Assembly (NCBI RefSeq): GCF_900105675.1 | Contig: NZ_LT629786.1 | Span: 124,001-188,000, forward strand | Origin: Pseudomonas synxantha | GTDB taxonomy: Bacteria; Pseudomonadota; Gammaproteobacteria; Pseudomonadales; Pseudomonadaceae | DNA: 64,000 nt | Direction: 5' to 3' | Shown here: piece by piece, positions 1-64,000 of the stretch | Layout: every line of letters begins with the position of its first letter | How positions within the stretch are numbered: position 1 is the first letter of the stretch | Made by a program: the position numbers and the translations under genes | The notes under the pieces: generated by a model | What the model was told of the DNA's origin: nothing | The model's input: the letters and a program-made list of their open reading frames with translations, nothing else | Database searches by the model: none

Positions 1-8
1 TGTTCGCG

Positions 9-1178
9 TTAAAGCACAGGCGCCATGATGGTGGGCACTGGGGCGACATTTTTCAGCTGTTTCAACTGCGCCTTGATAGACGGTGTAGCGCACTTGGCAT
101 TGGCCTGCTCCGGCGTCAGGTGGCGCACCGAGGTGTAGAACAACTCACAGGTCTGCTCCTTGCGTGTGACTTGCCAGGTGTTCATGCACGCCTTGAGTAA
201 CACATTCGCATCGCTGGCGGGTTTCTGGCCCATGCCGGCTTGCCAGCAGGCCGCGCTCAAATCCTGGCCCATTACTTTCAACCCGGCGTCGTCAGCCTTT
301 TGTTCATCGCCGTCATAGCTTGCCGGGTCCGCCGCATACCAGATGTAGCTGGGGTGGTTGGCGCCCAGCACGGATACGTTTTTGCCGGCTGCCGGGCTGA
401 TTTGTGCCAGTTCCAGCACGCCCACATTCTGGCCGTATTGTTGCTTGATCCAGCTGCGCACCGGCGCGCCGAATGCCACCATCGGCAGTGACCCATTGGC
501 GCGCAGGCTCAGTTCCCTGACCATGCGGGTCTGGTACTCGGTGAAGTAGCTGTAGACTTTTTCCAGGTCTTTACCTGCATTGGACGGCGCGGCGATGGGG
601 GCGATATCGATGATGGTCTGGTAGGCCGGCGTTTCGCTGGCCGGGATACCGTTGTCGGTGAGCAGCGCCGCCCAGCGGTCAGTGGTGGCCGACTCCAGAT
701 AGTCCTGGGCCTGGGTGAGTGAGTAATCCGGTGGGAAGTGCAGCAGTTCGATGCTCTTGCGGTTCTCCAGGGCCATGCCCAGCGGCAGGAACAGATCCCA
801 GTTATAAGCCCACTTGCCGTCGCTATTGAGTCGGCTGGCGCCTTGATAAGCCAGGTCCGCAGTGTTGAGCAAGGTGGTCAAGGATTGACCGTAGGTATCC
901 GGTACGCCGCTGAAGGTCGCCGCGATCTGGCCGTCGTGGGTTTTCACGCTGACCTTGGCCCGGCTGTAACCGTCACGCTGCAGGCTTTGGTTCAAATAGT
1001 GCTCGGCGGTCTGTTCCAGCGTCCACGGCCGAAAGCAGATCACATTGCAATTATTAGGGAACGCAAACAGCTGGGTGACACGTTGCGTACTGCCCAGTGG
1101 CACCTCGATGTCGGCCTGTACGACCGCACTCGCCAGCAGTGCGGCCAGGGTGAAGGACAGCCTGGTCGGTTTAAACAT
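9..1178 (-). CDS. exported protein of unknown function
   Basis: Predicted 389-residue protein. An N-terminal signal peptide (positively charged MFKPTR, hydrophobic core, likely cleavage after VVQA at about residue 22) places it in the periplasm or outside the cell. I do not recognise a catalytic family; the mature part is soluble, with several Cys residues that could form disulfides. The ATG at 1178 is chosen over the longer reading frame (to 1232) because an AAGGAA ribosome-binding site precedes it and it begins the signal peptide. It lies about 120 bp downstream of the Tat phosphoesterase on the same strand, so the two may be cotranscribed. Function unknown. Confidence 0.7.
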   Translation of the reverse strand: MFKPTRLSFTLAALLASAVVQADIEVPLGSTQRVTQLFAFPNNCNVICFRPWTLEQTAEHYLNQSLQRDGYSRAKVSVKTHDGQIAATFSGVPDTYGQSLTTLLNTADLAYQGASRLNSDGKWAYNWDLFLPLGMALENRKSIELLHFPPDYSLTQAQDYLESATTDRWAALLTDNGIPASETPAYQTIIDIAPIAAPSNAGKDLEKVYSYFTEYQTRMVRELSLRANGSLPMVAFGAPVRSWIKQQYGQNVGVLELAQISPAAGKNVSVLGANHPSYIWYAADPASYDGDEQKADDAGLKVMGQDLSAACWQAGMGQKPASDANVLLKACMNTWQVTRKEQTCELFYTSVRHLTPEQANAKCATPSIKAQLKQLKNVAPVPTIMAPVL

Positions 1179-1297
1179 AGTTGGTTCCTTGTCAGCGAAG
1201 CCCGTCTGCGCGGGATAAAAGCCCACCTGCACACAGTAGCGGCTGATCAGGAAGTTCGCGTGTTAAATCGCCAGGCATGTCGTTATTGGATAAGCCC

Positions 1298-2998
1298 CTA
1301 CAGGTTGAACTGCAAGGCGTTGGTCAAATCGCCCATGGGCTTCTGGCCGCGGGCAATCATCGCGTCATCGCGCTGCTTGAGGCCTTCCAGGGTTTCCAGT
1401 TGGAACACCCGGGTGACCAAGCGCAAGATGGATGCTGTGTCATAGACCGTATGGTCCACCGTGCCTTTGCGCGCAAACGGCGACACCACCAGGGCCGGCA
1501 CCCGCGTGCCCGGACCCCAGCGGTCACCCTTGGGCGGCGCCACATGGTCCCACCAGCCACCGTTTTCATCGACGGTGACCACCACTACCATGTTTTTCCA
1601 CTGCGGGCTTTCTTGCAGCACCTTCAAGGCGCGGGCGATATGGCGGTCACCCGAGGCGATATCGGCATAACCGGCGTGCATGTTCAGGTTGCCCTGGGGC
1701 TTATAGAAACTCACGGCAGGCAGCTTGCCGGCCTGTGCATCGGCGAAGAACTTGTTGGTCGTCGACTCATCGCCCAAGCCAGCGTCGCGCAGGCGCTTTT
1801 CACGTTCAGCGCGGTTTTGCGGGCCTTGCTGCTTGAAGTAGTTGAACGGTTGGTGGTGGTACTGAAAGTTCGGAATCTTGGGGATGCCACCGGAATCCTT
1901 GAACTGCTCCAAAGTGGCTTGCCACGCCCCGGCGTACCAGGCCCAGTCGACGTTCTTTTTCGACAGCTTGTCGCCAATGTGCTCGTGGGTTTGCGGCACC
2001 AGTACGTTGGGCAGGTCTGGTTTGGAATAATCCGGATTTTCCGGGTCGCGAATCCAAGTGGGCCAATACGGTGGGGCCAGGGTGTTCACCCCGTAGCCAT
2101 CCGGTGTCAGCGCACTGGGGCCGAATTGCGGCGGGCCGGTCATCGCGCTGGCCGGGGACTTGTCCAAAGGTTTGAGGCGCGTGTCGGTGGGGTCATCGCT
2201 TTGCAATGTGGCGATCTGCGCCTTGGCCACCGACTGCGCGGCATCAGGATAGAACGGCGCCGTGGCGCTGATCAGGTATTGGTGATTGAGGAACGAGCCA
2301 CCAAATGCGCCCTGGAAAAAGTTATCGCAGAGTACAAACTCCTTGGCCACGTCCCACAGGCGCAGGGAATAACGGCTCTGGGCATAATGGCCCATGACCA
2401 GGCCACCGGAATCGCCCCAGGCGACAAAACCGTCGTTTTTGCCGTCGTTGATCTGCATCTGGTTCTGATAGAACACATGCCACAAGTCGCGGGTCACCAG
2501 GCTCAATGGCAGGTCTTCGGCGTTAGGACCCTTGAGAGCGTACGGCGCGTTGGGCAGGTTTTGCTGGAATTGCACTTCGCTGGGATAGGTCACCCCATCC
2601 ACGGTTTGCGGGCCGACTTGCAACACACCGCCCCACGTGGGGGGCAGGGTGGTCAGTACACTGCCATCGCGGTCGCGCTGCTGGAAGTCCGTGGCGGATA
2701 ACGCTGAAAGCGGTTTCTCCAATCCTGGGAAATCGGCAAACAGGTTGTTGAAGCTACGATTCTCGGCATAGATCACCACCACGGTCTTCACCTGGTCGTG
2801 CAACGCCTTGTCCAGCTCTTGAGACGTAAGCGGTCGCGGTACCGGCGTACTGGGTGCGTCGCTGGTATTGCCGCAGGCACTCAAGGTCGCACCGACCCCC
2901 AACACCGCCGCACCGCCGAGGAAGCGTCGGCGGCTGGTGTCTACCGGTGCTTGGGTGGTGGAGTCGGGGGAGGGGCGGTCTTCGTGCTCGTCACTCAT
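1298..2998 (-). CDS. Tat-exported acid phosphatase / phospholipase C-family phosphoesterase
   Basis: Predicted 566-residue enzyme of the AcpA/phospholipase C-type phosphoesterase family, which hydrolyses phosphate esters outside the cytoplasm. After a polar N-terminus (about 25 residues) comes a twin-arginine signal, SRRRFLGG, and a hydrophobic stretch ending LSACG, so it may also be lipid-anchored. The family signature is visible: IYAENRSFNNLF near the mature N-terminus (metal and nucleophile region), and VVTVDENGGWWDHVAPP near residue 480. The ATG at 2998 (MSDEHEDRP) is preferred to the frame start at 3079 because an AAGGA box precedes it and Tat family members begin this way. The substrate cannot be read from sequence. 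Confidence 0.85.
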   Translation of the reverse strand: MSDEHEDRPSPDSTTQAPVDTSRRRFLGGAAVLGVGATLSACGNTSDAPSTPVPRPLTSQELDKALHDQVKTVVVIYAENRSFNNLFADFPGLEKPLSALSATDFQQRDRDGSVLTTLPPTWGGVLQVGPQTVDGVTYPSEVQFQQNLPNAPYALKGPNAEDLPLSLVTRDLWHVFYQNQMQINDGKNDGFVAWGDSGGLVMGHYAQSRYSLRLWDVAKEFVLCDNFFQGAFGGSFLNHQYLISATAPFYPDAAQSVAKAQIATLQSDDPTDTRLKPLDKSPASAMTGPPQFGPSALTPDGYGVNTLAPPYWPTWIRDPENPDYSKPDLPNVLVPQTHEHIGDKLSKKNVDWAWYAGAWQATLEQFKDSGGIPKIPNFQYHHQPFNYFKQQGPQNRAEREKRLRDAGLGDESTTNKFFADAQAGKLPAVSFYKPQGNLNMHAGYADIASGDRHIARALKVLQESPQWKNMVVVVTVDENGGWWDHVAPPKGDRWGPGTRVPALVVSPFARKGTVDHTVYDTASILRLVTRVFQLETLEGLKQRDDAMIARGQKPMGDLTNALQFNL

Positions 2999-3154
2999 TG
3001 CGGGGGAGTCCTTGGCGAGATGTTGCAAGATATTTCGCAGGACGGTAGCAATGGAATGTGACGGAACGACGACACACAAGTGATGGCTGGGGCATGTCTA
3101 CACAGAGTAAGCGCTGCTAGACTGAGCTTCTAATGCACATCACCGAGGTGAGTC

Positions 3155-3445
3155 GTGAAACCTTCAACTGCACTTGATCTAAAACGAGCAGCTGTCAGAG
3201 AGGTGATTGGACGGTTCCAAATATCAAACCCAAGAATATTTGGGTCTGTATTAGCGGGTACCGACCAAGAAGGCAGTGATCTTGATTTGCTCGTTGATGC
3301 GCCGCCGGGAACAACTCTTTTTGATCTTGGCGGGTTTCAGGTCGAGCTTGAGGACTTGTTAGGCGTCAATGTCGACCTGTTGACGCCTGGCGACTTGCCT
3401 TTGAAGTTTCGCGCTAAGGTGTTGGCTGAGGCCCGTCCTGTATGA
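3155..3445 (+). CDS. mntA: MNT-domain nucleotidyltransferase, MntA-type antitoxin
   Basis: Predicted 96-residue minimal nucleotidyltransferase. The signature GS-X10-DXD is exact (GSVLAGTDQE then GSDLDLL), with a third acidic residue in VNVDLL. In the characterised MntA/HepT systems this enzyme AMPylates and neutralises the HEPN ribonuclease toxin. Start is GTG at 3155 with a GAGG ribosome-binding site about six bases upstream. The stop overlaps the ATG of hepT (ATGA), so the pair is translationally coupled. Local sequence is more AT-rich than its neighbours, suggesting acquisition by transfer. The MntA role is assigned from motif plus partner; activity is inference. Confidence 0.85.
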   Translation: MKPSTALDLKRAAVREVIGRFQISNPRIFGSVLAGTDQEGSDLDLLVDAPPGTTLFDLGGFQVELEDLLGVNVDLLTPGDLPLKFRAKVLAEARPV

Positions 3446-3771
3446 CAGAAAATCGCTTAGGGGATTATCTCGAGCACATAAGGCAAGCGGCCACTGACGC
3501 TATGACGTTTGTCGAGGGGTTGAGTAAGGACGATTTTTTGGAGGACAGGCGAACACAACAAGCCGTGATCATAATTGGTGAGGCGTCGACTAAAATCATG
3601 GACCAGTATCCGGACTTCGCTGCGGGCCATTCACACATTCCTTGGCGCAATATGCGGGCGATGCGCAACCGTATAGCTCACGGTTACTTCGATATCAACC
3701 TTGATGTTGTCTGGGACACGATACAGAGCGCATTGCCTGATCTATTAGCGCGTCTTCCTACAAAACCATGA
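3442..3771 (+). CDS. hepT: HEPN-domain RNase toxin, HepT type (DUF86)
   Basis: Predicted 109-residue helical HEPN protein. The RNase motif R-X4-H-X-Y is present in RNRIAHGYFDI near residues 75-85; the tyrosine is the residue AMPylated by MntA in studied systems. The start codon overlaps the stop of the MNT gene by four bases. The DUF86/HepT family cleaves RNA and arrests growth when not modified. The pair sits alone between the phosphoesterase and the AtoE-like transporter, with no mobile element visible, so it looks like a small cargo insertion. Confidence 0.85.
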   Translation: MTENRLGDYLEHIRQAATDAMTFVEGLSKDDFLEDRRTQQAVIIIGEASTKIMDQYPDFAAGHSHIPWRNMRAMRNRIAHGYFDINLDVVWDTIQSALPDLLARLPTKP

Positions 3772-3809
3772 CCACACCTACTGTAACAGCGGGCGCGGTC
3801 CCCCGTGAT

Positions 3810-5228
3810 TTATGGCATAACCGGCGGCAAATATTTCAACGTCGTCCCTAGCGCCCACAGTAAAAACAGCACCAACGGTGTGTGCACCAGCAACTGCACA
3901 AACGAAAACCCGATCAAATCCCGTGCCTTCAACCCCAACACCCCCAAGAGCGGCAGCATATAGAACGGGTTGATCAAGTTCGGCAGCGCCTCGGCCGCGT
4001 TGTAGATCTGCACCGCCCAGCCCAGGTGGTATTGCAGGTCATTGGCCACTTGCATCACGTAGGGCGCTTCGATGATCCACTTACCGCCGCCCGATGGAAT
4101 AAAGAAGCCCAGCACCGCCGAATACACGCCCATCAGCAGCGCGTAGGTGTCATGGGAGGCGATGGAGGTGAAGAACGTCGAGATATGGTGTGCCAAGGTC
4201 TGGCCGTCGCCGCCCTTGACCACGGTCATCAACGCGGCAATCGAGCCGTACAGCGGGAACTGGATCAACACGCCGGTGGTGGTCGGCACCGCACGGGCCA
4301 CGGCATCCAGGAAGCTGCGCGGGCGCCAGTGCAGCAGGGCGCCGACCATGATGAACAGGAAGTTATAAGTGTTGAGCCCCGAAATGGCGCTGATCGCCGG
4401 CTTGGTGGAAAACTCATGGAATAGCCAGCCGGCCGCCAGCAAAGCCAGCAGAATCGTCAACAGCGGGCTGTGTTCCAACCATTCGCCTGGGCGCGTCGGT
4501 GCCTGTGGCTTGGGTAGGTTAAAGGCCGGGTCGACACCGCAGGCCTTGGCATCGCGGGCGCTGTTGGGGCCAGGAGCGGTGGCGTAGGCGATGATCAGCG
4601 ACACTACGATCAGCGCCAGCAACAGCACGCCGGACTGCCACAGGAAGATGGTTTCAGTGAATGGGATCATCCCGGTGATCGACAGGATCGACGGCGGCAA
4701 GCTCGCCGGGTTGGCCTGCAACTGCGCGGCCGACGACGACAGCCCCAGTGCCCACACCGCACCCAGGCCCAGGTACGCCGCAGCGCCGGCGGCGCGGTAG
4801 TCCATGCGCAAATCCGTACGCCGGGCCAACGCCCGCACCAGCAAACCGCCGAACACCAGGGATAGCCCCCAGTTGAGCAGGGAGGCCACCATGGAAATCA
4901 ATGCAACCCAGGCCACCGCCGAGCGGCCGTTCCTGGGGATGCGCGCCAGGCGGTCGATCAACTTCACCGCCGGCGGTGAACTGGCGACCACATAACCGCC
5001 GATCACCACAAAGGCCATCTGCATGGTGAACGGGATCAGGCTCCAGAACCCGTCGCCGAACGCCTTGGCCGCTTCGGCCGGCGCGGCGCCCATGCCCAGG
5101 GTCGCCACGGCGACGATGATCACGGCGAGGGCGGCAAACACCCAGGAGTCAGGAAACCAGCGCTCTGCAAAGTTGGAGCAGCGCAGGGCAAATCGGGCAT
5201 AGCGGCTGTCTTCGATAGCATCGGCCAC
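3810..5228 (-). CDS. atoE: short-chain fatty acid transporter, AtoE family
   Basis: Predicted 472-residue polytopic inner-membrane protein of the AtoE/TIGR00366 family, imported substrates being short-chain acids such as acetoacetate or butyrate. About a dozen hydrophobic segments run through it, and family-typical stretches such as SRYARFALRCSNFAERWFPD at the N-terminus and FFIPSGGGKWIIEAPYV near residue 375 are visible. The start is GTG at 5228, preceded by AGAGGAAA. No ato enzymes lie nearby, so the substrate is taken from the family only. Confidence 0.88.
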   Translation of the reverse strand: MADAIEDSRYARFALRCSNFAERWFPDSWVFAALAVIIVAVATLGMGAAPAEAAKAFGDGFWSLIPFTMQMAFVVIGGYVVASSPPAVKLIDRLARIPRNGRSAVAWVALISMVASLLNWGLSLVFGGLLVRALARRTDLRMDYRAAGAAAYLGLGAVWALGLSSSAAQLQANPASLPPSILSITGMIPFTETIFLWQSGVLLLALIVVSLIIAYATAPGPNSARDAKACGVDPAFNLPKPQAPTRPGEWLEHSPLLTILLALLAAGWLFHEFSTKPAISAISGLNTYNFLFIMVGALLHWRPRSFLDAVARAVPTTTGVLIQFPLYGSIAALMTVVKGGDGQTLAHHISTFFTSIASHDTYALLMGVYSAVLGFFIPSGGGKWIIEAPYVMQVANDLQYHLGWAVQIYNAAEALPNLINPFYMLPLLGVLGLKARDLIGFSFVQLLVHTPLVLFLLWALGTTLKYLPPVMP

Positions 5229-5414
5229 GAGTCTTTCCTCTTGTAGTTATTATGGGTTTTGGCAGTTTTACGGCATGTTCCTCTACACCCATTGATTTGG
5301 GAATGTAGTTATCTTCAACGATCGATGAGTAAAACAAATATATCCATCGTGATTGCCATCAATGGGCTCAGCTCATAACCTGCACGCCATTTTGTTTGCC
5401 TGCCGAGCCTGCAC

Positions 5415-6704
5415 ATGACTGCCACCTTTTCACCACGGGCGCAGCGTTTTTCCCGCTCCGACTATAAAACCCTGGGCCTGGCTGCCCTCGGTGGAGCCCT
5501 GGAAATCTATGACTTCATTATCTTCGTGTTCTTCGCGCTGACCCTCAGTCAACTGTTCTTCCCCCCGGAAATGCCCGAGTGGCTGCGGCTGTTGCAGAGC
5601 TTCGGCATCTTCGTCACCGGCTACCTCGCCCGCCCGCTGGGCGGCATCCTGATGGCGCACTTTGCCGACCACTTGGGGCGCAAGCGCGTATTCAGCCTGA
5701 GCATCCTGATGATGGCCTTGCCCTGCCTGCTGATTGGCATCATGCCGACCTACGCGCAAATCGGCTATTTCGCCCCGCTGATCCTGCTGGCGTTGCGCGT
5801 GCTGCAAGGCGCAGCGGTGGGTGGTGAAGTGCCCAGCGCCTGGACTTTCGTTGCCGAGCACGCCCCGCGTCACCATCGCGGCTACGCCTTGGGCTTTTTG
5901 CAAGCCGGCCTGACCTTCGGCTACCTGCTGGGCGCATTGACCGCCACCTTGCTGGCACAAGTCTTCACCCCCGCCGAAATCCTCGACTACGCTTGGCGTT
6001 TGCCTTTCCTGCTCGGCGGCGTATTCGGCGTGATCGGCGTATGGCTGCGCCGCTGGCTCAGCGAAACCCCGGTATTCCTGGAAATGCAGGCACGCCGCCA
6101 AGCGGCCGCCGAAATGCCACTGCGTAGCGTGCTGCGCGATCACCGTGCCGTATTGCTGCCGGCGATGATCCTCACCTGCGTGCTCACCTCGGCCGTGGTG
6201 GTGCTCGTCGTTATCACCCCGACCATGATGCAGAAAACCTTCGGCATGAGCCCCAGCCATACCTTCGCCTTGAGCGCGCTGGGCATCGTCTTCCTGAACA
6301 TCGGCTGCGTCCTTGCCGGCCTGCTGGTCGACCGCATCGGCGCCTGGCGTGCGGTGCTGGTCTACAGCCTGTTGCTGCCGGTGGGGATCTTTATCCTGTA
6401 TGCCAGCCTGATCAGCGGTGGCGTATGGCTGGGCGCGGCGTACGCCGTGGCAGGCTTGAGCTGTGGCGTCGTGGGCGCGGTGCCGTCGGTGATGGTCGGG
6501 CTGTTCCCGGCGCAGGTGCGGGTGTCGGGAATTTCCTTTACTTACAACATCGCCTATGCGCTGTGGGCGAGTACCACACCGTTGCTGTTGATCGCACTGA
6601 TGCCGACCAGCCCCTGGATCTGCGTGGGGTACTGCGTGGTGATGGGGGCGGTGGGGGTGGCGAGTGTGGCGTTGTTTGGCAAGCGCCACACTTTGGCTGC
6701 GTGA
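5415..6704 (+). CDS. MFS transporter, metabolite/H+ symporter type
   Basis: Predicted 429-residue major facilitator superfamily protein of the metabolite:H+ symporter group (sugar-acid or osmolyte carriers). Twelve hydrophobic segments are apparent. The loop between helices 2 and 3 carries the MFS signature in MAHFADHLGRKRVFSLS, and the first helix has GGALEIYDFIIFVFFA, typical of the ProP/citrate-type subfamily. It is divergent from the AtoE-like gene and convergent with the gluconate transporter; the stop codons of the latter two lie three bases apart. The substrate is not predictable. Confidence 0.85.
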   Translation: MTATFSPRAQRFSRSDYKTLGLAALGGALEIYDFIIFVFFALTLSQLFFPPEMPEWLRLLQSFGIFVTGYLARPLGGILMAHFADHLGRKRVFSLSILMMALPCLLIGIMPTYAQIGYFAPLILLALRVLQGAAVGGEVPSAWTFVAEHAPRHHRGYALGFLQAGLTFGYLLGALTATLLAQVFTPAEILDYAWRLPFLLGGVFGVIGVWLRRWLSETPVFLEMQARRQAAAEMPLRSVLRDHRAVLLPAMILTCVLTSAVVVLVVITPTMMQKTFGMSPSHTFALSALGIVFLNIGCVLAGLLVDRIGAWRAVLVYSLLLPVGIFILYASLISGGVWLGAAYAVAGLSCGVVGAVPSVMVGLFPAQVRVSGISFTYNIAYALWASTTPLLLIALMPTSPWICVGYCVVMGAVGVASVALFGKRHTLAA

Positions 6705-6707
6705 CGA

Positions 6708-8078
6708 TCAAGTCAGGAAGTGCCAGAGCAGCAACGTACCCACTAACCCAACCACCGAAACAATCGTCTGCAACACCGACCACACCCAGATCGTCTGTTT
6801 CAACTGCAAGCCAAAGTACTCACGCACCATCCAGAACCCGGCATCGTTGACGTGGCAGAAGAACACCGAGCCGGCGCCAATCGCCAGGGCGACCAGTGAG
6901 CTTTGCGTTGCCGCCAACCCGGCCATCATTGGCGCGAGGATGCCCGCTGTCGTGGTGGTGGCGACAGTGGCCGAGCCGGTGGCTTGGCGCAGGGCCACGG
7001 CGATCAACCAGGCAAGCAACAGGTAGGGCATGTGTGCGCCTTCGGCGACCTTGCTGATGGTCTGGCTGACACCTGCGTCCAGCAGGGTTTGCTTGAGGCC
7101 GCCACCGGCGCCGATGGTCAGCAGCAACACGGCGATGGGGGCGAGGGCTTTGCGCAGGGTATTGCCGACGTCGGCGCGTGGCATGCCTGCGGCCCAGCCC
7201 AGGCATATCACGGCGGCGATGACCGCCAAGCCGAGGGCGATCAGCGGTTCACCGAGGAACTTCAAGGTCAGGCCAAGGGTGCTTTCTGGCGCCAGCGCGA
7301 CTTTAGCCAAGGTGCTGCCGAGCATCAGGATCACCGGCAAAAGAATGATCAGTAGCGACGCGCCAAAGCTGGACTGGCGTGGGGCCTTGGGCGGTGCGCT
7401 GAACAGCGCGCCAATCTCGGCGGGTTCATCCACATGCAGGCGCTTGGACAGCCAGTTGCCGTAGAGCGGCCCAGCCAGGATCACTGCCGGCACCGCCAGG
7501 CAAAAGCCCAGCAACATGGTCAGGCCCAGGTCGGCGTGCAACGCGCCCACGGCAATCAGCGGCCCCGGATGTGGCGGCATCAGTGCGTGCAGGGTGGTCA
7601 TGCCCGCCAGCGCCGGGATGGCGATTTTCAGCAGCGGCTGGTTCGACCGCTTGGCCATCACAAAGATGATCGGCACCATCATCACCAGGCCCACTTCAAA
7701 AAACAGCGGCAGACCAATCACCATGGCGACCAGTGCCATCACCCACGGCAATGACTTGCCCTTGCCCAGCCCGAGCAAAGTGGTGGCGATTCGGTCGGCC
7801 GCGCCAGATTCGGCCATCAGCGCGCCGAGCATCGCGCCCAGGGCAATGATGATCCCGGCTTCACCGAGAATTGCTCCAGCACCTTTACTGAATGCCTTCG
7901 CCACTTCTTCCGGTGGCAGGCCGGCGCCCACGCCGGCGATAAAGGTGCCAATCAGAATCGACAGGAAGGGCGGCAATTTGCTCGCGCTGATCAGCACGAT
8001 GATGCTAGCGATGGCCAGCAGGACGCAAAGCATGAGACGGGTGTCGTGAACCATCCACGCGGCAGTCGATAAACCCAA
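6708..8078 (-). CDS. gntT: gluconate:H+ symporter, GntP family
   Basis: Predicted 456-residue inner-membrane GntP-family permease for gluconate or a related sugar acid. Typical family stretches are seen: PPHPGPLIAVGALHADLG near residue 170, and a C-terminal ATGSATVATTTTAG followed by HVNDAGFWMV. The start is TTG at 8078, chosen because AAGGAG lies seven bases upstream; the next ATG is eight codons in and has no ribosome-binding site. No gluconate kinase or regulator is adjacent, so it may be an orphan permease. Confidence 0.88.
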   Translation of the reverse strand: MGLSTAAWMVHDTRLMLCVLLAIASIIVLISASKLPPFLSILIGTFIAGVGAGLPPEEVAKAFSKGAGAILGEAGIIIALGAMLGALMAESGAADRIATTLLGLGKGKSLPWVMALVAMVIGLPLFFEVGLVMMVPIIFVMAKRSNQPLLKIAIPALAGMTTLHALMPPHPGPLIAVGALHADLGLTMLLGFCLAVPAVILAGPLYGNWLSKRLHVDEPAEIGALFSAPPKAPRQSSFGASLLIILLPVILMLGSTLAKVALAPESTLGLTLKFLGEPLIALGLAVIAAVICLGWAAGMPRADVGNTLRKALAPIAVLLLTIGAGGGLKQTLLDAGVSQTISKVAEGAHMPYLLLAWLIAVALRQATGSATVATTTTAGILAPMMAGLAATQSSLVALAIGAGSVFFCHVNDAGFWMVREYFGLQLKQTIWVWSVLQTIVSVVGLVGTLLLWHFLT

Positions 8079-8215
8079 GACAGGACTCCTTATCGAGCAG
8101 GTTGGCTAATATGTTTCTTTTTGTTTCAGCGCGAAAAGCATACCTGATAGAGCCGGCCCAGGGCGCCCATGGGCGATTTTGGTGCGCCCAAAGCTAACGA
8201 CGCGCTGGCGGATAG

Positions 8216-8344
8216 ATGACAATTTTGCAAACCATGCCAGTGGATCTGCAATTGCTGCACGAGCAGTTCGATATTGCCCACGCCACCATCCAGGTCGAAG
8301 GCGAGGGTTTCCAGCATGACGAACACGACGAAGTGCATGCCTGA
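8216..8344 (+). pseudogene. C-terminal remnant of a CDF-family metal transporter (CzcD-like)
   Basis: In-frame codons from about 8228 to the TGA at 8342 encode a tail reading LLHEQFDIAHATIQVEGEGF followed by a His/Asp-rich end. This closely resembles the C-terminal cytoplasmic domain of cation diffusion facilitators. A stop at 8213 lies just upstream in the same frame and no CDF membrane segments are found between it and the gluconate transporter. The piece therefore looks like the tail of a deleted czcD-type gene left in front of czcCBA. It could be translated as a 42-residue peptide from ATG 8216, but no ribosome-binding site is evident. The rest of 8079-8453 holds no other gene that I can support. 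Confidence 0.6.
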
Positions 8345-8453
8345 GCCTGGCTAACGGATTTGTAATCTTCCACCCACGGCCCTGATAAGTACCGAAAGCT
8401 ACATTGCCCCTCGCTGGGAACCTCAGCGACTTCATGGGCGTGGAACTCTCGTT

Positions 8454-9674
8454 ATGGCAATTTCCGTTAGAACACTGTTAGGGGCGGCGGCGTTGTGGCT
8501 AGCCGCAAATGCCGTCCAGGCACAGCCCCTCACCCTTGATGCAGCCTTGCAAACCGCCTTCGCCAACAACCCGGACCTGGCGGCTGCACAATGGGAAATC
8601 GATATCGCCCAGGGCGGCCGCCAGCAGGCCGGCTTGATTCCCAACCCGGTCGCCTCCTGGGACGCCGAAGACACCCGCCGCAACAGCCGCACCACCAGCA
8701 TCAAGCTCAGCCAGACCCTGGAACTGGGCGGCAAGCGCGGTGCGCGCATCGAGCTGGCCACCCGCGCCCAGGACGCCGCCGCATTGACCTTGGAGCAGCG
8801 CCGCAACGTGCTGCGCGCCGAGGTGATCGACAGTTATTACGGCGCCCTGCGCGCCCAGGAACGCCTCGACCTGGCGCAACGCTCGATGGCCCTGGCCGAA
8901 CGTGGCCTGGCGGTCGCCAACGGGCGTGTCAGCGCTGGCAAGTCATCACCGGTGGAAGCCATCCGCGCCCAAGTGCAGGTGTCGGAAATCCGCCTGGAGT
9001 TGAATCGCGCCCAGATTGGCCTGAGTGACGCCTACCGGCAGCTGGCCGCCCGCACCGGCAGTGCCGCCACCGACTTCGAGGCGCTCGCCACACAAAACAC
9101 CTTCGCACCGGCGTTACCTGCAGCCGCACAATTGCTGGCGCGCCTTGAGCAGACCGCTGAGCTGCGCCTGGCCGAACTGAATATTGTGCAGAACGAAGCC
9201 AGCGTGGGCCTGGAAAAAGCCCAGCGCATTCCGGACCTGGATGTGTCCATCGGCAGCCAATACGACGCCAGCGTGCGCGAGCGGGTCAACCTGTTGGGCG
9301 TGTCGATGCCGATCCCGTTGTTCAACCGCAACCAGGGCAACATCCTCGCTGCCAGCCGCCGCACCGACCAGGCCCGCGACCTGCGCAACGCCACCGAGCT
9401 GCGCCTGCGCACCGAGACCCGCCAGGCCCTGGACCTGTGGCAAGCGGCGATTACCGAGGTGCGCGCATTCAACCAGCAGGTCCTGCCCGCCGCACAAAGC
9501 GCGGTCGACAGCGCCACCCGTGGCTTCGAGATGGGCAAGTTCAACTTCCTCGACGTGCTCGACGCCCAGCGCACCTTGATCGCGGCCCGCACCCAATACC
9601 TCACCGCGACTGCCCAGGCCACCGACGCCTGGGTACGCATCGAACGCATTTACGGCGACCTCGCCCGGTTTTGA
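8454..9674 (+). CDS. czcC: outer-membrane efflux protein of a metal RND pump, CzcC-like
   Basis: Predicted 406-residue TolC-family outer-membrane channel for the CzcCBA cation efflux pump. A signal peptide ends near AANAVQA (about residue 22); two outer membrane efflux repeats rich in long amphipathic helices follow, ending with the family-typical FNFLDVLDAQRTLIAARTQY. First gene of czcCBA; the stop is 20 bp before the czcB ATG. About 400 residues is usual for CzcC proteins. Assigned to divalent-metal export because its RND partner is of the HME1 type. Confidence 0.9.
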   Translation: MAISVRTLLGAAALWLAANAVQAQPLTLDAALQTAFANNPDLAAAQWEIDIAQGGRQQAGLIPNPVASWDAEDTRRNSRTTSIKLSQTLELGGKRGARIELATRAQDAAALTLEQRRNVLRAEVIDSYYGALRAQERLDLAQRSMALAERGLAVANGRVSAGKSSPVEAIRAQVQVSEIRLELNRAQIGLSDAYRQLAARTGSAATDFEALATQNTFAPALPAAAQLLARLEQTAELRLAELNIVQNEASVGLEKAQRIPDLDVSIGSQYDASVRERVNLLGVSMPIPLFNRNQGNILAASRRTDQARDLRNATELRLRTETRQALDLWQAAITEVRAFNQQVLPAAQSAVDSATRGFEMGKFNFLDVLDAQRTLIAARTQYLTATAQATDAWVRIERIYGDLARF

Positions 9675-9694
9675 TTTTTTCCTGGAGTCTCCTG

Positions 9695-10798
9695 ATGAAC
9701 AAAAAACATGGCATGGCGCTCGCCGTCGCCCTGGGCCTGCTGCTATCGGGCTTCGCACAGGCCGAGGAAGAAGGAGTGCTCGAACTCACCGAGCAGCAGA
9801 TCCAGGCCGCCGGCATTCAACTGGCCCAGGCTCAACCGCGCTCTATCAGTACCGTGCTGACGCTACCGGGCGAGGTGCGCTTCGACGAAGACCGCACCTC
9901 CCATATCGTGCCCCGTGCGGCGGGTGTGGTGGAGGCGGTGAAGGTCAATCTTGGCCAGTCAGTGAAAAAGGGCGAGCTGCTGGCGGTGATCGCCAGCCAG
10001 CAGATTTCCGATCAACGCAGCGAGTTGGCGGCCAGCCAGCGCCGAGTCGAACTGGCGCGCACCACTTTCCAGCGTGAGCGCCAATTGTGGCAGGACAAAA
10101 TCTCCGCCGAGCAGGATTACCTGTTGGCGCGGCAAACCCTGCAAGAAGCTCAAATTGCCCTGAACAACGCCCGGCAGAAGATGACCGCCCTCAGCGGCAG
10201 CGCGGTCTTGGCCGGTGGCAATCGCTATGAGCTGCGTGCGCCGTTTGCCGGGGTGGTGGTGGAAAAACACCTGGGCGTGGGCGAGGTGGTCAGTGAGACC
10301 AGCAACGCGTTCACGCTCTCGGATTTGTCCCAGGTGTGGGTCACCTTCGGGGTATTTCCCAAAGACTTGAACAAAGTGCGCGTGGGCAAGCCGGTGAAAG
10401 TCAGCTCCACGGAAATGGGCACCGAAGTGCTCGGCACCGTGGCCTATGTCGGCAATTTGCTCGGTGAGCAGACACGTACCGCGACCGTCCGCGTGACCGT
10501 GCCCAACCCCGACGACGCCTGGCGCCCAGGCTTGTTTGTGGCCGTGGAGCTCGCCACCGATACCTACCAGGCCAAGGTCACGGTGCCGCAAGCCGCGATC
10601 CAGACAGTCGAGGACAAACCCTCGGTATTCGTACGCACCGCAGAGGGTTTTATCACCCGCCATCTTGAATTGGGCGTCAGTCAAAACGGCTACGTCGAAG
10701 TGCGCCAGGGCCTGGAGGCCGGCGCGCAGGTGGCGACGGTTGGCAGCTTCATCCTCAAGTCCGAACTGGGCAAAGGCTCGGCCGAACACGCCCATTGA
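9695..10798 (+). CDS. czcB: membrane fusion protein of a metal RND pump, CzcB-like
   Basis: Predicted 367-residue periplasmic adaptor linking CzcA to CzcC. It has a signal peptide (MNKKHGMALAVALGLLLSGF, cleavage near AQA), a lipoyl half-motif (VVEAVKVNLGQSVKKGELLA), a coiled-coil hairpin at about residues 110-175, the second lipoyl half and a beta-barrel domain. The ATG at 9695 is chosen because a GGAG box precedes it and the signal peptide starts there; the open frame extends far upstream inside czcC without meaning. The next gene, czcA, starts 17 bp after the stop. Confidence 0.9.
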   Translation: MNKKHGMALAVALGLLLSGFAQAEEEGVLELTEQQIQAAGIQLAQAQPRSISTVLTLPGEVRFDEDRTSHIVPRAAGVVEAVKVNLGQSVKKGELLAVIASQQISDQRSELAASQRRVELARTTFQRERQLWQDKISAEQDYLLARQTLQEAQIALNNARQKMTALSGSAVLAGGNRYELRAPFAGVVVEKHLGVGEVVSETSNAFTLSDLSQVWVTFGVFPKDLNKVRVGKPVKVSSTEMGTEVLGTVAYVGNLLGEQTRTATVRVTVPNPDDAWRPGLFVAVELATDTYQAKVTVPQAAIQTVEDKPSVFVRTAEGFITRHLELGVSQNGYVEVRQGLEAGAQVATVGSFILKSELGKGSAEHAH

Positions 10799-10815
10799 TC
10801 TGCGAGTGATTCCCC

Positions 10816-13800
10816 ATGTTTGAGCGCCTTATTCAATTTGCCATCGAGCAGCGCATCATCGTGCTGCTGGCGGTGCTGCTGATGGCCGGTGTCGGCATCG
10901 CCAGCTATCAGAAACTGCCCATCGACGCGGTGCCTGATATCACCAACGTGCAAGTGCAGATCAACTCGGCAGCGGCGGGGTTTTCACCGCTGGAAACCGA
11001 ACAGCGCATCACCTTCCCTATCGAAACCGCCATGGCCGGCCTGCCCGGTCTGCAGCAGACGCGTTCGCTGTCGCGTTCCGGATTGTCCCAGGTAACGGTG
11101 ATTTTCAAGGACGGCACCGACCTGTTCTTTGCCCGCCAACTGGTCAACGAGCGCCTGCAAGTGGCACGTGGGCAATTGCCCGATGGCATTGATACCGCGA
11201 TGGGGCCGATTTCCACCGGGCTCGGGGAAATTTTCCTGTGGACCGTGGAGGCCGAGGACGGTGCGCGCAAGGACGACGGTACGCCGTATACCCCGACTGA
11301 TCTACGGGTGATCCAGGACTGGATCATCAAGCCGCAACTGCGCAACGTACCGGGCGTGGCCGAGATCAATACGATCGGCGGTTTCGCCAAGGAGTACCAG
11401 ATTGCGCCAGACCCCAAGCGCCTGGCCGCCTATAACCTGACGCTCAATGACCTGGTCACGGCGCTGGAGCGCAACAACGCCAACGTCGGTGCCGGTTATA
11501 TCGAGCGCAGTGGCGAGCAGTTGCTGATTCGCGCACCGGGGCAAGTGGCGTCCATCGACGACATCGCCAACATCGTCATCACCACCTCGGACGGTACGCC
11601 GATCCGCGTGCGTCATGTGGCTCAGGTGGATATTGGCCGCGAACTGCGCACCGGCGCCGCCACTGAAAACGGCCGCGAGGTGGTGCTGGGCACGGTGTTC
11701 ATGTTGATCGGCGAGAACAGCCGCAGCGTGTCCCAGGCGGTGGCGAAAAAACTCGAGGAGATCAACCGCTCGCTGCCCGAAGGGGTGGTGGCGGTCACCG
11801 TGTATGACCGCACCAACCTGGTAGAGAAAGCCATCGCCACGGTGAAGAAAAACCTTTTCGAAGGTGCGTTGCTGGTGGTCGCGGTGTTGTTCCTGTTCCT
11901 CGGCAATATCCGTGCGGCGCTGATCACCGCCATGGTGATTCCGCTGGCGATGCTGTTCACCTTTACCGGCATGTTTACCAACAAAGTCAGCGCCAATCTG
12001 ATGAGCCTCGGCGCATTGGACTTCGGCATTATCGTCGACGGAGCGGTGGTGATCGTCGAGAACGCCATTCGCCGTCTGGCTCACGCGCAGCAGCGCCATG
12101 GCCGTTTGCTGACCCGCAGTGAGCGTCTGCACGAAGTGTTTGCCGCCGCCAAGCAAGCGCGACGGGCGCTGATCTTCGGGCAACTGATTATCATGGTGGT
12201 GTACCTGCCGATCTTTGCCCTCACCGGCGTGGCCGGCAAGATGTTCCACCCCATGGCCTTCACCGTGGTGATTGCCTTGCTCGGCGCGATGATTCTGTCG
12301 GTGACCTTCGTACCGGCGGCGATTGCGTTGTTCGTCACCGGCAAGGTCAAAGAGGAAGAAAACTGGGTCATGCGCAGCGCACGTCGGGTGTACGACCCGG
12401 TGCTTAATTGGGTGATGACGCGTCGCCCCTTGGTATTTGGCCTGGCGCTGCTGACCATCGTGGTGTCGGGTCTGGTTGCCAGCCGTATGGGCAGCGAATT
12501 TATCCCCAGCCTGAGTGAAGGCGATTTTGCCCAGCAGGCACTGCGCGTACCCGGCACCAGCCTGACGCAATCGGTGCAGATGCAGCAGCAACTGGAAAAA
12601 ACGTTACTGGGCGAGGTGCCGGAAATCGAGCGGGTGTTTGCGCGTACCGGTACGGCGGAAATCGCTTCCGACCCGATGCCGCCGAATATTTCCGACAGCT
12701 ACGTGATGCTCAAACCCAAGGCCCAATGGCCCGATCCGAACAAGTCCCGCGAGGCGATCATTGCTGACATCCAAAGGGCCAGTGCGATTGTGCCGGGCAG
12801 CGTGTACGAGTTGTCGCAACCGATCCAGCTGCGCTTCAATGAATTGATCTCCGGTGTGCGCAGCGATGTGGCGGTAAAGGTGTTCGGCGATGACATGGCG
12901 GTGCTCAACACCACCGCCGGGGAAATCGCCGAGACCTTGCAGGCACTCAACGGCGCCTCGGAAGTAAAGGTGGAACAGACCTCCGGCCTGCCGGTGCTGA
13001 CCATCAATATCGACCGCGACAAGGCCGCGCGCTTTGGCCTGAATGTGGGTGATGTGCAGGACACCATCGCCGTCGCCGTCGGTGGGCGCCAGGCCGGTAC
13101 GTTGTACGAAGGGGATCGGCGCTTCGACATGGTGGTGCGTTTGTCCGACGCGTTGCGCACGGATATCGAAGGCTTGTCACGACTGTTGATTCCAGTGCCG
13201 GCGTTGGCCGGTAATACGTCGGGGCAACTGGGTTTTATCGCCTTGTCCCAAGTCGCCAGCCTCGACCTGGTGCTCGGCCCCAACCAGATCAGCCGCGAGA
13301 ACGGCAAGCGCCTGGTGATCGTCAGCGCCAACGTGCGCGGGCGTGATATCGGTTCGTTTGTCGAGGAAGCCGAAGCCGCCCTCATGGCCCAGGTGAAAGT
13401 GCCCGTCGGTTACTGGACCACCTGGGGCGGGCAATTCGAGCAGTTAAAAGAAGCCTCCGAGCGCCTGCGCATCGTGGTGCCGGTGGCGTTGCTGCTGGTG
13501 TTCGGCTTGCTGTTCATGATGTTCAACAACCTCAAGGATGGCTTGCTGGTGTTCACCGGGATTCCGTTCGCGCTGACCGGTGGGATCATGGCGCTGTGGC
13601 TGCGGGATATTCCGCTGTCGATTTCGGCGGGGGTGGGCTTTATTGCGTTGTCGGGTGTGGCGGTGCTGAACGGCCTGGTGATGATCGCCTTTATCCGCAA
13701 CCTGCGCGAAGAAGGGCGCTCGTTGGCGTTGGCGATCCACGAAGGCGCGCTGACCCGCCTGCGCCCGGTATTGATGACTGCATTGGTGGCGTCCCTCGGG

Positions 13801-13959
13801 TTCGTCCCCATGGCACTCGCCACCGGCACCGGCGCCGAAGTGCAACGCCCGTTGGCGACGGTGGTGATTGGCGGGATTATTTCTTCGACCTTGCTGACGC
13901 TGCTGGTGTTGCCGGCGCTTTACCAGTGGGCCCATCGCCGCGAAGAAGAGGACGAATAA
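10816..13959 (+). CDS. czcA: heavy-metal RND efflux pump, CzcA (HME1 type)
   Basis: Predicted 1047-residue proton-driven inner-membrane pump. The transmembrane-4 motif LDFGIIVDGAVVIVEN at about residues 400-415 fits the HME1 signature DFG-X3-DG-X3-VEN of Co/Zn/Cd exporters rather than the copper/silver CusA type. Twelve membrane helices and two large periplasmic loops are in the expected order, and the length matches the family. It is the last gene of czcCBA and is followed by a REP hairpin and the convergent czcS. Expected to confer Zn/Cd/Co resistance; the exact metals are inference. Confidence 0.92.
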   Translation: MFERLIQFAIEQRIIVLLAVLLMAGVGIASYQKLPIDAVPDITNVQVQINSAAAGFSPLETEQRITFPIETAMAGLPGLQQTRSLSRSGLSQVTVIFKDGTDLFFARQLVNERLQVARGQLPDGIDTAMGPISTGLGEIFLWTVEAEDGARKDDGTPYTPTDLRVIQDWIIKPQLRNVPGVAEINTIGGFAKEYQIAPDPKRLAAYNLTLNDLVTALERNNANVGAGYIERSGEQLLIRAPGQVASIDDIANIVITTSDGTPIRVRHVAQVDIGRELRTGAATENGREVVLGTVFMLIGENSRSVSQAVAKKLEEINRSLPEGVVAVTVYDRTNLVEKAIATVKKNLFEGALLVVAVLFLFLGNIRAALITAMVIPLAMLFTFTGMFTNKVSANLMSLGALDFGIIVDGAVVIVENAIRRLAHAQQRHGRLLTRSERLHEVFAAAKQARRALIFGQLIIMVVYLPIFALTGVAGKMFHPMAFTVVIALLGAMILSVTFVPAAIALFVTGKVKEEENWVMRSARRVYDPVLNWVMTRRPLVFGLALLTIVVSGLVASRMGSEFIPSLSEGDFAQQALRVPGTSLTQSVQMQQQLEKTLLGEVPEIERVFARTGTAEIASDPMPPNISDSYVMLKPKAQWPDPNKSREAIIADIQRASAIVPGSVYELSQPIQLRFNELISGVRSDVAVKVFGDDMAVLNTTAGEIAETLQALNGASEVKVEQTSGLPVLTINIDRDKAARFGLNVGDVQDTIAVAVGGRQAGTLYEGDRRFDMVVRLSDALRTDIEGLSRLLIPVPALAGNTSGQLGFIALSQVASLDLVLGPNQISRENGKRLVIVSANVRGRDIGSFVEEAEAALMAQVKVPVGYWTTWGGQFEQLKEASERLRIVVPVALLLVFGLLFMMFNNLKDGLLVFTGIPFALTGGIMALWLRDIPLSISAGVGFIALSGVAVLNGLVMIAFIRNLREEGRSLALAIHEGALTRLRPVLMTALVASLGFVPMALATGTGAEVQRPLATVVIGGIISSTLLTLLVLPALYQWAHRREEEDE

Positions 13960-13985
13960 CAATCTTGAATGCAACACAAAACCAA

Positions 13986-14075
13986 TGTGGGAGGGGGCTT
14001 GCTCCCGATAGCGGAGTGTCAGCCAGCACATGCATTAGCTGATCCGCCGCCATCGGGAGCAAGCCCCCTCCCACA
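13986..14075. repeat. REP element (inverted pair)
   Basis: Two arms of about 28 bases (TGTGGGAGGGGGCTTGCTCC and its complement) face each other across a spacer of roughly 30 bases. This is the Pseudomonas REP/BIME arrangement and is shared with the elements near 18.5 and 19.2 kb. It lies between the convergent czcA and czcS and probably acts as a bidirectional 3'-end hairpin. The czcS reading frame runs into it. Confidence 0.85.
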
Positions 14076-15479
14076 CTGGACCTGTGCTGTTTTCAGATTC
14101 AGGGGAAACACCAGGCTGAACCGCGTAAAGCGCCCCGGCTGGCTGGTGACATGGGCATGCCCCCCATGAAGATGCATGATCGACTTGACGATCGCCAACC
14201 CCAGCCCGTTGCCGCCTTCGGCGCGGGTACGGCTGCTGTCGGCGCGGTAGAAACGTTCGAACAGGTGCTGCAGGTGGTGCGCGTCGATGCCTCGACCCGG
14301 GTTGCCCACCGACAGCGACACGCTCTGTTCATAGGCTTCCACCAACAACAAGATGCTCGAACCTTCAGGTGTATGGCGAATGGCATTGGAGAGCAAATTG
14401 GATATGGCCCGCTGGATCATCAGCCGATCACCAGTCACCCAGGCATCGCCGCGCAGGCTCAGGGTGAGCTCTTTGTCTTCGGCACTCAGGGCAAACAGCT
14501 CCATCACCCGCTGGGCTTCTTGGGCCAGGGATACTTCGGTGAATGACGCCCGCGCCGCAGGATGGCTGACCTGGGCCAGGAACAGCATATCGCTGACGAT
14601 ACGCGCCAGGCGTTCAAGCTCTTCGGTGTTGGATTCCAGCACCGCCTTGTATTCCTCGGGCGGCCGCTGGCGGGACAGGGTCAGTTGGGCCTTGCCCATC
14701 AGGTTGGTCAAGGGCGCCCGCAGTTCGTGGGCCAGGTCATCGGAAAATTGCGAGAGCTGCTGCACCCCGGCGTCCAGACGGTTGAGCATCACGTTGAAGC
14801 CTTGGGCCAGTTCTCCCAGTTCGTAGGGCAAGTTGTCCACGGACAAACGATGGGTCAGGTCTTGGGTGGTGACTTTCGCCGCTACTTGGCTGAACTGCTT
14901 CAACGGTGCCAGGCCGCGTTGCACCAGCCACCAGGCGCCCATGCCGATCAGGATCAACAGCAGCGGCAGCGCAATCAGTGTGGCGCGCAGGTAGGCGCTG
15001 AGCAACGCCTGGTCGTCCATGCGGTCCAGGGACAGCAGCACCCGCACGCGTTCGCCGCTGGCCAGGCGCATCAGGCTGGAGGCGCTGAGCACCTGGCTGC
15101 CATAGTTGTCGGTCCAGTTCAGGTAGCCGAGGGTTTCCCGGGGTTTGAAGTCCGTGAGCAAGGGCTCCTGGGGCTTGGCACCGATGTTGAGTAACACGCT
15201 GTTATTGGGGGCGGTGCCGACGATAGTCAGGTAGAAATTGTCATGGCCGATGACCAGGTCCAACAGCGAGTGGGGGCGGGCGCGGATGGCCTGGGCGTCG
15301 AGCCCCAGGGCCAGGCTGTGCTGGATCTGTTCCATCTTGCTTTCCAGGTTCTTGCGCGCCAGTTTTTCCAACTCATGGGTGAGGGCCAGGTAGGCCAGGG
15401 TGGCCAGCAGCAACACCAGGCCGGCGCCCATCAGGCTGACGGTCAGGCCCAGGCGCATCGACAGGCTGCCGGTCTTCAT
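14019..15479 (-). CDS. czcS: heavy-metal sensor histidine kinase, CzcS-like
   Basis: Predicted 486-residue inner-membrane sensor kinase of the CusS/CzcS family. Order: transmembrane helix (about residues 10-30), periplasmic sensor loop, second helix near 165-185, HAMP, HisKA with DLAHELRAPLTNLMGKAQL (phospho-His about 253), and HATPase with N-box NLLSNAIRHTPEG and G-box GNGLGLAIVKSI. ATG at 15479 overlaps the czcR stop by four bases, so the two are coupled. The C-terminus is odd: after FSLVFP the frame continues about 29 residues into the adjoining REP element before stopping, so the last 20 or so residues are REP-encoded. Confidence 0.9.
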   Translation of the reverse strand: MKTGSLSMRLGLTVSLMGAGLVLLLATLAYLALTHELEKLARKNLESKMEQIQHSLALGLDAQAIRARPHSLLDLVIGHDNFYLTIVGTAPNNSVLLNIGAKPQEPLLTDFKPRETLGYLNWTDNYGSQVLSASSLMRLASGERVRVLLSLDRMDDQALLSAYLRATLIALPLLLILIGMGAWWLVQRGLAPLKQFSQVAAKVTTQDLTHRLSVDNLPYELGELAQGFNVMLNRLDAGVQQLSQFSDDLAHELRAPLTNLMGKAQLTLSRQRPPEEYKAVLESNTEELERLARIVSDMLFLAQVSHPAARASFTEVSLAQEAQRVMELFALSAEDKELTLSLRGDAWVTGDRLMIQRAISNLLSNAIRHTPEGSSILLLVEAYEQSVSLSVGNPGRGIDAHHLQHLFERFYRADSSRTRAEGGNGLGLAIVKSIMHLHGGHAHVTSQPGRFTRFSLVFPLNLKTAQVQCGRGLAPDGGGSANACAG

Positions 15480-16150
15480 GGACGCGCTTCCAGCACATAG
15501 CCCACGCCACGGATGGTGTGGATCAGCTTGACCTCGCTCTGGTCATCCACCTTGGCCCGCAAGCGGCTGATGGAAACTTCCACCACGTTGGTGTCGCAAT
15601 CGAAATTCATGTCCCACACCAGGGAAATAATCTGCGTGCGGGTCAGCACTTCACCGCTCTGGCGCATCAGTACGTGGAGCAGGGTGAACTCCTTGGTGGT
15701 CAGGTCGATACGCCGAGTGTCGCGATAAGCACGATGGCGGCGCGGGTCCAGTTCCAGGTCCGACACGCGGAACACTTCCGGCTGCGGAATGTGTTCGCTG
15801 CGTCGCAACAAGGTGCGCACACGGGCCAGCAGCTCGGGGAACTCGAAGGGCTTGACCAGGTAGTCGTCGGCGCCCATGTCCAGGCCCTTGATCTTGTCAG
15901 CCAGCCGGCCCCGGGCGGTCAGCATCATTACCCGCTGGGCGCTATTGCGCCGCAGTTCTTGCAGAACTTGCCAGCCGTCCTTGCCGGGCAGGTTGACGTC
16001 GAGAATCACCAGCTCATACGCGTGCTGCCCGGCCAAGTGCAGGCCATCGATGCCATTGGCGGCGCAGTCGACCACGTAGCCGCTTTCGTTCAAGCCTTGC
16101 TGCAGGTAGTCAGCAGTCTTTTGCTCGTCCTCAACCACAAGGATACGCAT
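15476..16150 (-). CDS. czcR: heavy-metal response regulator, CzcR-like (OmpR family)
   Basis: Predicted 224-residue two-component regulator. Receiver domain with the acidic pair in VVEDEQ, phospho-Asp in VILDVNLPGKDG (about residue 51) and Lys in LVKPFEFPEL. The C-terminal winged helix has the OmpR pattern, with LTTKEFTLLHVLMRQSGEVL and VVEVSISRLRAKVD. The length is typical for CopR/CzcR/IrlR. It is the upstream gene of czcRS, convergent to czcCBA, and presumably activates it. A 13-bp odd palindrome (TGAAGT-A-ACTTCA, 16238-16250) lies 88 bp upstream of the start and is a candidate operator. Confidence 0.92.
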   Translation of the reverse strand: MRILVVEDEQKTADYLQQGLNESGYVVDCAANGIDGLHLAGQHAYELVILDVNLPGKDGWQVLQELRRNSAQRVMMLTARGRLADKIKGLDMGADDYLVKPFEFPELLARVRTLLRRSEHIPQPEVFRVSDLELDPRRHRAYRDTRRIDLTTKEFTLLHVLMRQSGEVLTRTQIISLVWDMNFDCDTNVVEVSISRLRAKVDDQSEVKLIHTIRGVGYVLEARP

Positions 16151-16294
16151 GGGGGTTTTACCTCTAATGTCTGGGGAGAGAAAGCGCCCATTTCCGTTTG
16201 GCGGCTGTTTTCAGGGGGGTAGGAAAAGTCTGAACGGTGAAGTAACTTCAGGGTCAACTGCGACCATCAGTCGCATAACCCTGCGGGCAAAAAA

Positions 16295-16314
16295 AACGCC
16301 CCAAGCGGGGCGTT
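16295..16314. terminator. hairpin with flanking A and T runs
   Basis: AACGCCCC and GGGGCGTT form an 8-bp perfect stem around AAGC, with an A-run on the left and a short T/A run on the right. It resembles a Rho-independent terminator but lies upstream of czcR with no known gene ending into it from either side. It could be a leftover terminator or part of a short untranslated transcript. Confidence 0.55.
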
Positions 16315-16674
16315 AAAAACTCATCTCTTTCCAAAGGAGCTACACAAAAGCTTCAGAGATGAATGTGCTCGGTGATAAGTTGAAGCCAGTATAGAAATTT
16401 CAACTTAACGAGAAGCTGGAGCCAATATTACAATTTTGATAGACGGCTATTTGTGAACAGATGTTAGTTAATCGCGAGCGAATGTAAGCTTACAGCGCGA
16501 GCACTGGGCATATCGGGGAGTCATTTGCTGCAGCTGCTGTGCGGCGGCACGCTGATGAAGGTTACGATTCTGCAAACTGGCGGCCTTCTAACAAATAAGT
16601 AATGTTCTGGTGAACATGCCGTCAGGGTTCACTGGTTAATCTCGACACTGAACTTTTCAGTCGAGGAACCCGTG
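16315..16674. promoter_or_regulatory. gene-free region with two symmetric sites upstream of the DUF2790 gene
   Basis: No gene can be supported here. Two inverted repeats stand out: the perfect 12-bp palindrome TGTAAGCTTACA at 16483-16494, and the pair GTGAAC/GTTCAC at 16610-16632, about 45 bases before the DUF2790 start. Metal-responsive OmpR-type regulators often bind TTACA/TGTAA-type repeats, so either may be a CzcR-class operator. This is inference from symmetry and position only. Confidence 0.35.
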
Positions 16675-17007
16675 ATGAACTTTTATAAAGTGGCCTCAGG
16701 TGTTTTAACCGCCGTCTTATCCTTCGGTGCACTGGCCGAAGGCGGAGGGGATCGAACCTTCGCCCTGATGATGGAGCGCAACGAGAAAGCCATGGCCGCC
16801 TACGCGATCAAAAACGGCAAGCCAGTGCCTGAGGTGCAGGCCTATCGTTATGGCATGGAGTTGGACATTGCCAAGGTGGTCAACATGACGCCGCCGGTCC
16901 GCTCGTGCAACGCCGTGCCGTCGCGCATGACCTATGAGGATTCCAGCGGCAAGCTCAAAACCCTGGAGTATCAGGTGTTGGGTGTGTGCCGAAACACGGG
17001 CGGTTGA
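16675..17007 (+). CDS. small secreted DUF2790 protein
   Basis: Predicted 110-residue periplasmic protein with a signal peptide (MNFYKVASGVLTAVLSFGALAE) and a DUF2790-like domain: YGMELDIAKVV, two conserved Cys, and MTYEDSSGKLKTLEYQVLG. DUF2790 proteins are common in Pseudomonas and many sit next to copper or czc loci; their function is unknown. The ATG at 16675 has a GAGGAA box seven bases upstream; the GTG three bases earlier is less likely. Position beside czcRS suggests metal-linked expression. Confidence 0.8.
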   Translation: MNFYKVASGVLTAVLSFGALAEGGGDRTFALMMERNEKAMAAYAIKNGKPVPEVQAYRYGMELDIAKVVNMTPPVRSCNAVPSRMTYEDSSGKLKTLEYQVLGVCRNTGG

Positions 17008-17111
17008 AGGATCAAAAATATAGTGGGGCGGTGGGCTAAAGCGCTATTCAGAAAATGCCGGCAGCGCCGATGCAGCAGTAATCGTCCCGCCCATTTGCCC
17101 ATCGGTGCCCT

Positions 17112-18428
17112 ATGTTCAATACCCGCCTGAAACAGGAGCTGGCCGCTCTTCGCGAAGACTTGTCGAGCTTGCTGCAGGTCAAGGAGAGCCTGGAGAACGA
17201 AATGCTGTGCCTGACGCTCAATGCCGAGGGGCGGGTAGAGTGGGCGAATGCCAACTTCCTGCAGGAGCTGGTTTATCCGCTGAGTGAGATTGTAGGGCGG
17301 GCGATTGAAGACTTGGTGCCGGCTCATGTGCGCCAGGACGAGTTCCAATTGCGCTTCAAGCACGCGTTGGCTCGCGGCGAACATTTTGCCGGCACCGTGC
17401 GCCTGCTGCGGGGCAATGGCAAGGAGGCGTGGCTGCGCTCGATCGTACAGCCGGTGCGCAATTCGCAGGGGCATCTCAAGCATTTTTCAATGTTCTCCAG
17501 CGACCTCACCCGCACCATCGAGAGTTCGCGAGAACATGACAACCTGATCACCGCGCTGATGCGCTCCACGGCATTGATCGAGTTCGACCTGGACGGGCAC
17601 GTGCTCACCGCCAATGACCGCTTCCTCAGCAGCATGGGTTACAGCCTGGCGCAGATCCAGGGCAAACATCACCGTATGTTCTGTGAGCCACAGGAATACA
17701 ACAGCCCTGAGTACCAGCAGTTCTGGAAACGCCTGAACGCCGGTGAGTACGTTGCGGCGCGCTTCAAGCGCGTGGACAGCCATGGCCGCCTGGTGTGGTT
17801 GGAAGCCACCTACAACCCAGTGCTGGACGCCAACGAGCGACTGTACAAAGTGGTCAAGTTCGCCACGGTGATCACCGATCAGGTCAACCGCGAGCAGGCG
17901 GTGGCCGACGCCGCCAGCATTGCCTACAGCACCTCCCTGCAAACCGACGACAGCGCCCAGCGCGGCACCACGGTGGTGACCCAGGCCGTGGAAGTGATGC
18001 GTGACCTGGCCCAGCACATGCAACAGGCCGGCGAAGGCATCGAGGCGCTGAACGCCCAGTCCCAAGTGATCGGCACTATCGTCAAGACCATCAGCGGCAT
18101 CGCCGAACAGACCAACTTGCTGGCGCTGAACGCAGCCATCGAAGCGGCGCGTGCCGGTGAACAAGGGCGTGGCTTTGCGGTGGTGGCTGATGAGGTGCGG
18201 CAACTGGCTTCGCGCACCAGCAAAGCCACTGAAGAAATTGTCGGCGTGGTGCGCCAGAACCAGGACATGGCCCGCGATGCGGTGGCGCTGATGGCCGACG
18301 GTCGCCTGCAAGCCGAACAAGGCCTGGCCCTGGCGGCCGAGGCTGGCACGGTGATTGTGGAGATCCAGGACGGTGCGCAAAAAGTGGTGAGTGCGGTTGG
18401 GCAGTTTGCCAATCAGCTGTCGAGTTAA
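17112..18428 (+). CDS. soluble PAS-PAS methyl-accepting chemotaxis protein (Aer/BdlA-like)
   Basis: Predicted 438-residue cytoplasmic chemoreceptor with no transmembrane segment. A short N-terminal helix is followed by PAS 1 (about residues 30-145) and PAS 2 with PAC (about 150-270, including [15 protein letters not shown] and a WLEATYNPV stretch). The C-terminal signalling hairpin contains [20 protein letters not shown] and [15 protein letters not shown]. This two-PAS plus short MCP layout is that of BdlA, the biofilm-dispersion protein, and Aer-type sensors, which bind haem or FAD; the ligand here is unknown. A REP element follows it. Confidence 0.85.
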
Positions 18429-18485
18429 CTGGTTAGCTCAAGAGCATGTTCCAACGCTGAACTCGGTTTTGAATACAACAAAACT

Positions 18486-18579
18486 CAATGTGGGAGGGGG
18501 CTTGCTCCCGATGGCGGTGGGTCAGTCATAGATGTATTACTGACACACCCTCATCGGGAGCAAGCCCCCTCCCACATTG
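18486..18579. repeat. REP element (inverted pair)
   Basis: Inverted arms beginning CAATGTGGGAGGGGGCTTGC and ending with the complement, nearly identical to the pair near 14.0 kb. It lies between the convergent chemoreceptor gene and DUF6124 copy 1, where it may act as a 3' hairpin for both. Confidence 0.85.
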
Positions 18580-18593
18580 GTTTTGTAGTGTTT

Positions 18594-18830
18594 TCAGGTA
18601 CGCGGCATGCAGTCGATGGTGCGGTTTACCACGGTCTTGGCCATCTCCAGCAAATGCCACGCGGCATGGATTCTGGCGCGGTCGTGTGGTTGCAGGTGAT
18701 CGCAACAGTCCCACACCGTGGCTGAGGCGCTGTGGATCAAGTGGGAGATATAGAGTTGGGCGTCTTCGAAGCTGAGTTCTTCGTTGACGACAAGGCAGTC
18801 CATGGGTGGATCGGGAAGGGCTTTGGTCAT
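18594..18830 (-). CDS. DUF6124/DUF3077-type small protein, copy 1
   Basis: Predicted 78-residue acidic, helical protein of a Pseudomonas-restricted small-protein family (DUF6124-like by eye). No signal peptide or membrane segment; it contains Cys pairs in VWDCCDHL and a His-rich centre. ATG 18830 has AGGAG seven bases upstream, and this ribosome-binding site lies inside the leader's A' segment. Copy 2 downstream encodes the same protein with one change (Glu18 here, Asn18 there). The function is unknown. Confidence 0.75.
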   Translation of the reverse strand: MTKALPDPPMDCLVVNEELSFEDAQLYISHLIHSASATVWDCCDHLQPHDRARIHAAWHLLEMAKTVVNRTIDCMPRT

Positions 18831-19030
18831 CGTGTAACTCCTATTGAGCAAGGGAGCGACCACCAACGCTGCTAAACGTAAGGTGGCAGCTGTACGCGGG
18901 TTAGCAGACCGGTCAATAGGAAAACCAGCGCACCCGAAGATGCCCCGCGCACAGCCACCATAAACGCGGATGTGGACCGTGTGCCTATTGAGTTCGGGCT
19001 GCTAAACCCGATCACTGAACTCCAGTGACG
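18831..19030 (-). ncRNA. three-segment leader of DUF6124 copy 1, candidate RNA switch
   Basis: On the minus-strand transcript the order is as follows. A 5' hairpin (TCACTG/CAGTGA, 19012-19028). Segment A (pairing parts at 18999-19005 and 18984-18991). A small hairpin GCAUC-UUCG-GGUGC. Segment B (18913-18920 and 18901-18907). Segment A' (18869-18875 and 18840-18847). Then the AGGAG site and ATG. B is complementary to both A and A', so the two pairings exclude each other. A'-B pairing would cover the start of the ribosome-binding site; A-B pairing would free it. The second gene copy has different sequences that keep all the pairings. Structure is seen; the switch function is inferred. Confidence 0.7.
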
Positions 19031-19036
19031 GACCGA

Positions 19037-19065
19037 AGACTAGCCATCGATTCCAACAGGCACAA
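19037..19065 (-). promoter_or_regulatory. sigma-70-like promoter of DUF6124 copy 1
   Basis: Minus strand TTGTGC (19060-19065), 17-bp spacer, TAGTCT (19037-19042). The predicted start near 19030 places the TCACTG/CAGTGA hairpin at the 5' end of the transcript. The same elements recur in copy 2. Confidence 0.5.
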
Positions 19066-19165
19066 GGCGGCGGGGATTGTCTCGGAAACGTCCTGCAATT
19101 TAAAGAGACACAGCTTGCTGGCCTTTTACAAACCATGACCAAATGCCAGCAACACCATCCGTCCA

Positions 19166-19257
19166 AATGTGGGAGGGGGCTTGCTCCCGATGAGGGTATG
19201 TCAGTCATACATCTGTGACTGACCCACCGCCATCGGGGGCAAGCCCCCTCCCACATT
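19166..19257. repeat. REP element (inverted pair)
   Basis: Third REP pair of the window (AATGTGGGAGGGGGCTTGCT and complement), immediately 3' of DUF6124 copy 2 and part of the duplicated unit. Confidence 0.85.
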
Positions 19258-19272
19258 GGTTTTGTAGTGTTT

Positions 19273-19509
19273 TCAGGTACGTGGCATGCAGTCGATAGTG
19301 CGGTTTACCACGGTCTTGGCCATTTCCAACAAGTGCCACGCGGCATGGATTCGGGCACGGTCGTGGGGTTGCAGGTGATCGCAACAGTCCCACACGGTGG
19401 CTGAGGCGCTGTGGATCAAGTGGGAGATATAGAGTTGGGCGTCTTCGAAGCTGAGATTTTCGTTAACGACGAGGCAGTCCATGGGTGGATCGGGAAGGGC
19501 TTTGGTCAT
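19273..19509 (-). CDS. DUF6124/DUF3077-type small protein, copy 2
   Basis: Predicted 78-residue protein, identical to copy 1 except Asn18 for Glu18. ATG 19509 is preceded by AGGAG at seven bases, as in copy 1; the longer frame to 19662 runs through the leader and is not real. Near-identical proteins from differently paired leaders suggest the leader, not the protein, has been free to diversify. Function unknown. Confidence 0.75.
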   Translation of the reverse strand: MTKALPDPPMDCLVVNENLSFEDAQLYISHLIHSASATVWDCCDHLQPHDRARIHAAWHLLEMAKTVVNRTIDCMPRT

Positions 19510-19715
19510 GGTGTAACTCCTGATTAAGGCAGAAGCCGGCCCAGTCGCGACTAAACGAAGGGTGGCGGCTGTACGCAGGTTAGTCGACCGGCTAATCAGG
19601 AAAATCCGGCGCACCCGAGGGTGCCCTGCGCACAGCCACCATAAAACCTCATGGAGGACCATGCGCCTGATTAGAGTCCGGGCGACTAAACCCGATCACT
19701 GAAAAGGCAGTGACG
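19510..19715 (-). ncRNA. three-segment leader of DUF6124 copy 2, candidate RNA switch
   Basis: Same architecture as the copy 1 leader. 5' hairpin TCACTG/CAGTGA at 19696-19713 with a different loop. Segment A at 19683-19689 and 19666-19673. Hairpin GCACC-CUCG-GGUGC. Segment B at 19593-19600 and 19580-19586. Segment A' at 19548-19554 and 19519-19526, ending in the AGGAG site. Relative to copy 1 the outer pairing block changes from CCTATTGA to CCTGATTA in both A and A', and B changes from TCAATAGG to TAATCAGG. The inner block changes from CTGCTAA to CGACTAA, with TTAGCAG to TTAGTCG in B. Every change keeps both alternative pairings. Confidence 0.7.
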
Positions 19716-19721
19716 GACCGA

Positions 19722-19750
19722 AGACTAGCCATCGATTCCAACAGGCACAA
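19722..19750 (-). promoter_or_regulatory. sigma-70-like promoter of DUF6124 copy 2
   Basis: Minus strand TTGTGC (19745-19750), 17-bp spacer, TAGTCT (19722-19727), identical to the element before copy 1. Confidence 0.5.
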
Positions 19751-19859
19751 GGCGGCGGGGATTGTCTCGGAAACGTCCTGCAATTTAAAGAGACACAGCT
19801 TGCTGGCCCTTTACAAACCATGACCAAATGCCAGCAACACCACCCCTCCCACATTTGGA

Positions 19860-20669
19860 TCAGCGGCCGAGCATCTTTACCCAGCGCGATGGCGGCATGC
19901 CGTAGGTGCTGCGAAATTGACGGGTCATGTGGCTTTGGTCGGTGAAGCCGGCGGTCATCGCCGCATCCACCAACGATTGGCCCTGGGCCAACAGCTGACG
20001 CACCAGGTCCAGCCGGCGCATGGTCAGGTAGCGGTAGGGGCTGGTGCCGAACAATAAACGAAAATCCCGCGATAACGCCCAGCGGTCGCGGCCGGCGTGG
20101 TCGGCCATTTCATCCAGGGTAATGCTGCGGCCCAGGGCGCTGTGGATAAATTCACGGGCGCGCTCGGCGGCGATGTAGTCGAAGGATTTGCGGCTGACGA
20201 TGGCGCCGGACGCCATGCTCAGCGCCTGTGCCAGGTCGTACATGGCGTCCTGTTCCTGCATCGGGTCAATCGAGCACTCCAGGTTCTGCAGCAACACTTC
20301 GCTGGCGCGGTGCAGCCGTGGGTCGGTGGACAAGCCGCCGGGAATAAACGGCAAGGGCTTGCCGCCAAGGATCTGCTGGATCAGCGCCGGCTCCACATAA
20401 ATCATCCGGTACTTGAAGCCTTCATCGCTGCCTGCGCGGCCGTCATGGAGTTCATCCGGGTGAATCACCATGGTGGTACCAGGCAGGCTGTGGGTCATGC
20501 CGCCGCGGTAATGAAAACTCTGCACGCCGAACAAGGTGCGCCCGATGGCGTAGGTGTCATGGCGATGGGGGTCGAACGCGAAGCCGGCAAAGTACGCCTC
20601 GATACGGTCCAGGCCACTGGCGTGCGGGGCGCGGTGCAGCCAATCGAGGGTGTGGGTGGGGTTGCCCAT
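19860..20669 (-). CDS. AraC-family transcriptional regulator
   Basis: Predicted 269-residue regulator. N-terminal cupin-like AraC-binding half (HRHDTYAIGRTLFGVQSFHYRGG, PDELHDGRAG) and a C-terminal double helix-turn-helix (about residues 165-265), ending GFTDQSHMTRQFRSTYGMPPSRW. It is divergent from the LysE-type exporter gene, a frequent arrangement in Pseudomonas in which the regulator controls the exporter. The effector is unknown. A start at 20669 fits the family N-terminus. Confidence 0.88.
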   Translation of the reverse strand: MGNPTHTLDWLHRAPHASGLDRIEAYFAGFAFDPHRHDTYAIGRTLFGVQSFHYRGGMTHSLPGTTMVIHPDELHDGRAGSDEGFKYRMIYVEPALIQQILGGKPLPFIPGGLSTDPRLHRASEVLLQNLECSIDPMQEQDAMYDLAQALSMASGAIVSRKSFDYIAAERAREFIHSALGRSITLDEMADHAGRDRWALSRDFRLLFGTSPYRYLTMRRLDLVRQLLAQGQSLVDAAMTAGFTDQSHMTRQFRSTYGMPPSRWVKMLGR

Positions 20670-20806
20670 GGTGACTTGTCACAAAAGGAGGTGGAAACAC
20701 GTTAACCGAGTCTGCCGCGCTTGTCTGCCTGGGGTCTTGTACGATTGTGCAGGCGTCGGCTGGGGCCTATGATCGCGGTTCGTCTACTGCACTGGTGGAG
20801 CCTTCC

Positions 20807-21439
20807 ATGGATTTTTTCAACCCTGCCTATGTGGCGCCCTTGGTGGCGCTCGCGCTGCTGTGGACGGTGGCCGTGGTGACGCCCGGCCCCAACTTCTTCA
20901 ATACGGCGCAGTTGGCCGCCAGCTGTTCGCGACGTCACGGCGTGGTGGCATCGGCGGGCGTGGCGACCGGCACGATTATCTGGGGTCTGGCGGGTGGCCT
21001 GGGCATCAAGTCGCTGTTTACTGCCGCGCCCATGCTGTACCTGGCGTTCAAGATCATCGGCGGCTGCTACCTGATCTACCTTGGGCTGAAACTGTTCAAG
21101 CGCTCGGCGCCGGCATCGGTGCAGTTGCCCGACGAGCCGCGACGCTCATTGTTTTCCGCCTGGCGCTTCGGCTTGCTGGGGAATTTGTCCAACCCCAAGG
21201 CCGCGCTATTCGTCGCCACGGCCTTCGCCTCGACCATGCCGCCGTCGCCATCGCCTGCGCTGCTGACCCTGGCGGTCATCACCATGGCGACCTTGTCGTT
21301 CAGTTGGTACACCAGCGTCGCCCTGGTGTTTTCCAGCGAGCGCATGGCAAACCTCTACAGCCGTTCGCGCAAGTGGCTCGACCGCTTTGCCGGCAGTTGC
21401 TACCTGTTGTTCGGTGCACATCTGGTAGCGAATCGCTGA
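20807..21439 (+). CDS. LysE-family amino-acid/metabolite exporter
   Basis: Predicted 210-residue inner-membrane protein with about six hydrophobic segments and the LysE/RhtB N-terminal motif TPGPNFFNTAQLAASCSRRHG. The C-terminal part has the usual NPKAALFVATAF. ATG 20807 has GGAG six bases upstream; the open frame starts 20 codons earlier with no ribosome-binding site. It probably exports an amino acid or related compound under control of the divergent AraC-type regulator. Confidence 0.87.
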   Translation: MDFFNPAYVAPLVALALLWTVAVVTPGPNFFNTAQLAASCSRRHGVVASAGVATGTIIWGLAGGLGIKSLFTAAPMLYLAFKIIGGCYLIYLGLKLFKRSAPASVQLPDEPRRSLFSAWRFGLLGNLSNPKAALFVATAFASTMPPSPSPALLTLAVITMATLSFSWYTSVALVFSSERMANLYSRSRKWLDRFAGSCYLLFGAHLVANR

Positions 21440-21483
21440 CCGGCCGTGGTAAGAAGCCTTACTTTCAACAGTGAGGCCGGGTC

Positions 21484-22578
21484 ATGAGCAAGGTGCGGGT
21501 AGGGATTATTTTTGGTGGTCGTTCGGCCGAGCATGAGGTGTCGCTGCAATCGGCGCGCAACATCGTCGATGCCCTCGACCGTTCGCGCTTCGAGCCCATC
21601 CTGATCGGGATCGACAAGGCCGGTCACTGGCACCTCAACGACACGTCGAACTTCCTGATCAACCAGGAAAACCCGGCGCTGATCGCCCTCAACCAATCCA
21701 ACCGTGAATTGGCGGTGGTGCCGGGCAAGGCCAGCCAGCAAGTGGTGGAAACCTCCGGCCAGGGGCTGCTGGAACACATCGATGTAATCTTCCCCATCGT
21801 CCATGGCACCCTTGGCGAAGACGGTTGCCTGCAAGGCTTGCTGCGCATGGCTGACTTGCCCTTCGTCGGCTCCGACGTGCTTGGCTCGGCCGTGTGCATG
21901 GACAAAGACATCAGCAAACGCCTGCTGCGTGACGCCGGTATCGCGGTTACGCCGTTCATTACCCTTACGCGTCGAAACGCGGCACGCACCTCTTTTGAGG
22001 CAGCTGCGAACACGCTCGGCCTACCGATGTTCGTCAAACCCGCCAACCAGGGCTCCTCAGTGGGCGTGAGCAAAGTCGGCAATGAAGCCGAGTACCTCGC
22101 CGCGGTTGAGCTGGCGCTGGGTTTTGATGAAAAAGTGCTGGTGGAGTCCGCCGTCCGGGGCCGTGAAATCGAATGCGCCGTGCTGGGCAATGACCAGCCC
22201 ATTGCCAGCGGCTGCGGCGAGATCGTGGTGAGCAACGGCTTCTATTCCTACGACAGCAAATACATCGACGACCAGGCCGCCCAGGTGGTGGTGCCTGCGG
22301 CTATCAGCCATGAAGCCAGCGAGCGCATTCGCAGCCTGGCCATTGAAGCGTTTGAAGTGCTGGGTTGTGCAGGGCTGGCGCGGGTGGATGTGTTCCTGAC
22401 CGATAATGGCGAAGTCCTGATCAACGAGATCAACTCACTGCCCGGTTTTACCCGCATCAGCATGTACCCCAAGCTGTGGCAGGCGGCGGGCATGAGTTAC
22501 AGCGAGCTGGTAAGCCGCTTGCTTGAACTGGCGCTGGAGCGGCATGCGGGGCGCAAGGGGTTGAAGATCAGTCGCTGA
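21484..22578 (+). CDS. ddl: D-alanine--D-alanine ligase
   Basis: Predicted 364-residue ATP-grasp enzyme that joins two D-Ala for peptidoglycan precursors. Visible motifs: [16 protein letters not shown] at the N-terminus, [14 protein letters not shown], the ATP-grasp lysine loop [16 protein letters not shown], and [20 protein letters not shown]. The length is that of the DdlA group. It is not in the mur/fts cluster, so the strain probably has a second ddl there; this copy may be accessory. It starts 44 bp after the LysE-type gene on the same strand. Confidence 0.9.
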
Positions 22579-22616
22579 TTGCTGGTGGCCCTCGCCGCAA
22601 AAGTACGGCCTGTTCG

Positions 22617-23354
22617 TCAGGTCGTACGAGCAATCCACGAATAGATCAACGTCCTGTTCTCCGCCGGGTGATGAGTCCTCCTGCGATAGCTGGCAAACGC
22701 CGGCGAGGTGCAGTAGGTGCATACGTCACTCACCTCGATATGTTCGCGCTTGACCCCGGCCGCGTGCAGCAACAGCAGCCCATACCCGCTCAAATCAAAC
22801 CAGGCACTTCCTGTTTGCCTGGCATGGGGCGGTGTAATGTGCGGGGCTTGTAGCGGTGTCGGTTGCTCATCGCTCCAGGGCGCCTGGCCGTGCTGCCATA
22901 CGTGGCCTTGATCGGCCTGGAACTCGGCAATAAACGCCGCGCTCACCTCATAGCAGCACGGTTTGATCGACGGCCCAATCGCTACTCGCAGTTGGTCTGC
23001 GGTAATGCCTTTATCTATGAAGCGCTGCACGGCATTGTCGATGATTCCGCGCTGCAAGCCCTTCCAGCCGCCATGGATGGCCGCTACCCACTCACCGCCT
23101 GCGATCAGAATGGGCAAGCAATCGGCCGTGATGACCGCAATCGGCTGGCGGCTGTGTGTGAGCACCCCGTCGGCCTCAATCGTGTTGGCCAACTGACCCG
23201 GTTGCCACTCGATCACCGACGCGCTGTGCACTTGTTTGCAAATGAACACGTCATCGGGTCGCAGGGGATCATCAATCGAGCAAAAACCGTGATCGACGCC
23301 GGGGAGAGCATTGAGGTTGTGGGCTTTGTACACCGTGCATTCTCCGTTGATCAA
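22617..23354 (-). CDS. YfiH/PgeF-family polyphenol oxidase-like protein
   Basis: Predicted 245-residue protein of the multicopper-oxidase-like YfiH/LACC1 family, members of which act as purine nucleoside phosphorylases or remove wrong amino acids from peptidoglycan precursors. The metal site is visible: KQVHSA, TADCLPILI, AAIHGGWKGL and GPSIKPCCYEV (Cys and His ligands). It is divergent in sequence from typical pgeF (which normally follows rluD), so it is likely a second paralogue. It starts six bases downstream of the ggt stop, suggesting one operon dealing with gamma-glutamyl or cell-wall peptides. Confidence 0.85.
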   Translation of the reverse strand: MINGECTVYKAHNLNALPGVDHGFCSIDDPLRPDDVFICKQVHSASVIEWQPGQLANTIEADGVLTHSRQPIAVITADCLPILIAGGEWVAAIHGGWKGLQRGIIDNAVQRFIDKGITADQLRVAIGPSIKPCCYEVSAAFIAEFQADQGHVWQHGQAPWSDEQPTPLQAPHITPPHARQTGSAWFDLSGYGLLLLHAAGVKREHIEVSDVCTYCTSPAFASYRRRTHHPAENRTLIYSWIARTT

Positions 23355-23360
23355 AACACC

Positions 23361-25172
23361 TTAGTCGCCCAGCGCCTCGCCTTCGCGCCGAGGGTCGGCG
23401 CCGCCGCTCAGCGACACCTTACCCTGGGCATCCCGTGTGCGCACGATGGCCTGGATGCCGCTGGTCATCTCGATTTCGCTGAGGGCATGACCTTTGTCCT
23501 TGAGCGCCTGTTTCAGCGCGGGGTTGAACAGACCTGTTTCCAATTCAGTGGCCCCGTTGCGGCTGCCGAAATTCGGCAGGCTGATGGCTGCTTGGGGATC
23601 AAGTTTCCAGTCGAGCATGGCTACCAGGGATTTACTCACGTACTCGATGATCTGCGAACCGCCGGGGGAGCCGACGGTGGCGAGCAGCTCACCTGTCTGG
23701 CGGTCGAACACCAAGGTCGGCGCCATGGCCGAGCGCGGGCGCTTGCCGGGTTGCACGCGGTTCGCCACAGGCTGGCCGTTTTCTTCGGGAATGAACGAGA
23801 AGTCGGTCATCTGATTGTTGAGTAAAAAGCCCTGCACCATCACATGGGAGCCGAACGCCGCTTCCACCGTGGTGGTCATCGACACCGCTCCGCCCTGGTC
23901 GTCTACCGCCACCACTTGCGAGGTGGAGATGCGCAGCGGCGAGCGGTCCGGTGCATAAGCCACCTGCACGCCAGCGGGTTGGCCGGGCTTGGCGATGCCC
24001 ATGCTGCGTTCGCCGATCAGCACGGCACGCTGGGCCAGGTAATCGGGCGCGACGAGGCCGGCAACCGGTACGGGGGTGAAGTCTGCATCAGCCACATACA
24101 GTGCACGGTCGGCAAAGGCCAGGCGCCCGGCTTCGGCGATCAGGTGCACCGCCTCGGGTGTCGGCTCAAGCCCGGCCGGCGAGGCACTCTTGACCGGTGT
24201 CATCGGCGCGATAGCCAAGCGAGGGTCGCGGGTTTCCAGTGCCTGCAAAGTCCCAAGGATCTGCGCCACAGCAATCCCGCCCGAGGAAGGCGGCGGCATG
24301 CCGCAGACCTTCCACTGTTTGTAGTCGGTACACAAAGGTGCGCGTTCCTTGGCGCTGTAGCTCTTGAGGTCGGCCACGGACAGGCTGCCGGCATTGTGAT
24401 TACCCTGCACCTTGCGTGCGATCTCATCGGCAATCGGCCCGTGGTACAGCGCGTCCGGCCCTTCCTTGGCGATGCGCTTGAACACCGCGGCCAGCGCTGG
24501 ATTTTTCAGCAGCGTGCCGGTGGCTTTTGGCGAGCCATCGGCATTCAGGAAGTACGCCGCCATCTCCGGCGATTGTGCGATAAAGCGGTCAGCCGCAATC
24601 AAGCTGTGCAAGCGCGGGGAAATAGCGAAGCCTTGTTCCGACAAGCGGATCGCGGGCTCAAACAGCTTGGCCCATTGCAGATGGCCGTTCTTCTTGTGCG
24701 CCATCTCCAAGGCGCGCAATACCCCTGGCGTACCCACCGAACGTCCACCAATCTGGGCATCCGTAAACGCCATTTGCGTACCATCGGCCTTCAGGAACAA
24801 ACGCTCGGTCGCACCCGCCGGCGCGGTTTCGCGGCCGTCGTAGGCATGCACCTTTTGCCCATCCCACAGCATGATGAATGCACCGCCGCCGATACCGGAA
24901 GACTGCGGCTCCACCAAGGTCAGCACCGCCTGCATGGCAATCGCCGCATCGATGGCCGAGCCGCCCTGGCGCAACATCTCACGCCCGGCTTCGGCGGCCA
25001 GCGGGTTGGCGGCGGCGGCCATGTGGCGTTTGGCGTGGCGGGTGCTGAGGTCGGTGCGATAGCCCGAACCCAGTTCCGGGGCGGGTGGTTGTTCGGTGAC
25101 GGCAGTGTGGCAGGCCGCGAGGGCCAGGGCTGTTGCGATGACCGTCAGGTGGCGGCGGGAAATCAAAAACAC
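23361..25172 (-). CDS. ggt: gamma-glutamyltransferase
   Basis: Predicted ~603-residue periplasmic enzyme that cleaves glutathione and other gamma-glutamyl compounds. The N-terminal signal sequence ends LALAACH, giving a possible lipobox. The large-subunit core has QSSGIGGGAFIMLWDG; the autoproteolytic Thr region reads QGGAVSMTTTVEAAFGSHVM, and GSPGGSQIIEYV forms the substrate pocket. GTG at 25172 is preferred because GGAG lies eight bases upstream; the ATG at 25190, six codons earlier, lacks a good ribosome-binding site. Followed by the YfiH-like gene six bases on. Confidence 0.9.
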   Translation of the reverse strand: MFLISRRHLTVIATALALAACHTAVTEQPPAPELGSGYRTDLSTRHAKRHMAAAANPLAAEAGREMLRQGGSAIDAAIAMQAVLTLVEPQSSGIGGGAFIMLWDGQKVHAYDGRETAPAGATERLFLKADGTQMAFTDAQIGGRSVGTPGVLRALEMAHKKNGHLQWAKLFEPAIRLSEQGFAISPRLHSLIAADRFIAQSPEMAAYFLNADGSPKATGTLLKNPALAAVFKRIAKEGPDALYHGPIADEIARKVQGNHNAGSLSVADLKSYSAKERAPLCTDYKQWKVCGMPPPSSGGIAVAQILGTLQALETRDPRLAIAPMTPVKSASPAGLEPTPEAVHLIAEAGRLAFADRALYVADADFTPVPVAGLVAPDYLAQRAVLIGERSMGIAKPGQPAGVQVAYAPDRSPLRISTSQVVAVDDQGGAVSMTTTVEAAFGSHVMVQGFLLNNQMTDFSFIPEENGQPVANRVQPGKRPRSAMAPTLVFDRQTGELLATVGSPGGSQIIEYVSKSLVAMLDWKLDPQAAISLPNFGSRNGATELETGLFNPALKQALKDKGHALSEIEMTSGIQAIVRTRDAQGKVSLSGGADPRREGEALGD

Positions 25173-25226
25173 GCGCTGAACTCCGTTCATTTTGAGAAGG
25201 ATCTGTTGTCCTTGGGGAACTGCTTT

Positions 25227-26006
25227 TTACAGATAAATGGTGCCTTGCATATACAGCACGGCCTTACCGGAAATAATCACCCGGTCGCCCTTAAGTTCAC
25301 AACGCAACTGGCCCTTGCGCTGGCCGCCTTGCTCGGCAGTCAATTGCGATTTGCCCAGGCGCTCGGCCCAGAACGGTGCCAGCGAGGTGTGCGCCGAGCC
25401 GGTGACCGGGTCTTCATTGACCCCCACATTCGGCCCGAACCAGCGTGAGACAAAGTCAAATCGAGTGCTTTTGGCGGTGACCGCAATCCCGCGTTTAGGC
25501 AGGCCCCTGAGTCGTGCGAAATCCGGCGTGAGCGCCGCTACCTGAGCTTCATCTTCTACCAGCACGATGTAGTCATCGGTGCCGAACACTTCGGCGTTTT
25601 CGATCCCCAATGCACTCAGCAGACCGCTCGGCGGTTCGCAGCGTTGAGGTTGCTTGGCCGGGAAATCCATCGCCAACTCATCGCCATTGCGCGTCACCCG
25701 CAGTTCGCCGCTGCGTGTGGCAAAACGCAGCACTTCGGGGGCATCCGCCAACATATGCATCAGCACCCACGCTGCCGCCAACGTGGCATGGCCGCACAGG
25801 TCCACTTCGACTTCCGGCGTCAGCCAGCGCAACTCATATATATCGCCGCGAGGCACGAAGAACGCGGTTTCCGAAAGGTTGTTTTCAGCGGCGATGCTTT
25901 GCAGTTGTTCGTCGTGCAGCCACTCGGTAAGTGGGCACACCGCCGCCGGGTTGCCGCCGAAGGGGTGTTGGCTGAAGGCATCGACTTGGTAGATATCCAG
26001 TTTCAT
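25227..26006 (-). CDS. PhzF-family isomerase/epimerase
   Basis: Predicted 259-residue PhzF-like protein. Family marks: QVDAFSQHPFGGNPAAVCPL, the catalytic Glu in NLSETAFFVP (about residue 45), DLCGHATLAAAWVL, and EDPVTGSAHTSLAPFWAERLG near the C-terminus. ATG 26006 has GGAG seven bases upstream; the frame start at 26039 is rejected. No phenazine genes are present, so it is a PhzF-like enzyme of unknown substrate, not evidence for phenazine synthesis. Confidence 0.88.
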   Translation of the reverse strand: MKLDIYQVDAFSQHPFGGNPAAVCPLTEWLHDEQLQSIAAENNLSETAFFVPRGDIYELRWLTPEVEVDLCGHATLAAAWVLMHMLADAPEVLRFATRSGELRVTRNGDELAMDFPAKQPQRCEPPSGLLSALGIENAEVFGTDDYIVLVEDEAQVAALTPDFARLRGLPKRGIAVTAKSTRFDFVSRWFGPNVGVNEDPVTGSAHTSLAPFWAERLGKSQLTAEQGGQRKGQLRCELKGDRVIISGKAVLYMQGTIYL

Positions 26007-26096
26007 CGTGGCGCTCCGTGTTTCAGGGAGGCTGGACACTAACAGTGGGGTCTGGAAGCGTCAAAATACAGTTGGGCAGTTTTTTTGCGCGCATAG

Positions 26097-26127
26097 AAAA
26101 CCGCCTACCTTTCGGTAAGCCGTTTTT
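26097..26127. terminator. hairpin with flanking A and T runs between divergent genes
   Basis: CCGCCTACC/GGTAAGCCG pair around TTTC, flanked by AAAA and TTTTT. It has the form of a Rho-independent terminator read in either direction, yet it lies between the divergent PhzF-like gene and the first KaiC module, where no recognised transcript ends. Confidence 0.4.
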
Positions 26128-26211
26128 AGTACTTGGGATGTGGACATTAGGGCTTCTGTAATTTGCCCTAGGGTGTACCATCGAATACTGCTCATCAGAT
26201 ATTAGTCCGTT

Positions 26212-26646
26212 ATGTCCACACCAAGCGAAGAGAGCCGCCAGATCGTAGCTTCTCTGGCGCTCTGTGTTGGTCCACGCGCTGACACTGCAAGCATCGCCCA
26301 GGCGATTGTTTCGATTTTGCAGAATATAGGCGCAGTACTTACGCCCATTATTGGCCAGCAGGGCGTTGCCGCGCTGTACCGGCGCACCTTCCATCTGTGC
26401 GTCTCTACTCATCCAAGGCTGGCCGGCATCTATGACAGTGTGCCGGCCGCGATGGACCTGATTGCCCTCAAATCCGTACTCGTCGAGCAGAACGAAACCG
26501 ATGCGCTGTTTTTCGGTGAGGTGTTGTTGACTACCCTCTACGAGCTACTGACCACGCTGATCGGGCCCTCACTCACTACACGTTTGCTGGTTGACGTGTG
26601 GCAGCCTTCTTCGAGCGACACCTCTTCGCAGGAAATTTCGCCATGA
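26212..26646 (+). CDS. small helical protein of KaiC module 1, unknown function
   Basis: Predicted 144-residue protein, mostly alpha-helical, without signal peptide or membrane anchor. I do not recognise the family. Its only relative in the window is the equivalent gene at 29311-29733, sharing PIIGQ-X-GV-X-ALYRR near residues 45-60 and an LxELLxxxIGxSLxxRLLxxVW pattern near the C-terminus. Its TGA overlaps the ATG of the KaiC-like gene (ATGA), so the products are made together and probably interact. Being coupled to a RecA-like signalling ATPase suggests a sensor or adaptor role; this is inference. Confidence 0.75.
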   Translation: MSTPSEESRQIVASLALCVGPRADTASIAQAIVSILQNIGAVLTPIIGQQGVAALYRRTFHLCVSTHPRLAGIYDSVPAAMDLIALKSVLVEQNETDALFFGEVLLTTLYELLTTLIGPSLTTRLLVDVWQPSSSDTSSQEISP

Positions 26647-28121
26647 GCACCAAAGTGACTATCAATCGTCTGGCCACGGGTGTGCCAGGACTGGACGAGG
26701 CCCTGGGCGGAGGCCTGCCAGAGTTTTCGTTCAACTTGATCGCCGGCCCTCCCGGGTGTGGCAAAACTACCCTTGCGCACCAGATGATGTTTGCCCTGGC
26801 CACGCCTGAACGTCCGGCGTTGTTTTTTACCGTCCTTGGCGAGCCGCCGTTGAAAATGCTGCGCTATCAGCAGCAATTCGATTTTTTCGACAACGAAGCG
26901 ATCAACCAGTCGATTCGCTATATCAACCTGGCCGACGACACACTGGCCGGTGACTTGGACGAGGTACTGCGACGGATCGTCAGCGAAGTCGAGGCGTATT
27001 CACCGTCGCTGGTATTTGTCGATTCGTTTCGCTCCGTGGTGCTGGCCAGCCAGACCCAAGACAACCCGAATAACAACTTGCCGCAGTTCATCCAGCAACT
27101 GGGTATGTTGATGACCACGTGGCAGGCGACGACCTTTCTGATTGGCGAATACTTCACCGAAACCGACACCAATCCGATTTTCACCGTGGCAGACGGCCTG
27201 ATATGGCTGCGCCAGAGCATCGAGCGCAACTCGATGGTGCGCAAGATGGAAATCATGAAGATGCGCGGCCAGCCGACCTTGCCGGGCCTGCACACCTTTC
27301 GTATTGCGACCTCGGGGATCAAGGTGTTCCCACCGGCGGCTATCAATCGCTCGGTTGAAGCGCCGTCGACGTTCCCGATCACACGCCTGAAAATGGGGGT
27401 GCCGGTACTCGATGAGATGCTCGGCGGCGGCCTGCCTCGTGGGTATTCGCTGTTGGTGGCCGGACCATCGGGCTCGGGCAAAAGCATTCTGGCGGCGACC
27501 TTCCTGGCCGAAGGCGCACGCAACGGTGAAACCGGTGTGATTGCCGTGTTCGAGCAGCGGCCCAACCATTCGCAAAACCCGAAGTTGGCTGAGTTGATCA
27601 AGAGCGGGCAGGTTAGCCTGGTAGACAGCCGCGCGCCGGACCTGTCCATCGACGAAATCGTCCACTTGCTGCTCGGCGAGATCGGCCGTTTGAAAGCTAC
27701 CCGCGTGGTAATTGATTCGCTGTCGGGCTTTGAGCTGGCATTGGCGCCAACCTTTCGCGCCGACTTTCGCGAGTCGCTCTCACGCATGGTCACCGCGCTG
27801 ACGGCTGCCGGGGTCAGCGTCTTGATGACCTCTGAGTTGGAAGACCGCTACACCGACTTGCGCTTTAGTCCTTACGGCACAGCTTTTCTCACCGACGCGA
27901 TCATTGTCCAGCGCTACATTGAAGTGCAGAGCCGCCTGCTGCGGATCATGGCAGTGGTAAAGGTGCGCGCCAGCGCCCATTCCGATGAGTTACGCCAGTA
28001 TTACATCGACGACAACGGCCTGCAGATTGGCGAAATGCTCGCTGATCAGGAGGGACTGCTGGGGGGGCGTCCGACAAAGCAAGGCGCAGAGGCGAAACAC
28101 ATGGGAGATAAAAATGATTGA
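26643..28121 (+). CDS. double-domain KaiC-like ATPase, module 1
   Basis: Predicted 492-residue protein with two RecA-like KaiC domains. Walker A motifs are GPPGCGKTT (residues 35-43) and GPSGSGKS (about 274-281); the Walker B strands are PSLVFVDSF and ATRVVIDSLSG. The region matching the S431/T432 phosphosites of cyanobacterial KaiC reads SPYGTAFLTDAII, which puts Ala and Phe at the dyad, and the paired catalytic Glu of CII reads FEQ instead of EE. Autophosphorylation as in the clock protein is therefore unlikely. ATG 26643 overlaps the preceding stop; the longer frame from 26598 is rejected. A histidine kinase gene follows 9 bp later. Confidence 0.88.
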   Translation: MSTKVTINRLATGVPGLDEALGGGLPEFSFNLIAGPPGCGKTTLAHQMMFALATPERPALFFTVLGEPPLKMLRYQQQFDFFDNEAINQSIRYINLADDTLAGDLDEVLRRIVSEVEAYSPSLVFVDSFRSVVLASQTQDNPNNNLPQFIQQLGMLMTTWQATTFLIGEYFTETDTNPIFTVADGLIWLRQSIERNSMVRKMEIMKMRGQPTLPGLHTFRIATSGIKVFPPAAINRSVEAPSTFPITRLKMGVPVLDEMLGGGLPRGYSLLVAGPSGSGKSILAATFLAEGARNGETGVIAVFEQRPNHSQNPKLAELIKSGQVSLVDSRAPDLSIDEIVHLLLGEIGRLKATRVVIDSLSGFELALAPTFRADFRESLSRMVTALTAAGVSVLMTSELEDRYTDLRFSPYGTAFLTDAIIVQRYIEVQSRLLRIMAVVKVRASAHSDELRQYYIDDNGLQIGEMLADQEGLLGGRPTKQGAEAKHMGDKND

Positions 28122-28130
28122 GCCCGACTC

Positions 28131-29165
28131 GTGAGCAAGATCAGCGGCGAGAACGAACGTGAGAAGGCCAATGCCGCTCACGAACTGTTCTTGCTCGGTC
28201 AAAAAACGGTTGAAGCACGCGCCGTATTGGCCGCCCTACAGCAACAGTTGAACGACGCCAGCAGCCTCTTGGTGGATACCCAGCAGGTCGAGAAGGTGAT
28301 GCAGGCCAATCAACAATTGGTGTTGGCAATACTTCTAGCCCAGTCAGACGCCGTGACTCCGCCTCGCTTGGGTGAGTTGCATTTGTACCAGGAGTTGCGC
28401 GAGGCTAATGCGCAACTGGTCATCGCTGCGCTGAGTGCCCAGGACCTTCAGGCAACAGCCGAACGCGCGCTGAGTCAGCACAAAGGCATCCTCGCCATGG
28501 TCGCCCATGAACTGCGAAATCCGCTGACGCCTATCAGCATGATTGCAGAGCGTATGGTGCGTCTGCCTAGCGATCAACTCCCTCGAATGCGGGAATTAAT
28601 CGAGAGCCAGGTACAGCATATTTCACAATTGGTCGATGATCTGCTGGATGTCTCTCGCGTCAGCACTGGCAAACTGCGAATCAATCTCCGCGATGTCGAT
28701 ATGATGCAGGTAATTCTCGCGGCCGTTGACGCCTGCCGCCCAGTCATGAGTGCGCGACAGCAATATTTCGATATCCATCTTCCCCATGGGATTTTGATGG
28801 TGAATGGCGACCCGGTACGTCTCTCGCAGATTCTTCACAACCTTCTGGCCAATGCGGCCAAGTACACCCCTGCCGCCGGCAAAATCAAGCTGATTGTGAC
28901 GGTAGAGCACGAAGTTCTGAAAATACGAATTTCCGACAATGGAATTGGAGTTACGGCGAAAGCACTGCCCTTTATTTTTGATCCTTATGTTCAAGATTCA
29001 CACGCTATAGGCTTCAACGGAGCTGGCTTGGGTATTGGATTAACTGTCGTTCGCGAGCTTGTCGAAGCACACGGCGGTACTGTGACTGGTATGAGTGAGG
29101 GTAGCGGCAAGGGGAGCGAGTTTGTGGTTTCTCTGCCGCTGGTGGCAACGTTCGCAGCCTGTTAG
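28131..29165 (+). CDS. soluble sensor histidine kinase, module 1
   Basis: Predicted 344-residue cytoplasmic kinase, start GTG at 28131. Residues 1-110 are a coiled coil with two repeats of the type REANAQLVIAAL/QANQQLVLAIL. HisKA follows with MVAHELRNPLTPISM (phospho-His 126), then HATPase with NLLANAAKYTPAAG, DNGIGV and GAGLGIGLTVVREL. It has no transmembrane helix, PAS domain or receiver domain, so its input probably comes from the KaiC-like partner. No cognate response regulator is adjacent. The kinase of module 2 is the same apart from an inserted GGDEF domain. Confidence 0.87.
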   Translation: MSKISGENEREKANAAHELFLLGQKTVEARAVLAALQQQLNDASSLLVDTQQVEKVMQANQQLVLAILLAQSDAVTPPRLGELHLYQELREANAQLVIAALSAQDLQATAERALSQHKGILAMVAHELRNPLTPISMIAERMVRLPSDQLPRMRELIESQVQHISQLVDDLLDVSRVSTGKLRINLRDVDMMQVILAAVDACRPVMSARQQYFDIHLPHGILMVNGDPVRLSQILHNLLANAAKYTPAAGKIKLIVTVEHEVLKIRISDNGIGVTAKALPFIFDPYVQDSHAIGFNGAGLGIGLTVVRELVEAHGGTVTGMSEGSGKGSEFVVSLPLVATFAAC

Positions 29166-29310
29166 GAAGATGCAGACGTTAACTTTTACTTATACGGGAT
29201 CTCTACAACGCCCGGTCGTCGCACGAAGGATCCCCTGCTGAAAATAGACCCGATGACCGAGAGAGCAGGGTGTACTATCGAGAAATAGCATCATGAAGTG
29301 ATACTTACCC

Positions 29311-29733
29311 ATGGAAAGGGATGATAGCCGCAGGATATCGGCATCGACGGCTAGACGCGCCGGGGACACTCCGACCGCCGAACAAATCGCTAATGCGGTC
29401 GTGGCAACATTCAGGGATATTTATACTACTCTCGCGCCGATTATTGGGCAGGAAGGCGTGTTTGCGCTGTATAGGCGAAGCGTCTTTATCTGTGCCTCTC
29501 GTCACACTTGTCTCTCCAGCCTCAACGACAGCCTCGAGAAAGACTTTTCTGGATTGAGACGCCTGCTCGCGCAACAAACCAGCGACAAAGCCACAGCATA
29601 CGGTGACGACTTGCTGAAGACTTTGAATGAGCTACTGATCTCGTTCATAGGATCTTCTCTATCCGTACGTCTGTTGCAGCCCGTTTGGGACAACTCTTTT
29701 AGCGACACCCCTGCGCAGGATACCTCGTCATGA
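29311..29733 (+). CDS. small helical protein of KaiC module 2, unknown function
   Basis: Predicted 140-residue paralogue of the 26212 gene product; identity is modest but the APIIGQEGVFALYRR core and the C-terminal SLSVRLLQPVW match. It is helical with no signal or membrane segment. The stop overlaps the ATG of the second KaiC-like gene (ATGA). The small protein is the most diverged member of the duplicated module, which would fit a sensory or specificity role. Not a recognised family. Confidence 0.73.
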   Translation: MERDDSRRISASTARRAGDTPTAEQIANAVVATFRDIYTTLAPIIGQEGVFALYRRSVFICASRHTCLSSLNDSLEKDFSGLRRLLAQQTSDKATAYGDDLLKTLNELLISFIGSSLSVRLLQPVWDNSFSDTPAQDTSS

Positions 29734-31235
29734 ATACCAAAGTGACAATCAATCGCTTGCGCACAGGTGTGCCAGGATTGGATGAGGTGCTAGGCGGAGG
29801 ATTGCCGGAGTTCTCGTTCAATTTGATCGCTGGTACACCGGGCTGCGGAAAGACAACGCTGGCGCATCAAATGATGTTCGCCCTCGCTGCACCGGAGCGA
29901 CCAGCTCTGTATTTCACCGTACTGGGTGAGCCGCCATTAAAGATGTTGCGGTATCAGCAGCAGTTTGAGTTCTTCGACAACGAAGCAGTGACGCGTTCGA
30001 TCCGGTACATCAACCTCGCTGGCGATACGCTTACTGGCGATCTGGATGAAGTTTTGCGACGGATTGTGGCCGAGGTTGAAGCTCATAGCCCGTCGCTAGT
30101 ATTCGTCGATTCTTTCCGTTCAGTGGTGCTGGCGAGCAGTACGCAGAGCAACCCGAACAATAACCTTGCGCAGTTCGTCCAGCAGTTGGGCATGATGATG
30201 ACGACGTGGCAGGCCACCACATTTTTGATTGGCGAATATTTTAACGAAACGCAAAGCAACCCTGTTTTCACCGTAGCCGATGGGCTCATTTGGTTGCACC
30301 AAAGCGTTAAGCGCAACTCTATAGTACGCAAAATGGAAATCATGAAGATGCGGGGGCAGCCGACGTTACCGGGCCTGCACTCTTTTCGCATCAGCAATGC
30401 CGGCATCAAGGTATTCGCACCAGCTGTTACCCCTGTTAAGTCAAGCAGGCCTGCCGAAAACTCAGAAGCACTTGATTTTCGTCTGCTGATGGGGAATGCG
30501 CACCTGGACGAAATGCTAGGCGGCGGTTTACCTCGAGGGTATTCACTGCTGGTTGCGGGCCCTTCGGGCTCTGGCAAAAGTATTCTTGCAACGACCTTCC
30601 TCGCAGAGGGGGCGAGAGGCGGAGAAACCGGCGTGATTGCCGTGTTCGAGCAGCGTCCGAACTATGCTCAAAATGCAACACTTGCAAACCTGATCAGCAC
30701 CGGCCAAGTCGGTTTGGTGGATAGTCGTTCTCCTGATTTATCAATCGAGGAGGTCATCCATATGCTGCTTGCTGAGATCAAGCGTCTTGGAGCCAGTCGC
30801 GTGGTCATAGACTCTTTGTCAGGTTTCGAATTGGCCTTGGCACCGACCTTCCGGGAAGATTTTCGCGAGTCGTTGTCGTGCCTGGTCAGCTCATTGGCGA
30901 GCGTTGGTGTAACAGTGCTGATGACCTCGGAGCTCGAGGATCGCTACACGGACCTGCGCTTCAGCCCTTACGGCACGGCGTTTTTGACCGACGCAATTAT
31001 TGTTCAGCGCTATATCGAAATTGAAAGTCGGTTGTTGCGAGTCATGGCAGTGGTGAAGGTTCGCGCAAGCCAGCACTCCCATGAGTTACGTCTGTACAAA
31101 ATCGACGATCAAGGCATTCATATTGGCAAAATGCTTGTTGAGCGAGAAGGTCTCTTAGGGGGCCGCCCGACTCAGAAGAACAATCAGACGTCGATGCCGC
31201 GGTTTGAGGCGGATGAACTTGGGACGCTTTCGTGA
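29730..31235 (+). CDS. double-domain KaiC-like ATPase, module 2
   Basis: Predicted 501-residue paralogue of the module 1 ATPase, closely similar throughout. CI Walker A GTPGCGKTT and CII Walker A GPSGSGKS are intact. The phosphosite region again reads SPYGTAFLTDAII, so the loss of the Ser-Thr dyad is shared by both copies, and CII again has FEQ. The linker between domains (about residues 235-255) and the C-terminal tail differ most. The TGA overlaps the GTG of the following kinase, so all three genes of this module are coupled. Confidence 0.88.
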   Translation: MNTKVTINRLRTGVPGLDEVLGGGLPEFSFNLIAGTPGCGKTTLAHQMMFALAAPERPALYFTVLGEPPLKMLRYQQQFEFFDNEAVTRSIRYINLAGDTLTGDLDEVLRRIVAEVEAHSPSLVFVDSFRSVVLASSTQSNPNNNLAQFVQQLGMMMTTWQATTFLIGEYFNETQSNPVFTVADGLIWLHQSVKRNSIVRKMEIMKMRGQPTLPGLHSFRISNAGIKVFAPAVTPVKSSRPAENSEALDFRLLMGNAHLDEMLGGGLPRGYSLLVAGPSGSGKSILATTFLAEGARGGETGVIAVFEQRPNYAQNATLANLISTGQVGLVDSRSPDLSIEEVIHMLLAEIKRLGASRVVIDSLSGFELALAPTFREDFRESLSCLVSSLASVGVTVLMTSELEDRYTDLRFSPYGTAFLTDAIIVQRYIEIESRLLRVMAVVKVRASQHSHELRLYKIDDQGIHIGKMLVEREGLLGGRPTQKNNQTSMPRFEADELGTLS

Positions 31236-32857
31236 ACCGCAAAACGTACGACGATAAAAAAGCGCTCGCTGCTGCGAGTATCGAGCTGACTCAGGTTGTG
31301 CAGAAAACCCAGGAGGCTCGCCTAAAGCTTGATGCTCTTGAGCAGAAAGTCGTGAACACTCAGTCCCAAGTGCTGGAAAAGCAGCAGTCCGGGCAGTTAA
31401 TCGAGGCCAATGAACAACTGGTACTAGCGCTTCTCCAAGCCCAAATTGGCGTTGAACAGGCAGCCACTGCGCTACGTGAGGTTTCTCACGCCGCGCAGCT
31501 CGATGTATTGACGGGGCTTCCCAATCGCAGATTGCTACTCGGACGGTTAGCCCAGGCGATCGAAGATACGACGCCGGAGGGAGAGGGGCTGGCTGTACTC
31601 TTTTTGGATCTGAATCACTTCAAATTGATCAACGACACGTTGGGGCACAGTGTCGGCGATGAAGTGCTCAAGGAAACTGCACTGCGACTGAGTGGCGCGG
31701 TACGCAAGAATGATACGGTTGGACGATACGGCGGGGACGAGTTCATTATCTTGCTGGTAGGCACTATCAGCCATGCCGATGTATTGGGTATCTGCGAGAA
31801 GATCATCAAGGCGCTTGGAGTGCCACATCCTATCGGGAATCAGATTCTGCAACTGGCAGCGAGTATCGGGGTGAGTTATTACCCGAAAGATGGCGATGAC
31901 CCACACACATTGATCGATTGCGCTGACGCGGCGATGTATCGGGCAAAACGGCATGGTATAGGGGTAGCTTTTCACAGCACCGACTTGCCTCCAGTACTGT
32001 TGCCTACCCACCTCCCAATTATCCCGGCACAAAAAAAACCGGGCGCTCACCACCCCATAGCCTCAGGAGAACACGAAAGACGCCGTGCTCAATTGCGAGA
32101 GGCGAACGAGCAGTTAGTATTAACCGCACTCAACGCGCAACAGCTCCAGGCCGTTGCGGAGGGCGCCCTGGATAAGCAGAAAAAAATTCTGGCGATGGTT
32201 GCCCACGAGTTGCGCGATCCTCTGACACCGCTAACCCTGGTGGCGGGGATGCTGATGCAGTCCTCCCATGAACGGTTGGCGACCATACAGGCGATTATTG
32301 AGCGTCAGACAAGCCATATTGCGCGTCTGGTAGACGACCTGATGGACGTATCCATGGCCCAGACAGGCAAGCTCAGACTGAACTTCCAGCCTGTAGACAT
32401 AGCAACGATCATCGATGAGGCCGTCGTCGTTTGTCGTCCTGCGATCGACTTACGCTTTCAGCAACTTGTAGTGCGCAAGCCAAGGCGCCCGCTGATGATC
32501 AATGGTGATCAGCTCAGATTGACGCAAATTTTATGCAACCTGCTTGGCAATGCCTCCAAGTACACACCCAATCATGGTTCGATCAAGCTGGTTATTGATG
32601 CTGGTGCCGAGGACATTACCTTGACCTTTTCCGATACCGGTATAGGTATTAGTGCTGAGGTTCTGGATTTTATTTTTGATCCCTTCGTTCAGGATGCCCA
32701 CGCCATTGGGTTCAACGGCACAGGCCTGGGGGTTGGTCTGTCAGTCGTTCGCGAATTGGTCGAGGGGCATCGAGGCTCGGTAAACGTGTTCAGCGGCGGC
32801 CTAGGGCTCGGCAGCACGTTTGTCGTCACGCTACCGTTGCCCCCGCAGTCCAAATAA
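31232..32857 (+). CDS. GGDEF-histidine kinase hybrid, module 2
   Basis: Predicted 541-residue soluble protein, start GTG at 31232. N-terminal coiled coil (about 1-85), then GGDEF with the intact active site GRYGGDEF (GGDEF 167-171) and an inhibitory RXXD site (RKND) five residues before it. A linker follows, then a second REANEQLVLTAL helix and HisKA with MVAHELRDPLTPLTL (phospho-His 325), and HATPase with NLLGNASKYTPNHG and GTGLGVGLSVVREL. The GGDEF domain sits between the two coiled-coil repeats that are adjacent in the module 1 kinase. It could make c-di-GMP and phosphotransfer in one polypeptide. No EAL domain. Confidence 0.87.
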   Translation: MNRKTYDDKKALAAASIELTQVVQKTQEARLKLDALEQKVVNTQSQVLEKQQSGQLIEANEQLVLALLQAQIGVEQAATALREVSHAAQLDVLTGLPNRRLLLGRLAQAIEDTTPEGEGLAVLFLDLNHFKLINDTLGHSVGDEVLKETALRLSGAVRKNDTVGRYGGDEFIILLVGTISHADVLGICEKIIKALGVPHPIGNQILQLAASIGVSYYPKDGDDPHTLIDCADAAMYRAKRHGIGVAFHSTDLPPVLLPTHLPIIPAQKKPGAHHPIASGEHERRRAQLREANEQLVLTALNAQQLQAVAEGALDKQKKILAMVAHELRDPLTPLTLVAGMLMQSSHERLATIQAIIERQTSHIARLVDDLMDVSMAQTGKLRLNFQPVDIATIIDEAVVVCRPAIDLRFQQLVVRKPRRPLMINGDQLRLTQILCNLLGNASKYTPNHGSIKLVIDAGAEDITLTFSDTGIGISAEVLDFIFDPFVQDAHAIGFNGTGLGVGLSVVRELVEGHRGSVNVFSGGLGLGSTFVVTLPLPPQSK

Positions 32858-32914
32858 CTGTTTTGTGAGGGGGGCAGCTATAGGGATACAAGGAGAGGTA
32901 TCTAGAAAACAAGA

Positions 32915-32938
32915 AAGCCCGCACTAGGCGGGCTTCTT
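32915..32938. terminator. Rho-independent terminator
   Basis: AAGCCCGC (32915-32922) pairs with GCGGGCTT (32928-32935) around ACTAG, followed by CTT. It ends the KaiC module 2 operon on the plus strand and, read the other way (A-run side), could also end the tRNA-Met transcript. Confidence 0.7.
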
Positions 32939-32981
32939 GAGGTGATTCATAGACTGCTGTAGACATCTATGGATCGGTACT

Positions 32982-33058
32982 TGGTGGCTACACAGGGACT
33001 TGAACCCCGGACCCCAGCATTATGAATGCTATGCTCTAACCAACTGAGCTATGTAGCC
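32982..33058 (-). tRNA. tRNA-Met (CAT), elongator type
   Basis: 77 bases including an encoded CCA. Acceptor GGCTACA/TGTAGCC, D-loop AGCTCAGTTGGTTAGAGC, anticodon loop TTCATAA (anticodon CAT), T-arm with GGTTCAAGTCC. It resembles the elongator tRNA-Met of gamma-proteobacteria. In P. aeruginosa a tRNA-Met adjoins ychF; here the type III secretion cluster separates them. Confidence 0.92.
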
Positions 33059-33069
33059 AAGTGGCGCGC

Positions 33070-33098
33070 ATTATTCGCCTGGAACGGCAATGCGTCAA
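33070..33098 (-). promoter_or_regulatory. sigma-70 promoter of tRNA-Met
   Basis: Minus strand TTGACG (33093-33098), 17-bp spacer, AATAAT (33070-33075), about ten bases before the tRNA 5' end, with a GCGCGCC discriminator typical of stable-RNA promoters. Confidence 0.75.
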
Positions 33099-33363
33099 GC
33101 CTTTTTATCGAAATTTTTTCTACGCTTTCAACTGTTTAAAGGAAAGCGCCGCTTTGGGCGACGGGCGGCAGGGGGGTCGAGCCTCTCATTCGTCAATCCA
33201 ATTCTCTACAGGCACGGCTCTGATTCTCCGTGGAGGCGGCATGGATCGTGTTGGCCGCAGCCGAGTCCGTGCCGGATACGCTTTGGCTCGTTCGGTAATG
33301 CACCAGGCCTGACGGTGTTGGGCAGATATCCCTGTCGCCCAACGCTTGACCGGTTAAGCCAGG
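33099..33363. other. gene-free stretch with one hairpin, 3' of the hrpL-like gene
   Basis: No coding sequence can be supported. GTTGGGC and GCCCAAC at 33317-33343 form a 7-bp stem around 13 bases, about 20 bp past the hrpL-like stop codon. It may help end that transcript, although no T-run follows. Confidence 0.4.
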
Positions 33364-33915
33364 TTACTGCTGCATTGTGTTGTGAGTGACCCGCTTGAGT
33401 TGCTCACGTGCCCGGGACAGGCGCGAGCGAACGGTGCCGATAGGTATGTCCAATACGTCGGCGGTATCCTGGTAGCTGCCATCGGTCTCCAGTGAGGCAT
33501 ATAACGTTTTGCGCATCTCGGTCGGCAAGTGATCAATAGCGCTCAGGGTATTTTCCAGGCGCCGGTTGATCTCAAACTCCCAGTCCAGGCTGTTGTTTTC
33601 TTCCTGGCCGTGCCACAGCGACTCATCGAACTCGCAATGCGCGGGCTTGGCATACAAGCGTCGAAAGTGATTGCGGATCAAGTTCTGCGCGATGCCGCAC
33701 ATCCAGGTGCTGAGCGTTGCAGTGCCACTGAAACGCTCGCGATTACGCCAGGCTTCCAAGTAGGTCAATTGTAGAAGGTCATCCGCATCTTCCGGGTTGA
33801 GCACGCGTTTGTGAATGAAGCGACGGAGTTTTTTCTGTTGGTCGTCTGTCAGGTGAAGCATGAATTGAGGCGAGCTGCCAACAAGGTGAGCTATAGCTCC
33901 AATAGGGATATTCAT
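33364..33915 (-). CDS. hrpL: ECF sigma factor of the type III secretion cluster, HrpL-like
   Basis: Predicted 183-residue ECF sigma factor, the size of P. syringae HrpL (called rspL in P. fluorescens). Region 2 includes DADDLLQLTYLEAWRNRERF and TLSTWMCGIAQNLI; region 4 has IGTVRSRLSRAREQLKRV. ATG 33915 is preceded by AAGGA. It directs RNA polymerase to hrp boxes, three of which are found in this window. A sigma-54 promoter lies 54 bases upstream, so it is the middle step of the HrpR to sigma-54 to HrpL cascade. It is divergent from the hrpJ operon. Confidence 0.88.
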   Translation of the reverse strand: MNIPIGAIAHLVGSSPQFMLHLTDDQQKKLRRFIHKRVLNPEDADDLLQLTYLEAWRNRERFSGTATLSTWMCGIAQNLIRNHFRRLYAKPAHCEFDESLWHGQEENNSLDWEFEINRRLENTLSAIDHLPTEMRKTLYASLETDGSYQDTADVLDIPIGTVRSRLSRAREQLKRVTHNTMQQ

Positions 33916-33939
33916 GATGTTTTCCTTAAGGTAGACGCT

Positions 33940-33956
33940 GTCGAAATGATTTCGAC
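33940..33956. promoter_or_regulatory. 17-bp palindrome at the 5' end of the hrpL-like transcript
   Basis: GTCGAAAT-G-ATTTCGAC, perfect 8-bp arms. It begins within a base or two of the start expected from the sigma-54 promoter, so it would be a 5'-terminal RNA hairpin or an operator overlapping the start site. Confidence 0.5.
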
Positions 33957-33968
33957 GGCTACCTCTTT

Positions 33969-33984
33969 TGCACCGCCTGTGCCA
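33969..33984 (-). promoter_or_regulatory. hrpL: sigma-54 promoter of the hrpL-like gene
   Basis: Minus strand TGGCAC-AGGCGG-TGCA has the GG at -24 and GC at -12 in the correct 10-bp spacing. Only one base departs from the core consensus. It agrees with control of hrpL by a HrpR/S-type activator. Confidence 0.85.
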
Positions 33985-34039
33985 ACGGAGAATCTGCTGC
34001 TAACCATCTGTTTTATATGAATAAATACTTTATGGTGGT

Positions 34040-34072
34040 GATGCTTTTGTGCAGCAGTTTGCAAAAGGCATC
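34040..34072. promoter_or_regulatory. imperfect dyad, candidate activator site upstream of the hrpL-like gene
   Basis: GATGCTTTTG and CAAAAGGCATC form arms around 12 bases, with TGCA repeated inside. It lies about 55-90 bp upstream of the -24 element, the usual distance for binding of a sigma-54 enhancer-binding protein. Binding by the HrpR/S-like protein is inference. Confidence 0.45.
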
Positions 34073-34121
34073 AGAGGCTCGTGCAGGTTTTTTCACGCTG
34101 TCCGGTGGGCCGGATTTCGAT

Positions 34122-34150
34122 GGAACCATCTGCGCGGGCTCTGCCACACA
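34122..34150 (+). promoter_or_regulatory. hrp box (HrpL-dependent promoter) of the hrpJ operon
   Basis: GGAACC, 16-base spacer, CCACACA: an exact match to the HrpL consensus. It lies 30 bases before the hrpJ start and supports the ATG at 34181 over the upstream frame start at 34049. Confidence 0.9.
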
Positions 34151-34180
34151 GGGATAATCTCTTCCTGTACTGGCCTGCCC

Positions 34181-35236
34181 ATGAAAGTCGAATCCACCAA
34201 CGAAGTGCCAACGCCCCCTCGATTGGAACTGAACACCGTCAGCCCGGTCGCCAAGCCTGAGCCGGGCAAAGGTATCGATGATCTTTTTCTGCAATTCAGC
34301 CAGGAGGTAGAGCCCAACAGCCGCACGTTGGACAAACGCAAAATCGGGGTGCGTGTGCCCCCGGTCCAGGCGTTCTCGCAGCTGTATGAGCAGCTGGGTC
34401 ATCCGGCCCAGGAAAGTTTTTCGGCGATTGCACGACGGGTCAGGCTGCAATTGCTGATGCAGCCCAGCGTAGATAAATTGCTGGAATCCACTGGCGGTGA
34501 CCCGGCCCGTACCTTTGTGGTACTCAAGTCGGTGTTGGAGCAGGCCGATGCTGAAGCGCGCAAATCCGAAGCCGCCCTGGCGCGGGATGCCATTGCCAAG
34601 TTGGAGATCCGCTTCAAAGGCCAGATCCAGGCAGGCTTGAATATTGCCGTGGCCTTGCAGAAGGCCGGTGGCGATCCCGAGGAGCGCCAGGCGCTACGCG
34701 CGCTCTATTACGCCAGTGTGGTGACGCGGCAATCCCTGGCGAGCATGATGCAGGCGCTGTTGGGCGTTTACGGCGACGACCGCTTTGCCCACGGGCTGAA
34801 TGTGATGTCCAGTGCCTTGACCGCCGACATCGCTGCCCATGTCTCGTCTCTGCCTACGGCAATGTTGCGCACCCTGCTGGTGGGGCTGCGTAGTTGCGGT
34901 GCATTGAGCGGAGTGTTGTGCAGCTGCCGTGACTTGACCCAGAACCTGGCGATTGAGCTGCATGCGGTAAACCTGCTGCAGCGCCTGCTGGGCTACGCCA
35001 GCACCGGCATTGCCTCAAATGAAGTGATGCGCCTGGCCGACGACATGGGGGGCAACACGTCCACGCTTGTGTCTCTGAATATGCTTTACCCACTGTTTCA
35101 AAGCTTGCCGCTGGCGCTATGGCCGGATAGCCGGTCTCGCCAAGAGGCGCTGCATAATTTCCTGTTGGTGATGGATGAGCTTGCCCGTCAAGAAGGCAAG
35201 AACCCTCGCTTTCCCGACTCGAGCATTCTGGCGTGA
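34181..35236 (+). CDS. hrpJ: type III secretion gatekeeper, HrpJ (SctW)
   Basis: Predicted 351-residue HrpJ/YopN/SepL-type protein that controls the order of substrate export. A polar, presumably secreted N-terminus is followed by helical repeats typical of the HrpJ domain (QALRALYYASVVTRQSLASM and similar). The start is set by the hrp box just upstream; the ribosome-binding site is weak. It is the first gene of the hrpJ-hrcV-hrpQ-hrcN-hrpO-hrpP-hrcQRSTU operon, and its TGA overlaps the GTG of hrcV. Confidence 0.85.
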   Translation: MKVESTNEVPTPPRLELNTVSPVAKPEPGKGIDDLFLQFSQEVEPNSRTLDKRKIGVRVPPVQAFSQLYEQLGHPAQESFSAIARRVRLQLLMQPSVDKLLESTGGDPARTFVVLKSVLEQADAEARKSEAALARDAIAKLEIRFKGQIQAGLNIAVALQKAGGDPEERQALRALYYASVVTRQSLASMMQALLGVYGDDRFAHGLNVMSSALTADIAAHVSSLPTAMLRTLLVGLRSCGALSGVLCSCRDLTQNLAIELHAVNLLQRLLGYASTGIASNEVMRLADDMGGNTSTLVSLNMLYPLFQSLPLALWPDSRSRQEALHNFLLVMDELARQEGKNPRFPDSSILA

Positions 35237-37326
35237 GCGTGCTGTCCACCATCAACGGCGTATTGCTCAAGCTGGCGCAGCGTGCCGAGGTCTTGGGCGC
35301 CGTGGTGATCATGGCGATTGTGTTCATTTTCATCGTGCCGCTGCCCACCTGGCTGGTAGATATCCTGATTGCACTGAATATCTGCATTTCCTGTCTGCTA
35401 ATCATGCTGGCGCTGTACTTGCCCGGGCCTTTGGCATTTTCTTCCTTCCCGTCGATTCTGCTGCTGACCACCATGTTTCGCCTGGCGCTGTCGATCGCCA
35501 CGACACGATTGATCCTGCTTGAACAGGACGCCGGCGATATCGTCGAGGCCTTCGGCAACTTCGTGGTCGGCGGCAACCTGGCGGTGGGTATGGTCATCTT
35601 CCTGATCCTGACCCTGGTCAACTTCCTGGTCATCACCAAGGGCTCCGAGCGGGTTGCCGAAGTGGCGGCACGCTTCAGCCTGGACGCAATGCCTGGCAAG
35701 CAGATGTCCATCGACAGTGACTTGCGTGCCGGCTTGATCGACGGCGAGCAAGCGCGCGACAAGCGTGAACAGTTGTCTCGCGAGAGCCAGTTGTTCGGTG
35801 CGATGGATGGCGCCATGAAATTCGTCAAGGGCGACGCCATCGCTGGGTTGATCATTGTGGTGGTCAACCTGCTGGGCGGGTTTTCCACGGGGATGTTCCA
35901 GCACGGATTGAGCGCTGCCGATTCAATGGCGCTGTATTCGGTACTGACCATCGGTGACGGCTTGATTGCGCAGATTCCCGCGCTGCTGATCTCCCTGACC
36001 GCCGGCATGATCATTACCCGTGTGGCACCGGACAGGCACAAGGGCGTCACGAACATGGGGGCTGAAATCGCCCGGCAGATGACCAGCGAGCCCAGGAGCT
36101 GGATGATCGCATCGGTGGCGATGCTGGTGTTTGCGATCGTGCCTGGCATGCCGACCCTGGTGTTTATCCTGATCTCGATAATGACAGGCGCCCTGGGTTA
36201 TTACCTTGACCGTCGGCGTCGTAGGCAAGCGCAGCCAGAAGCCGAAGCCGTCGAGGCCCCGCGGCCGGAAGAAAACGGCAAGGAGGACTTGCGCGGGTTC
36301 GATCCGTCCCGGCCCTACCTGTTGCAGTTTCCCTCGGCCTTGCGAGGAACGCCTGAGGTGACGGATCTCATTCATGGAATCCGTCAGGTGCGAAACTCCC
36401 TGGTTGCCAATATCGGCCTGACATTGCCGCCGTTTGAGGTCGAGATCGATGACTCACTGGCCGCCGATGAAATGCGCTTCTGCGTGCATGAAGTGCCTAT
36501 GGTCAAGGCGTCGGTGGTCCAACGAGTGGCCGTGGCTCGCGCTGCGCTTACGGTTGAGCCTGAGCATGGCATACCGGGATTGGCCGAGCGCAATGAACAG
36601 GATTGGCTCTGGCTGCCACCTGATGACCCATTGCTTGATGACTCGCAGCTGGAGCGCTTCAGTGCGACAAGCTTGATCGTCGAGCGCATGAAGCAGGCGA
36701 TGATGCTCAGCGGGCCGCAGTTCCTGGGGATCCAGGAGAGCAAGGCAATCCTCAGTTGGCTTGAACACAATCAACCTGAGTTGGTGCAGGAACTGCAACG
36801 CATCATGCCGATATCGCGCTTTTCGGCGGTGTTGCAACGCCTGGCCAGCGAAGGGGTTCCACTGCGCGCCGTGAGGCTGATTGTCGAGTCGCTGATCGAG
36901 TATGGCCAGCATGAACGCGAGCCGGAAGCGCTGGCCGACTATGCACGAATTGCCCTCAAGTCGCAGATCTTCCATCAGTACAGCGAGGCCGATGGCCTGC
37001 ATGCCTGGTTGTTATCGCCGCAAACCGAAAACATCCTGCGCGAGGCTCTGCGCCAGACCCAGACGGGCGTGTTCTTTGCACTCGACAGCGACAATAGCGC
37101 GGCGCTGGTCAACCTGCTTAACCAGGCCTTCAGTGCCCGGGCCAAAATTAAAAGCGTGATGTTGGTGGCGCAAGACTTGCGTAGCCCTTTACGGACCTTG
37201 TTGCTCGAGGAGTTCAACCATGTGCCGGTGCTGTCCTTCGCCGAGCTGGGGAGCAATTCCAAGGTGAAGGTGCTGGGGCGTTTTGATCTTAGCCAGGATG
37301 AGTTGATGCACGGGACGTTGGCATGA
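35233..37326 (+). CDS. hrcV: type III export apparatus protein HrcV (SctV)
   Basis: Predicted 697-residue inner-membrane export gate, FHIPEP family. The N-terminal half has about eight membrane helices with the FHIPEP region FPSILLLTTMFRLALSIATT; residues from about 340 on form the cytoplasmic nonamer-ring domain. Start GTG 35233 overlaps the hrpJ stop. The length is usual for HrcV (about 695). Confidence 0.93.
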   Translation: MSVLSTINGVLLKLAQRAEVLGAVVIMAIVFIFIVPLPTWLVDILIALNICISCLLIMLALYLPGPLAFSSFPSILLLTTMFRLALSIATTRLILLEQDAGDIVEAFGNFVVGGNLAVGMVIFLILTLVNFLVITKGSERVAEVAARFSLDAMPGKQMSIDSDLRAGLIDGEQARDKREQLSRESQLFGAMDGAMKFVKGDAIAGLIIVVVNLLGGFSTGMFQHGLSAADSMALYSVLTIGDGLIAQIPALLISLTAGMIITRVAPDRHKGVTNMGAEIARQMTSEPRSWMIASVAMLVFAIVPGMPTLVFILISIMTGALGYYLDRRRRRQAQPEAEAVEAPRPEENGKEDLRGFDPSRPYLLQFPSALRGTPEVTDLIHGIRQVRNSLVANIGLTLPPFEVEIDDSLAADEMRFCVHEVPMVKASVVQRVAVARAALTVEPEHGIPGLAERNEQDWLWLPPDDPLLDDSQLERFSATSLIVERMKQAMMLSGPQFLGIQESKAILSWLEHNQPELVQELQRIMPISRFSAVLQRLASEGVPLRAVRLIVESLIEYGQHEREPEALADYARIALKSQIFHQYSEADGLHAWLLSPQTENILREALRQTQTGVFFALDSDNSAALVNLLNQAFSARAKIKSVMLVAQDLRSPLRTLLLEEFNHVPVLSFAELGSNSKVKVLGRFDLSQDELMHGTLA

Positions 37327-37361
37327 ACACATCGCTACTTGAGTATGGGGGGACGCACTGA
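37323..37361 (+). CDS. 12-codon minicistron between hrcV and hrpQ
   Basis: ATG 37323 overlaps the hrcV stop, and its own TGA overlaps the hrpQ ATG (TGATG). It encodes MNTSLLEYGGTH. It may only bridge ribosomes from hrcV to hrpQ; no function for the peptide is suggested. Confidence 0.3.
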   Translation: MNTSLLEYGGTH

Positions 37362-38266
37362 TGTTCGAACTCCGGGTGTTGGACGGTTTGCATCAAGGGG
37401 CCGCGCTGCCTTTGTTTGGCGAGCAATGGAGCCTTGGCGCCCACGGGGATGCCGATCTTTTGCTGGATGATCCAGGTATCGCCGAGCATCACGCGCGCCT
37501 GCTGTTGGCCGATGGTCGGTGGTCGGTGCAGGCTGAGGCTGGGCTGTTGAAAAACAGCGATGGGCAAATGTTGGCGCAAATCAGCGATCTGGCGCTCAAC
37601 ACTGCGTTTGTCATTGGCAGTGTCAGCTTGTGTGTCAGCCCGGCTGATCAGCCTTGGCTACAAGCGTCGGCGCCCAAGCAAGACAGGCAGGTCGTGCAAC
37701 CTGAGCCCCAGACGTCGTTGCCATTGACCCTGTCGTCCATTTCGTCGACGCAGCAAAAAGGCTTGGTAAGCCTGCTTCTGTTATGCGCTGTAATCATCAT
37801 GGCGGTTGGTATTATCTTCAGTGGCGAGCGCGAGGCCCAGGCATCGTTGATGCCGGCAGTGATTCAGAAGCCCGGGCTGGATTCGCCCTCCGAGGTGCGC
37901 CAGCAACTGATTAAGATGCTCACCGAGCGCGAGCTGCTCCAGCGTGTCAGCTTGCAGATCGTCAACGACCAGATAGCCCTCAATGGTGTCGTTTCCCAGG
38001 AAGAAGTGGAACTGATCGCGCGTATGCTCGACCGTTTTGCCGAGCAGTTCGATACCGGCGTGCCGGTGATCAGCCGCGTACGGGTTCGCGACGGCAGGTT
38101 GCCGTTCAGGATCTTGCAGATTGTCGGTGGCCCGAACGGCCATGTGGTACTCGAGGAGGGAACCCGGCTGTTCGTGGGCGATGAAGTGGATGGCCTGCGC
38201 CTGGTATTGATCGACAACAGCAAAGTGGTGTTCGACGGCGAGCAACGTTATGAGGTGGGCTGGTGA
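37361..38266 (+). CDS. hrpQ: type III secretion inner-ring protein HrpQ (SctD)
   Basis: Predicted 301-residue SctD. The cytoplasmic FHA-like domain (residues 1-100, LLDDPGIAEHHARLLLADGR) is followed by one membrane helix (about 129-148, GLVSLLLLCAVIIMAVGIIF) and periplasmic ring-building motifs to the end. In the Hrp1 group this protein forms the outer inner-membrane ring with HrcJ. Its stop overlaps the hrcN GTG by four bases. Confidence 0.87.
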   Translation: MFELRVLDGLHQGAALPLFGEQWSLGAHGDADLLLDDPGIAEHHARLLLADGRWSVQAEAGLLKNSDGQMLAQISDLALNTAFVIGSVSLCVSPADQPWLQASAPKQDRQVVQPEPQTSLPLTLSSISSTQQKGLVSLLLLCAVIIMAVGIIFSGEREAQASLMPAVIQKPGLDSPSEVRQQLIKMLTERELLQRVSLQIVNDQIALNGVVSQEEVELIARMLDRFAEQFDTGVPVISRVRVRDGRLPFRILQIVGGPNGHVVLEEGTRLFVGDEVDGLRLVLIDNSKVVFDGEQRYEVGW

Positions 38267-39621
38267 GGGGGTCGTTGCAGGAGCGCCTGGAGGCTTGGCA
38301 ACTGAACCAGTCCCAGGCGCTGGGCAGCTTCGCCCCGGTCACGATGCGCGGACGCATTCAGCGCGTGAACGGCATGCTGCTGCAATGCCGATTGCCCCAG
38401 GCCCGTATCGGTGACCTGTGCCAGGTCGAGAAAACACCAGGTGACTACATGCTGGCGGAGATCATCGGGTTTGACCAGCGCGATGCAGTGCTGAGCGCCC
38501 TGGGCAATCTGGAAGGCGTGCGCGTGGGTGCCAGCGTTGAGCGGCTGGGGGTGCCACACCAGGTACGGGTCGGTGATGAGTTGCTGGGGCAGGTGCTGGA
38601 TGGTTTTGGTCGCCCGATTGCGGGTGACGGTGCCGGCGCATTCGTCGAAGCGGACGCACCTGATGCGACCCCGGTGTTGTGCGAGGCGCCCCTGCCTACG
38701 GAACGGCCGCGGATCAACCGCGCACTGGCGACGGGCGTGCGCTCGATTGATGGGCTGATGACGCTGGGGGAGGGCCAGCGTGTCGGGCTGTTTGCCGGCG
38801 CCGGTTGCGGCAAGACCACCTTGTTGGCCGAGATCGCCCGTAACGTGGAATGCGATGTGATCGTGTTCGGTCTGATTGGTGAGCGGGGCCGGGAATTGCG
38901 CGAGTTTCTCGATCACGAACTGGATGAACAGTTGCGGGCCAAGGCGGTGTTGGTGTGCGCCACCTCTGACCGTTCAAGCATGGAGCGCGCGCGCGCCGCG
39001 TTCACGGCAACCGCGCTGGCCGAGGGTTTCCGGCACAAGGGCCAGCGGGTTTTGTTGTTGATCGACTCCCTGACCCGCTTCGCCAGGGCGCAACGCGAAA
39101 TCGGCCTGGCTGCCGGTGAACCCTTGGGGCGTGGTGGTTTGCCGCCGTCGGTCTATAGCTTGTTGCCGCGGTTGGTGGAGCGCGCCGGGTTGACCCGCGA
39201 AGGTGTGATCACGGCTATTTACACGGTGCTGATCGAGCAGGACTCCATGAACGATCCCGTGGCGGATGAAGTGCGCTCTCTGCTCGATGGTCATATCGTC
39301 CTGTCACGCAAGCTGGCCGAGCGCGGTCACTACCCGGCGGTCGACGTCCTGGCCAGTCTTTCGCGGATTTTAAGCAATGTCGCTGAGCCCGCGCATATCC
39401 GTGCCGGTACGGCGTTGCGGCGCCTGCTGTCGGCTTACCAGCAGATCGAGCTGATGCTCAAGTTGGGAGAGTATCAACCCGGCAACGATGCCCTCACCGA
39501 CCTGGCAGTCGACAGTCGGCAGGCGGTAGACGGGTTTCTGCGCCAGGACTTGCGGGAACCTTCGCCGCTAGCCGTCACCATGAACCAACTGACTGAGCTG
39601 ACTGCCCATGTCCCATTCTGA
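38263..39621 (+). CDS. hrcN: type III secretion ATPase HrcN (SctN)
   Basis: Predicted 452-residue ATPase of the F1-beta/FliI group that strips chaperones and unfolds substrates. Walker A GLFAGAGCGKTTLLAEI (about residue 170), Walker B VLLLIDSLTRFARA, and the family stretch GRGGLPPSVYSLLPRLVERAG. GTG start overlapping hrpQ. HrcL/HrpE and HrpO would be its partners. Confidence 0.94.
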   Translation: MRGSLQERLEAWQLNQSQALGSFAPVTMRGRIQRVNGMLLQCRLPQARIGDLCQVEKTPGDYMLAEIIGFDQRDAVLSALGNLEGVRVGASVERLGVPHQVRVGDELLGQVLDGFGRPIAGDGAGAFVEADAPDATPVLCEAPLPTERPRINRALATGVRSIDGLMTLGEGQRVGLFAGAGCGKTTLLAEIARNVECDVIVFGLIGERGRELREFLDHELDEQLRAKAVLVCATSDRSSMERARAAFTATALAEGFRHKGQRVLLLIDSLTRFARAQREIGLAAGEPLGRGGLPPSVYSLLPRLVERAGLTREGVITAIYTVLIEQDSMNDPVADEVRSLLDGHIVLSRKLAERGHYPAVDVLASLSRILSNVAEPAHIRAGTALRRLLSAYQQIELMLKLGEYQPGNDALTDLAVDSRQAVDGFLRQDLREPSPLAVTMNQLTELTAHVPF

Positions 39622-40036
39622 AATGTTATCGGGTGAAATCGATACCTTGCGACGCCTGCGCCGACATCGTGCCGATCGTGCGGAGCGTGCGTTGCGTGAG
39701 GCAAAACGGGCTCAGCAAGCGCTGGTCGCGCACATCCGCGAAATGCAGGAGGTGCTCGAGCGGACTCGCCAGGAAGAGGCCCGGCAATGTGCGCAACTAT
39801 TGAGCGAGCACCAGGGGCAGGTGGTGACGTTCAAGGCGCTGAAGAACTGGAGTGCCAAGGAGCAGGAATTGTCGGCGGGTACGCAGCGCGAAGAACACCA
39901 ATTGCTGCGGCTGCAAGGGCGGCAGCAAGAGCAGGTGGTGCAGGTCAACCAGGCGCAAAAGCAGGTCACTTTATGCTTGCGCCAAGTAGAAAAAATTCAA
40001 GAGTTGTCTGATTTACTGCGGCAGGAGCCGATATGA
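39608..40036 (+). CDS. hrpO: type III secretion stalk protein HrpO (SctO)
   Basis: Predicted 142-residue, almost wholly coiled-coil protein (many Gln, Glu, Arg), as expected for the SctO/FliJ-like stalk that couples the ATPase to HrcV. ATG 39608 lies 14 bases inside hrcN; the stop overlaps the hrpP ATG. Identified mainly by position, size and coiled-coil content. Confidence 0.82.
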   Translation: MSHSEMLSGEIDTLRRLRRHRADRAERALREAKRAQQALVAHIREMQEVLERTRQEEARQCAQLLSEHQGQVVTFKALKNWSAKEQELSAGTQREEHQLLRLQGRQQEQVVQVNQAQKQVTLCLRQVEKIQELSDLLRQEPI

Positions 40037-40485
40037 AACAGGTTGCAGTTACGACACCTGAACGTCAGCGCCCGCGCGATGAGCGTGCACCCGAGTTCAG
40101 TGCCTTGGTGCCTTGGGAGCAACGGCGACTGTTTAGCCAGTTGTTTGACGATGATGGTCAGGGCGAGGGCGGATACGGAGCTTCTCTGAACGGAATCAAA
40201 GCGTCGGGCGATGTCGCCATGATCGAGGCGCTGACCGAGCAGTTGGCGCCGCGAATGCTCGTCGGTCCGCAGTGGCCGTTGATGGCGGTCTTTCACCTCG
40301 GACGCCTTGGGCGGATCAATGCCGATATTCGTCGAGAGCAGGGCAGTTGGAGCGTTGAGCTGGACGCGGAGCAAGACGCTTCGGCGCGCTGGCTCAGTGG
40401 GGTGCGCCAACAATGTGAGCAACGTCTGGCTGCGAGCATGGGTCAGCCCGTGAATTTGTACTTGGCCAGATCGGCGCAGGCATGA
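40033..40485 (+). CDS. hrpP: type III secretion substrate-specificity switch HrpP (SctP)
   Basis: Predicted 150-residue protein in the SctP position. SctP proteins measure pilus length and switch substrate class; their sequences are poorly conserved, and only the C-terminal half (LDAEQDASARWLSGVRQQCE) has the look of the domain. ATGA overlaps at both ends tie it to hrpO and hrcQ. Assigned by synteny. Confidence 0.75.
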   Translation: MKQVAVTTPERQRPRDERAPEFSALVPWEQRRLFSQLFDDDGQGEGGYGASLNGIKASGDVAMIEALTEQLAPRMLVGPQWPLMAVFHLGRLGRINADIRREQGSWSVELDAEQDASARWLSGVRQQCEQRLAASMGQPVNLYLARSAQA

Positions 40486-41495
40486 TGCTGCCACCTCTTA
40501 TATTTCCTACGTTCAAGGCTGATATCGCGGTTGCCCGACAGCGGTTGGGGCACGGGATGCGTATGCCGTTTGAAGTCGCCGGCTCAAGTGGCGAGTTGAA
40601 AATGGAGCCTGGTGCTGCCCCTGTGGGTATCCAGCCGCTCTGTTTCGAAACCGCCTGCGGGGTATTGGCCTTCAGCGAGCCGGGACCGCAATTGAGCTTG
40701 ATGGGTGAATGCCCGGTGACACTGGCGCAGGCCGGCAACGATCCGGATGCCTGGTTCTGGGCCTTGTTCCAGCATCATCTGAGCCCCCAGGTGCAGGCGC
40801 TGTTTGGTCATCTGCGTTTACTGCCAGGCACCCGGCCCTTGAACTTTGGCTGCCGATTCTGCGTGACGCTCGGCGCGTCCCGTGTTGCAGGCCACCTGTG
40901 GCTATCCGTCGATAGCTTTCTGGCGTTATGCCAGGCAGGGCCCTGGCGCCCCATGGCCAAGCCAATGCCGACGCAGTTTCAACTGGCGATTGACGTGACG
41001 CTGGGGCGCCTGCAGTTGCCAGTGCACCAATTGCACAGCTTGCGGGCCGGTGACGTGCTGGTGCTTGAACAGGCCTTTTTCAGCGCGTCGGGAACCGGTC
41101 ATGTACAGGTTGGCAAACGACGCCTGGTGGGCTGGATTGACGCCGAGTCCGGGCCGATGCGCCTGACCCTTACTTCTATCGAGGACATGCTTGTGGACGA
41201 GGATTTTGCAGCACAGCCCTACTCAGGGCATGAGGATGAGACGGCAGTGACGGATGTGTTCGGGCATGAGCCGTTCGATGAATTGAGCATGGCGCTCAAT
41301 GTGCGTTGCGGTACGCTGAATCTGACGCTCGGCGAATTACGCAACCTTGCACCTGGCGCGGTGTTGGGAGTCTCCGGGTACGCCCCCGGCACAGCCGGCC
41401 TCTATTACGGTGACCGCCCTCTCGGCCTGGGCCAGTTGGTTGAAGTGGATGGGCGACTGGGGCTGCAGATGTCTCGCGTGATTTTTTCTCGATGA
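40482..41495 (+). CDS. hrcQ: type III secretion C-ring protein HrcQ (SctQ), single-gene form
   Basis: Predicted 337-residue cytoplasmic sorting-platform protein. A C-terminal SPOA (FliN-like) domain covers about residues 265-335 ([20 protein letters not shown]), and an earlier SPOA-like part lies near 165-230. In P. syringae the equivalent is split into hrcQa and hrcQb; here it is one gene. An in-frame GTG at 41193 has GAGG eight bases before it and could give a ~100-residue C-terminal product like SpaO-S. Overlaps hrpP and hrcR by four bases each. Confidence 0.87.
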
Positions 41496-42148
41496 GTAGT
41501 TTCCAGGGAATAGATCCGGTCGTCCTGGCAATATTTCTCGGGGCGCTGTCGTTGATGCCCATGCTGTTGGTCGTCTGCACCGCGTTTCTGAAGATCGTGA
41601 TTGTGTTAATGATCACCCGCAATGCCATCGGTGTGCAGCAGGTGCCTCCAGGGATGGCGATCAACGGCATTGCGCTGGCGGCGACCCTGTTCATCATGGC
41701 GCCTGTCGGTTACGAGATGGCCGAGATCGTCAAGGTGTCCCCCCTGGACCTGACCAGCGTGGGCGCACTCCAGCAGACGGGAATGGAAGCGATCAAACCA
41801 TTGCGCACCTTCATGCTGCGCAACAGTGCCCCGGATATTCTGACCCACCTGCTGGAGAACTCCGAGCGCATGTGGCCGGCGCAGATGGCGCAGGAAGTCC
41901 AGCGTGAGGACCTGATCCTGCTGGTTCCAGCCTTTGTACTATCGCAGTTGCAGGCGGGGTTCGAAATTGGCTTCCTGATCTATATCCCTTTTATCGTGAT
42001 TGACCTGATCGTCTCCAATCTCCTGCTCGCGCTGGGTATGCAAATGGTTTCGCCCATGACTATTTCCCTGCCGCTCAAATTGCTCTTGTTCGTGATGGTA
42101 TCCGGGTGGTCGCGATTGCTCGACAGCCTGTTCCTTTCCTATCTCTGA
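41492..42148 (+). CDS. hrcR: type III export apparatus protein HrcR (SctR)
   Basis: Predicted 218-residue inner-membrane protein of the SctR/FliP family, part of the export-gate core. Conserved stretches are [23 protein letters not shown] and the C-terminal [21 protein letters not shown]. Four hydrophobic segments. Overlaps hrcQ; hrcS begins 8 bp after. Confidence 0.94.
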
Positions 42149-42155
42149 GTGGCTT

Positions 42156-42419
42156 ATGGAACCGATCGTACTGTTCAAGCAGGGCATGCTGCTGGTGGTT
42201 ATGTTGACGGCGCCGCCGCTGATTGTGGCGGTGGTGGTGGGGGTCCTTACGTCCCTTGTGCAAGCGCTGATGCAAGTGCAGGACCAGACACTGCCTTTCG
42301 GTATCAAGCTGGTGGCGGTGGGTATCACCTTGATCATGACCGGTCGCTGGATCGGTGTGGAGCTGGTCCAGCTCATGAACGTGACCTTCGACATGATCGG
42401 TCGTTCGGCCCTGCACTGA
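42156..42419 (+). CDS. hrcS: type III export apparatus protein HrcS (SctS)
   Basis: Predicted 87-residue two-helix membrane protein of the SctS/FliQ family, with LTAPPLIVAVVVGVLTSLVQ and MQVQDQTLPFGIKLV. Length and position between hrcR and hrcT fit. Confidence 0.93.
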   Translation: MEPIVLFKQGMLLVVMLTAPPLIVAVVVGVLTSLVQALMQVQDQTLPFGIKLVAVGITLIMTGRWIGVELVQLMNVTFDMIGRSALH

Positions 42420-42429
42420 GGTCTCGCCT

Positions 42430-43218
42430 GTGCTGCTATATCTTGAGTATTTGCCCAGCTTGCTGGTCGCCATGGCGCGTATCTACCCCTGTGCCTTTCT
42501 CGTGGCGGCATTCTGTTTCCAACACATACGTGGCATGCCCCGGCACACTATCGTGATGGTCCTCGCACTGCTGCCGGCGCCGGCTGTTCATGCGGCGTTG
42601 GAGGGCCAGGAGCTCTCTGCGTTAATGATCGGTGGGTTGGTTCTGAAAGAGCTGGCCCTGGGAATTTTGATGGGCGTATTGCTGTCGATGCCGTTCTGGA
42701 TGTTCGAGTCGGTTGGTGCGCTATTGGATAACCAGCGTGGCGCCTTGGCGGGCGGCCAGCTCAACCCCTCGCTGGGGCCGGATGCAACGCCGGTCGGGCA
42801 CTTGTTCAAGCAACTGGCGATTTTTCTGTTGATGGCCAGCCTGGGGCTGGGAGCGTTGACCCAAGTGATCTGGGACAGCTACCTGGTGTGGCCACCGACG
42901 GTGTGGTTTCCGCTGCCCGCTGCCGATGGGTTCAGTACATTTGTCGACCTGCTCGGGGACACGTTCACGCACATGGTGCTTTATGCCGCCCCCTTCATTG
43001 CGGTACTGCTGTTGTTGGAGTTCGGCATTGCGCTGCTGGGGGTCTACAGTCAGCAATTACAAGTGAGTACCTTGGCGCCGCCCCTCAAGTGCCTGGCGGG
43101 TATTGGTGTCCTGCTGCTGTACTTTGCGTTGTTGCAGGACCTGATTGTTGGGCGCATGGGCTTGCTCACAGACCTCAGGCACTCCCTGGGGGGATTGTTC
43201 AAGGTTTCGGTGCCATGA
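42430..43218 (+). CDS. hrcT: type III export apparatus protein HrcT (SctT)
   Basis: Predicted 262-residue membrane protein of the SctT/FliR family, GTG start at 42430. Typical MPFWMFESVGALLDNQRGA and a conserved GPDATPVGHL; about six to seven hydrophobic segments. The stop overlaps the hrcU ATG by four bases. Confidence 0.92.
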   Translation: MLLYLEYLPSLLVAMARIYPCAFLVAAFCFQHIRGMPRHTIVMVLALLPAPAVHAALEGQELSALMIGGLVLKELALGILMGVLLSMPFWMFESVGALLDNQRGALAGGQLNPSLGPDATPVGHLFKQLAIFLLMASLGLGALTQVIWDSYLVWPPTVWFPLPAADGFSTFVDLLGDTFTHMVLYAAPFIAVLLLLEFGIALLGVYSQQLQVSTLAPPLKCLAGIGVLLLYFALLQDLIVGRMGLLTDLRHSLGGLFKVSVP

Positions 43219-44312
43219 GTGATTCAGGAGAAAAAAAGCACCCCGCGTCAGCCAAGAAACTGCGTGATCAGCGTAAGAAAGGGCAGGTCGCCCAAAGCCA
43301 GGATGTAGGTAAGTTGCTGGTGCTGACGGCCATCACTGAAATCGCCTTGTTTACCGCCGAGACCAGCCTGCAACGTTTCCAGCAACTGATGTTATTGCCG
43401 ATTTCACGCTCGACCCTGCCTTTCCCGCAGGCGTTGGAAGAAGTAATGGTCGAAAGCGTGATGATGTTCTTCTCATTCGCCCTGCTGATGGCTGCGGTGG
43501 CGATTATTACTAAGCTGGTCAGCAGTTGGATGCAGTTTGGGATCCTGTTCGCCCCGGACACCCTCAAGCTCGATTTCAACCGTCTCAATCCGCTCAATCA
43601 ACTCAAGCAAATGTTCTCGGTACAGTCGTTGATGAACCTGTTGATGAGTGTGGTCAAGGCGGCGCTCCTGGGCCTGATCCTGTACGTGGTGATCTGGCCT
43701 TCCCTGGGCGTATTGATCAACCTGGCCACCAGCGACCTGCAGAGCTACATCCTGGCATTGATCGCTTTGTTCCGCCATTTGCTGCATGCCTGCCTGGGGT
43801 TATTGCTGGTGCTGGCGCTTATTGACCTGACCATGCAGAAGTACTTCTTCGCCAAGCGCATGCGCATGACTCAAGTGGAAGTCGTCAAAGAGTACAAGGA
43901 TATGGAAGGCGACCCGCATGTGAAGGGGCAGCGCCGCGCCTTGGCACAGCAATTGGCCCAGGAGGAGCCGAAGGTCAAGCTGCCCAAGCTGGAGGAGTCC
44001 GACATGCTGGTGGTCAACCCGACGCACTTTGCCGTGGCCTTGTATTACCGCGCCGGCGAAACGCCGCTACCGCTGTTGGTGGAGAAAGGTACCGATGATG
44101 ATGCCCGTGCGTTGATCGCCCGGGCCAAGAGGGCGGATGTGCCCGTGATCCAGTGTGTCTGGTTGGCACGTACGCTGTATACGAAGAAGCTGGGGGCGAA
44201 TATTCCTCGTGAAACCTTGCAAGCCGTGGCGTTGATCTACCGTACCTTGCGCGAGCTTGATGATGAAGCCAAGCGTGAGACCCTGGAGTTGCCAGAGCTT
44301 GATCTACGTTGA
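43215..44312 (+). CDS. hrcU: type III secretion autoprotease and switch protein HrcU (SctU)
   Basis: Predicted 365-residue SctU/FlhB protein. N-terminal cytoplasmic SGEKKHPASAKKLRDQRKKG, four membrane helices, then the self-cleavage site NPTH in MLVVNPTHFAVALYY (about residue 265). The ATG at 43215 is the family start; the upstream frame from 42888 lies inside hrcT. Last gene of the hrpJ operon; it ends one base before the stop codon of the convergent hrpV. Confidence 0.93.
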   Translation: MSDSGEKKHPASAKKLRDQRKKGQVAQSQDVGKLLVLTAITEIALFTAETSLQRFQQLMLLPISRSTLPFPQALEEVMVESVMMFFSFALLMAAVAIITKLVSSWMQFGILFAPDTLKLDFNRLNPLNQLKQMFSVQSLMNLLMSVVKAALLGLILYVVIWPSLGVLINLATSDLQSYILALIALFRHLLHACLGLLLVLALIDLTMQKYFFAKRMRMTQVEVVKEYKDMEGDPHVKGQRRALAQQLAQEEPKVKLPKLEESDMLVVNPTHFAVALYYRAGETPLPLLVEKGTDDDARALIARAKRADVPVIQCVWLARTLYTKKLGANIPRETLQAVALIYRTLRELDDEAKRETLELPELDLR

Positions 44313-44678
44313 CTAACGTTGGGGAGGCGCATCCAGGGTTGCAAGATTGGCCAGCGACAACATTCGGCTGAGGGTCCTGTCGAACAGGGTGCGCTGCGGG
44401 GGCAGCGCATGCCAGATCACCAGGGCGTCCTGCGCGTCGATGTAGATGAAGCAACCATCGAATGCCACGGCTTGCTCGAAACGGCGCTCCAGCACCTGCT
44501 GTAATTGTAACGGTCGCAATGTTTCGCGTGTCACGTGCAGGGCCAGTCCTTGGCAGGCTCCGGCCTGCATGCCACTGACTGTCACGCCTGGGGCAAGTGC
44601 CAGGTGAGCGGCAGAGCCGCCCACCAGGCTGTCGAGGAAGACCTGGCGCTGATCGTCCGGCATTCCTTGAGCGCTCAT
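44313..44678 (-). CDS. hrpV: HrpV-like negative regulator of type III secretion
   Basis: Predicted 121-residue protein at the end of the hrcC operon, where P. syringae carries hrpV. HrpV there binds HrpS and represses the hrpL promoter, and HrpG relieves it. ATG 44678 overlaps the hrpT stop (ATGA); the longer frame to 44753 is rejected. Sequence conservation is low, so the call rests on size, position and the presence of a HrpR/S-type target in the same cluster. Confidence 0.75.
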   Translation of the reverse strand: MSAQGMPDDQRQVFLDSLVGGSAAHLALAPGVTVSGMQAGACQGLALHVTRETLRPLQLQQVLERRFEQAVAFDGCFIYIDAQDALVIWHALPPQRTLFDRTLSRMLSLANLATLDAPPQR

Positions 44679-44878
44679 CGCTCCAGCGACACCGTCTGAT
44701 AGTCCGCCCGTTCCCCCGCGGGGCCGGGTTCGACGCGCATTTGCGGCGGCCACCAGATCACCAGCTTATCCTTGGTCGATTGGGGGCGTGAGCAGGAGTC
44801 GCCCTTGCAGGTGGGCGTACAGCCGACGACGAGCAGTGCCGCGCCGATCAGTGAGGCGTATAGCAAGCGGTGTTTCAT
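44675..44878 (-). CDS. hrpT: HrpT-like outer-membrane lipoprotein
   Basis: Predicted 67-residue lipoprotein: signal MKHRLLYASLIGAALLVVGC with lipobox LVVGC (Cys20) and a short mature part with two further Cys. HrpT is the pilotin-like lipoprotein that helps place the HrcC secretin. Overlaps both hrcC and hrpV by four bases. Confidence 0.82.
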   Translation of the reverse strand: MKHRLLYASLIGAALLVVGCTPTCKGDSCSRPQSTKDKLVIWWPPQMRVEPGPAGERADYQTVSLER

Positions 44879-47013
44879 GGCTTGGCCTTCTGGGTTGGAG
44901 TGATCAGAGAGGGGCGCGGCACGCTGAGGTGTTCATCCTTCACCACCGGACGCATGGCGATGAACACTTCTGCTTCTTCACCTGGCTTGAGCCAGGCCCG
45001 TGGCCAGACACTGACGGCCAGGGTTTGTGCATTACTGCATTCCTTTTCGTCGATACGCACATTGCGGTTGAACTGGTTGCGCAGCACCACCACTGCCACG
45101 TTGTACTGCGGGCCGGCATACCACTGGCTGCGTTCGGTGTTCAGCGCCAGCAAGTTGCGAGTGCTGCACAATGTGTTCAGCCCCAGTGGCATCGGCGCTG
45201 CCTTGAAGGCCTTGGGCACTTCCCCGCTGACCAGGTGCGCCAGGGTGCTGATAATGTCACTGCGCTTGATCACCGGCTGGTGAGGGTCATAGCGCCTGAC
45301 CAGTGGCGCGAGAGCGGCCTGCAATTCGACCTGGTCGGCCTGCGGCAAGTAGCGTGACGGGTCGGCCTGGTCGCCAATGACGCGGGGCGTGAGGATGAAC
45401 AAGCGTTCACGCCGATTGTTCTGTCGTTCAGTCGAGGAAAACAGTGCCTTGCCTAATAGCGGGATATCACCCAGCAGCGGTACCTTGCTGAGTCTGTCCG
45501 TGCTTTCGGTGACATGGAAACCGCCGACTACCAGTGAACGTTTTTCCGCCATGATGGCCTGGGTGCTGACCTTGCCTCGGCGCACATCGAAGCTGTCGGG
45601 GGTGGGGTTGGCTTCTTCGAAGTTACCGTCCTCGATATCTACCAGCAGCTGGATTTGGTGGCCTCCACGGCTAGTAATCACGCGTGGCACTACCTGGAAG
45701 CTGGTCCCTACGGTAATCGGTAGAATCGTTGCGTTTTCCCTACCGCGAGACAGGTATTGGGTTCGGTTGAAATCGATCACTGCTGGCTGGTTTTCCAGCG
45801 TCAGCACTGACGGATTGGACACCATGGTTGCCAGGCCCTTGGCCTCCAGCGCGCGTATGTCAGCCTCGAAGCGGTCACGGTTTCTAATGGTCAACTGAGT
45901 GTTGCCGGGAGCCACATCGGCCCCACCACTGAAGCGACTGTTCTGAAAGCCCCACTTCACACCGAATTCGCGTAGTTGCGTGCGCTCGATATCGAGGATG
46001 ATCGCATCGATTTCCACCAGTTTACGCGCCACATCGAGTTGGGTAATCAGCTCTCGGTACATCGCCTGCCGTTCCGGCACGTCATAAATCAGGATGGCGT
46101 TATTGCGCAAGTCGGCTTCGACGCGGATACGGGCTGGGCTGACGGGGGCCCGCGGGGTGATTGAGATGCCTGCATCGGGCGAGCCGTTCACCCCGTTTGT
46201 CGCGGGCGACCCGAGCATTTGCCCCAACAACGGGTTGCTCAGGCGTGGAGCCAGCGGGGTAACGAAAGGGGGCTGGGTGGTGGAACGTTGTGCCTGCGCC
46301 GAAGATGTCGAGGGTGAGCGCGGCTCCAGCAGCCCTCGGAGCATGGTGGCCACACCAGGGATGATGATTTTTTCGTTACGGTATTCCATCTGGCGATCCG
46401 CCGCGCTGGCGAATTTGAGCGGATAGCTCAACACGCTCTGTTTTTCATCCGCGGAACGGCGCTGGCTGCTGAATCGCTTGATCTGTTCGATATAAACCTT
46501 GGGGCCGGAGACCAGCACGACTCCGTCCTCCGGCAACTCGCCCCAGCCGAACCGACTGTCGAGCAGGCCTATGTCGGTGAGCGCCTGCTTGAGATCGGAA
46601 ATGGTCTCGGAAGAGACCTCCAGGCGCGCGGAGTCTTGCTGGTCGAGGGTGCTGACATAGAGTGTGTTGTTGTACATGTACCATTGGAAACGGTGCTCGA
46701 CCCCGAGCCGGTCGAGCAATGATTGCGGCGTGTTGGCGCGTATCTTGCCATTGACGTTACCTTCGAGCAGGCCCTCGACTTGAAGTTGCGTACCAAACGT
46801 CTGGGCAAAATCCTCCAGCACTTCGCGTACGGGTTTGTGCTGTGCTTCATAAGCGTAGGCAGTGTTTTTCCATTCGGGCGGAATGGCGGCCAGCGTGCTG
46901 TCCAGTGGCAACAGCCATCCGGGTAGCAGGATCAGCCAGCCCCAGGCGGCGCGACGGGTGGCAGTAGATAGGTGAGGGCGCAAGCGTTTGTGCTTGTCGA
47001 TTTTATCAGGCAT
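44875..47013 (-). CDS. hrcC: type III secretion secretin HrcC (SctC)
   Basis: Predicted 712-residue outer-membrane secretin. An atypical long N-terminus is followed by a hydrophobic signal (WGWLILLPGWLLPL), N-domains (PVREVLEDFAQTFGTQLQVE and ETISDLKQALTDIGLL), and the secretin core with VPLLGDIPLLGKALFSS. The length is usual for HrcC. It is third in the hrpF-hrpG-hrcC-hrpT-hrpV operon driven by the hrp box at 47664. Confidence 0.93.
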   Translation of the reverse strand: MPDKIDKHKRLRPHLSTATRRAAWGWLILLPGWLLPLDSTLAAIPPEWKNTAYAYEAQHKPVREVLEDFAQTFGTQLQVEGLLEGNVNGKIRANTPQSLLDRLGVEHRFQWYMYNNTLYVSTLDQQDSARLEVSSETISDLKQALTDIGLLDSRFGWGELPEDGVVLVSGPKVYIEQIKRFSSQRRSADEKQSVLSYPLKFASAADRQMEYRNEKIIIPGVATMLRGLLEPRSPSTSSAQAQRSTTQPPFVTPLAPRLSNPLLGQMLGSPATNGVNGSPDAGISITPRAPVSPARIRVEADLRNNAILIYDVPERQAMYRELITQLDVARKLVEIDAIILDIERTQLREFGVKWGFQNSRFSGGADVAPGNTQLTIRNRDRFEADIRALEAKGLATMVSNPSVLTLENQPAVIDFNRTQYLSRGRENATILPITVGTSFQVVPRVITSRGGHQIQLLVDIEDGNFEEANPTPDSFDVRRGKVSTQAIMAEKRSLVVGGFHVTESTDRLSKVPLLGDIPLLGKALFSSTERQNNRRERLFILTPRVIGDQADPSRYLPQADQVELQAALAPLVRRYDPHQPVIKRSDIISTLAHLVSGEVPKAFKAAPMPLGLNTLCSTRNLLALNTERSQWYAGPQYNVAVVVLRNQFNRNVRIDEKECSNAQTLAVSVWPRAWLKPGEEAEVFIAMRPVVKDEHLSVPRPSLITPTQKAKP

Positions 47014-47027
47014 GGGAAGGTCTCTGG

Positions 47028-47432
47028 TTAATGCGGTATCGAGCGCAGTGACGTGGGGACGAATGCACGTGCAGGCCGGGCCTGGCGTGCCACGATGGCG
47101 CGCCAGGTGTCGCGTTGGTTAAGAAGGGATTCGAGGCACTTGGCGGGCTGTTCGCGGTGGTCCATCTCCACACATTGAACAAGCCAAAGCGTGCCGGTAG
47201 TGGGTGACTGCGCCAGTGCGCCCTGGAAATAGCTCAGGCTGGGGCCTCCCAGGCGCATCCAGGTGCGCAGCGAGGCGTTGTCCTCGCCCGCTTTGGTCAA
47301 CTGGACCTGTATCAGCAGTTTGTTCGAGACGCGCAGAAAGTTGATTTCGTCGTCATTCTCGAACAATGTGAGCTGCTCTTCGTGGCCGTTTAACCAGCCG
47401 CCAATGAGTGCGTGCAACTTACTGCACACCAT
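47028..47432 (-). CDS. hrpG: HrpG-like regulator/chaperone
   Basis: Predicted 134-residue acidic protein with a fold pattern like SycE/CesT secretion chaperones (FENDDEINFLRVSNKLLIQV). In P. syringae HrpG binds HrpV and frees HrpS. It starts 14 bases inside hrpF and lies 14 bp before hrcC. Call based on position and character. Confidence 0.77.
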   Translation of the reverse strand: MVCSKLHALIGGWLNGHEEQLTLFENDDEINFLRVSNKLLIQVQLTKAGEDNASLRTWMRLGGPSLSYFQGALAQSPTTGTLWLVQCVEMDHREQPAKCLESLLNQRDTWRAIVARQARPARAFVPTSLRSIPH

Positions 47433-47637
47433 CCAGGGCTGTCTTAAGCAGCGTATGCCTGGAGCGGACTTGTTCGTTGAAAGCGATAATGGAGAGTTTC
47501 TGTTGTTTCACTAGATCGCTGAAATACTCGATGTCGCCATCGAATGATTCCGTGTCTTTATAGGCGGTATTCACACGCTTGGTGTCAGATTGAACCTGCT
47601 TCAACAGGTGAGTGTTCAGGTTTCCGTAGAAGTCCAT
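47419..47637 (-). CDS. hrpF: HrpF-like small type III secretion protein
   Basis: Predicted 72-residue helical protein, first gene of the hrcC operon. ATG 47637 has GGAG eight bases upstream and follows the hrp box by about 27 bases; the frame start at 47694 would lie before the promoter's start site. HrpF is reported as a chaperone of the HrpA pilin in P. syringae (similar to PscE/YscE). Confidence 0.8.
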   Translation of the reverse strand: MDFYGNLNTHLLKQVQSDTKRVNTAYKDTESFDGDIEYFSDLVKQQKLSIIAFNEQVRSRHTLLKTALDGVQ

Positions 47638-47663
47638 GAGTTTTACTCCAGATGTGTCTGAAC

Positions 47664-47692
47664 TGTGTGGCGGGTTGTTTGTCACCAGTTCC
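47664..47692 (-). promoter_or_regulatory. hrp box of the hrpF-hrpG-hrcC-hrpT-hrpV operon
   Basis: Minus strand GGAACT, 16-base spacer, CCACACA. One base (T for C in GGAACC) differs from the other two hrp boxes, an accepted variant. Confidence 0.87.
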
Positions 47693-47751
47693 ATCGGCGG
47701 ACATGTTTTTTAAAAATATCGCTGCCTTCATCGCTTTTTCGTTGATGTTTC

Positions 47752-48324
47752 CTACGCGCTCGCAAACAAAATTTCGCGCATTGATGCCCAGTCGATGCGG
47801 AAGTCGCCTTCGTCTGTTTCCAACAGCAACGTTTGAGGTTTGACCTGGTCATCAGGACGAAGCCTCCAAAGCGTAGAGTCCAGTTTGGCCAAGGCTTGGG
47901 CGATGTGATCGTGCTCAAGGGGGTGGCAAACCAGCGTTGCCTTGATCGGGGGGATTTGCGTCGCTACCAGCTGTTTAATCAATGCCGAAAGGCGTTGGGG
48001 CTGAGGCACTTCCTCCAACAGGCAGTGGAAGGCTTGGTTGGCGATGGAAGTGGCGTAGTGCTCAAGGTTGTCGCACATCGCCTGGCGTTGGCGCTCCCAG
48101 GCGCTGAGCTGCGCGTTGGCCCGTGACCAGAAGTCGAGACTGGCCTGTTCAAGCAATTCTTCGCGGTGTTCAGCCGCCTGGTGCAAGAGTTCGTCGGCTT
48201 GGGCCTGGGCGCTACCCAGTAGCTGCCCGGCCCGCGAGCAGTCGGCAAGCATTTCCCGGGTAATCAAAACCTTTGGCTGCCCGGGGGCACCGTTGTGCAA
48301 CTCAATTCTGCGTAGGGTCAGCAT
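47752..48324 (-). CDS. hrpE: type III secretion ATPase regulator HrpE (SctL)
   Basis: Predicted 190-residue SctL/FliH-type stator that binds HrcN. The long central helix is rich in Ala, Gln and Glu (QAQADELLHQAAEHREELLE). ATG 48324 has GGAG eight bases upstream and is preferred to the TTG at 48330. Last gene of the hrpA-hrpB-hrcJ-hrpD-hrpE operon; the hrp box of the next operon begins 60 bases after its stop. Confidence 0.85.
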   Translation of the reverse strand: MLTLRRIELHNGAPGQPKVLITREMLADCSRAGQLLGSAQAQADELLHQAAEHREELLEQASLDFWSRANAQLSAWERQRQAMCDNLEHYATSIANQAFHCLLEEVPQPQRLSALIKQLVATQIPPIKATLVCHPLEHDHIAQALAKLDSTLWRLRPDDQVKPQTLLLETDEGDFRIDWASMREILFASA

Positions 48325-48348
48325 GGACAAGGCTCCGATTTTTTGCAG

Positions 48349-48891
48349 TTAACGATGGGTGAGTTCGCTATGCGTTGCGGCGATACGCCAGACAATGGCT
48401 TGCCAGAGCGTATTGAGCCGGCCATGGGCGTCGTCAAGTGACAGGTATGTGCTTTCAATTGCCTGCACCCGATGGGGGACCAGGCGCAACCGCAGACGCT
48501 GCCAGACAGCAGGTTCGACCCAGGCCCGCAGCAATTGCAGTGAATCGTCGTCCGGTTGCAGCAAGGCCCCGGGATGCAGAGCCTTGGCAAGGCGTTCGCA
48601 CCACTTGCGGTGTTCGTCGCACAAGGGGCTGTCGAGGTTGGGATGGCACGTGAGATCCAGTAGCGCTATTGCCAGATCAATCTGCTCCGGTGATGCCAGT
48701 GCCAAGCCAAGCACCGTTGCACACGGGGCAGGAGGCAGGCACGGCTCTATGCCCAAGGCGGCACATGCCAGCCCGGGCCGGCTGCGACACAAGGGCAGCA
48801 CTGCGTCATAGGCGTGGGTGCTGGTTGCCTCCGGGTGCGAAGATAGCCAGGGGCTGGCCCACCATTGTGCCCAAGCCAGGTGATCACTCAT
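48349..48891 (-). CDS. hrpD: type III secretion sorting-platform protein HrpD (SctK)
   Basis: Predicted 180-residue protein in the SctK position between hrcJ and hrpE. Low-complexity Leu/Ala/Pro-rich helices typical of the poorly conserved SctK family; no other motif. Overlaps hrcJ by eight bases. Confidence 0.8.
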   Translation of the reverse strand: MSDHLAWAQWWASPWLSSHPEATSTHAYDAVLPLCRSRPGLACAALGIEPCLPPAPCATVLGLALASPEQIDLAIALLDLTCHPNLDSPLCDEHRKWCERLAKALHPGALLQPDDDSLQLLRAWVEPAVWQRLRLRLVPHRVQAIESTYLSLDDAHGRLNTLWQAIVWRIAATHSELTHR

Positions 48892-49669
48892 TCGTCAATT
48901 GAGCCGGGGCGACAGCTGGCTTTGACCGTTGTCCCCTTATGCGCCAGAACAGCGCAGCGACCAGCATCAGTATCACGCCGGTAATCAACAGGCCAATACT
49001 GGTGCGCCAAAAACTAACGTCGTCCTCAGGGACCAGGAAAGGGCCGAAATACATCAACCGTTGTTGTTCCTGATAGACCGCCGCCGGCACAAAAACGACC
49101 GTGAGCTTTTGGGCGTTATCCAGTGCGGTGCTCATGCCGGGAATACTGCTGGCTACCATCCTGCGTACACGGGCCCTGATACTGTCGGGCTCCAATCGCG
49201 GGTCATGCTTGATGAACACCGAGGCGGAAGCGGGTTGGACGGGCTCACCGGGAGCCACGCGTTCGGGCAGCACTACGTGCACACGAGCGACGATGACGCC
49301 ATCGATGTTCGACAGGGTCGCCTCCAGCTCCTGGGACAGGGCATAGATGTATCTGGCACGCTCTTCCAGCGGTGTGGAGATGACGCCTTCCTTGCGGAAG
49401 GTATCCCCCATTGTGGCGCGTGCGACCTTGGGCAGCCCTACGGCCTCCAGCGTGCGAACGGCGCGACTGATGTCGGCTACGTTGACCCGAATCACCACGC
49501 CGTCCTTGGCAGGCACTTTTTGTGCGCGTATGTGTTTGTCAGCCAGTTCCGCGATGACCTCGTTGGCGTCCTGTTCGGACAGTTGGCGATGCAGTTCGAC
49601 ACTTTCGCCGCAGCCGCCCAGTATCAACGTCAGCGAGAAAATTAATCCGATAGACAGAAAACGAATCAT
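48884..49669 (-). CDS. hrcJ: type III secretion inner-membrane ring lipoprotein HrcJ (SctJ)
   Basis: Predicted 261-residue YscJ/FliF-family lipoprotein: lipobox LILGGC (Cys20), LHRQLSEQDANEVIAELADK, then periplasmic ring domains (LSNIDGVIVARVHVVLPER) and a C-terminal membrane helix (about 220-240) with a basic tail. Length is usual. Confidence 0.93.
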   Translation of the reverse strand: MIRFLSIGLIFSLTLILGGCGESVELHRQLSEQDANEVIAELADKHIRAQKVPAKDGVVIRVNVADISRAVRTLEAVGLPKVARATMGDTFRKEGVISTPLEERARYIYALSQELEATLSNIDGVIVARVHVVLPERVAPGEPVQPASASVFIKHDPRLEPDSIRARVRRMVASSIPGMSTALDNAQKLTVVFVPAAVYQEQQRLMYFGPFLVPEDDVSFWRTSIGLLITGVILMLVAALFWRIRGQRSKPAVAPAQLTNE

Positions 49670-49675
49670 TTTTTC

Positions 49676-50035
49676 CTACTGTAGGTTGCTGACTTTTTCG
49701 AGGCATTGCGCACCCTTGCCGACGCACTTCACCAGGGTTTGGGTCAGCAGTACTGAGTCTGAAAGATGGGAGGCATAGTTGAGTCGATTTTTTTCCTTGA
49801 ACTCATTGTTGAAGTCCTTGAGGCCTTTGCTCATGCCGCTTTTCGCCTTGTCCAGATGCTGCAAAGCATCGGTCAGGGCATTCGATGATGGTGCGGCGGT
49901 AACCCGTTGCATCGAAGGTTCCAATTGCGAGCTGAAAAAGCTCACATCTTCGCTGTGGTGCGTAGATGGGGTAGGGGGCTTGCGGGCTGTCAGGCCGCTT
50001 TGATATTCGCGTAATACGTCGACTTCTATTTTCAT
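49676..50035 (-). CDS. hrpB: type III secretion inner rod protein HrpB (SctI)
   Basis: Predicted 119-residue SctI-type protein, unstructured N-terminal half and helical C-terminus (SNALTDALQHLDKAKSGMSK). It lies between hrpA and hrcJ with six bases to hrcJ. In P. syringae hrpZ stands between hrpA and hrpB; it is absent here. Confidence 0.82.
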   Translation of the reverse strand: MKIEVDVLREYQSGLTARKPPTPSTHHSEDVSFFSSQLEPSMQRVTAAPSSNALTDALQHLDKAKSGMSKGLKDFNNEFKEKNRLNYASHLSDSVLLTQTLVKCVGKGAQCLEKVSNLQ

Positions 50036-50052
50036 TAGACCTCCTGGGGAGA

Positions 50053-50078
50053 ACCGCCCTTTAGTGATAAAGGGCGGT
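50053..50078. terminator. perfect 11-bp hairpin between hrpA and hrpB
   Basis: ACCGCCCTTTA and TAAAGGGCGGT around GTGA, nine bases after the hrpA stop. There is no T-run on the minus strand, so it is more likely a partial attenuator or mRNA-stabilising hairpin that favours hrpA over downstream genes than a full terminator. Confidence 0.65.
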
Positions 50079-50086
50079 CAAGCTAC

Positions 50087-50266
50087 TTAACGTATTGCGT
50101 CGATGTTCTTTTTCTTCTCAGTGATCTTGAAGGACTCAATACTTTCCTTCAAAGATTCACGAGCTGCTGCTTTCCTTTCCTGCTTGAGGTCTTCGTTTTC
50201 GCCGCCGCTGGAGCTCTGGATAGGGGGTTGGTAGGTGTTTGCGCTGGCGCCAGTAACATTGCCCAT
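50087..50266 (-). CDS. hrpA: type III secretion pilin, HrpA position
   Basis: A 59-residue protein, MGNVTGASANTYQPP at the start, Lys/Glu-rich helix (LKQERKAAARESLKESIESF) at the end, no Cys or Trp. It is the first gene after the hrp box at 50364 and directly precedes hrpB, the place of the HrpA pilin. The Gly/Ser/Pro-rich N-terminus and helical C-terminus suit a secreted pilin, but it is about half the length of P. syringae HrpA and I see no direct sequence match, so the name rests on position, size and composition. Confidence 0.72.
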   Translation of the reverse strand: MGNVTGASANTYQPPIQSSSGGENEDLKQERKAAARESLKESIESFKITEKKKNIDAIR

Positions 50267-50363
50267 AGTTAAACTCCGCTATTTAAGAAATGATATTTGA
50301 GCCCGATGTTCTAGTTTCAGTATTGATGCTTCCAATAGGTACTAAATATATCAGGCTCGTACT

Positions 50364-50391
50364 TGTGTGGCTCAGGCTAGAATATGGTTCC
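50364..50391 (-). promoter_or_regulatory. hrp box of the hrpA-hrpB-hrcJ-hrpD-hrpE operon
   Basis: Minus strand GGAACC, 15-base spacer, CCACACA. Transcription would start about 90 bases before the hrpA ATG, leaving a long AT-rich leader. The box lies 61 bp past the stop of the hrpR-like gene on the same strand. Confidence 0.88.
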
Positions 50392-50451
50392 AATTTTTAC
50401 TTGGAGGATGTATCTGGAGGTTTCTTCGATGCATATCGGCTGGGCAATGCG

Positions 50452-51369
50452 CTACTGTATTTCTAACTGTTTCATCCGATAGTAGAGCGTTCGCTTCGCC
50501 ATGCCCAACTCTGCCGCCACCTCGTCCACGCAGTAGGAATGGCGTCGCAAAGCCTCTTCAATCAGGGCTTTCTCGATTTGTTGCAGGCGTTCTTTCAGGT
50601 TCGTTGGCGCGTGTGTAGCGTTCGAGGGGGAGTCTGAAAGCGGCGCCAGTCCCAGCACGAATCGCTTGGCAGTGGAGCGCAGTTCACGCACATTCCCCAG
50701 CCAAGGATGGCACAGCAACTGTTGGACCAGCTCGCTGCAAGGGGCTGGGGCCAGGCACTTATAGTGCTCGGCTTCCTCTTGAATCATATTCAGGAACAAC
50801 GGGACGATTCGGTCACGGCGGTTACGCAGCGGAGGAAGATTGATGTTCACCACGCTCAGGCGAAAATACAAGTCGCGCCTGAACTTCCCTTGCTCGACCA
50901 TCTCATGCAGCGATTGCTGTGCAGAGGCGATGACTCGCATATCTACCGGGATGAACCGGGTGGAGCCCAGGCGTTCGACGCCCCGTGACTCCAGCACACG
51001 TAGCAGCTTGGCTTGCATGGAAAGTGGCATGCTGTCGATTTCATCCAGATACAAGGTGCCCAAATGTGCGGTTTCGATAAACCCCGCGCGTGACTGCACT
51101 GCTCCGGTGTAGGCGCCGCTGTTGACGCCGAATAGTTGGCTCTCTGCAAGGCTTTCCGGGATGGCGGCGCAGTTGACTGCGACAAAATGACCGCGTCGAC
51201 CCGACAAACGATGGACCCGTTGGGCCAGGGTATCCTTGCCAGTGCCGGTTTCTCCCAGTAACAAAATATCGATATCGAGCGCTGCAGTACTCTTAAGCGT
51301 ACGCTCGATGTCCAAGGCTTCAACGGAGGGGAGGTATGTCTCATTTGTTATTGTGTAAGAAGCTGACAT
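50452..51369 (-). CDS. hrpR: sigma-54 enhancer-binding protein, HrpR/HrpS-like
   Basis: Predicted 305-residue activator made of an AAA+ domain and a C-terminal Fis-type helix-turn-helix, without receiver domain, as in HrpR/HrpS. Walker A GETGTGKDT (about residue 38), the sigma-54 contact loop GAYTGA, Walker B TLYLDEIDSMP, arginine finger region FRRDLYFRL, and DNA-binding VDEVAAELGMAKRTLYYRM at the end. P. syringae has two such proteins in tandem; only one is here (rspR in P. fluorescens). It should activate the sigma-54 promoter of the hrpL-like gene. Confidence 0.9.
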   Translation of the reverse strand: MSASYTITNETYLPSVEALDIERTLKSTAALDIDILLLGETGTGKDTLAQRVHRLSGRRGHFVAVNCAAIPESLAESQLFGVNSGAYTGAVQSRAGFIETAHLGTLYLDEIDSMPLSMQAKLLRVLESRGVERLGSTRFIPVDMRVIASAQQSLHEMVEQGKFRRDLYFRLSVVNINLPPLRNRRDRIVPLFLNMIQEEAEHYKCLAPAPCSELVQQLLCHPWLGNVRELRSTAKRFVLGLAPLSDSPSNATHAPTNLKERLQQIEKALIEEALRRHSYCVDEVAAELGMAKRTLYYRMKQLEIQ

Positions 51370-51740
51370 AGTCCAGGTGCTCCACTATCGCTATCACTTC
51401 ACTGTTGATAGAACGCTGTTGGCGTGCAGCCAGTAGAGCCTAAATAATCCAAAAAGTCATCGTGTCTGTTAACGTGAAAAGGCTGAAAAATAACGTGAGA
51501 AATATTAACTAATTCAGTGCGCTGTTTTGTTCAAGTGGTTTTTCGGTGGTTATAGTGTGTTTAGCGTAGGAGAAAACTTAAAGGCGGGGGATTGCGTGGA
51601 TAAGTTGGTTTAGTGCCCTGGGTAAGTAGTTTTTTCATACGTTGAATTTGCACTTGTTTCGAATATTGAAACAAACAGCCACAAAAAAACCGATGCAATG
51701 CATCGGCTTTTTTTGTTCGGTACAGGGGTTACAGGTCTAC
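51370..51740. other. AT-richer gene-free stretch between hrpR and ychF
   Basis: No gene can be supported. It must hold the promoter of the hrpR-like gene, but no clear sigma-70 or sigma-54 elements stand out. The ychF terminator (51690-51706) lies at its right end. This is the junction between the secretion cluster and the conserved core. Confidence 0.5.
51690..51706 (-). terminator. Rho-independent terminator of the pth-ychF transcript
   Basis: CCGATGCA and TGCATCGG around one base, flanked by A7 on the left and T7 on the right, 35 bases past the ychF stop. On the minus strand the stem is followed by a T-run. Confidence 0.85.
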
Positions 51741-52841
51741 TTATACGTTGAAGCGGAAGTGCATGACATCCCCATCCTTGACAATATAGTCCTTGCCTTC
51801 AAGGCGCCATTTACCGGCTTCCTTGGTTCCAGCCTCACCCTTGTACTGGATGAAGTCGTTATAGGCGATGACTTCGGCGCGGATGAAGCCTTTTTCGAAG
51901 TCGGTGTGGATCACGCCGGCAGCCTGTGGCGCAGTCGCACCGACCTTGACGGTCCAGGCGCGGACTTCTTCGACACCGGCGGTGAAGTAGGTCTGCAGGT
52001 TGAGCATCTCATAGCCAGCACGGATCACACGGTTCAGGCCAGGCTCTTCCAGGCCCAGAGCCTCGAGGAACATGTCTTTTTCTTCGCCGTCATCGAGCTC
52101 GGCGATTTCCGCTTCGATCTTATTGCACACCGGAACGACGATGGCGCCTTCTTCCTCGGCGATGGTCTTGACCACGTCGAGAAGCGGGTTGTTCTCGAAG
52201 CCGTCTTCGGCAACGTTGGCGATGTACATCACCGGCTTGGTGGTCAGCAGGTGGAAGCCCTTGATCACAGCCTTCTCGTCAGTGCCCATGGTCTTCATCA
52301 GGCTGCGTGCCGGCTTGCCTTCGGTGAAGTGAGCGATCAACTGCTCCAGCAAGCCCTTCTGGACCACCGCATCCTTGTCACCACCCTTGGCGTTGCGTGC
52401 GACTTTCTGCAGCTGCTTCTCGCAGCTGTCAAGGTCGGCGAAGATCAATTCCAGGTCGATGATCTCGATGTCGCGTTTCGGGTCGACGCTGTTGGAGACG
52501 TGGATCACGTTCTCGTCTTCAAAGCAGCGGACCACGTGGGCGATGGCGTCGGTTTCACGGATGTTGGCCAGGAACTTGTTGCCCAGACCTTCGCCTTTCG
52601 AGGCGCCGGCGACAAGGCCAGCGATGTCGACGAATTCCATGGTGGTCGGCAGGATGCGCTTGGGGTTGACGATCGCCGCCAGTGCCTCCAGGCGTGGGTC
52701 CGGCATCGGCACGATACCGCTGTTGGGCTCAATGGTGCAGAAGGGGAAGTTCTCTGCCGCAATACCGGACTTGGTCAGGGCGTTGAACAGGGTGGATTTG
52801 CCGACGTTGGGCAGGCCGACGATGCCGCAATTGAATCCCAT
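51741..52841 (-). CDS. ychF: redox-regulated ATPase YchF (OLA1 family)
   Basis: Predicted 366-residue Obg-related P-loop ATPase. G1 [18 protein letters not shown] at the N-terminus, G3 FVDIAGLV, the altered G4 typical of ATP preference, and a C-terminal TGS-like domain. Ribosome-associated stress factor. It follows pth by 22 bp, a conserved pair in Pseudomonas. Confidence 0.96.
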
Positions 52842-52863
52842 GGTGTTTCCCCTCGGGTAAAAG

Positions 52864-53448
52864 TCAGGCCTTCTGGCTGTGCAGGTTTTTCATCGCGCGG
52901 TTCCATTCACCAGCGAAGATATCCGGCAGCACGCCGAGGGCAAAATCGATGCTGGCATCGAGTTTTTCCTGTTCGGCGCGTGGCGCACGACCCAGGACGA
53001 AATTTGAAACCATACTGGCAACGCCTGGGTGGCCAATGCCGAGCCGCAGACGGTAAAAAGTGTTCTGATTGCCCAACTGCGCGATGATGTCACGCAGGCC
53101 GTTGTGCCCGCCATGCCCGCCGCCTTGCTTGAGCTTGGCAACCCCGGGTGGCAGGTCCAGTTCGTCATGGGCCACCAGGATTTCTTCGGGTTTGATCCGG
53201 AAGAAGCCCGCAAGCGCCGCGACAGCCTGGCCGCTGCGGTTCATGTAGGTGGTGGGAATCAGCAGACGAACATCCTGACCCTGGTGCGAGAAGCGCCCGG
53301 TCAGGCCGAAATATTTGCGATCGGCCACAAGATTGACGCCTTGGGCGTGGGCGATGCGCTCAACAAAAAGGGCCCCTGCGTTATGCCGGGTCTGTTCGTA
53401 TTCGGCGCCTGGATTTCCCAGACCAACGATCAGTTTAATGGCAGTCAC
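52864..53448 (-). CDS. pth: peptidyl-tRNA hydrolase
   Basis: Predicted 194-residue enzyme that recycles peptidyl-t[23 protein letters not shown] includes the catalytic His; further conserved are [10 protein letters not shown] and [20 protein letters not shown]. In the prs-rplY-pth-ychF order. Confidence 0.96.
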
Positions 53449-53616
53449 GACAGGGGCCCTTCCTTTGGAGTTGTGGATAACATCGCCTGACCTGAGTGCG
53501 GCGAAAGTGGACGACAGGAGCTCACTTATCCAGAGATAAACTTCGCGTTATCGCCCGCTTTCTCGCTACGTTTCGGTCCGCGATGTTTCCTCAAGCTCCT
53601 TTCGTTGCAGAGAGCA

Positions 53617-54222
53617 TTACTCTGCAGCGGTTTCGCCTGCTTCATCTTCTGCTACAACACGTGGCGCGTGGACGCTGGCAACAGCCTTGTCGTCGTTGTG
53701 AGCCAGTGCAACGAACTCAACGCCTTTAGGGGCTTTGAGGTCGGACAGGTGGATGATGGTGCCGATTTCAGCAGCCGACAGGTCGACTTCGATGAATTCA
53801 GGCAGGTCTTTCGGCAGGCAGCTTACTTCCAGCTCGGTAGCAGTGTGGGAAACAACGCCACCTTTCTTGACCGGAGCTTCTTCACCAACAAAGTGCACAG
53901 GCACGATAGCGGTCAGTTTCTGACCGGCTACAACGCGTACGAAGTCAGCGTGCAGTACGTGGCCCTTGGAAGGGTGGCGCTGCAGAGCCTTGATGATAAC
54001 GTTCTGCTTCTTGCCGCCAACGTTCAGTTCGATAACGTGGCTGTAGGCAGCATCGTTTTCGAGCAGCTTGGCTACTTCTTTAGCCAGCATGCTGATGGAC
54101 TCAGGGGCTTTTTCGCCACCGTAGACTACAGCTGGAACCAGGCTTGCGAGACGACGCAGGCGGCGGCTCGCACCTTTCCCCAGGTCGGAACGCACTTCAG
54201 CATTCAGGGTAAAATCGTTCAT
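53617..54222 (-). CDS. rplY: 50S ribosomal protein L25/general stress protein Ctc
   Basis: Predicted 201-residue L25 of the long (TL5/Ctc) type: N-terminal 5S rRNA-binding domain ([18 protein letters not shown]) and C-terminal CTC domain. ATG 54222 has GGAG eight bases upstream; the frame start at 54246 is rejected. Between prs and pth. Confidence 0.95.
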
Positions 54223-54293
54223 GTTGTATCTCCAAAATAACCACATTCGCCCCAGCGTTTGCGACCAGCGCTAAAGGCGATATGGGCAAAAAA

Positions 54294-54324
54294 GCCCCGC
54301 CCCAACAGAATGCTGGGGCGGGGC
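54294..54324 (-). terminator. Rho-independent terminator of prs
   Basis: GCCCCGCCCCA and TGGGGCGGGGC form an 11-bp GC-rich stem, followed on the minus strand by a T-run. It lies about 35 bases past the prs stop and before rplY, which should thus have its own promoter. Confidence 0.85.
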
Positions 54325-54360
54325 GCTTTTCGTCAGTGAGGTGCTCCGAAGGTTTGACCC

Positions 54361-55302
54361 TTAACGGAACATCGCGCTGATCGATTCTTCGTTGCTGATG
54401 CGGCGAACCGCCTCGGCAACTACCGGTGCGATATCCAGTTGACGGATACGCGAACAGGCTTGAGCAGCAGCGGACAACGGGATGGTGTTAGTCACCACCA
54501 GTTCGTCCAGCATAGAGTTCTCGATGTTCTCGATCGCTCGGCCCGACAGCACAGGGTGTGTGCAGTAGGCGAAGACTTTTGCCGCACCGTGCTCTTTCAA
54601 GGCTTTGGCCGCGTGGCACAGGGTGCCGGCGGTGTCGACCATGTCATCAACCAGAATACAGGTACGCCCTTCGACATCACCGATGATATGCATCACTTCA
54701 GAGTGATTGGCTTTTTCACGGCGTTTGTCGATGATCCCGAGATCCACGCCCAGGGATTTGGCGACAGCCCGTGCACGCACGACGCCGCCAATGTCCGGGG
54801 ACACGATCATCAGGTTTTCAAAGCGCTGGTCTTCGATGTCATCCACCAGGACGGGGGAGCCGTAGATGTTATCTACCGGAATATCGAAGAACCCCTGGAT
54901 TTGGTCAGCGTGCAGGTCAACCGTGAGAACACGGTCGATACCCACCACGGTCAGCATGTCAGCAACGACTTTCGCGCTGATAGCCACACGTGCGGAACGC
55001 GGACGGCGATCCTGACGGGCATAACCAAAGTAAGGGATTACAGCTGTGATTCGAGTCGCTGAGGAGCGGCGGAAGGCATCAGCCATCACGACGAGTTCCA
55101 TCAGGTTATCGTTGGTCGGAGCGCAGGTCGGCTGAATAATGAAGACGTCTTTACCGCGGACATTTTCATTGATCTCGGCTGTAATTTCGCCGTCGGAGAA
55201 TTTACCGACAGAGATGTCACCGAGAGGGATATGCAGCTGACGTACGACACGCCGAGCCAGATCGGGGTTGGCATTCCCCGTAAAGACCATCATCTTGGAC
55301 AC
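54361..55302 (-). CDS. prs: ribose-phosphate pyrophosphokinase
   Basis: Predicted 313-residue PRPP synthetase. Typical features are [16 protein letters not shown] at the start, [19 protein letters not shown], and the PRPP-binding loop [15 protein letters not shown]. It makes the PRPP used for nucleotides, His and Trp. Confidence 0.97.
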
Positions 55303-55348
55303 GCGCAGTACCTAGAGGCTGAGGGTAACCTGGATGAGTATTAGAAAA

Positions 55349-55423
55349 TGGCAGGGGCGGCTGGATTCGAACCAACGCATGGCAGGATCAAAACCTGCTG
55401 CCTTACCGCTTGGCGACGCCCCT
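55349..55423 (-). tRNA. tRNA-Gln (TTG)
   Basis: 75 bases including an encoded CCA. Acceptor AGGGGCG/CGCCCCT, anticodon loop TTTTGAT (anticodon TTG), T-arm GGTTCGAATCC. Between ispE and prs, as is usual in Pseudomonas. Confidence 0.93.
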
Positions 55424-55460
55424 GTATCTGTTGCAACGAGTGCCCAGCACTCGATTCCTT

Positions 55461-56327
55461 TTAGAGCAGACTTTGCAGCTTGCGATGCAACATCGAAACG
55501 TTGCTTCCCTTTGCTACAAACCCTGTAAGGGTCTCTGTAAGAAGGGCCGAGACTTTATCAGCTTCAGCTTTGCTTGGGAAGCCCCCAAACACACAACTTC
55601 CAGTTCCGGTTAATTTTGCTTCGGTAAATTTACCTAACAAATTCAAAGCGTTACGTACTTCTGGATAACGCCTTGCTACAACCGGTAAGCAGTCATTTCG
55701 ACTGTTTCCCTTGGGAACGGGGCGCACTTTAATGGGAGAAGAGTTACGTGTCAACAACGGATCTGAAAAAATTTCTGCTGTACTTACAGATACTTGCGGC
55801 ACAAGCACGACATACCAAGGTTCTTCGGGCTCTACAGGGGTGAGTTTCTCTCCCACGCCTTCGGCAAACGCGGCGTGCCCACGCACGAAAACCGGGACGT
55901 CGGCGCCCAGTGTGAGGCCCAGTGCAGCCAGGCGGTCGTGGTCCCAGCCCAGTTGCCACAGGTGATTGAGGCCCAGCAATGTGGTTGCGGCATTTGAGCT
56001 GCCGCCACCGATACCTCCGCCCATGGGCAGGATCTTGTCGATCCAGATATCGATGCCGAGCGAGGTGCCAGATTGTTGCTGAAGTTTTTTCGCAGCCTTC
56101 ACAATCAGATTGCTGTCGTGGGGCACGCTTTCGAATTCGGTATGCAGCTGGATCACGCCATCGTCGCGTACGGCGAAGGTCAGCTCATCGCCGTAGTCGA
56201 GGAATTGAAACAGCGTCTGCAACTCGTGGTAACCGTCTTCACGGCGACCAAGAATGTGCAGCATCAAATTGAGCTTGGCAGGGGAGGGCAGGGTCAGGCC
56301 CTGCTTTTCTGGACGAGCGGTGGTCAC
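55461..56327 (-). CDS. ispE: 4-diphosphocytidyl-2-C-methyl-D-erythritol kinase
   Basis: Predicted 288-residue GHMP kinase of the non-mevalonate isoprenoid pathway. [20 protein letters not shown] at the N-terminus and the ATP loop [17 protein letters not shown]. Start is GTG at 56327, two bases from the lolB stop. Confidence 0.95.
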
Positions 56328-56328
56328 G

Positions 56329-56946
56329 TTATTGCCCCAGCTTGCGAGGTTGCCAGTCCTTGATCACCAGCGTGACGTCAAGGTCGGTGCCGTGCAGCTT
56401 GATGCGTTCGGGCAGCCAATAACCGCTTTGTTCAACGTAGCTCAAGTACTCCACCTGCCAACCATCCTGCTCCAGCGTGGCCAGGCGGCTGTCGCCGTTG
56501 AGGCTCAGGCGGCTCTTGCTGTCGGGCGCCGGCAAGCCGCGTACCCACCAGACCAGATGCGAGACAGGCAGCTTCCAGCCGATCTGCTGCTCCAGCAGTT
56601 CTTCCGGAGAGCTTGCTTCGTAGCGGCCCTGGTTGGCCACTTCCAGGCTCACTTGCCCCGGTCGGCCGGTCAGGCGCGCCGCGCCCCGGCCCAGCGGGCC
56701 GGAGAGACGAATATCGTAGTAGTCCTGGCGTTGCAGCCAGAACAGGGTACCGCTGCCGGAGTCTTTCGGCGCACGAACGCCGACTTTTCCCTCGATCTGC
56801 CAGCCATCGATACTGCTCAGCTGGTCCTTGTGTTGTTTCCATTGGGCCGGGCTGCCCTGGCCTTCAACGGATTCGCGGCTGTCTATGCCCGCGCAACCGG
56901 CGAGCAAGGCGATGAAGCTGAAAACAATAATGTGGCGCAAGAACAT
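56329..56946 (-). CDS. lolB: outer-membrane lipoprotein receptor LolB
   Basis: Predicted 205-residue lipoprotein with lipobox LLAGC (Cys18). It accepts lipoproteins from LolA and inserts them in the outer membrane. [20 protein letters not shown] and [10 protein letters not shown] are typical. Between the TPR gene and ispE in one operon. Confidence 0.94.
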
Positions 56947-56950
56947 AAGC

Positions 56951-58675
56951 TTAAAGGGTCTCGGATCCGGTCAGGCGCTTGATGGTGCCGCGCAGGATGG
57001 GGCTTTCGGGTTGTTCCTTGAGGAATTTTTCCCAGATTTGTCGCGCTTCTCGTTGCTTGCCTTTAGCCCAGAGCACTTCGCCCAGGTGTGCGGCGACTTC
57101 TTGATCGGGAAAACGCTCCAGTGCCTGGCGCAGCAAACGCTCGGCTTCGTCGAGGTTGCCCAGGCGATAGTTCACCCAGCCCAGGCTATCGAGCACGGCC
57201 GGGTCTTCCGGGTTGAGCTGGTGGGCTTGTTCGATCAACACTTTGGCTTCGGCATAGCGCGTGGTGCGGTCGGACAAGGTGTAACCCAGGGCATTGAGTG
57301 CCATGGCGTTGTCCGGGTCGCGCTTGATGATCAGCCGCAGGTCTTTTTCCAGCTGGGCCAGGTCATTGCGTTTTTCCGCCTGCATGGCGCGGGTGTACAG
57401 CAGGTTCAAATCGTCAGGGTATTGCAGCAATGCTTGTTGCAGCAGCTTCCAGGCGCGTTCGCCCTGCTTGTTGGCCGACAAAGTCTCGGCCTGGATCAGG
57501 TACAGCTGGATAGCGTAGTCCGGCTCGGCATCGCGGGCCGCGGCCAGGCGTTTTTCCGCCTCGTCGGTACGGCCGTTGCTCATCAGGATGTCAGCCTGGC
57601 GCAGTTGGGCCGGCAGGTAGTCGTTGCCGGGGCCGACCTGGGCGTATTCCAGCAGGGCGGCCTGCGGGTCGTTGCGCTCTTCGGCAATGCGGCCGAGGTT
57701 CAGGTGCGCCGAGTCCACGTGGCTATCGCGTTCGATCAGTTCTTCCAGATAGCCCTTGGCCTCGTCCCAGGCCTTGGCTTCCAGGCAGACCAGTGCCAGG
57801 GAATAACGCAGTTCGTCGTCGTCCGGGTATTGCTGGACCAGGTTGGCGAACTGCACTTTGGCGTCCTCCATGCGGTCCTGCTCCACCAGCATGCGTGCGT
57901 AAGTCAGGCGCAGGCGCTTATCGTCCGGGTATTTCTTGATACTTTTTTCCAGCAGCGGAATCGCTTCCTTGCCGCGGTTGAGGTTTTGCAGCAGGCGCGC
58001 GCGCAGCAGGATCGGCGCGATCTCGCCGTCTTCCGGTGGGTTTTGCTCCAGCAACTTGAGTGCGGCGTCGGCCTCGTCATCCTGTTGCAACAACAGAGCC
58101 TTGCCGAACACCAGTTGGCTGTTCTTCGGGTGTTTTTGCAGCAGGCGGTCGAAACTTTTCATCAGGCCATTGCGCGTGTCCTGGTCGGTGTCGGCGGCCG
58201 ACAGCGCAAGGAAGTCGAAATGTGTGTCGCCCTTGCCCTGCAGGACTTTCTCCATATAGACCATGGAGTCGTCATAGCGTCCTGCACGGGCCAGTTGCAC
58301 GGCAGCCGCACGTTGGGCTTCCAGGTCATCCGGGGCGTTTTTCGCCCAGATCAGCGAAGTGTCCAGCGCAGCCTGGTCGGCGCCCAGGTATTCGGCGATG
58401 CGAAACGCTCGCTCGGAGATGCCCGGGTCCTGGGTGTTGATGGCCTGGGTCACATAATTATCCAGCGCAATATCAAAACGATTGCGCTGGCCGGCCAATT
58501 CAGCGGTCAGCAGGCTGTAGATCGTTTCTTCACTGAACGAGGAATAAACCTTGGGCTTTTCAGGGGCGGGGGTGCTGTCTTCCACCGGCGGCGCAGCGTC
58601 CGGCGACACGGGTGCCATGGCCTGGCAGCCGCTGAGGAAGACAAAAGCAAGGAGCAACGCGGAAGATCTATTCAT
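56951..58675 (-). CDS. TPR-repeat lipoprotein upstream of lolB
   Basis: Predicted 574-residue protein with lipobox LSGC (about Cys16) and many tetratricopeptide repeats from residue 70 to the end (for example [20 protein letters not shown] and [20 protein letters not shown]). It is conserved beside lolB in Pseudomonas; probably an outer-membrane or periplasmic scaffold. Precise role unknown. Confidence 0.88.
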
Positions 58676-58857
58676 ATAGGAAGAGGACGACTAACCTGCG
58701 GTCGGATCATCATGACACAAGCCTTCGGCCAAACATAACCGAGTCTCAATGCAAGCCTTTATAGGCATAACGAATTAGGACAATAGACGACGGTGGTTGT
58801 TCTGGATCTTTCGAAGTAGGACAATTGTCGGCTTCCCGACATCATCAGCGATATTGA

Positions 58858-60147
58858 ATGGCCTTCCTCGCACTCGGTATTAACCACAAGACTGCCTCCG
58901 TAGACGTGCGCGAGCGCGTGGCGTTTACGCCAGAGCAGTTGGTTGAGGCCCTGCAGCAGCTCTGCCGGCTCACCGACAGCCGCGAAGCTGCGATCCTTTC
59001 GACCTGCAATCGCAGCGAGCTCTATATAGAGCAGGAACATCTTTGCGCGGATGTCGTACTGCGCTGGCTGGCTGATTATCACCATTTGAGCCTCGATGAC
59101 CTGCGCGCCAGTGCCTATGTGCATGAAGAGGATGCGGCAGTTCGTCACATGATGCGCGTGGCGGCCGGCCTCGATTCGCTGGTGCTGGGCGAGCCGCAGA
59201 TTCTTGGCCAGATGAAATCCGCCTATGCCGTGGCGCGTGAGGCCGGCACTGTCGGTCCATTGCTGGGCCGGCTGTTCCAGGCCACGTTCAATTCCGCCAA
59301 ACAGGTGCGCACCGACACGGCTATCGGCGAAAACCCGGTGTCGGTGGCCTTTGCCGCCGTGAGCCTGGCCAAGCAGATTTTCAGCGATTTGCAGCGCAGC
59401 CAGGCCTTGCTGATTGGCGCCGGGGAAACCATCACCCTGGTGGCCCGTCACCTGCATGACCTGGGCGTGAAACGCATTGTGGTTGCCAACCGCACCCTTG
59501 AACGAGCGAGTATCCTTGCCGAGCAGTTCGGTGCCCACGCCGTGCTGCTGTCGGATATCCCGGCTGAATTGGTACGCAGTGATATCGTCATCAGCTCCAC
59601 CGCCAGCCAGTTGCCGATCCTTGGCAAGGGCGCGGTCGAAAGCGCGTTGAAGCTGCGCAAGCACAAGCCGATCTTCATGGTGGACATCGCCGTTCCCCGG
59701 GATATCGAACCCGAAGTCGGCGAGTTGGACGACGTTTACCTCTACAGCGTCGACGATTTGCATGAGGTGGTTGCCGAGAACCTCAAGAGCCGCCAGGGTG
59801 CCGCCCAGGCCGCAGAGGAAATGGTCAGCACTGGCGCCGAAGATTTCATGGTGCGCCTGCGTGAACTGGCGGCGGTGGATGTGCTCAAGGCGTATCGTCA
59901 GCAGGGCGAACGCCTGCGTGATGAAGAGTTGCTCAAGGCCCAGCGGATGCTGGCCAACGGCAGCGGCGCCGAAGAGGTACTGATGCAATTGGCCCGTGGC
60001 CTGACCAACAAGCTGCTCCACGCTCCCAGCGTCCAGTTGAAAAAGCTTACTGCCGAAGGCCGCCTCGATGCGCTGGCCATGGCCCAGGAACTCTTTGCCC
60101 TCGGTGAGGGCGCGTCAGACAGCTCTTCGGATAAAAAATCGCAATGA
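58858..60147 (+). CDS. hemA: glutamyl-tRNA reductase
   Basis: Predicted 429-residue enzyme giving glutamate-1-semialdehyde for haem. [20 protein letters not shown], catalytic Cys in [11 protein letters not shown] (about residue 50), and [13 protein letters not shown] of the NADPH-binding domain. Divergent from the TPR-lolB operon; its TGA overlaps the prfA ATG (ATGA). Confidence 0.97.
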
Positions 60148-61226
60148 AAGCGTCACTGCTCAATAAACTGGACGTGCTCCAGGACCGTTTCGAAGAACTG
60201 ACCGCCTTGCTCGGCGATGGCGAGGTCATTTCCGATCAGGCCAAGTTCCGTGCTTATTCAAAGGAATACGCAGAAGTTGAGCCCATTGTAGCTACCTATA
60301 AAAGCCTCACGAAAGTGCAGGCCGACCTCGAAGGCGCCCAGGCGCTGCTCAAGGACAGCGACCCGGACATGCGTGAAATGGCCGTGGAAGAAGTTCGCGA
60401 AGCCAAGGAAAAGCTCGCCGAGCTGGAAAGCGACCTGCAACGCATGCTGCTGCCCAAGGATCCCAATGACGGGCGCAACGTGTACCTCGAAATCCGCGCC
60501 GGCACCGGTGGCGACGAGGCAGCGATTTTCTCCGGCGATCTGTTTCGCATGTACTCGCGCTATGCCGAACGACGTGGCTGGCGGGTCGAGATCCTGTCCG
60601 AGAACGAAGGTGAACACGGCGGCTATAAAGAAGTCATTGCCCGGGTCGAAGGTGACAACGTCTATGGCAAGCTGAAATTCGAGTCCGGCGCCCACCGCGT
60701 ACAACGTGTCCCGGCGACAGAGTCCCAGGGCCGTATCCACACCTCGGCGTGCACCGTGGCGGTGCTGCCCGAGCCGGACGAGCAGGAAGCCATCGAGATC
60801 AATCCGGCGGACTTGCGCGTGGATACCTACCGCTCATCCGGTGCGGGTGGCCAGCACGTCAACAAGACCGATTCGGCAATCCGTATCACCCACTTGCCGT
60901 CGGGCATCGTGGTGGAGTGCCAGGAAGAACGCTCCCAACACAAGAACCGTGCGCGGGCCATGTCCTGGCTGTCGGCCAAGCTGAACGACCAGCAGACCAG
61001 CGCCGCCGCCAATGCGATTGCCAGCGAGCGCAAGCTGCTGGTGGGCTCGGGCGACCGCTCCGAGCGTATCCGTACCTACAATTTTGCCCAGGGCCGGGTC
61101 ACCGACCATCGTGTCAACCTGACCCTTTACTCCCTGGACGAGATTCTCGCCGGTGGCGTGGATGCGGTGATCGAGCCGTTGCTTGCCGAATACCAGGCTG
61201 ATCAATTGGCGGCGATAGGTGAATAA
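60144..61226 (+). CDS. prfA: peptide chain release factor 1
   Basis: Predicted 360-residue release factor. The GGQ motif in [16 protein letters not shown] (about residue 234) hydrolyses the peptidyl-tRNA ester; the codon-recognition loop carries the RF1 PAT-type region. The next gene, prmC, methylates this Gln and starts immediately after the stop. Confidence 0.97.
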
Positions 61227-62057
61227 ATGACCATTATTGCCAGCCTGCTGCGCGCTGCCGACCTGCCCGATTCGCCGACTGCACGCCTGGATGTGGAGCT
61301 GCTGCTGGCTGCTGCCCTGGGCAAATCGCGCAGCTACTTGCACACCTGGCCGGAAAAGATCGTCAGCAGCGAAGATGCCCTGACCTTTGCCGGCTACCTG
61401 CAGCGCCGCCGCAGCGGCGAGCCAGTGGCGTATATCCTCGGCCAGCAGGGCTTCTGGAAGCTCGACCTGGAGGTCGCGCCGCACACGCTGATCCCGCGTC
61501 CGGAAACCGAACTGCTGGTGGAGGCCGCCCTGGAGTTGCTGCCCGCCACGCGCGCCAACGTCCTCGACCTGGGCACCGGCAGTGGCGCCATCGCCTTGGC
61601 CTTGGCCAGCGAACGCCCGGCCTGGCACGTCACGGCCGTCGACCGCGTGCTGGAAGCCGTGGCCCTGGCCGAGCGCAATCGCCAGCGCCTGCACCTCAAC
61701 AACGCCACGGTGCTGAACAGCCATTGGTTCAGCGCTTTGCAAGGCCACAGTTTTGACCTGATCATCAGTAACCCACCCTACATCGCCGACAATGACCCCC
61801 ACCTGGTGGCTGGCGACGTCCGTTTCGAGCCGGCCAGCGCGCTGGTGGCGGGCCACGATGGCCTGGACGATTTGCGCCTGATCATCAAGCAAGCCCCGGC
61901 CCATCTGAATGCCGGTGGCTGGTTGCTGCTCGAGCATGGCTACGACCAGGCTGCGGCCGTGCGGGACTTGATGCTGGACCAGGGGTTCGAAAACCTACAC
62001 AGCCGCATCGACCTCGGCGGTCACGAACGCATCAGCCTGGGACGCCGCCCGTGCTGA
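61227..62057 (+). CDS. prmC: release-factor glutamine methyltransferase
   Basis: Predicted 276-residue SAM enzyme. VLDLGTGSGAIALALASERP binds SAM and NPPY (about residue 180) binds the target Gln. Acts on the product of the upstream gene. Confidence 0.96.
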   Translation: MTIIASLLRAADLPDSPTARLDVELLLAAALGKSRSYLHTWPEKIVSSEDALTFAGYLQRRRSGEPVAYILGQQGFWKLDLEVAPHTLIPRPETELLVEAALELLPATRANVLDLGTGSGAIALALASERPAWHVTAVDRVLEAVALAERNRQRLHLNNATVLNSHWFSALQGHSFDLIISNPPYIADNDPHLVAGDVRFEPASALVAGHDGLDDLRLIIKQAPAHLNAGGWLLLEHGYDQAAAVRDLMLDQGFENLHSRIDLGGHERISLGRRPC

Positions 62058-62806
62058 CCGATCAGGAGCTGTTGCGCTATAGCCGGCAGATTTTGTTGCA
62101 GCATGTCGACGTTGAAGGCCAGTTGCGCCTGAAACAGAGTCGCGCGCTGATCGTCGGCCTGGGTGGCCTGGGCGCACCGGTTGCGCTGTATCTCGCCGCT
62201 GCCGGTGTGGGTGAGTTGCACCTGGCCGACTTTGACACGGTTGACCTGACCAACCTGCAACGCCAGATCATCCATGATACCGACAGCGTAGGGCAGACCA
62301 AGGTCGATTCGGCCCAGCGTCGGCTGAGCGCGATCAACCCTGAAATCACCTTGGTCGCCCATCGCACGGCGCTGGATGCCGACTCGCTGGCCGCCGCCGT
62401 AGTCGCAGTGGACGTGGTGCTTGATTGCAGCGACAACTTCTCCACCCGCGAAGCGGTCAACGCTGCCTGTGTCGCCGCCGACAAGCCGTTGATCAGTGGC
62501 GCGGCGATTCGCCTGGAGGGGCAATTGTCGGTATTCGATCCACGGCGCGCCGACAGCCCGTGCTACCACTGTTTATATGGGCACGGCAGCGACACCGAGC
62601 TGACCTGCAGTGAAGCCGGGGTAGTCGGGCCGTTAGTAGGCCTGGTCGGCAGCTTGCAAGCGCTGGAAGCCTTGAAACTGCTGGCGGGTTTTGGTGAGCC
62701 ACTGGTGGGCCGGCTGTTGCTGATCGATGCCCTGACCACGCGCTTTCGCGAGCTGCGCGTCAAGCGCGACCCTGGCTGCAGCGTCTGCGGACCCCAGCAT
62801 GGTTAA
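62051..62806 (+). CDS. moeB: MoeB/ThiF-family adenylyltransferase
   Basis: Predicted 251-residue E1-like enzyme that adenylates MoaD (or ThiS). [20 protein letters not shown] binds ATP, the arginine in NLQRQ follows, and two CXXC pairs (CYHC, CSVC) hold zinc. GTG start at 62051 overlaps prmC by seven bases; the stop overlaps murI. Confidence 0.93.
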
Positions 62807-63593
62807 GGGCGCGCCCATCGGTGTGTTCGACTCCGGCATTGGTGGCCTGACGGTGCTGGAGGAAATCCAGCAATTATTGCCGCATGAGTCACTGTTGTAC
62901 GTGGCCGACTGTGGGCATATCCCTTATGGCGAGAAAACCCCGGCATTCATTCTCGAGCGTTCCCGTTCCGTCGCTGAGTTTTTCCGCGAGCGCGGCGCGA
63001 AGGCGTTTGTGATTGCCTGTAACACGGCCACCGTCGCCGCCGTTGCCGATTTGCGCCGGGACTACCCCGATTGGCCGTTGGTCGGCATGGAGCCTGCGGT
63101 CAAGCCCGCCGCTGCTGCCACGCGCAGTGGCGTTGTCGGTGTGCTCGCCACCACTGGCACCCTGCAAAGCGCCAAGTTCGCCGCCTTGCTCGACCGCTTC
63201 GCCACCGATGTGCGGGTGATTACCCAGCCGTGTCCGGGCCTTGTGGAGTTGATCGAAACCGGCGACCTGGACAGTGCTGTCTTGCACAAGCTGTTGCAGG
63301 GCTATGTCGAACCGCTGATCAGCGCCGGTTGCGACACCATCATCCTGGGTTGCACCCACTATCCCTTCCTCAAGCCACTGCTGGCGCAGATGCTCCCCCC
63401 CAACATCATCCTCATTGATACCGGCGCCGCCGTGGCGCGCCAGCTCAAGCGCTTATTGGGTGAGCGCGACCTGCTGGCCGCTGGCGATCCTGAACCTGCA
63501 CAGTTCTGGACCAGCGGTGATCTGTTTCACTTAAGAAAAATCCTACCGACACTATGGAAACAGCCCGGAATTGTGCGAAGCTTTGCTTCGTGA
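62799..63593 (+). CDS. murI: glutamate racemase
   Basis: Predicted 264-residue enzyme making D-Glu for peptidoglycan. [16 protein letters not shown], the first catalytic Cys in [10 protein letters not shown] (about residue 72) and the second in [14 protein letters not shown] (about 183). Overlaps moeB by eight bases; end of the hemA operon. Confidence 0.95.
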
Positions 63594-63703
63594 AAATTTC
63601 GTGAAATGCGCTGAAAAAAGCTGAACTTCCGTCTATGCCTCAGCTTCTATAGCCAGTTAGCCTGTTTAAAACCATATAACTTCGTTCGGAAAGGATGTTT
63701 CTT

Positions 63704-64000
63704 ATGAAGCGCTTGTTCTGTTTGGCTGCGATTGCGGCCGCTGTGTTGGGACACTCTGTTTCAGCCCAGGCCGCTGGCCTGGAGTTCGGGTTGGGGAGCA
63801 CCAGTGATTCGACGTTGACCTATCGACTGGGCCTGACCTCGGATTGGGATAAGAGCTGGATGCAAAGCAACGTTGGCCGTCTGACCGGCTACTGGAGCGG
63901 CGCTTATACCTATTGGGAAGGTGATGACCGTGCAGGGGCAAGCAGCCTGTCGTTCTCGCCGGTGTTTGTGTATGAATTTGCCGGCGAGTCGGTCAAACCC
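63704..64000 (+). CDS. acyloxyacyl hydrolase / lipid A 3-O-deacylase-like (PagL), 5' part
   Basis: First 99 codons of a gene cut by the window end. The signal peptide MKRLFCLAAIAAAVLGHSVSAQA is followed by a beta-barrel-like start: LEFGLGSTSDSTLTYRLGLT, and WDKSWMQSNVGRLTGYWSG, characteristic of PagL-type proteins. These outer-membrane enzymes remove an acyl chain from lipid A. The ATG is preceded by AAGGA. The catalytic His/Ser would lie beyond the window. Confidence 0.8.
   Translation, partial: MKRLFCLAAIAAAVLGHSVSAQAAGLEFGLGSTSDSTLTYRLGLTSDWDKSWMQSNVGRLTGYWSGAYTYWEGDDRAGASSLSFSPVFVYEFAGESVKP

Follow-up and report, generated by a model that had tools for sequence, protein, structure and literature searches.

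The 64,000-nucleotide stretch of Pseudomonas synxantha DNA that we analysed (hereafter the window) carries two closely related units on the minus strand, one running from about 19047 to 18594 (copy 1) and the other from about 19728 to 19273 (copy 2). Read along that strand, each unit consists of a c4-a1b1 element, a b1 segment, a C4 RNA, an a2 segment, a b2 segment on the ribosome-binding site and a gene for a 78-amino-acid DUF6124 protein, the presumed C4 target. The copy 1 gene (18594 to 18830) matches PF19619 with 26 bits and an E value of 8.5e-6, just below the cut-off of 27 bits, and the copy 2 gene (19273 to 19509) scores 27 bits, equal to the cut-off (E 4.1e-6). The two proteins are one residue apart (E/N at position 18), as the initial annotation of this DNA had stated. 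That annotation gave positions 19510 to 19715 as the span of both duplicated leaders; the interval does cover the copy 2 leader, but copy 1 lies outside it, and the genes are on the minus strand. Genes of the MCP and AraC types neighbour the units.

Segment names follow the phage P1 record, by which the longer recognition segments are b1, b' and b2 and the shorter ones a1, a' and a2. Within the minus-strand copy 1 leader, the c4-a1b1 element (18991 to 19043) forms a hairpin followed by a second hairpin whose loop holds the upstream target a1 (18999 to 19005). The second upstream target, b1 (18984 to 18991), is followed by the C4 antisense RNA (18879 to 18965), which contains the antisense segments b' (18913 to 18920) and a' (18901 to 18907). 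Immediately 3' of C4 lies the target a2 (18869 to 18875), complementary to a', and further on the target b2 (18840 to 18847), complementary to b', overlaps the Shine-Dalgarno sequence AATAGGAG at the position that b2 occupies in P1. As plus-strand letters, b1 and b2 both read CCTATTGA and b' reads the complement TCAATAGG, while a1 and a2 both read CTGCTAA and a' reads TTAGCAG. The minus-strand copy 2 leader is built in the same order, with the c4-a1b1 element at 19675 to 19728, a1 at 19683 to 19689, b1 at 19666 to 19673, C4 at 19558 to 19646, b' at 19593 to 19600, a' at 19580 to 19586, a2 at 19548 to 19554 and b2 at 19519 to 19526, overlapping the Shine-Dalgarno sequence AATCAGGAG. Here the plus-strand letters are CCTGATTA for b1 and b2 with TAATCAGG for b', and CGACTAA for a1 and a2 with TTAGTCG for a'. 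The copies thus differ at three positions of one segment and two of the other, and every difference is matched three ways, which bears out the earlier claim that five positions had changed jointly in three places. A small hairpin said to covary as well changes on one side only (U.G to C-G), in a manner compatible with pairing rather than compensatory.

Other repeats surround the units. The 142 nucleotides upstream of each (19023 to 19164 and 19708 to 19849) are 98% identical between copies and may include the promoter as well as the 5' border of the leader cassette described below; a simple sigma-70 scan of positions 18590 to 19900 found no promoter. A 243-nucleotide repeat that includes the coding sequence is 94% identical between copies, below the value for the upstream stretch. 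Between the two units, at 19166 to 19257, lies a REP-like 42-nucleotide inverted repeat with 88% complementarity, and letters resembling it were seen by eye near two further C4 loci of the genome (L016 and L023).

Judged by covariance models and element order, each leader is a P1-type C4 antisense RNA. Both pass the Rfam model for C4, RF01695, with 81.5 bits (copy 1) and 80.2 bits (copy 2) against a cut-off of 45. The c4-a1b1 model, RF03163, gives 41.5 bits (E 1e-8) and 42.1 bits (E 6.9e-9), which is below its gathering threshold of 46.7; P1 itself reaches 51 bits, and both models match that phage. The P1 record annotates a1, b1, C4, a2, b2 and icd in matching order, with a1 and b1 as putative targets. 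Both in the window copies and family-wide, a1 and b1 complement the a' and b' segments of the neighbouring C4. The likeness to the immI operon of phages P1 and P7 extends from the order a1-b1, C4, a2-b2, small gene to the fold of C4, the ATGG at its 5' end and the placement of b2 on the ribosome-binding site. Unlike that operon, the C4 of the window precedes single DUF6124 genes, without icd and ant downstream, and DUF6124 has no profile similarity to P1 Icd. The two pairings, called alternative in the initial annotation, do not look like rival folds of one leader, since the three-stem structure of C4 is present in the minimum-energy folds of both leaders. In copy 2, a' and b' both lie in loops of that fold; the same holds in copy 1 for a' and for b' except its last two of eight bases, which lengthen stem P3.

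The window genome holds 28 C4 matches above the cut-off and 22 DUF6124 matches, of which 19 exceed the cut-off and the window's two are among three just below it. A DUF6124 or DUF3077 match lies on the same strand within 500 bp downstream of 22 of the 28 C4, where chance would give 0.03. Of the 22 DUF6124 matches, 19 sit behind a C4. The other six C4 comprise three with small open frames, one with a truncated DUF6124-like gene, and two (L012 and L016) with no target gene seen by eye. The three small frames (L010, L014 and L020; 89 to 97 amino acids) have no significant Pfam match and, being similar in size, are possibly further relatives of DUF6124 or DUF3077. The strongly shortened DUF6124-like gene follows its C4 at positions 1150 to 1620 of locus L023, which is close to an intact relative, L015. 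At another locus (L081), no target gene was seen by eye and b' matches its own b1 only in part, as would be expected under relaxed selection.

We sampled 59 genomes of the genus. A C4 match at E 0.001 is present in 54 of them, in 53 over the cut-off, and the number of matches per genome ranges from 0 to 54. Unlike in P1 and P7, C4 here sits in bacterial genomes. The counts of C4 and DUF6124 per genome correlate (Spearman 0.88, relatedness ignored), and those for C4 are possibly lower bounds, with 150, 135 or 61 candidates scored per genome. Both families occur in 47 genomes, including one (G043) whose sole C4 match is below the cut-off; seven have C4 alone, five have neither and none has DUF6124 alone. 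The DUF6124 protein, whose function we infer, is predicted to form a two-helix hairpin (mean pLDDT 83.8), and a fold search of this model against the PDB returned no match at E 0.001 or better. PA2703/Tsi2 chains were among the best matches (E about 1) and were set aside as weak hairpin matches. The C4-DUF6124 unit is rare in the phage and plasmid collections, since the copy 2 leader has only partial matches in 2 of 50,697 phage records and 5 of 72,556 plasmid records, and a DUF6124 query (P0016) matches one phage record, EU982300, which also has a C4, and no plasmid. In a Pseudomonas aeruginosa phage record (L257) and a plasmid (L259), stretches resembling the copy 2 leader lie beside genes that carry no DUF6124 annotation.

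We assembled a main set of 145 loci from 10 genomes, consisting of the 28 of the window genome and 117 among the best-scoring matches listed out of a larger number; 15 loci missed by the first parsing pattern were read with hand-set patterns and retained. The 5' end of C4 carries ATGG or a close variant in 137 of the 145 loci, and the stricter pattern TATGG[CT]GG in 69; RNase P may process C4 at this GG 5' end. Pairing was scored as best ungapped complementarity and compared with within-genome permutations subjected to the same best-match search. In the window genome, with its 28 loci, a' and b' on average match the regions on either side of their own C4 better than in any of 100,000 permutations, with the b' segments of two loci (L010 and L025) read too short. 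Across the 145 loci, b' scores 8.02 against its own downstream region versus 4.87 against those of other loci of the genome, and 6.94 versus 4.64 for the upstream regions, while a' scores 6.82 versus 4.50 and 6.85 versus 4.59. All four means lie above every one of 20,000 within-genome permutations, and the three-way complementarity is therefore beyond chance. Counting b' matches of at least 6, 106 of the 145 loci have one on each side, 25 have just the downstream one, 9 just the upstream one and 5 have none; among the 131 loci with such a downstream match, a start codon follows shortly after in 119.

A second set of 60 loci among the best-scoring matches listed, again out of a larger number, less two that were unparsed and dropped, gives the same picture for b' (own downstream 8.46 versus 5.11 and own upstream 7.04 versus 4.79 for others of the set), with 16 of the 58 codes also present in the first set. 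The cleanest evidence for maintained pairing comes from a group in which 25 different b' segments go with a single a' and a C4 backbone of 95% mean identity. Of these b' segments, 20 find a match of at least 6 downstream and 24 upstream; some resemble one another closely, which means fewer independent types. Since across the family the antisense segments match their upstream target as well as the one at the ribosome-binding site, both pairings appear to be maintained. To this extent the view of the initial annotation that both are selected stands, while its account of the two copies as five coordinated substitutions after a duplication is not supported.

The recognition codes within a genome appear largely private. 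Among the sampled loci, the downstream b' match of a locus's own leader is unbeaten within the genome in 115 of 145 cases and strictly the best in 105, and another leader of the genome does better in the remaining 30; for the upstream match the own leader is unbeaten in 100 and strictly best in 80. When sharing is compared on b' without its first two bases, one of 1,222 within-genome pairs has a common b', with different a', and none has both segments in common, whereas b' is common to 11 of 9,218 between-genome pairs and a' is identical too in 10 of these. The sole within-genome pair with a common b' (L127 and L134 of G010) may, by its differing a' segments, reveal whether a' alone confers specificity. 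For the window copies, b' is predicted to form duplexes with its own downstream region at energies of -11.8 and -12.7, and with that of the other copy at -5.8 and -5.2; the gap is smaller for the whole antisense stretch (own -23.2 and -29.9, crossed -20.1 and -20.0). For phages P1 and P7, four deviating bases are reported to limit cross-reaction (PMC5320573, citing Citron and Schuster 1990). In the cell, C4 cross-talk may be lacking. Among 134 loci, codes differ in 9 of 9 within-genome pairs and 31 of 44 between-genome pairs whose genes are at least 0.9 alike. We rejected this contrast as proof of private codes (p 0.09); its pairs are non-independent and the tandems come from a similarity search.

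The upstream pairing might have a role of its own in many relatives. A terminator-like GC hairpin with a T run lies between b1 and C4 in 47 of 116 loci, compared with 13.3 expected from dinucleotide shuffles. In 36 of the 116 (3.3 expected), the first arm of the terminator can instead pair with a segment that starts at the 3' end of b1. The 116 loci are the 115 of the main set with a recognisable b1 plus P1, which is among the 36 and so, like many relatives, has a terminator and a competing hairpin behind b1. In 49 further loci with a recognisable b1, evaluated in the same way, 29 have the terminator (8.2 expected) and 26 the competing hairpin (2.4 expected). When b1 is blocked in predicted folds, the mean probability of the terminator stem rises from 0.49 to 0.92 in the 36 loci (29 up, 2 down) and from 0.44 to 0.90 in the 26 loci of the second set (21 up, 3 down), while a control block of up to equal length in the terminator loop yields 0.42 in the latter. 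These loci were picked for their competing stem, so the folds illustrate the mechanism rather than test it independently. Evidence against an attenuator also exists, in that shifting the start of the competing segment by -24 bases, onto the a1 hairpin, still gives competing stems in 24 of 47 loci and in 18 of 29 loci of the second set; shifts of -16, -8, +8 and +16 give 0 to 10. Neither leader of the window has such a terminator by these criteria, and b1 there must thus act otherwise or be a remnant. Taken together, the data suggest C4-controlled transcription attenuation in relatives and in P1. Plasmids such as pT181 and pIP501 use antisense-RNA transcription attenuation, in which a terminator and a competing hairpin are the alternatives. 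Unlike in those plasmids, the antisense RNA here would be encoded downstream of the attenuator, in the same transcript.

The histories of leaders and genes are discordant. The copy 1 leader (type 1) and the copy 2 leader (type 2) are also found, with identical b' and a' sequences, in other species, and two genomes (G128 and G174) have the types of the tandem in reverse order. The type 2 leader of the window is 0.97 to 0.99 identical to those of G128, G174 and G269, and its type 1 leader 0.89 to 0.94 identical to those of G128, G174 and G244, whereas the window's own two leaders are 0.79 alike. The coding sequences behave in the opposite way, with 0.95 identity between the window copies and 0.87 to 0.89 between the window's type 2 gene and the type 2 genes of G128, G174 and G269. 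Trees were built from 24 rows retained out of 27 loci searched, after removal of identical rows and of rows without a parsed gene of this kind of 70 to 95 amino acids. On the coding-sequence tree, leader type changes nine times, no fewer than under shuffled labels (mean 8.2), and an AU test on that tree rejects monophyly for every type (2e-6, 3e-8 and 6e-4). On the leader tree, built with the recognition segments masked, type changes twice; types 1 and 2 stand apart with support of 100/100 and 97/99, and type 3 does not form a clade. Type 1 leaders are not uniform, as those of the window and G128 agree at 0.89 overall and at 0.40 to 0.72 between b1 and C4.

At one site, the leader alone differs in type. 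In G244 (type 1) and G105 (type 3), both flanks and the gene are 0.88 to 1.0 alike over the compared stretch, and the leaders only 0.60 to 0.82 alike from about -87 to +116 relative to the C4 start, as measured by sliding identity in 40-base windows. The same limits place the approximate extent of the exchangeable cassette on the minus strand at 18844 to 19047 in copy 1 and at 19525 to 19728 in copy 2, with edges uncertain by about 40 bp either way. A type 2 leader is found in G269 with the upstream flank common to G244 and G105 (with a dip at about -327) and likewise with their gene. Beyond about +450 relative to the C4 start the similarity downstream is lost, and this locus may therefore be another site or lie beside a rearrangement. 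Between the window, G128 and G269, type 2 leaders agree at 0.95 to 1.0 and the genes behind them at 0.80 to 0.97, and a tandem pair in G054 encodes identical proteins behind leaders of types 3 and 1. A wider set of 163 loci for which a gene was parsed yields 106 pairs whose genes are at least 0.9 alike, and in 49 of these the leaders are at most 0.82 alike; nine pairs show the converse, with an identity of at least 0.9 between leaders and at most 0.75 between genes, although many discordant pairs of this set stem from one window-like group. Because type follows the leader rather than the gene, and because G244 and G105 differ in the leader alone, the leader appears to move as one cassette; the matched differences between the window copies, five in number, are then best counted as one event. 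We therefore rejected these differences as independent covariation, given the discordant trees and the G244/G105 site, and the contrast between the copies is best read as exchange of one block of about 205 bp.

Changes in one segment that its partners do not match, which had been expected to speak against selected pairing if common, were sought among 40 loci of the three related types, picked as having at most one mismatch from the b' of some type. By script, 28 of the 40 show no mismatch in the four duplexes; three loci (L082, L084 and L086) proved on inspection to have two b1 mismatches each, missed through the script's choice of window, which leaves 25. Such changes thus exist, mostly at duplex ends or beside them, and the commonest change in b' still pairs as G.U. 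Type 3 has one mismatch plus a terminal wobble or mismatch in b1 and b2 alike. Another locus (L187 of G006) combines a type-1-like b', CCTATTGG, with the a' of type 2 (CGACTAA), every partner matching; it is possibly a recombinant of two cassettes.

These observations allow the alternative histories of the two copies to be weighed. If the leaders had diverged step by step after a tandem duplication, five substitutions would each have been repaired in two partners under selection. The exact three-way match in both copies, the one-sided changes in the family that keep G.U pairs or fall at duplex ends, and the mixed state of L187 are all consistent with such a course. However, both types occur in other species, twice in reversed tandem order, and the masked leader tree reveals that the leader is type-specific outside the recognition segments too; no b' intermediate between CCTATTGA and CCTGATTA was found among the 40 loci, a weak argument because that set was confined to b' segments within one mismatch of a type. 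We consider this course most unlikely. It is also very unlikely that template-switch repair of quasi-palindromes copied the changes among segments with no selection on pairing, a proviso attached to the initial annotation. The inverted repeats of a1-b1, C4 and a2-b2, some 50 to 80 nucleotides apart, would be a plausible substrate, and the process could be the origin of new codes. For the window copies it is superfluous, because the entire block of about 205 bp differs, and the many matches that hold one-sided G.U pairs and the persistence of the types across several species also argue against it.

The roles of RNA and gene could also be assigned differently. A cis-acting leader, in which the middle segment picks the upstream or the downstream partner within one RNA in the manner of an attenuator or RNA switch, would be permitted by a single transcript and would accord with the terminator between b1 and C4 in many relatives. 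The retention of the C4 three-stem fold in the minimum-energy folds of both window leaders, together with the Rfam match and the likeness to P1, points instead to a separate, processed RNA that acts on targets, and makes such a switch quite unlikely. Finally, the coding sequences might have been exchanged instead, with gene conversion homogenizing DUF6124 genes within genomes while old leaders stayed in place. Tandem genes of a genome are indeed 0.95 to 0.98 alike, compared with 0.87 to 0.96 for same-type, window-like genes across species, and part of the history could be such homogenization between fixed leaders. As a full account it is improbable, given that the G244 and G105 loci agree on both flanks and in the gene and differ in leader type alone.

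We therefore favour a C4 module that combines cassette exchange with maintained pairings, an explanation that we regard as a whole as quite probable. C4 would fold alone into three stems and display a' and b' mainly in loops, from which they could pair with a2 and b2 and also with the upstream a1-b1. Because b2 covers the ribosome-binding site, C4 would block translation of the DUF6124 gene, by analogy with repression in P1. The stretch of about 205 bp from a1-b1 to b2 would be inherited and swapped as one cassette between genes and species, and since the cassette carries the complementary segments together, copies 1 and 2 would come to look triply covaried. New specificities would also have arisen while the C4 backbone stayed nearly constant and b1 and b2 continued to match b'; both pairings are thus probably kept by selection. 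In relatives that have the terminator and the competing hairpin, binding of C4 to b1 could end transcription early.

Several elements of this system have been described. C4 was predicted in Proteobacteria and phages by Weinberg et al. 2010, who recognised a1-b1 as a motif (PMC2864571), and, unlike the present analysis, the available part of that motif listing comes without target genes, cassette exchange or a terminator. The available text on the Group 1 C4-like sRNAs of Acinetobacter baumannii (PMC5320573) counts 21 C4 homologues in one genome, apparently cut from longer transcripts, names a' as the variable part and leaves the targets open. Both systems have many C4 homologues within a genome; unlike in that account, b' varies more here (121 different b' versus 34 a' among 130 parsed loci) and a presumed target gene lies next to most C4. 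A search of titles and abstract openings in the open-licence literature found no paper that deals with C4-DUF6124 units, the exchange of leaders or an a1-b1 attenuator.

A broader reading, to which we would give somewhat less than an even chance, joins these parts and sees in C4 a chromosomal switch family of Pseudomonas with private codes, cassette rewiring and an a1-b1 attenuator that is also present in P1. Each genome would then hold up to dozens of largely private codes, diversified against cross-talk, most of them guarding one small protein of the DUF6124/DUF3077 type, and C4 would act twice, on its own transcription via b1 and on translation via b2. For P1, the predicted attenuator would supply a testable role for a1-b1, which is annotated merely as a putative target. 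For comparative work, covariation between paralogues may reflect block exchange, and pairs of this kind should not enter a tally of independent compensatory changes. A phage immunity RNA present in tens of copies across many Pseudomonas genomes would amount to a natural set of parallel antisense codes in one cell, and the specificity of antisense RNAs, their cross-talk and the change of their codes would be directly testable in such genomes.
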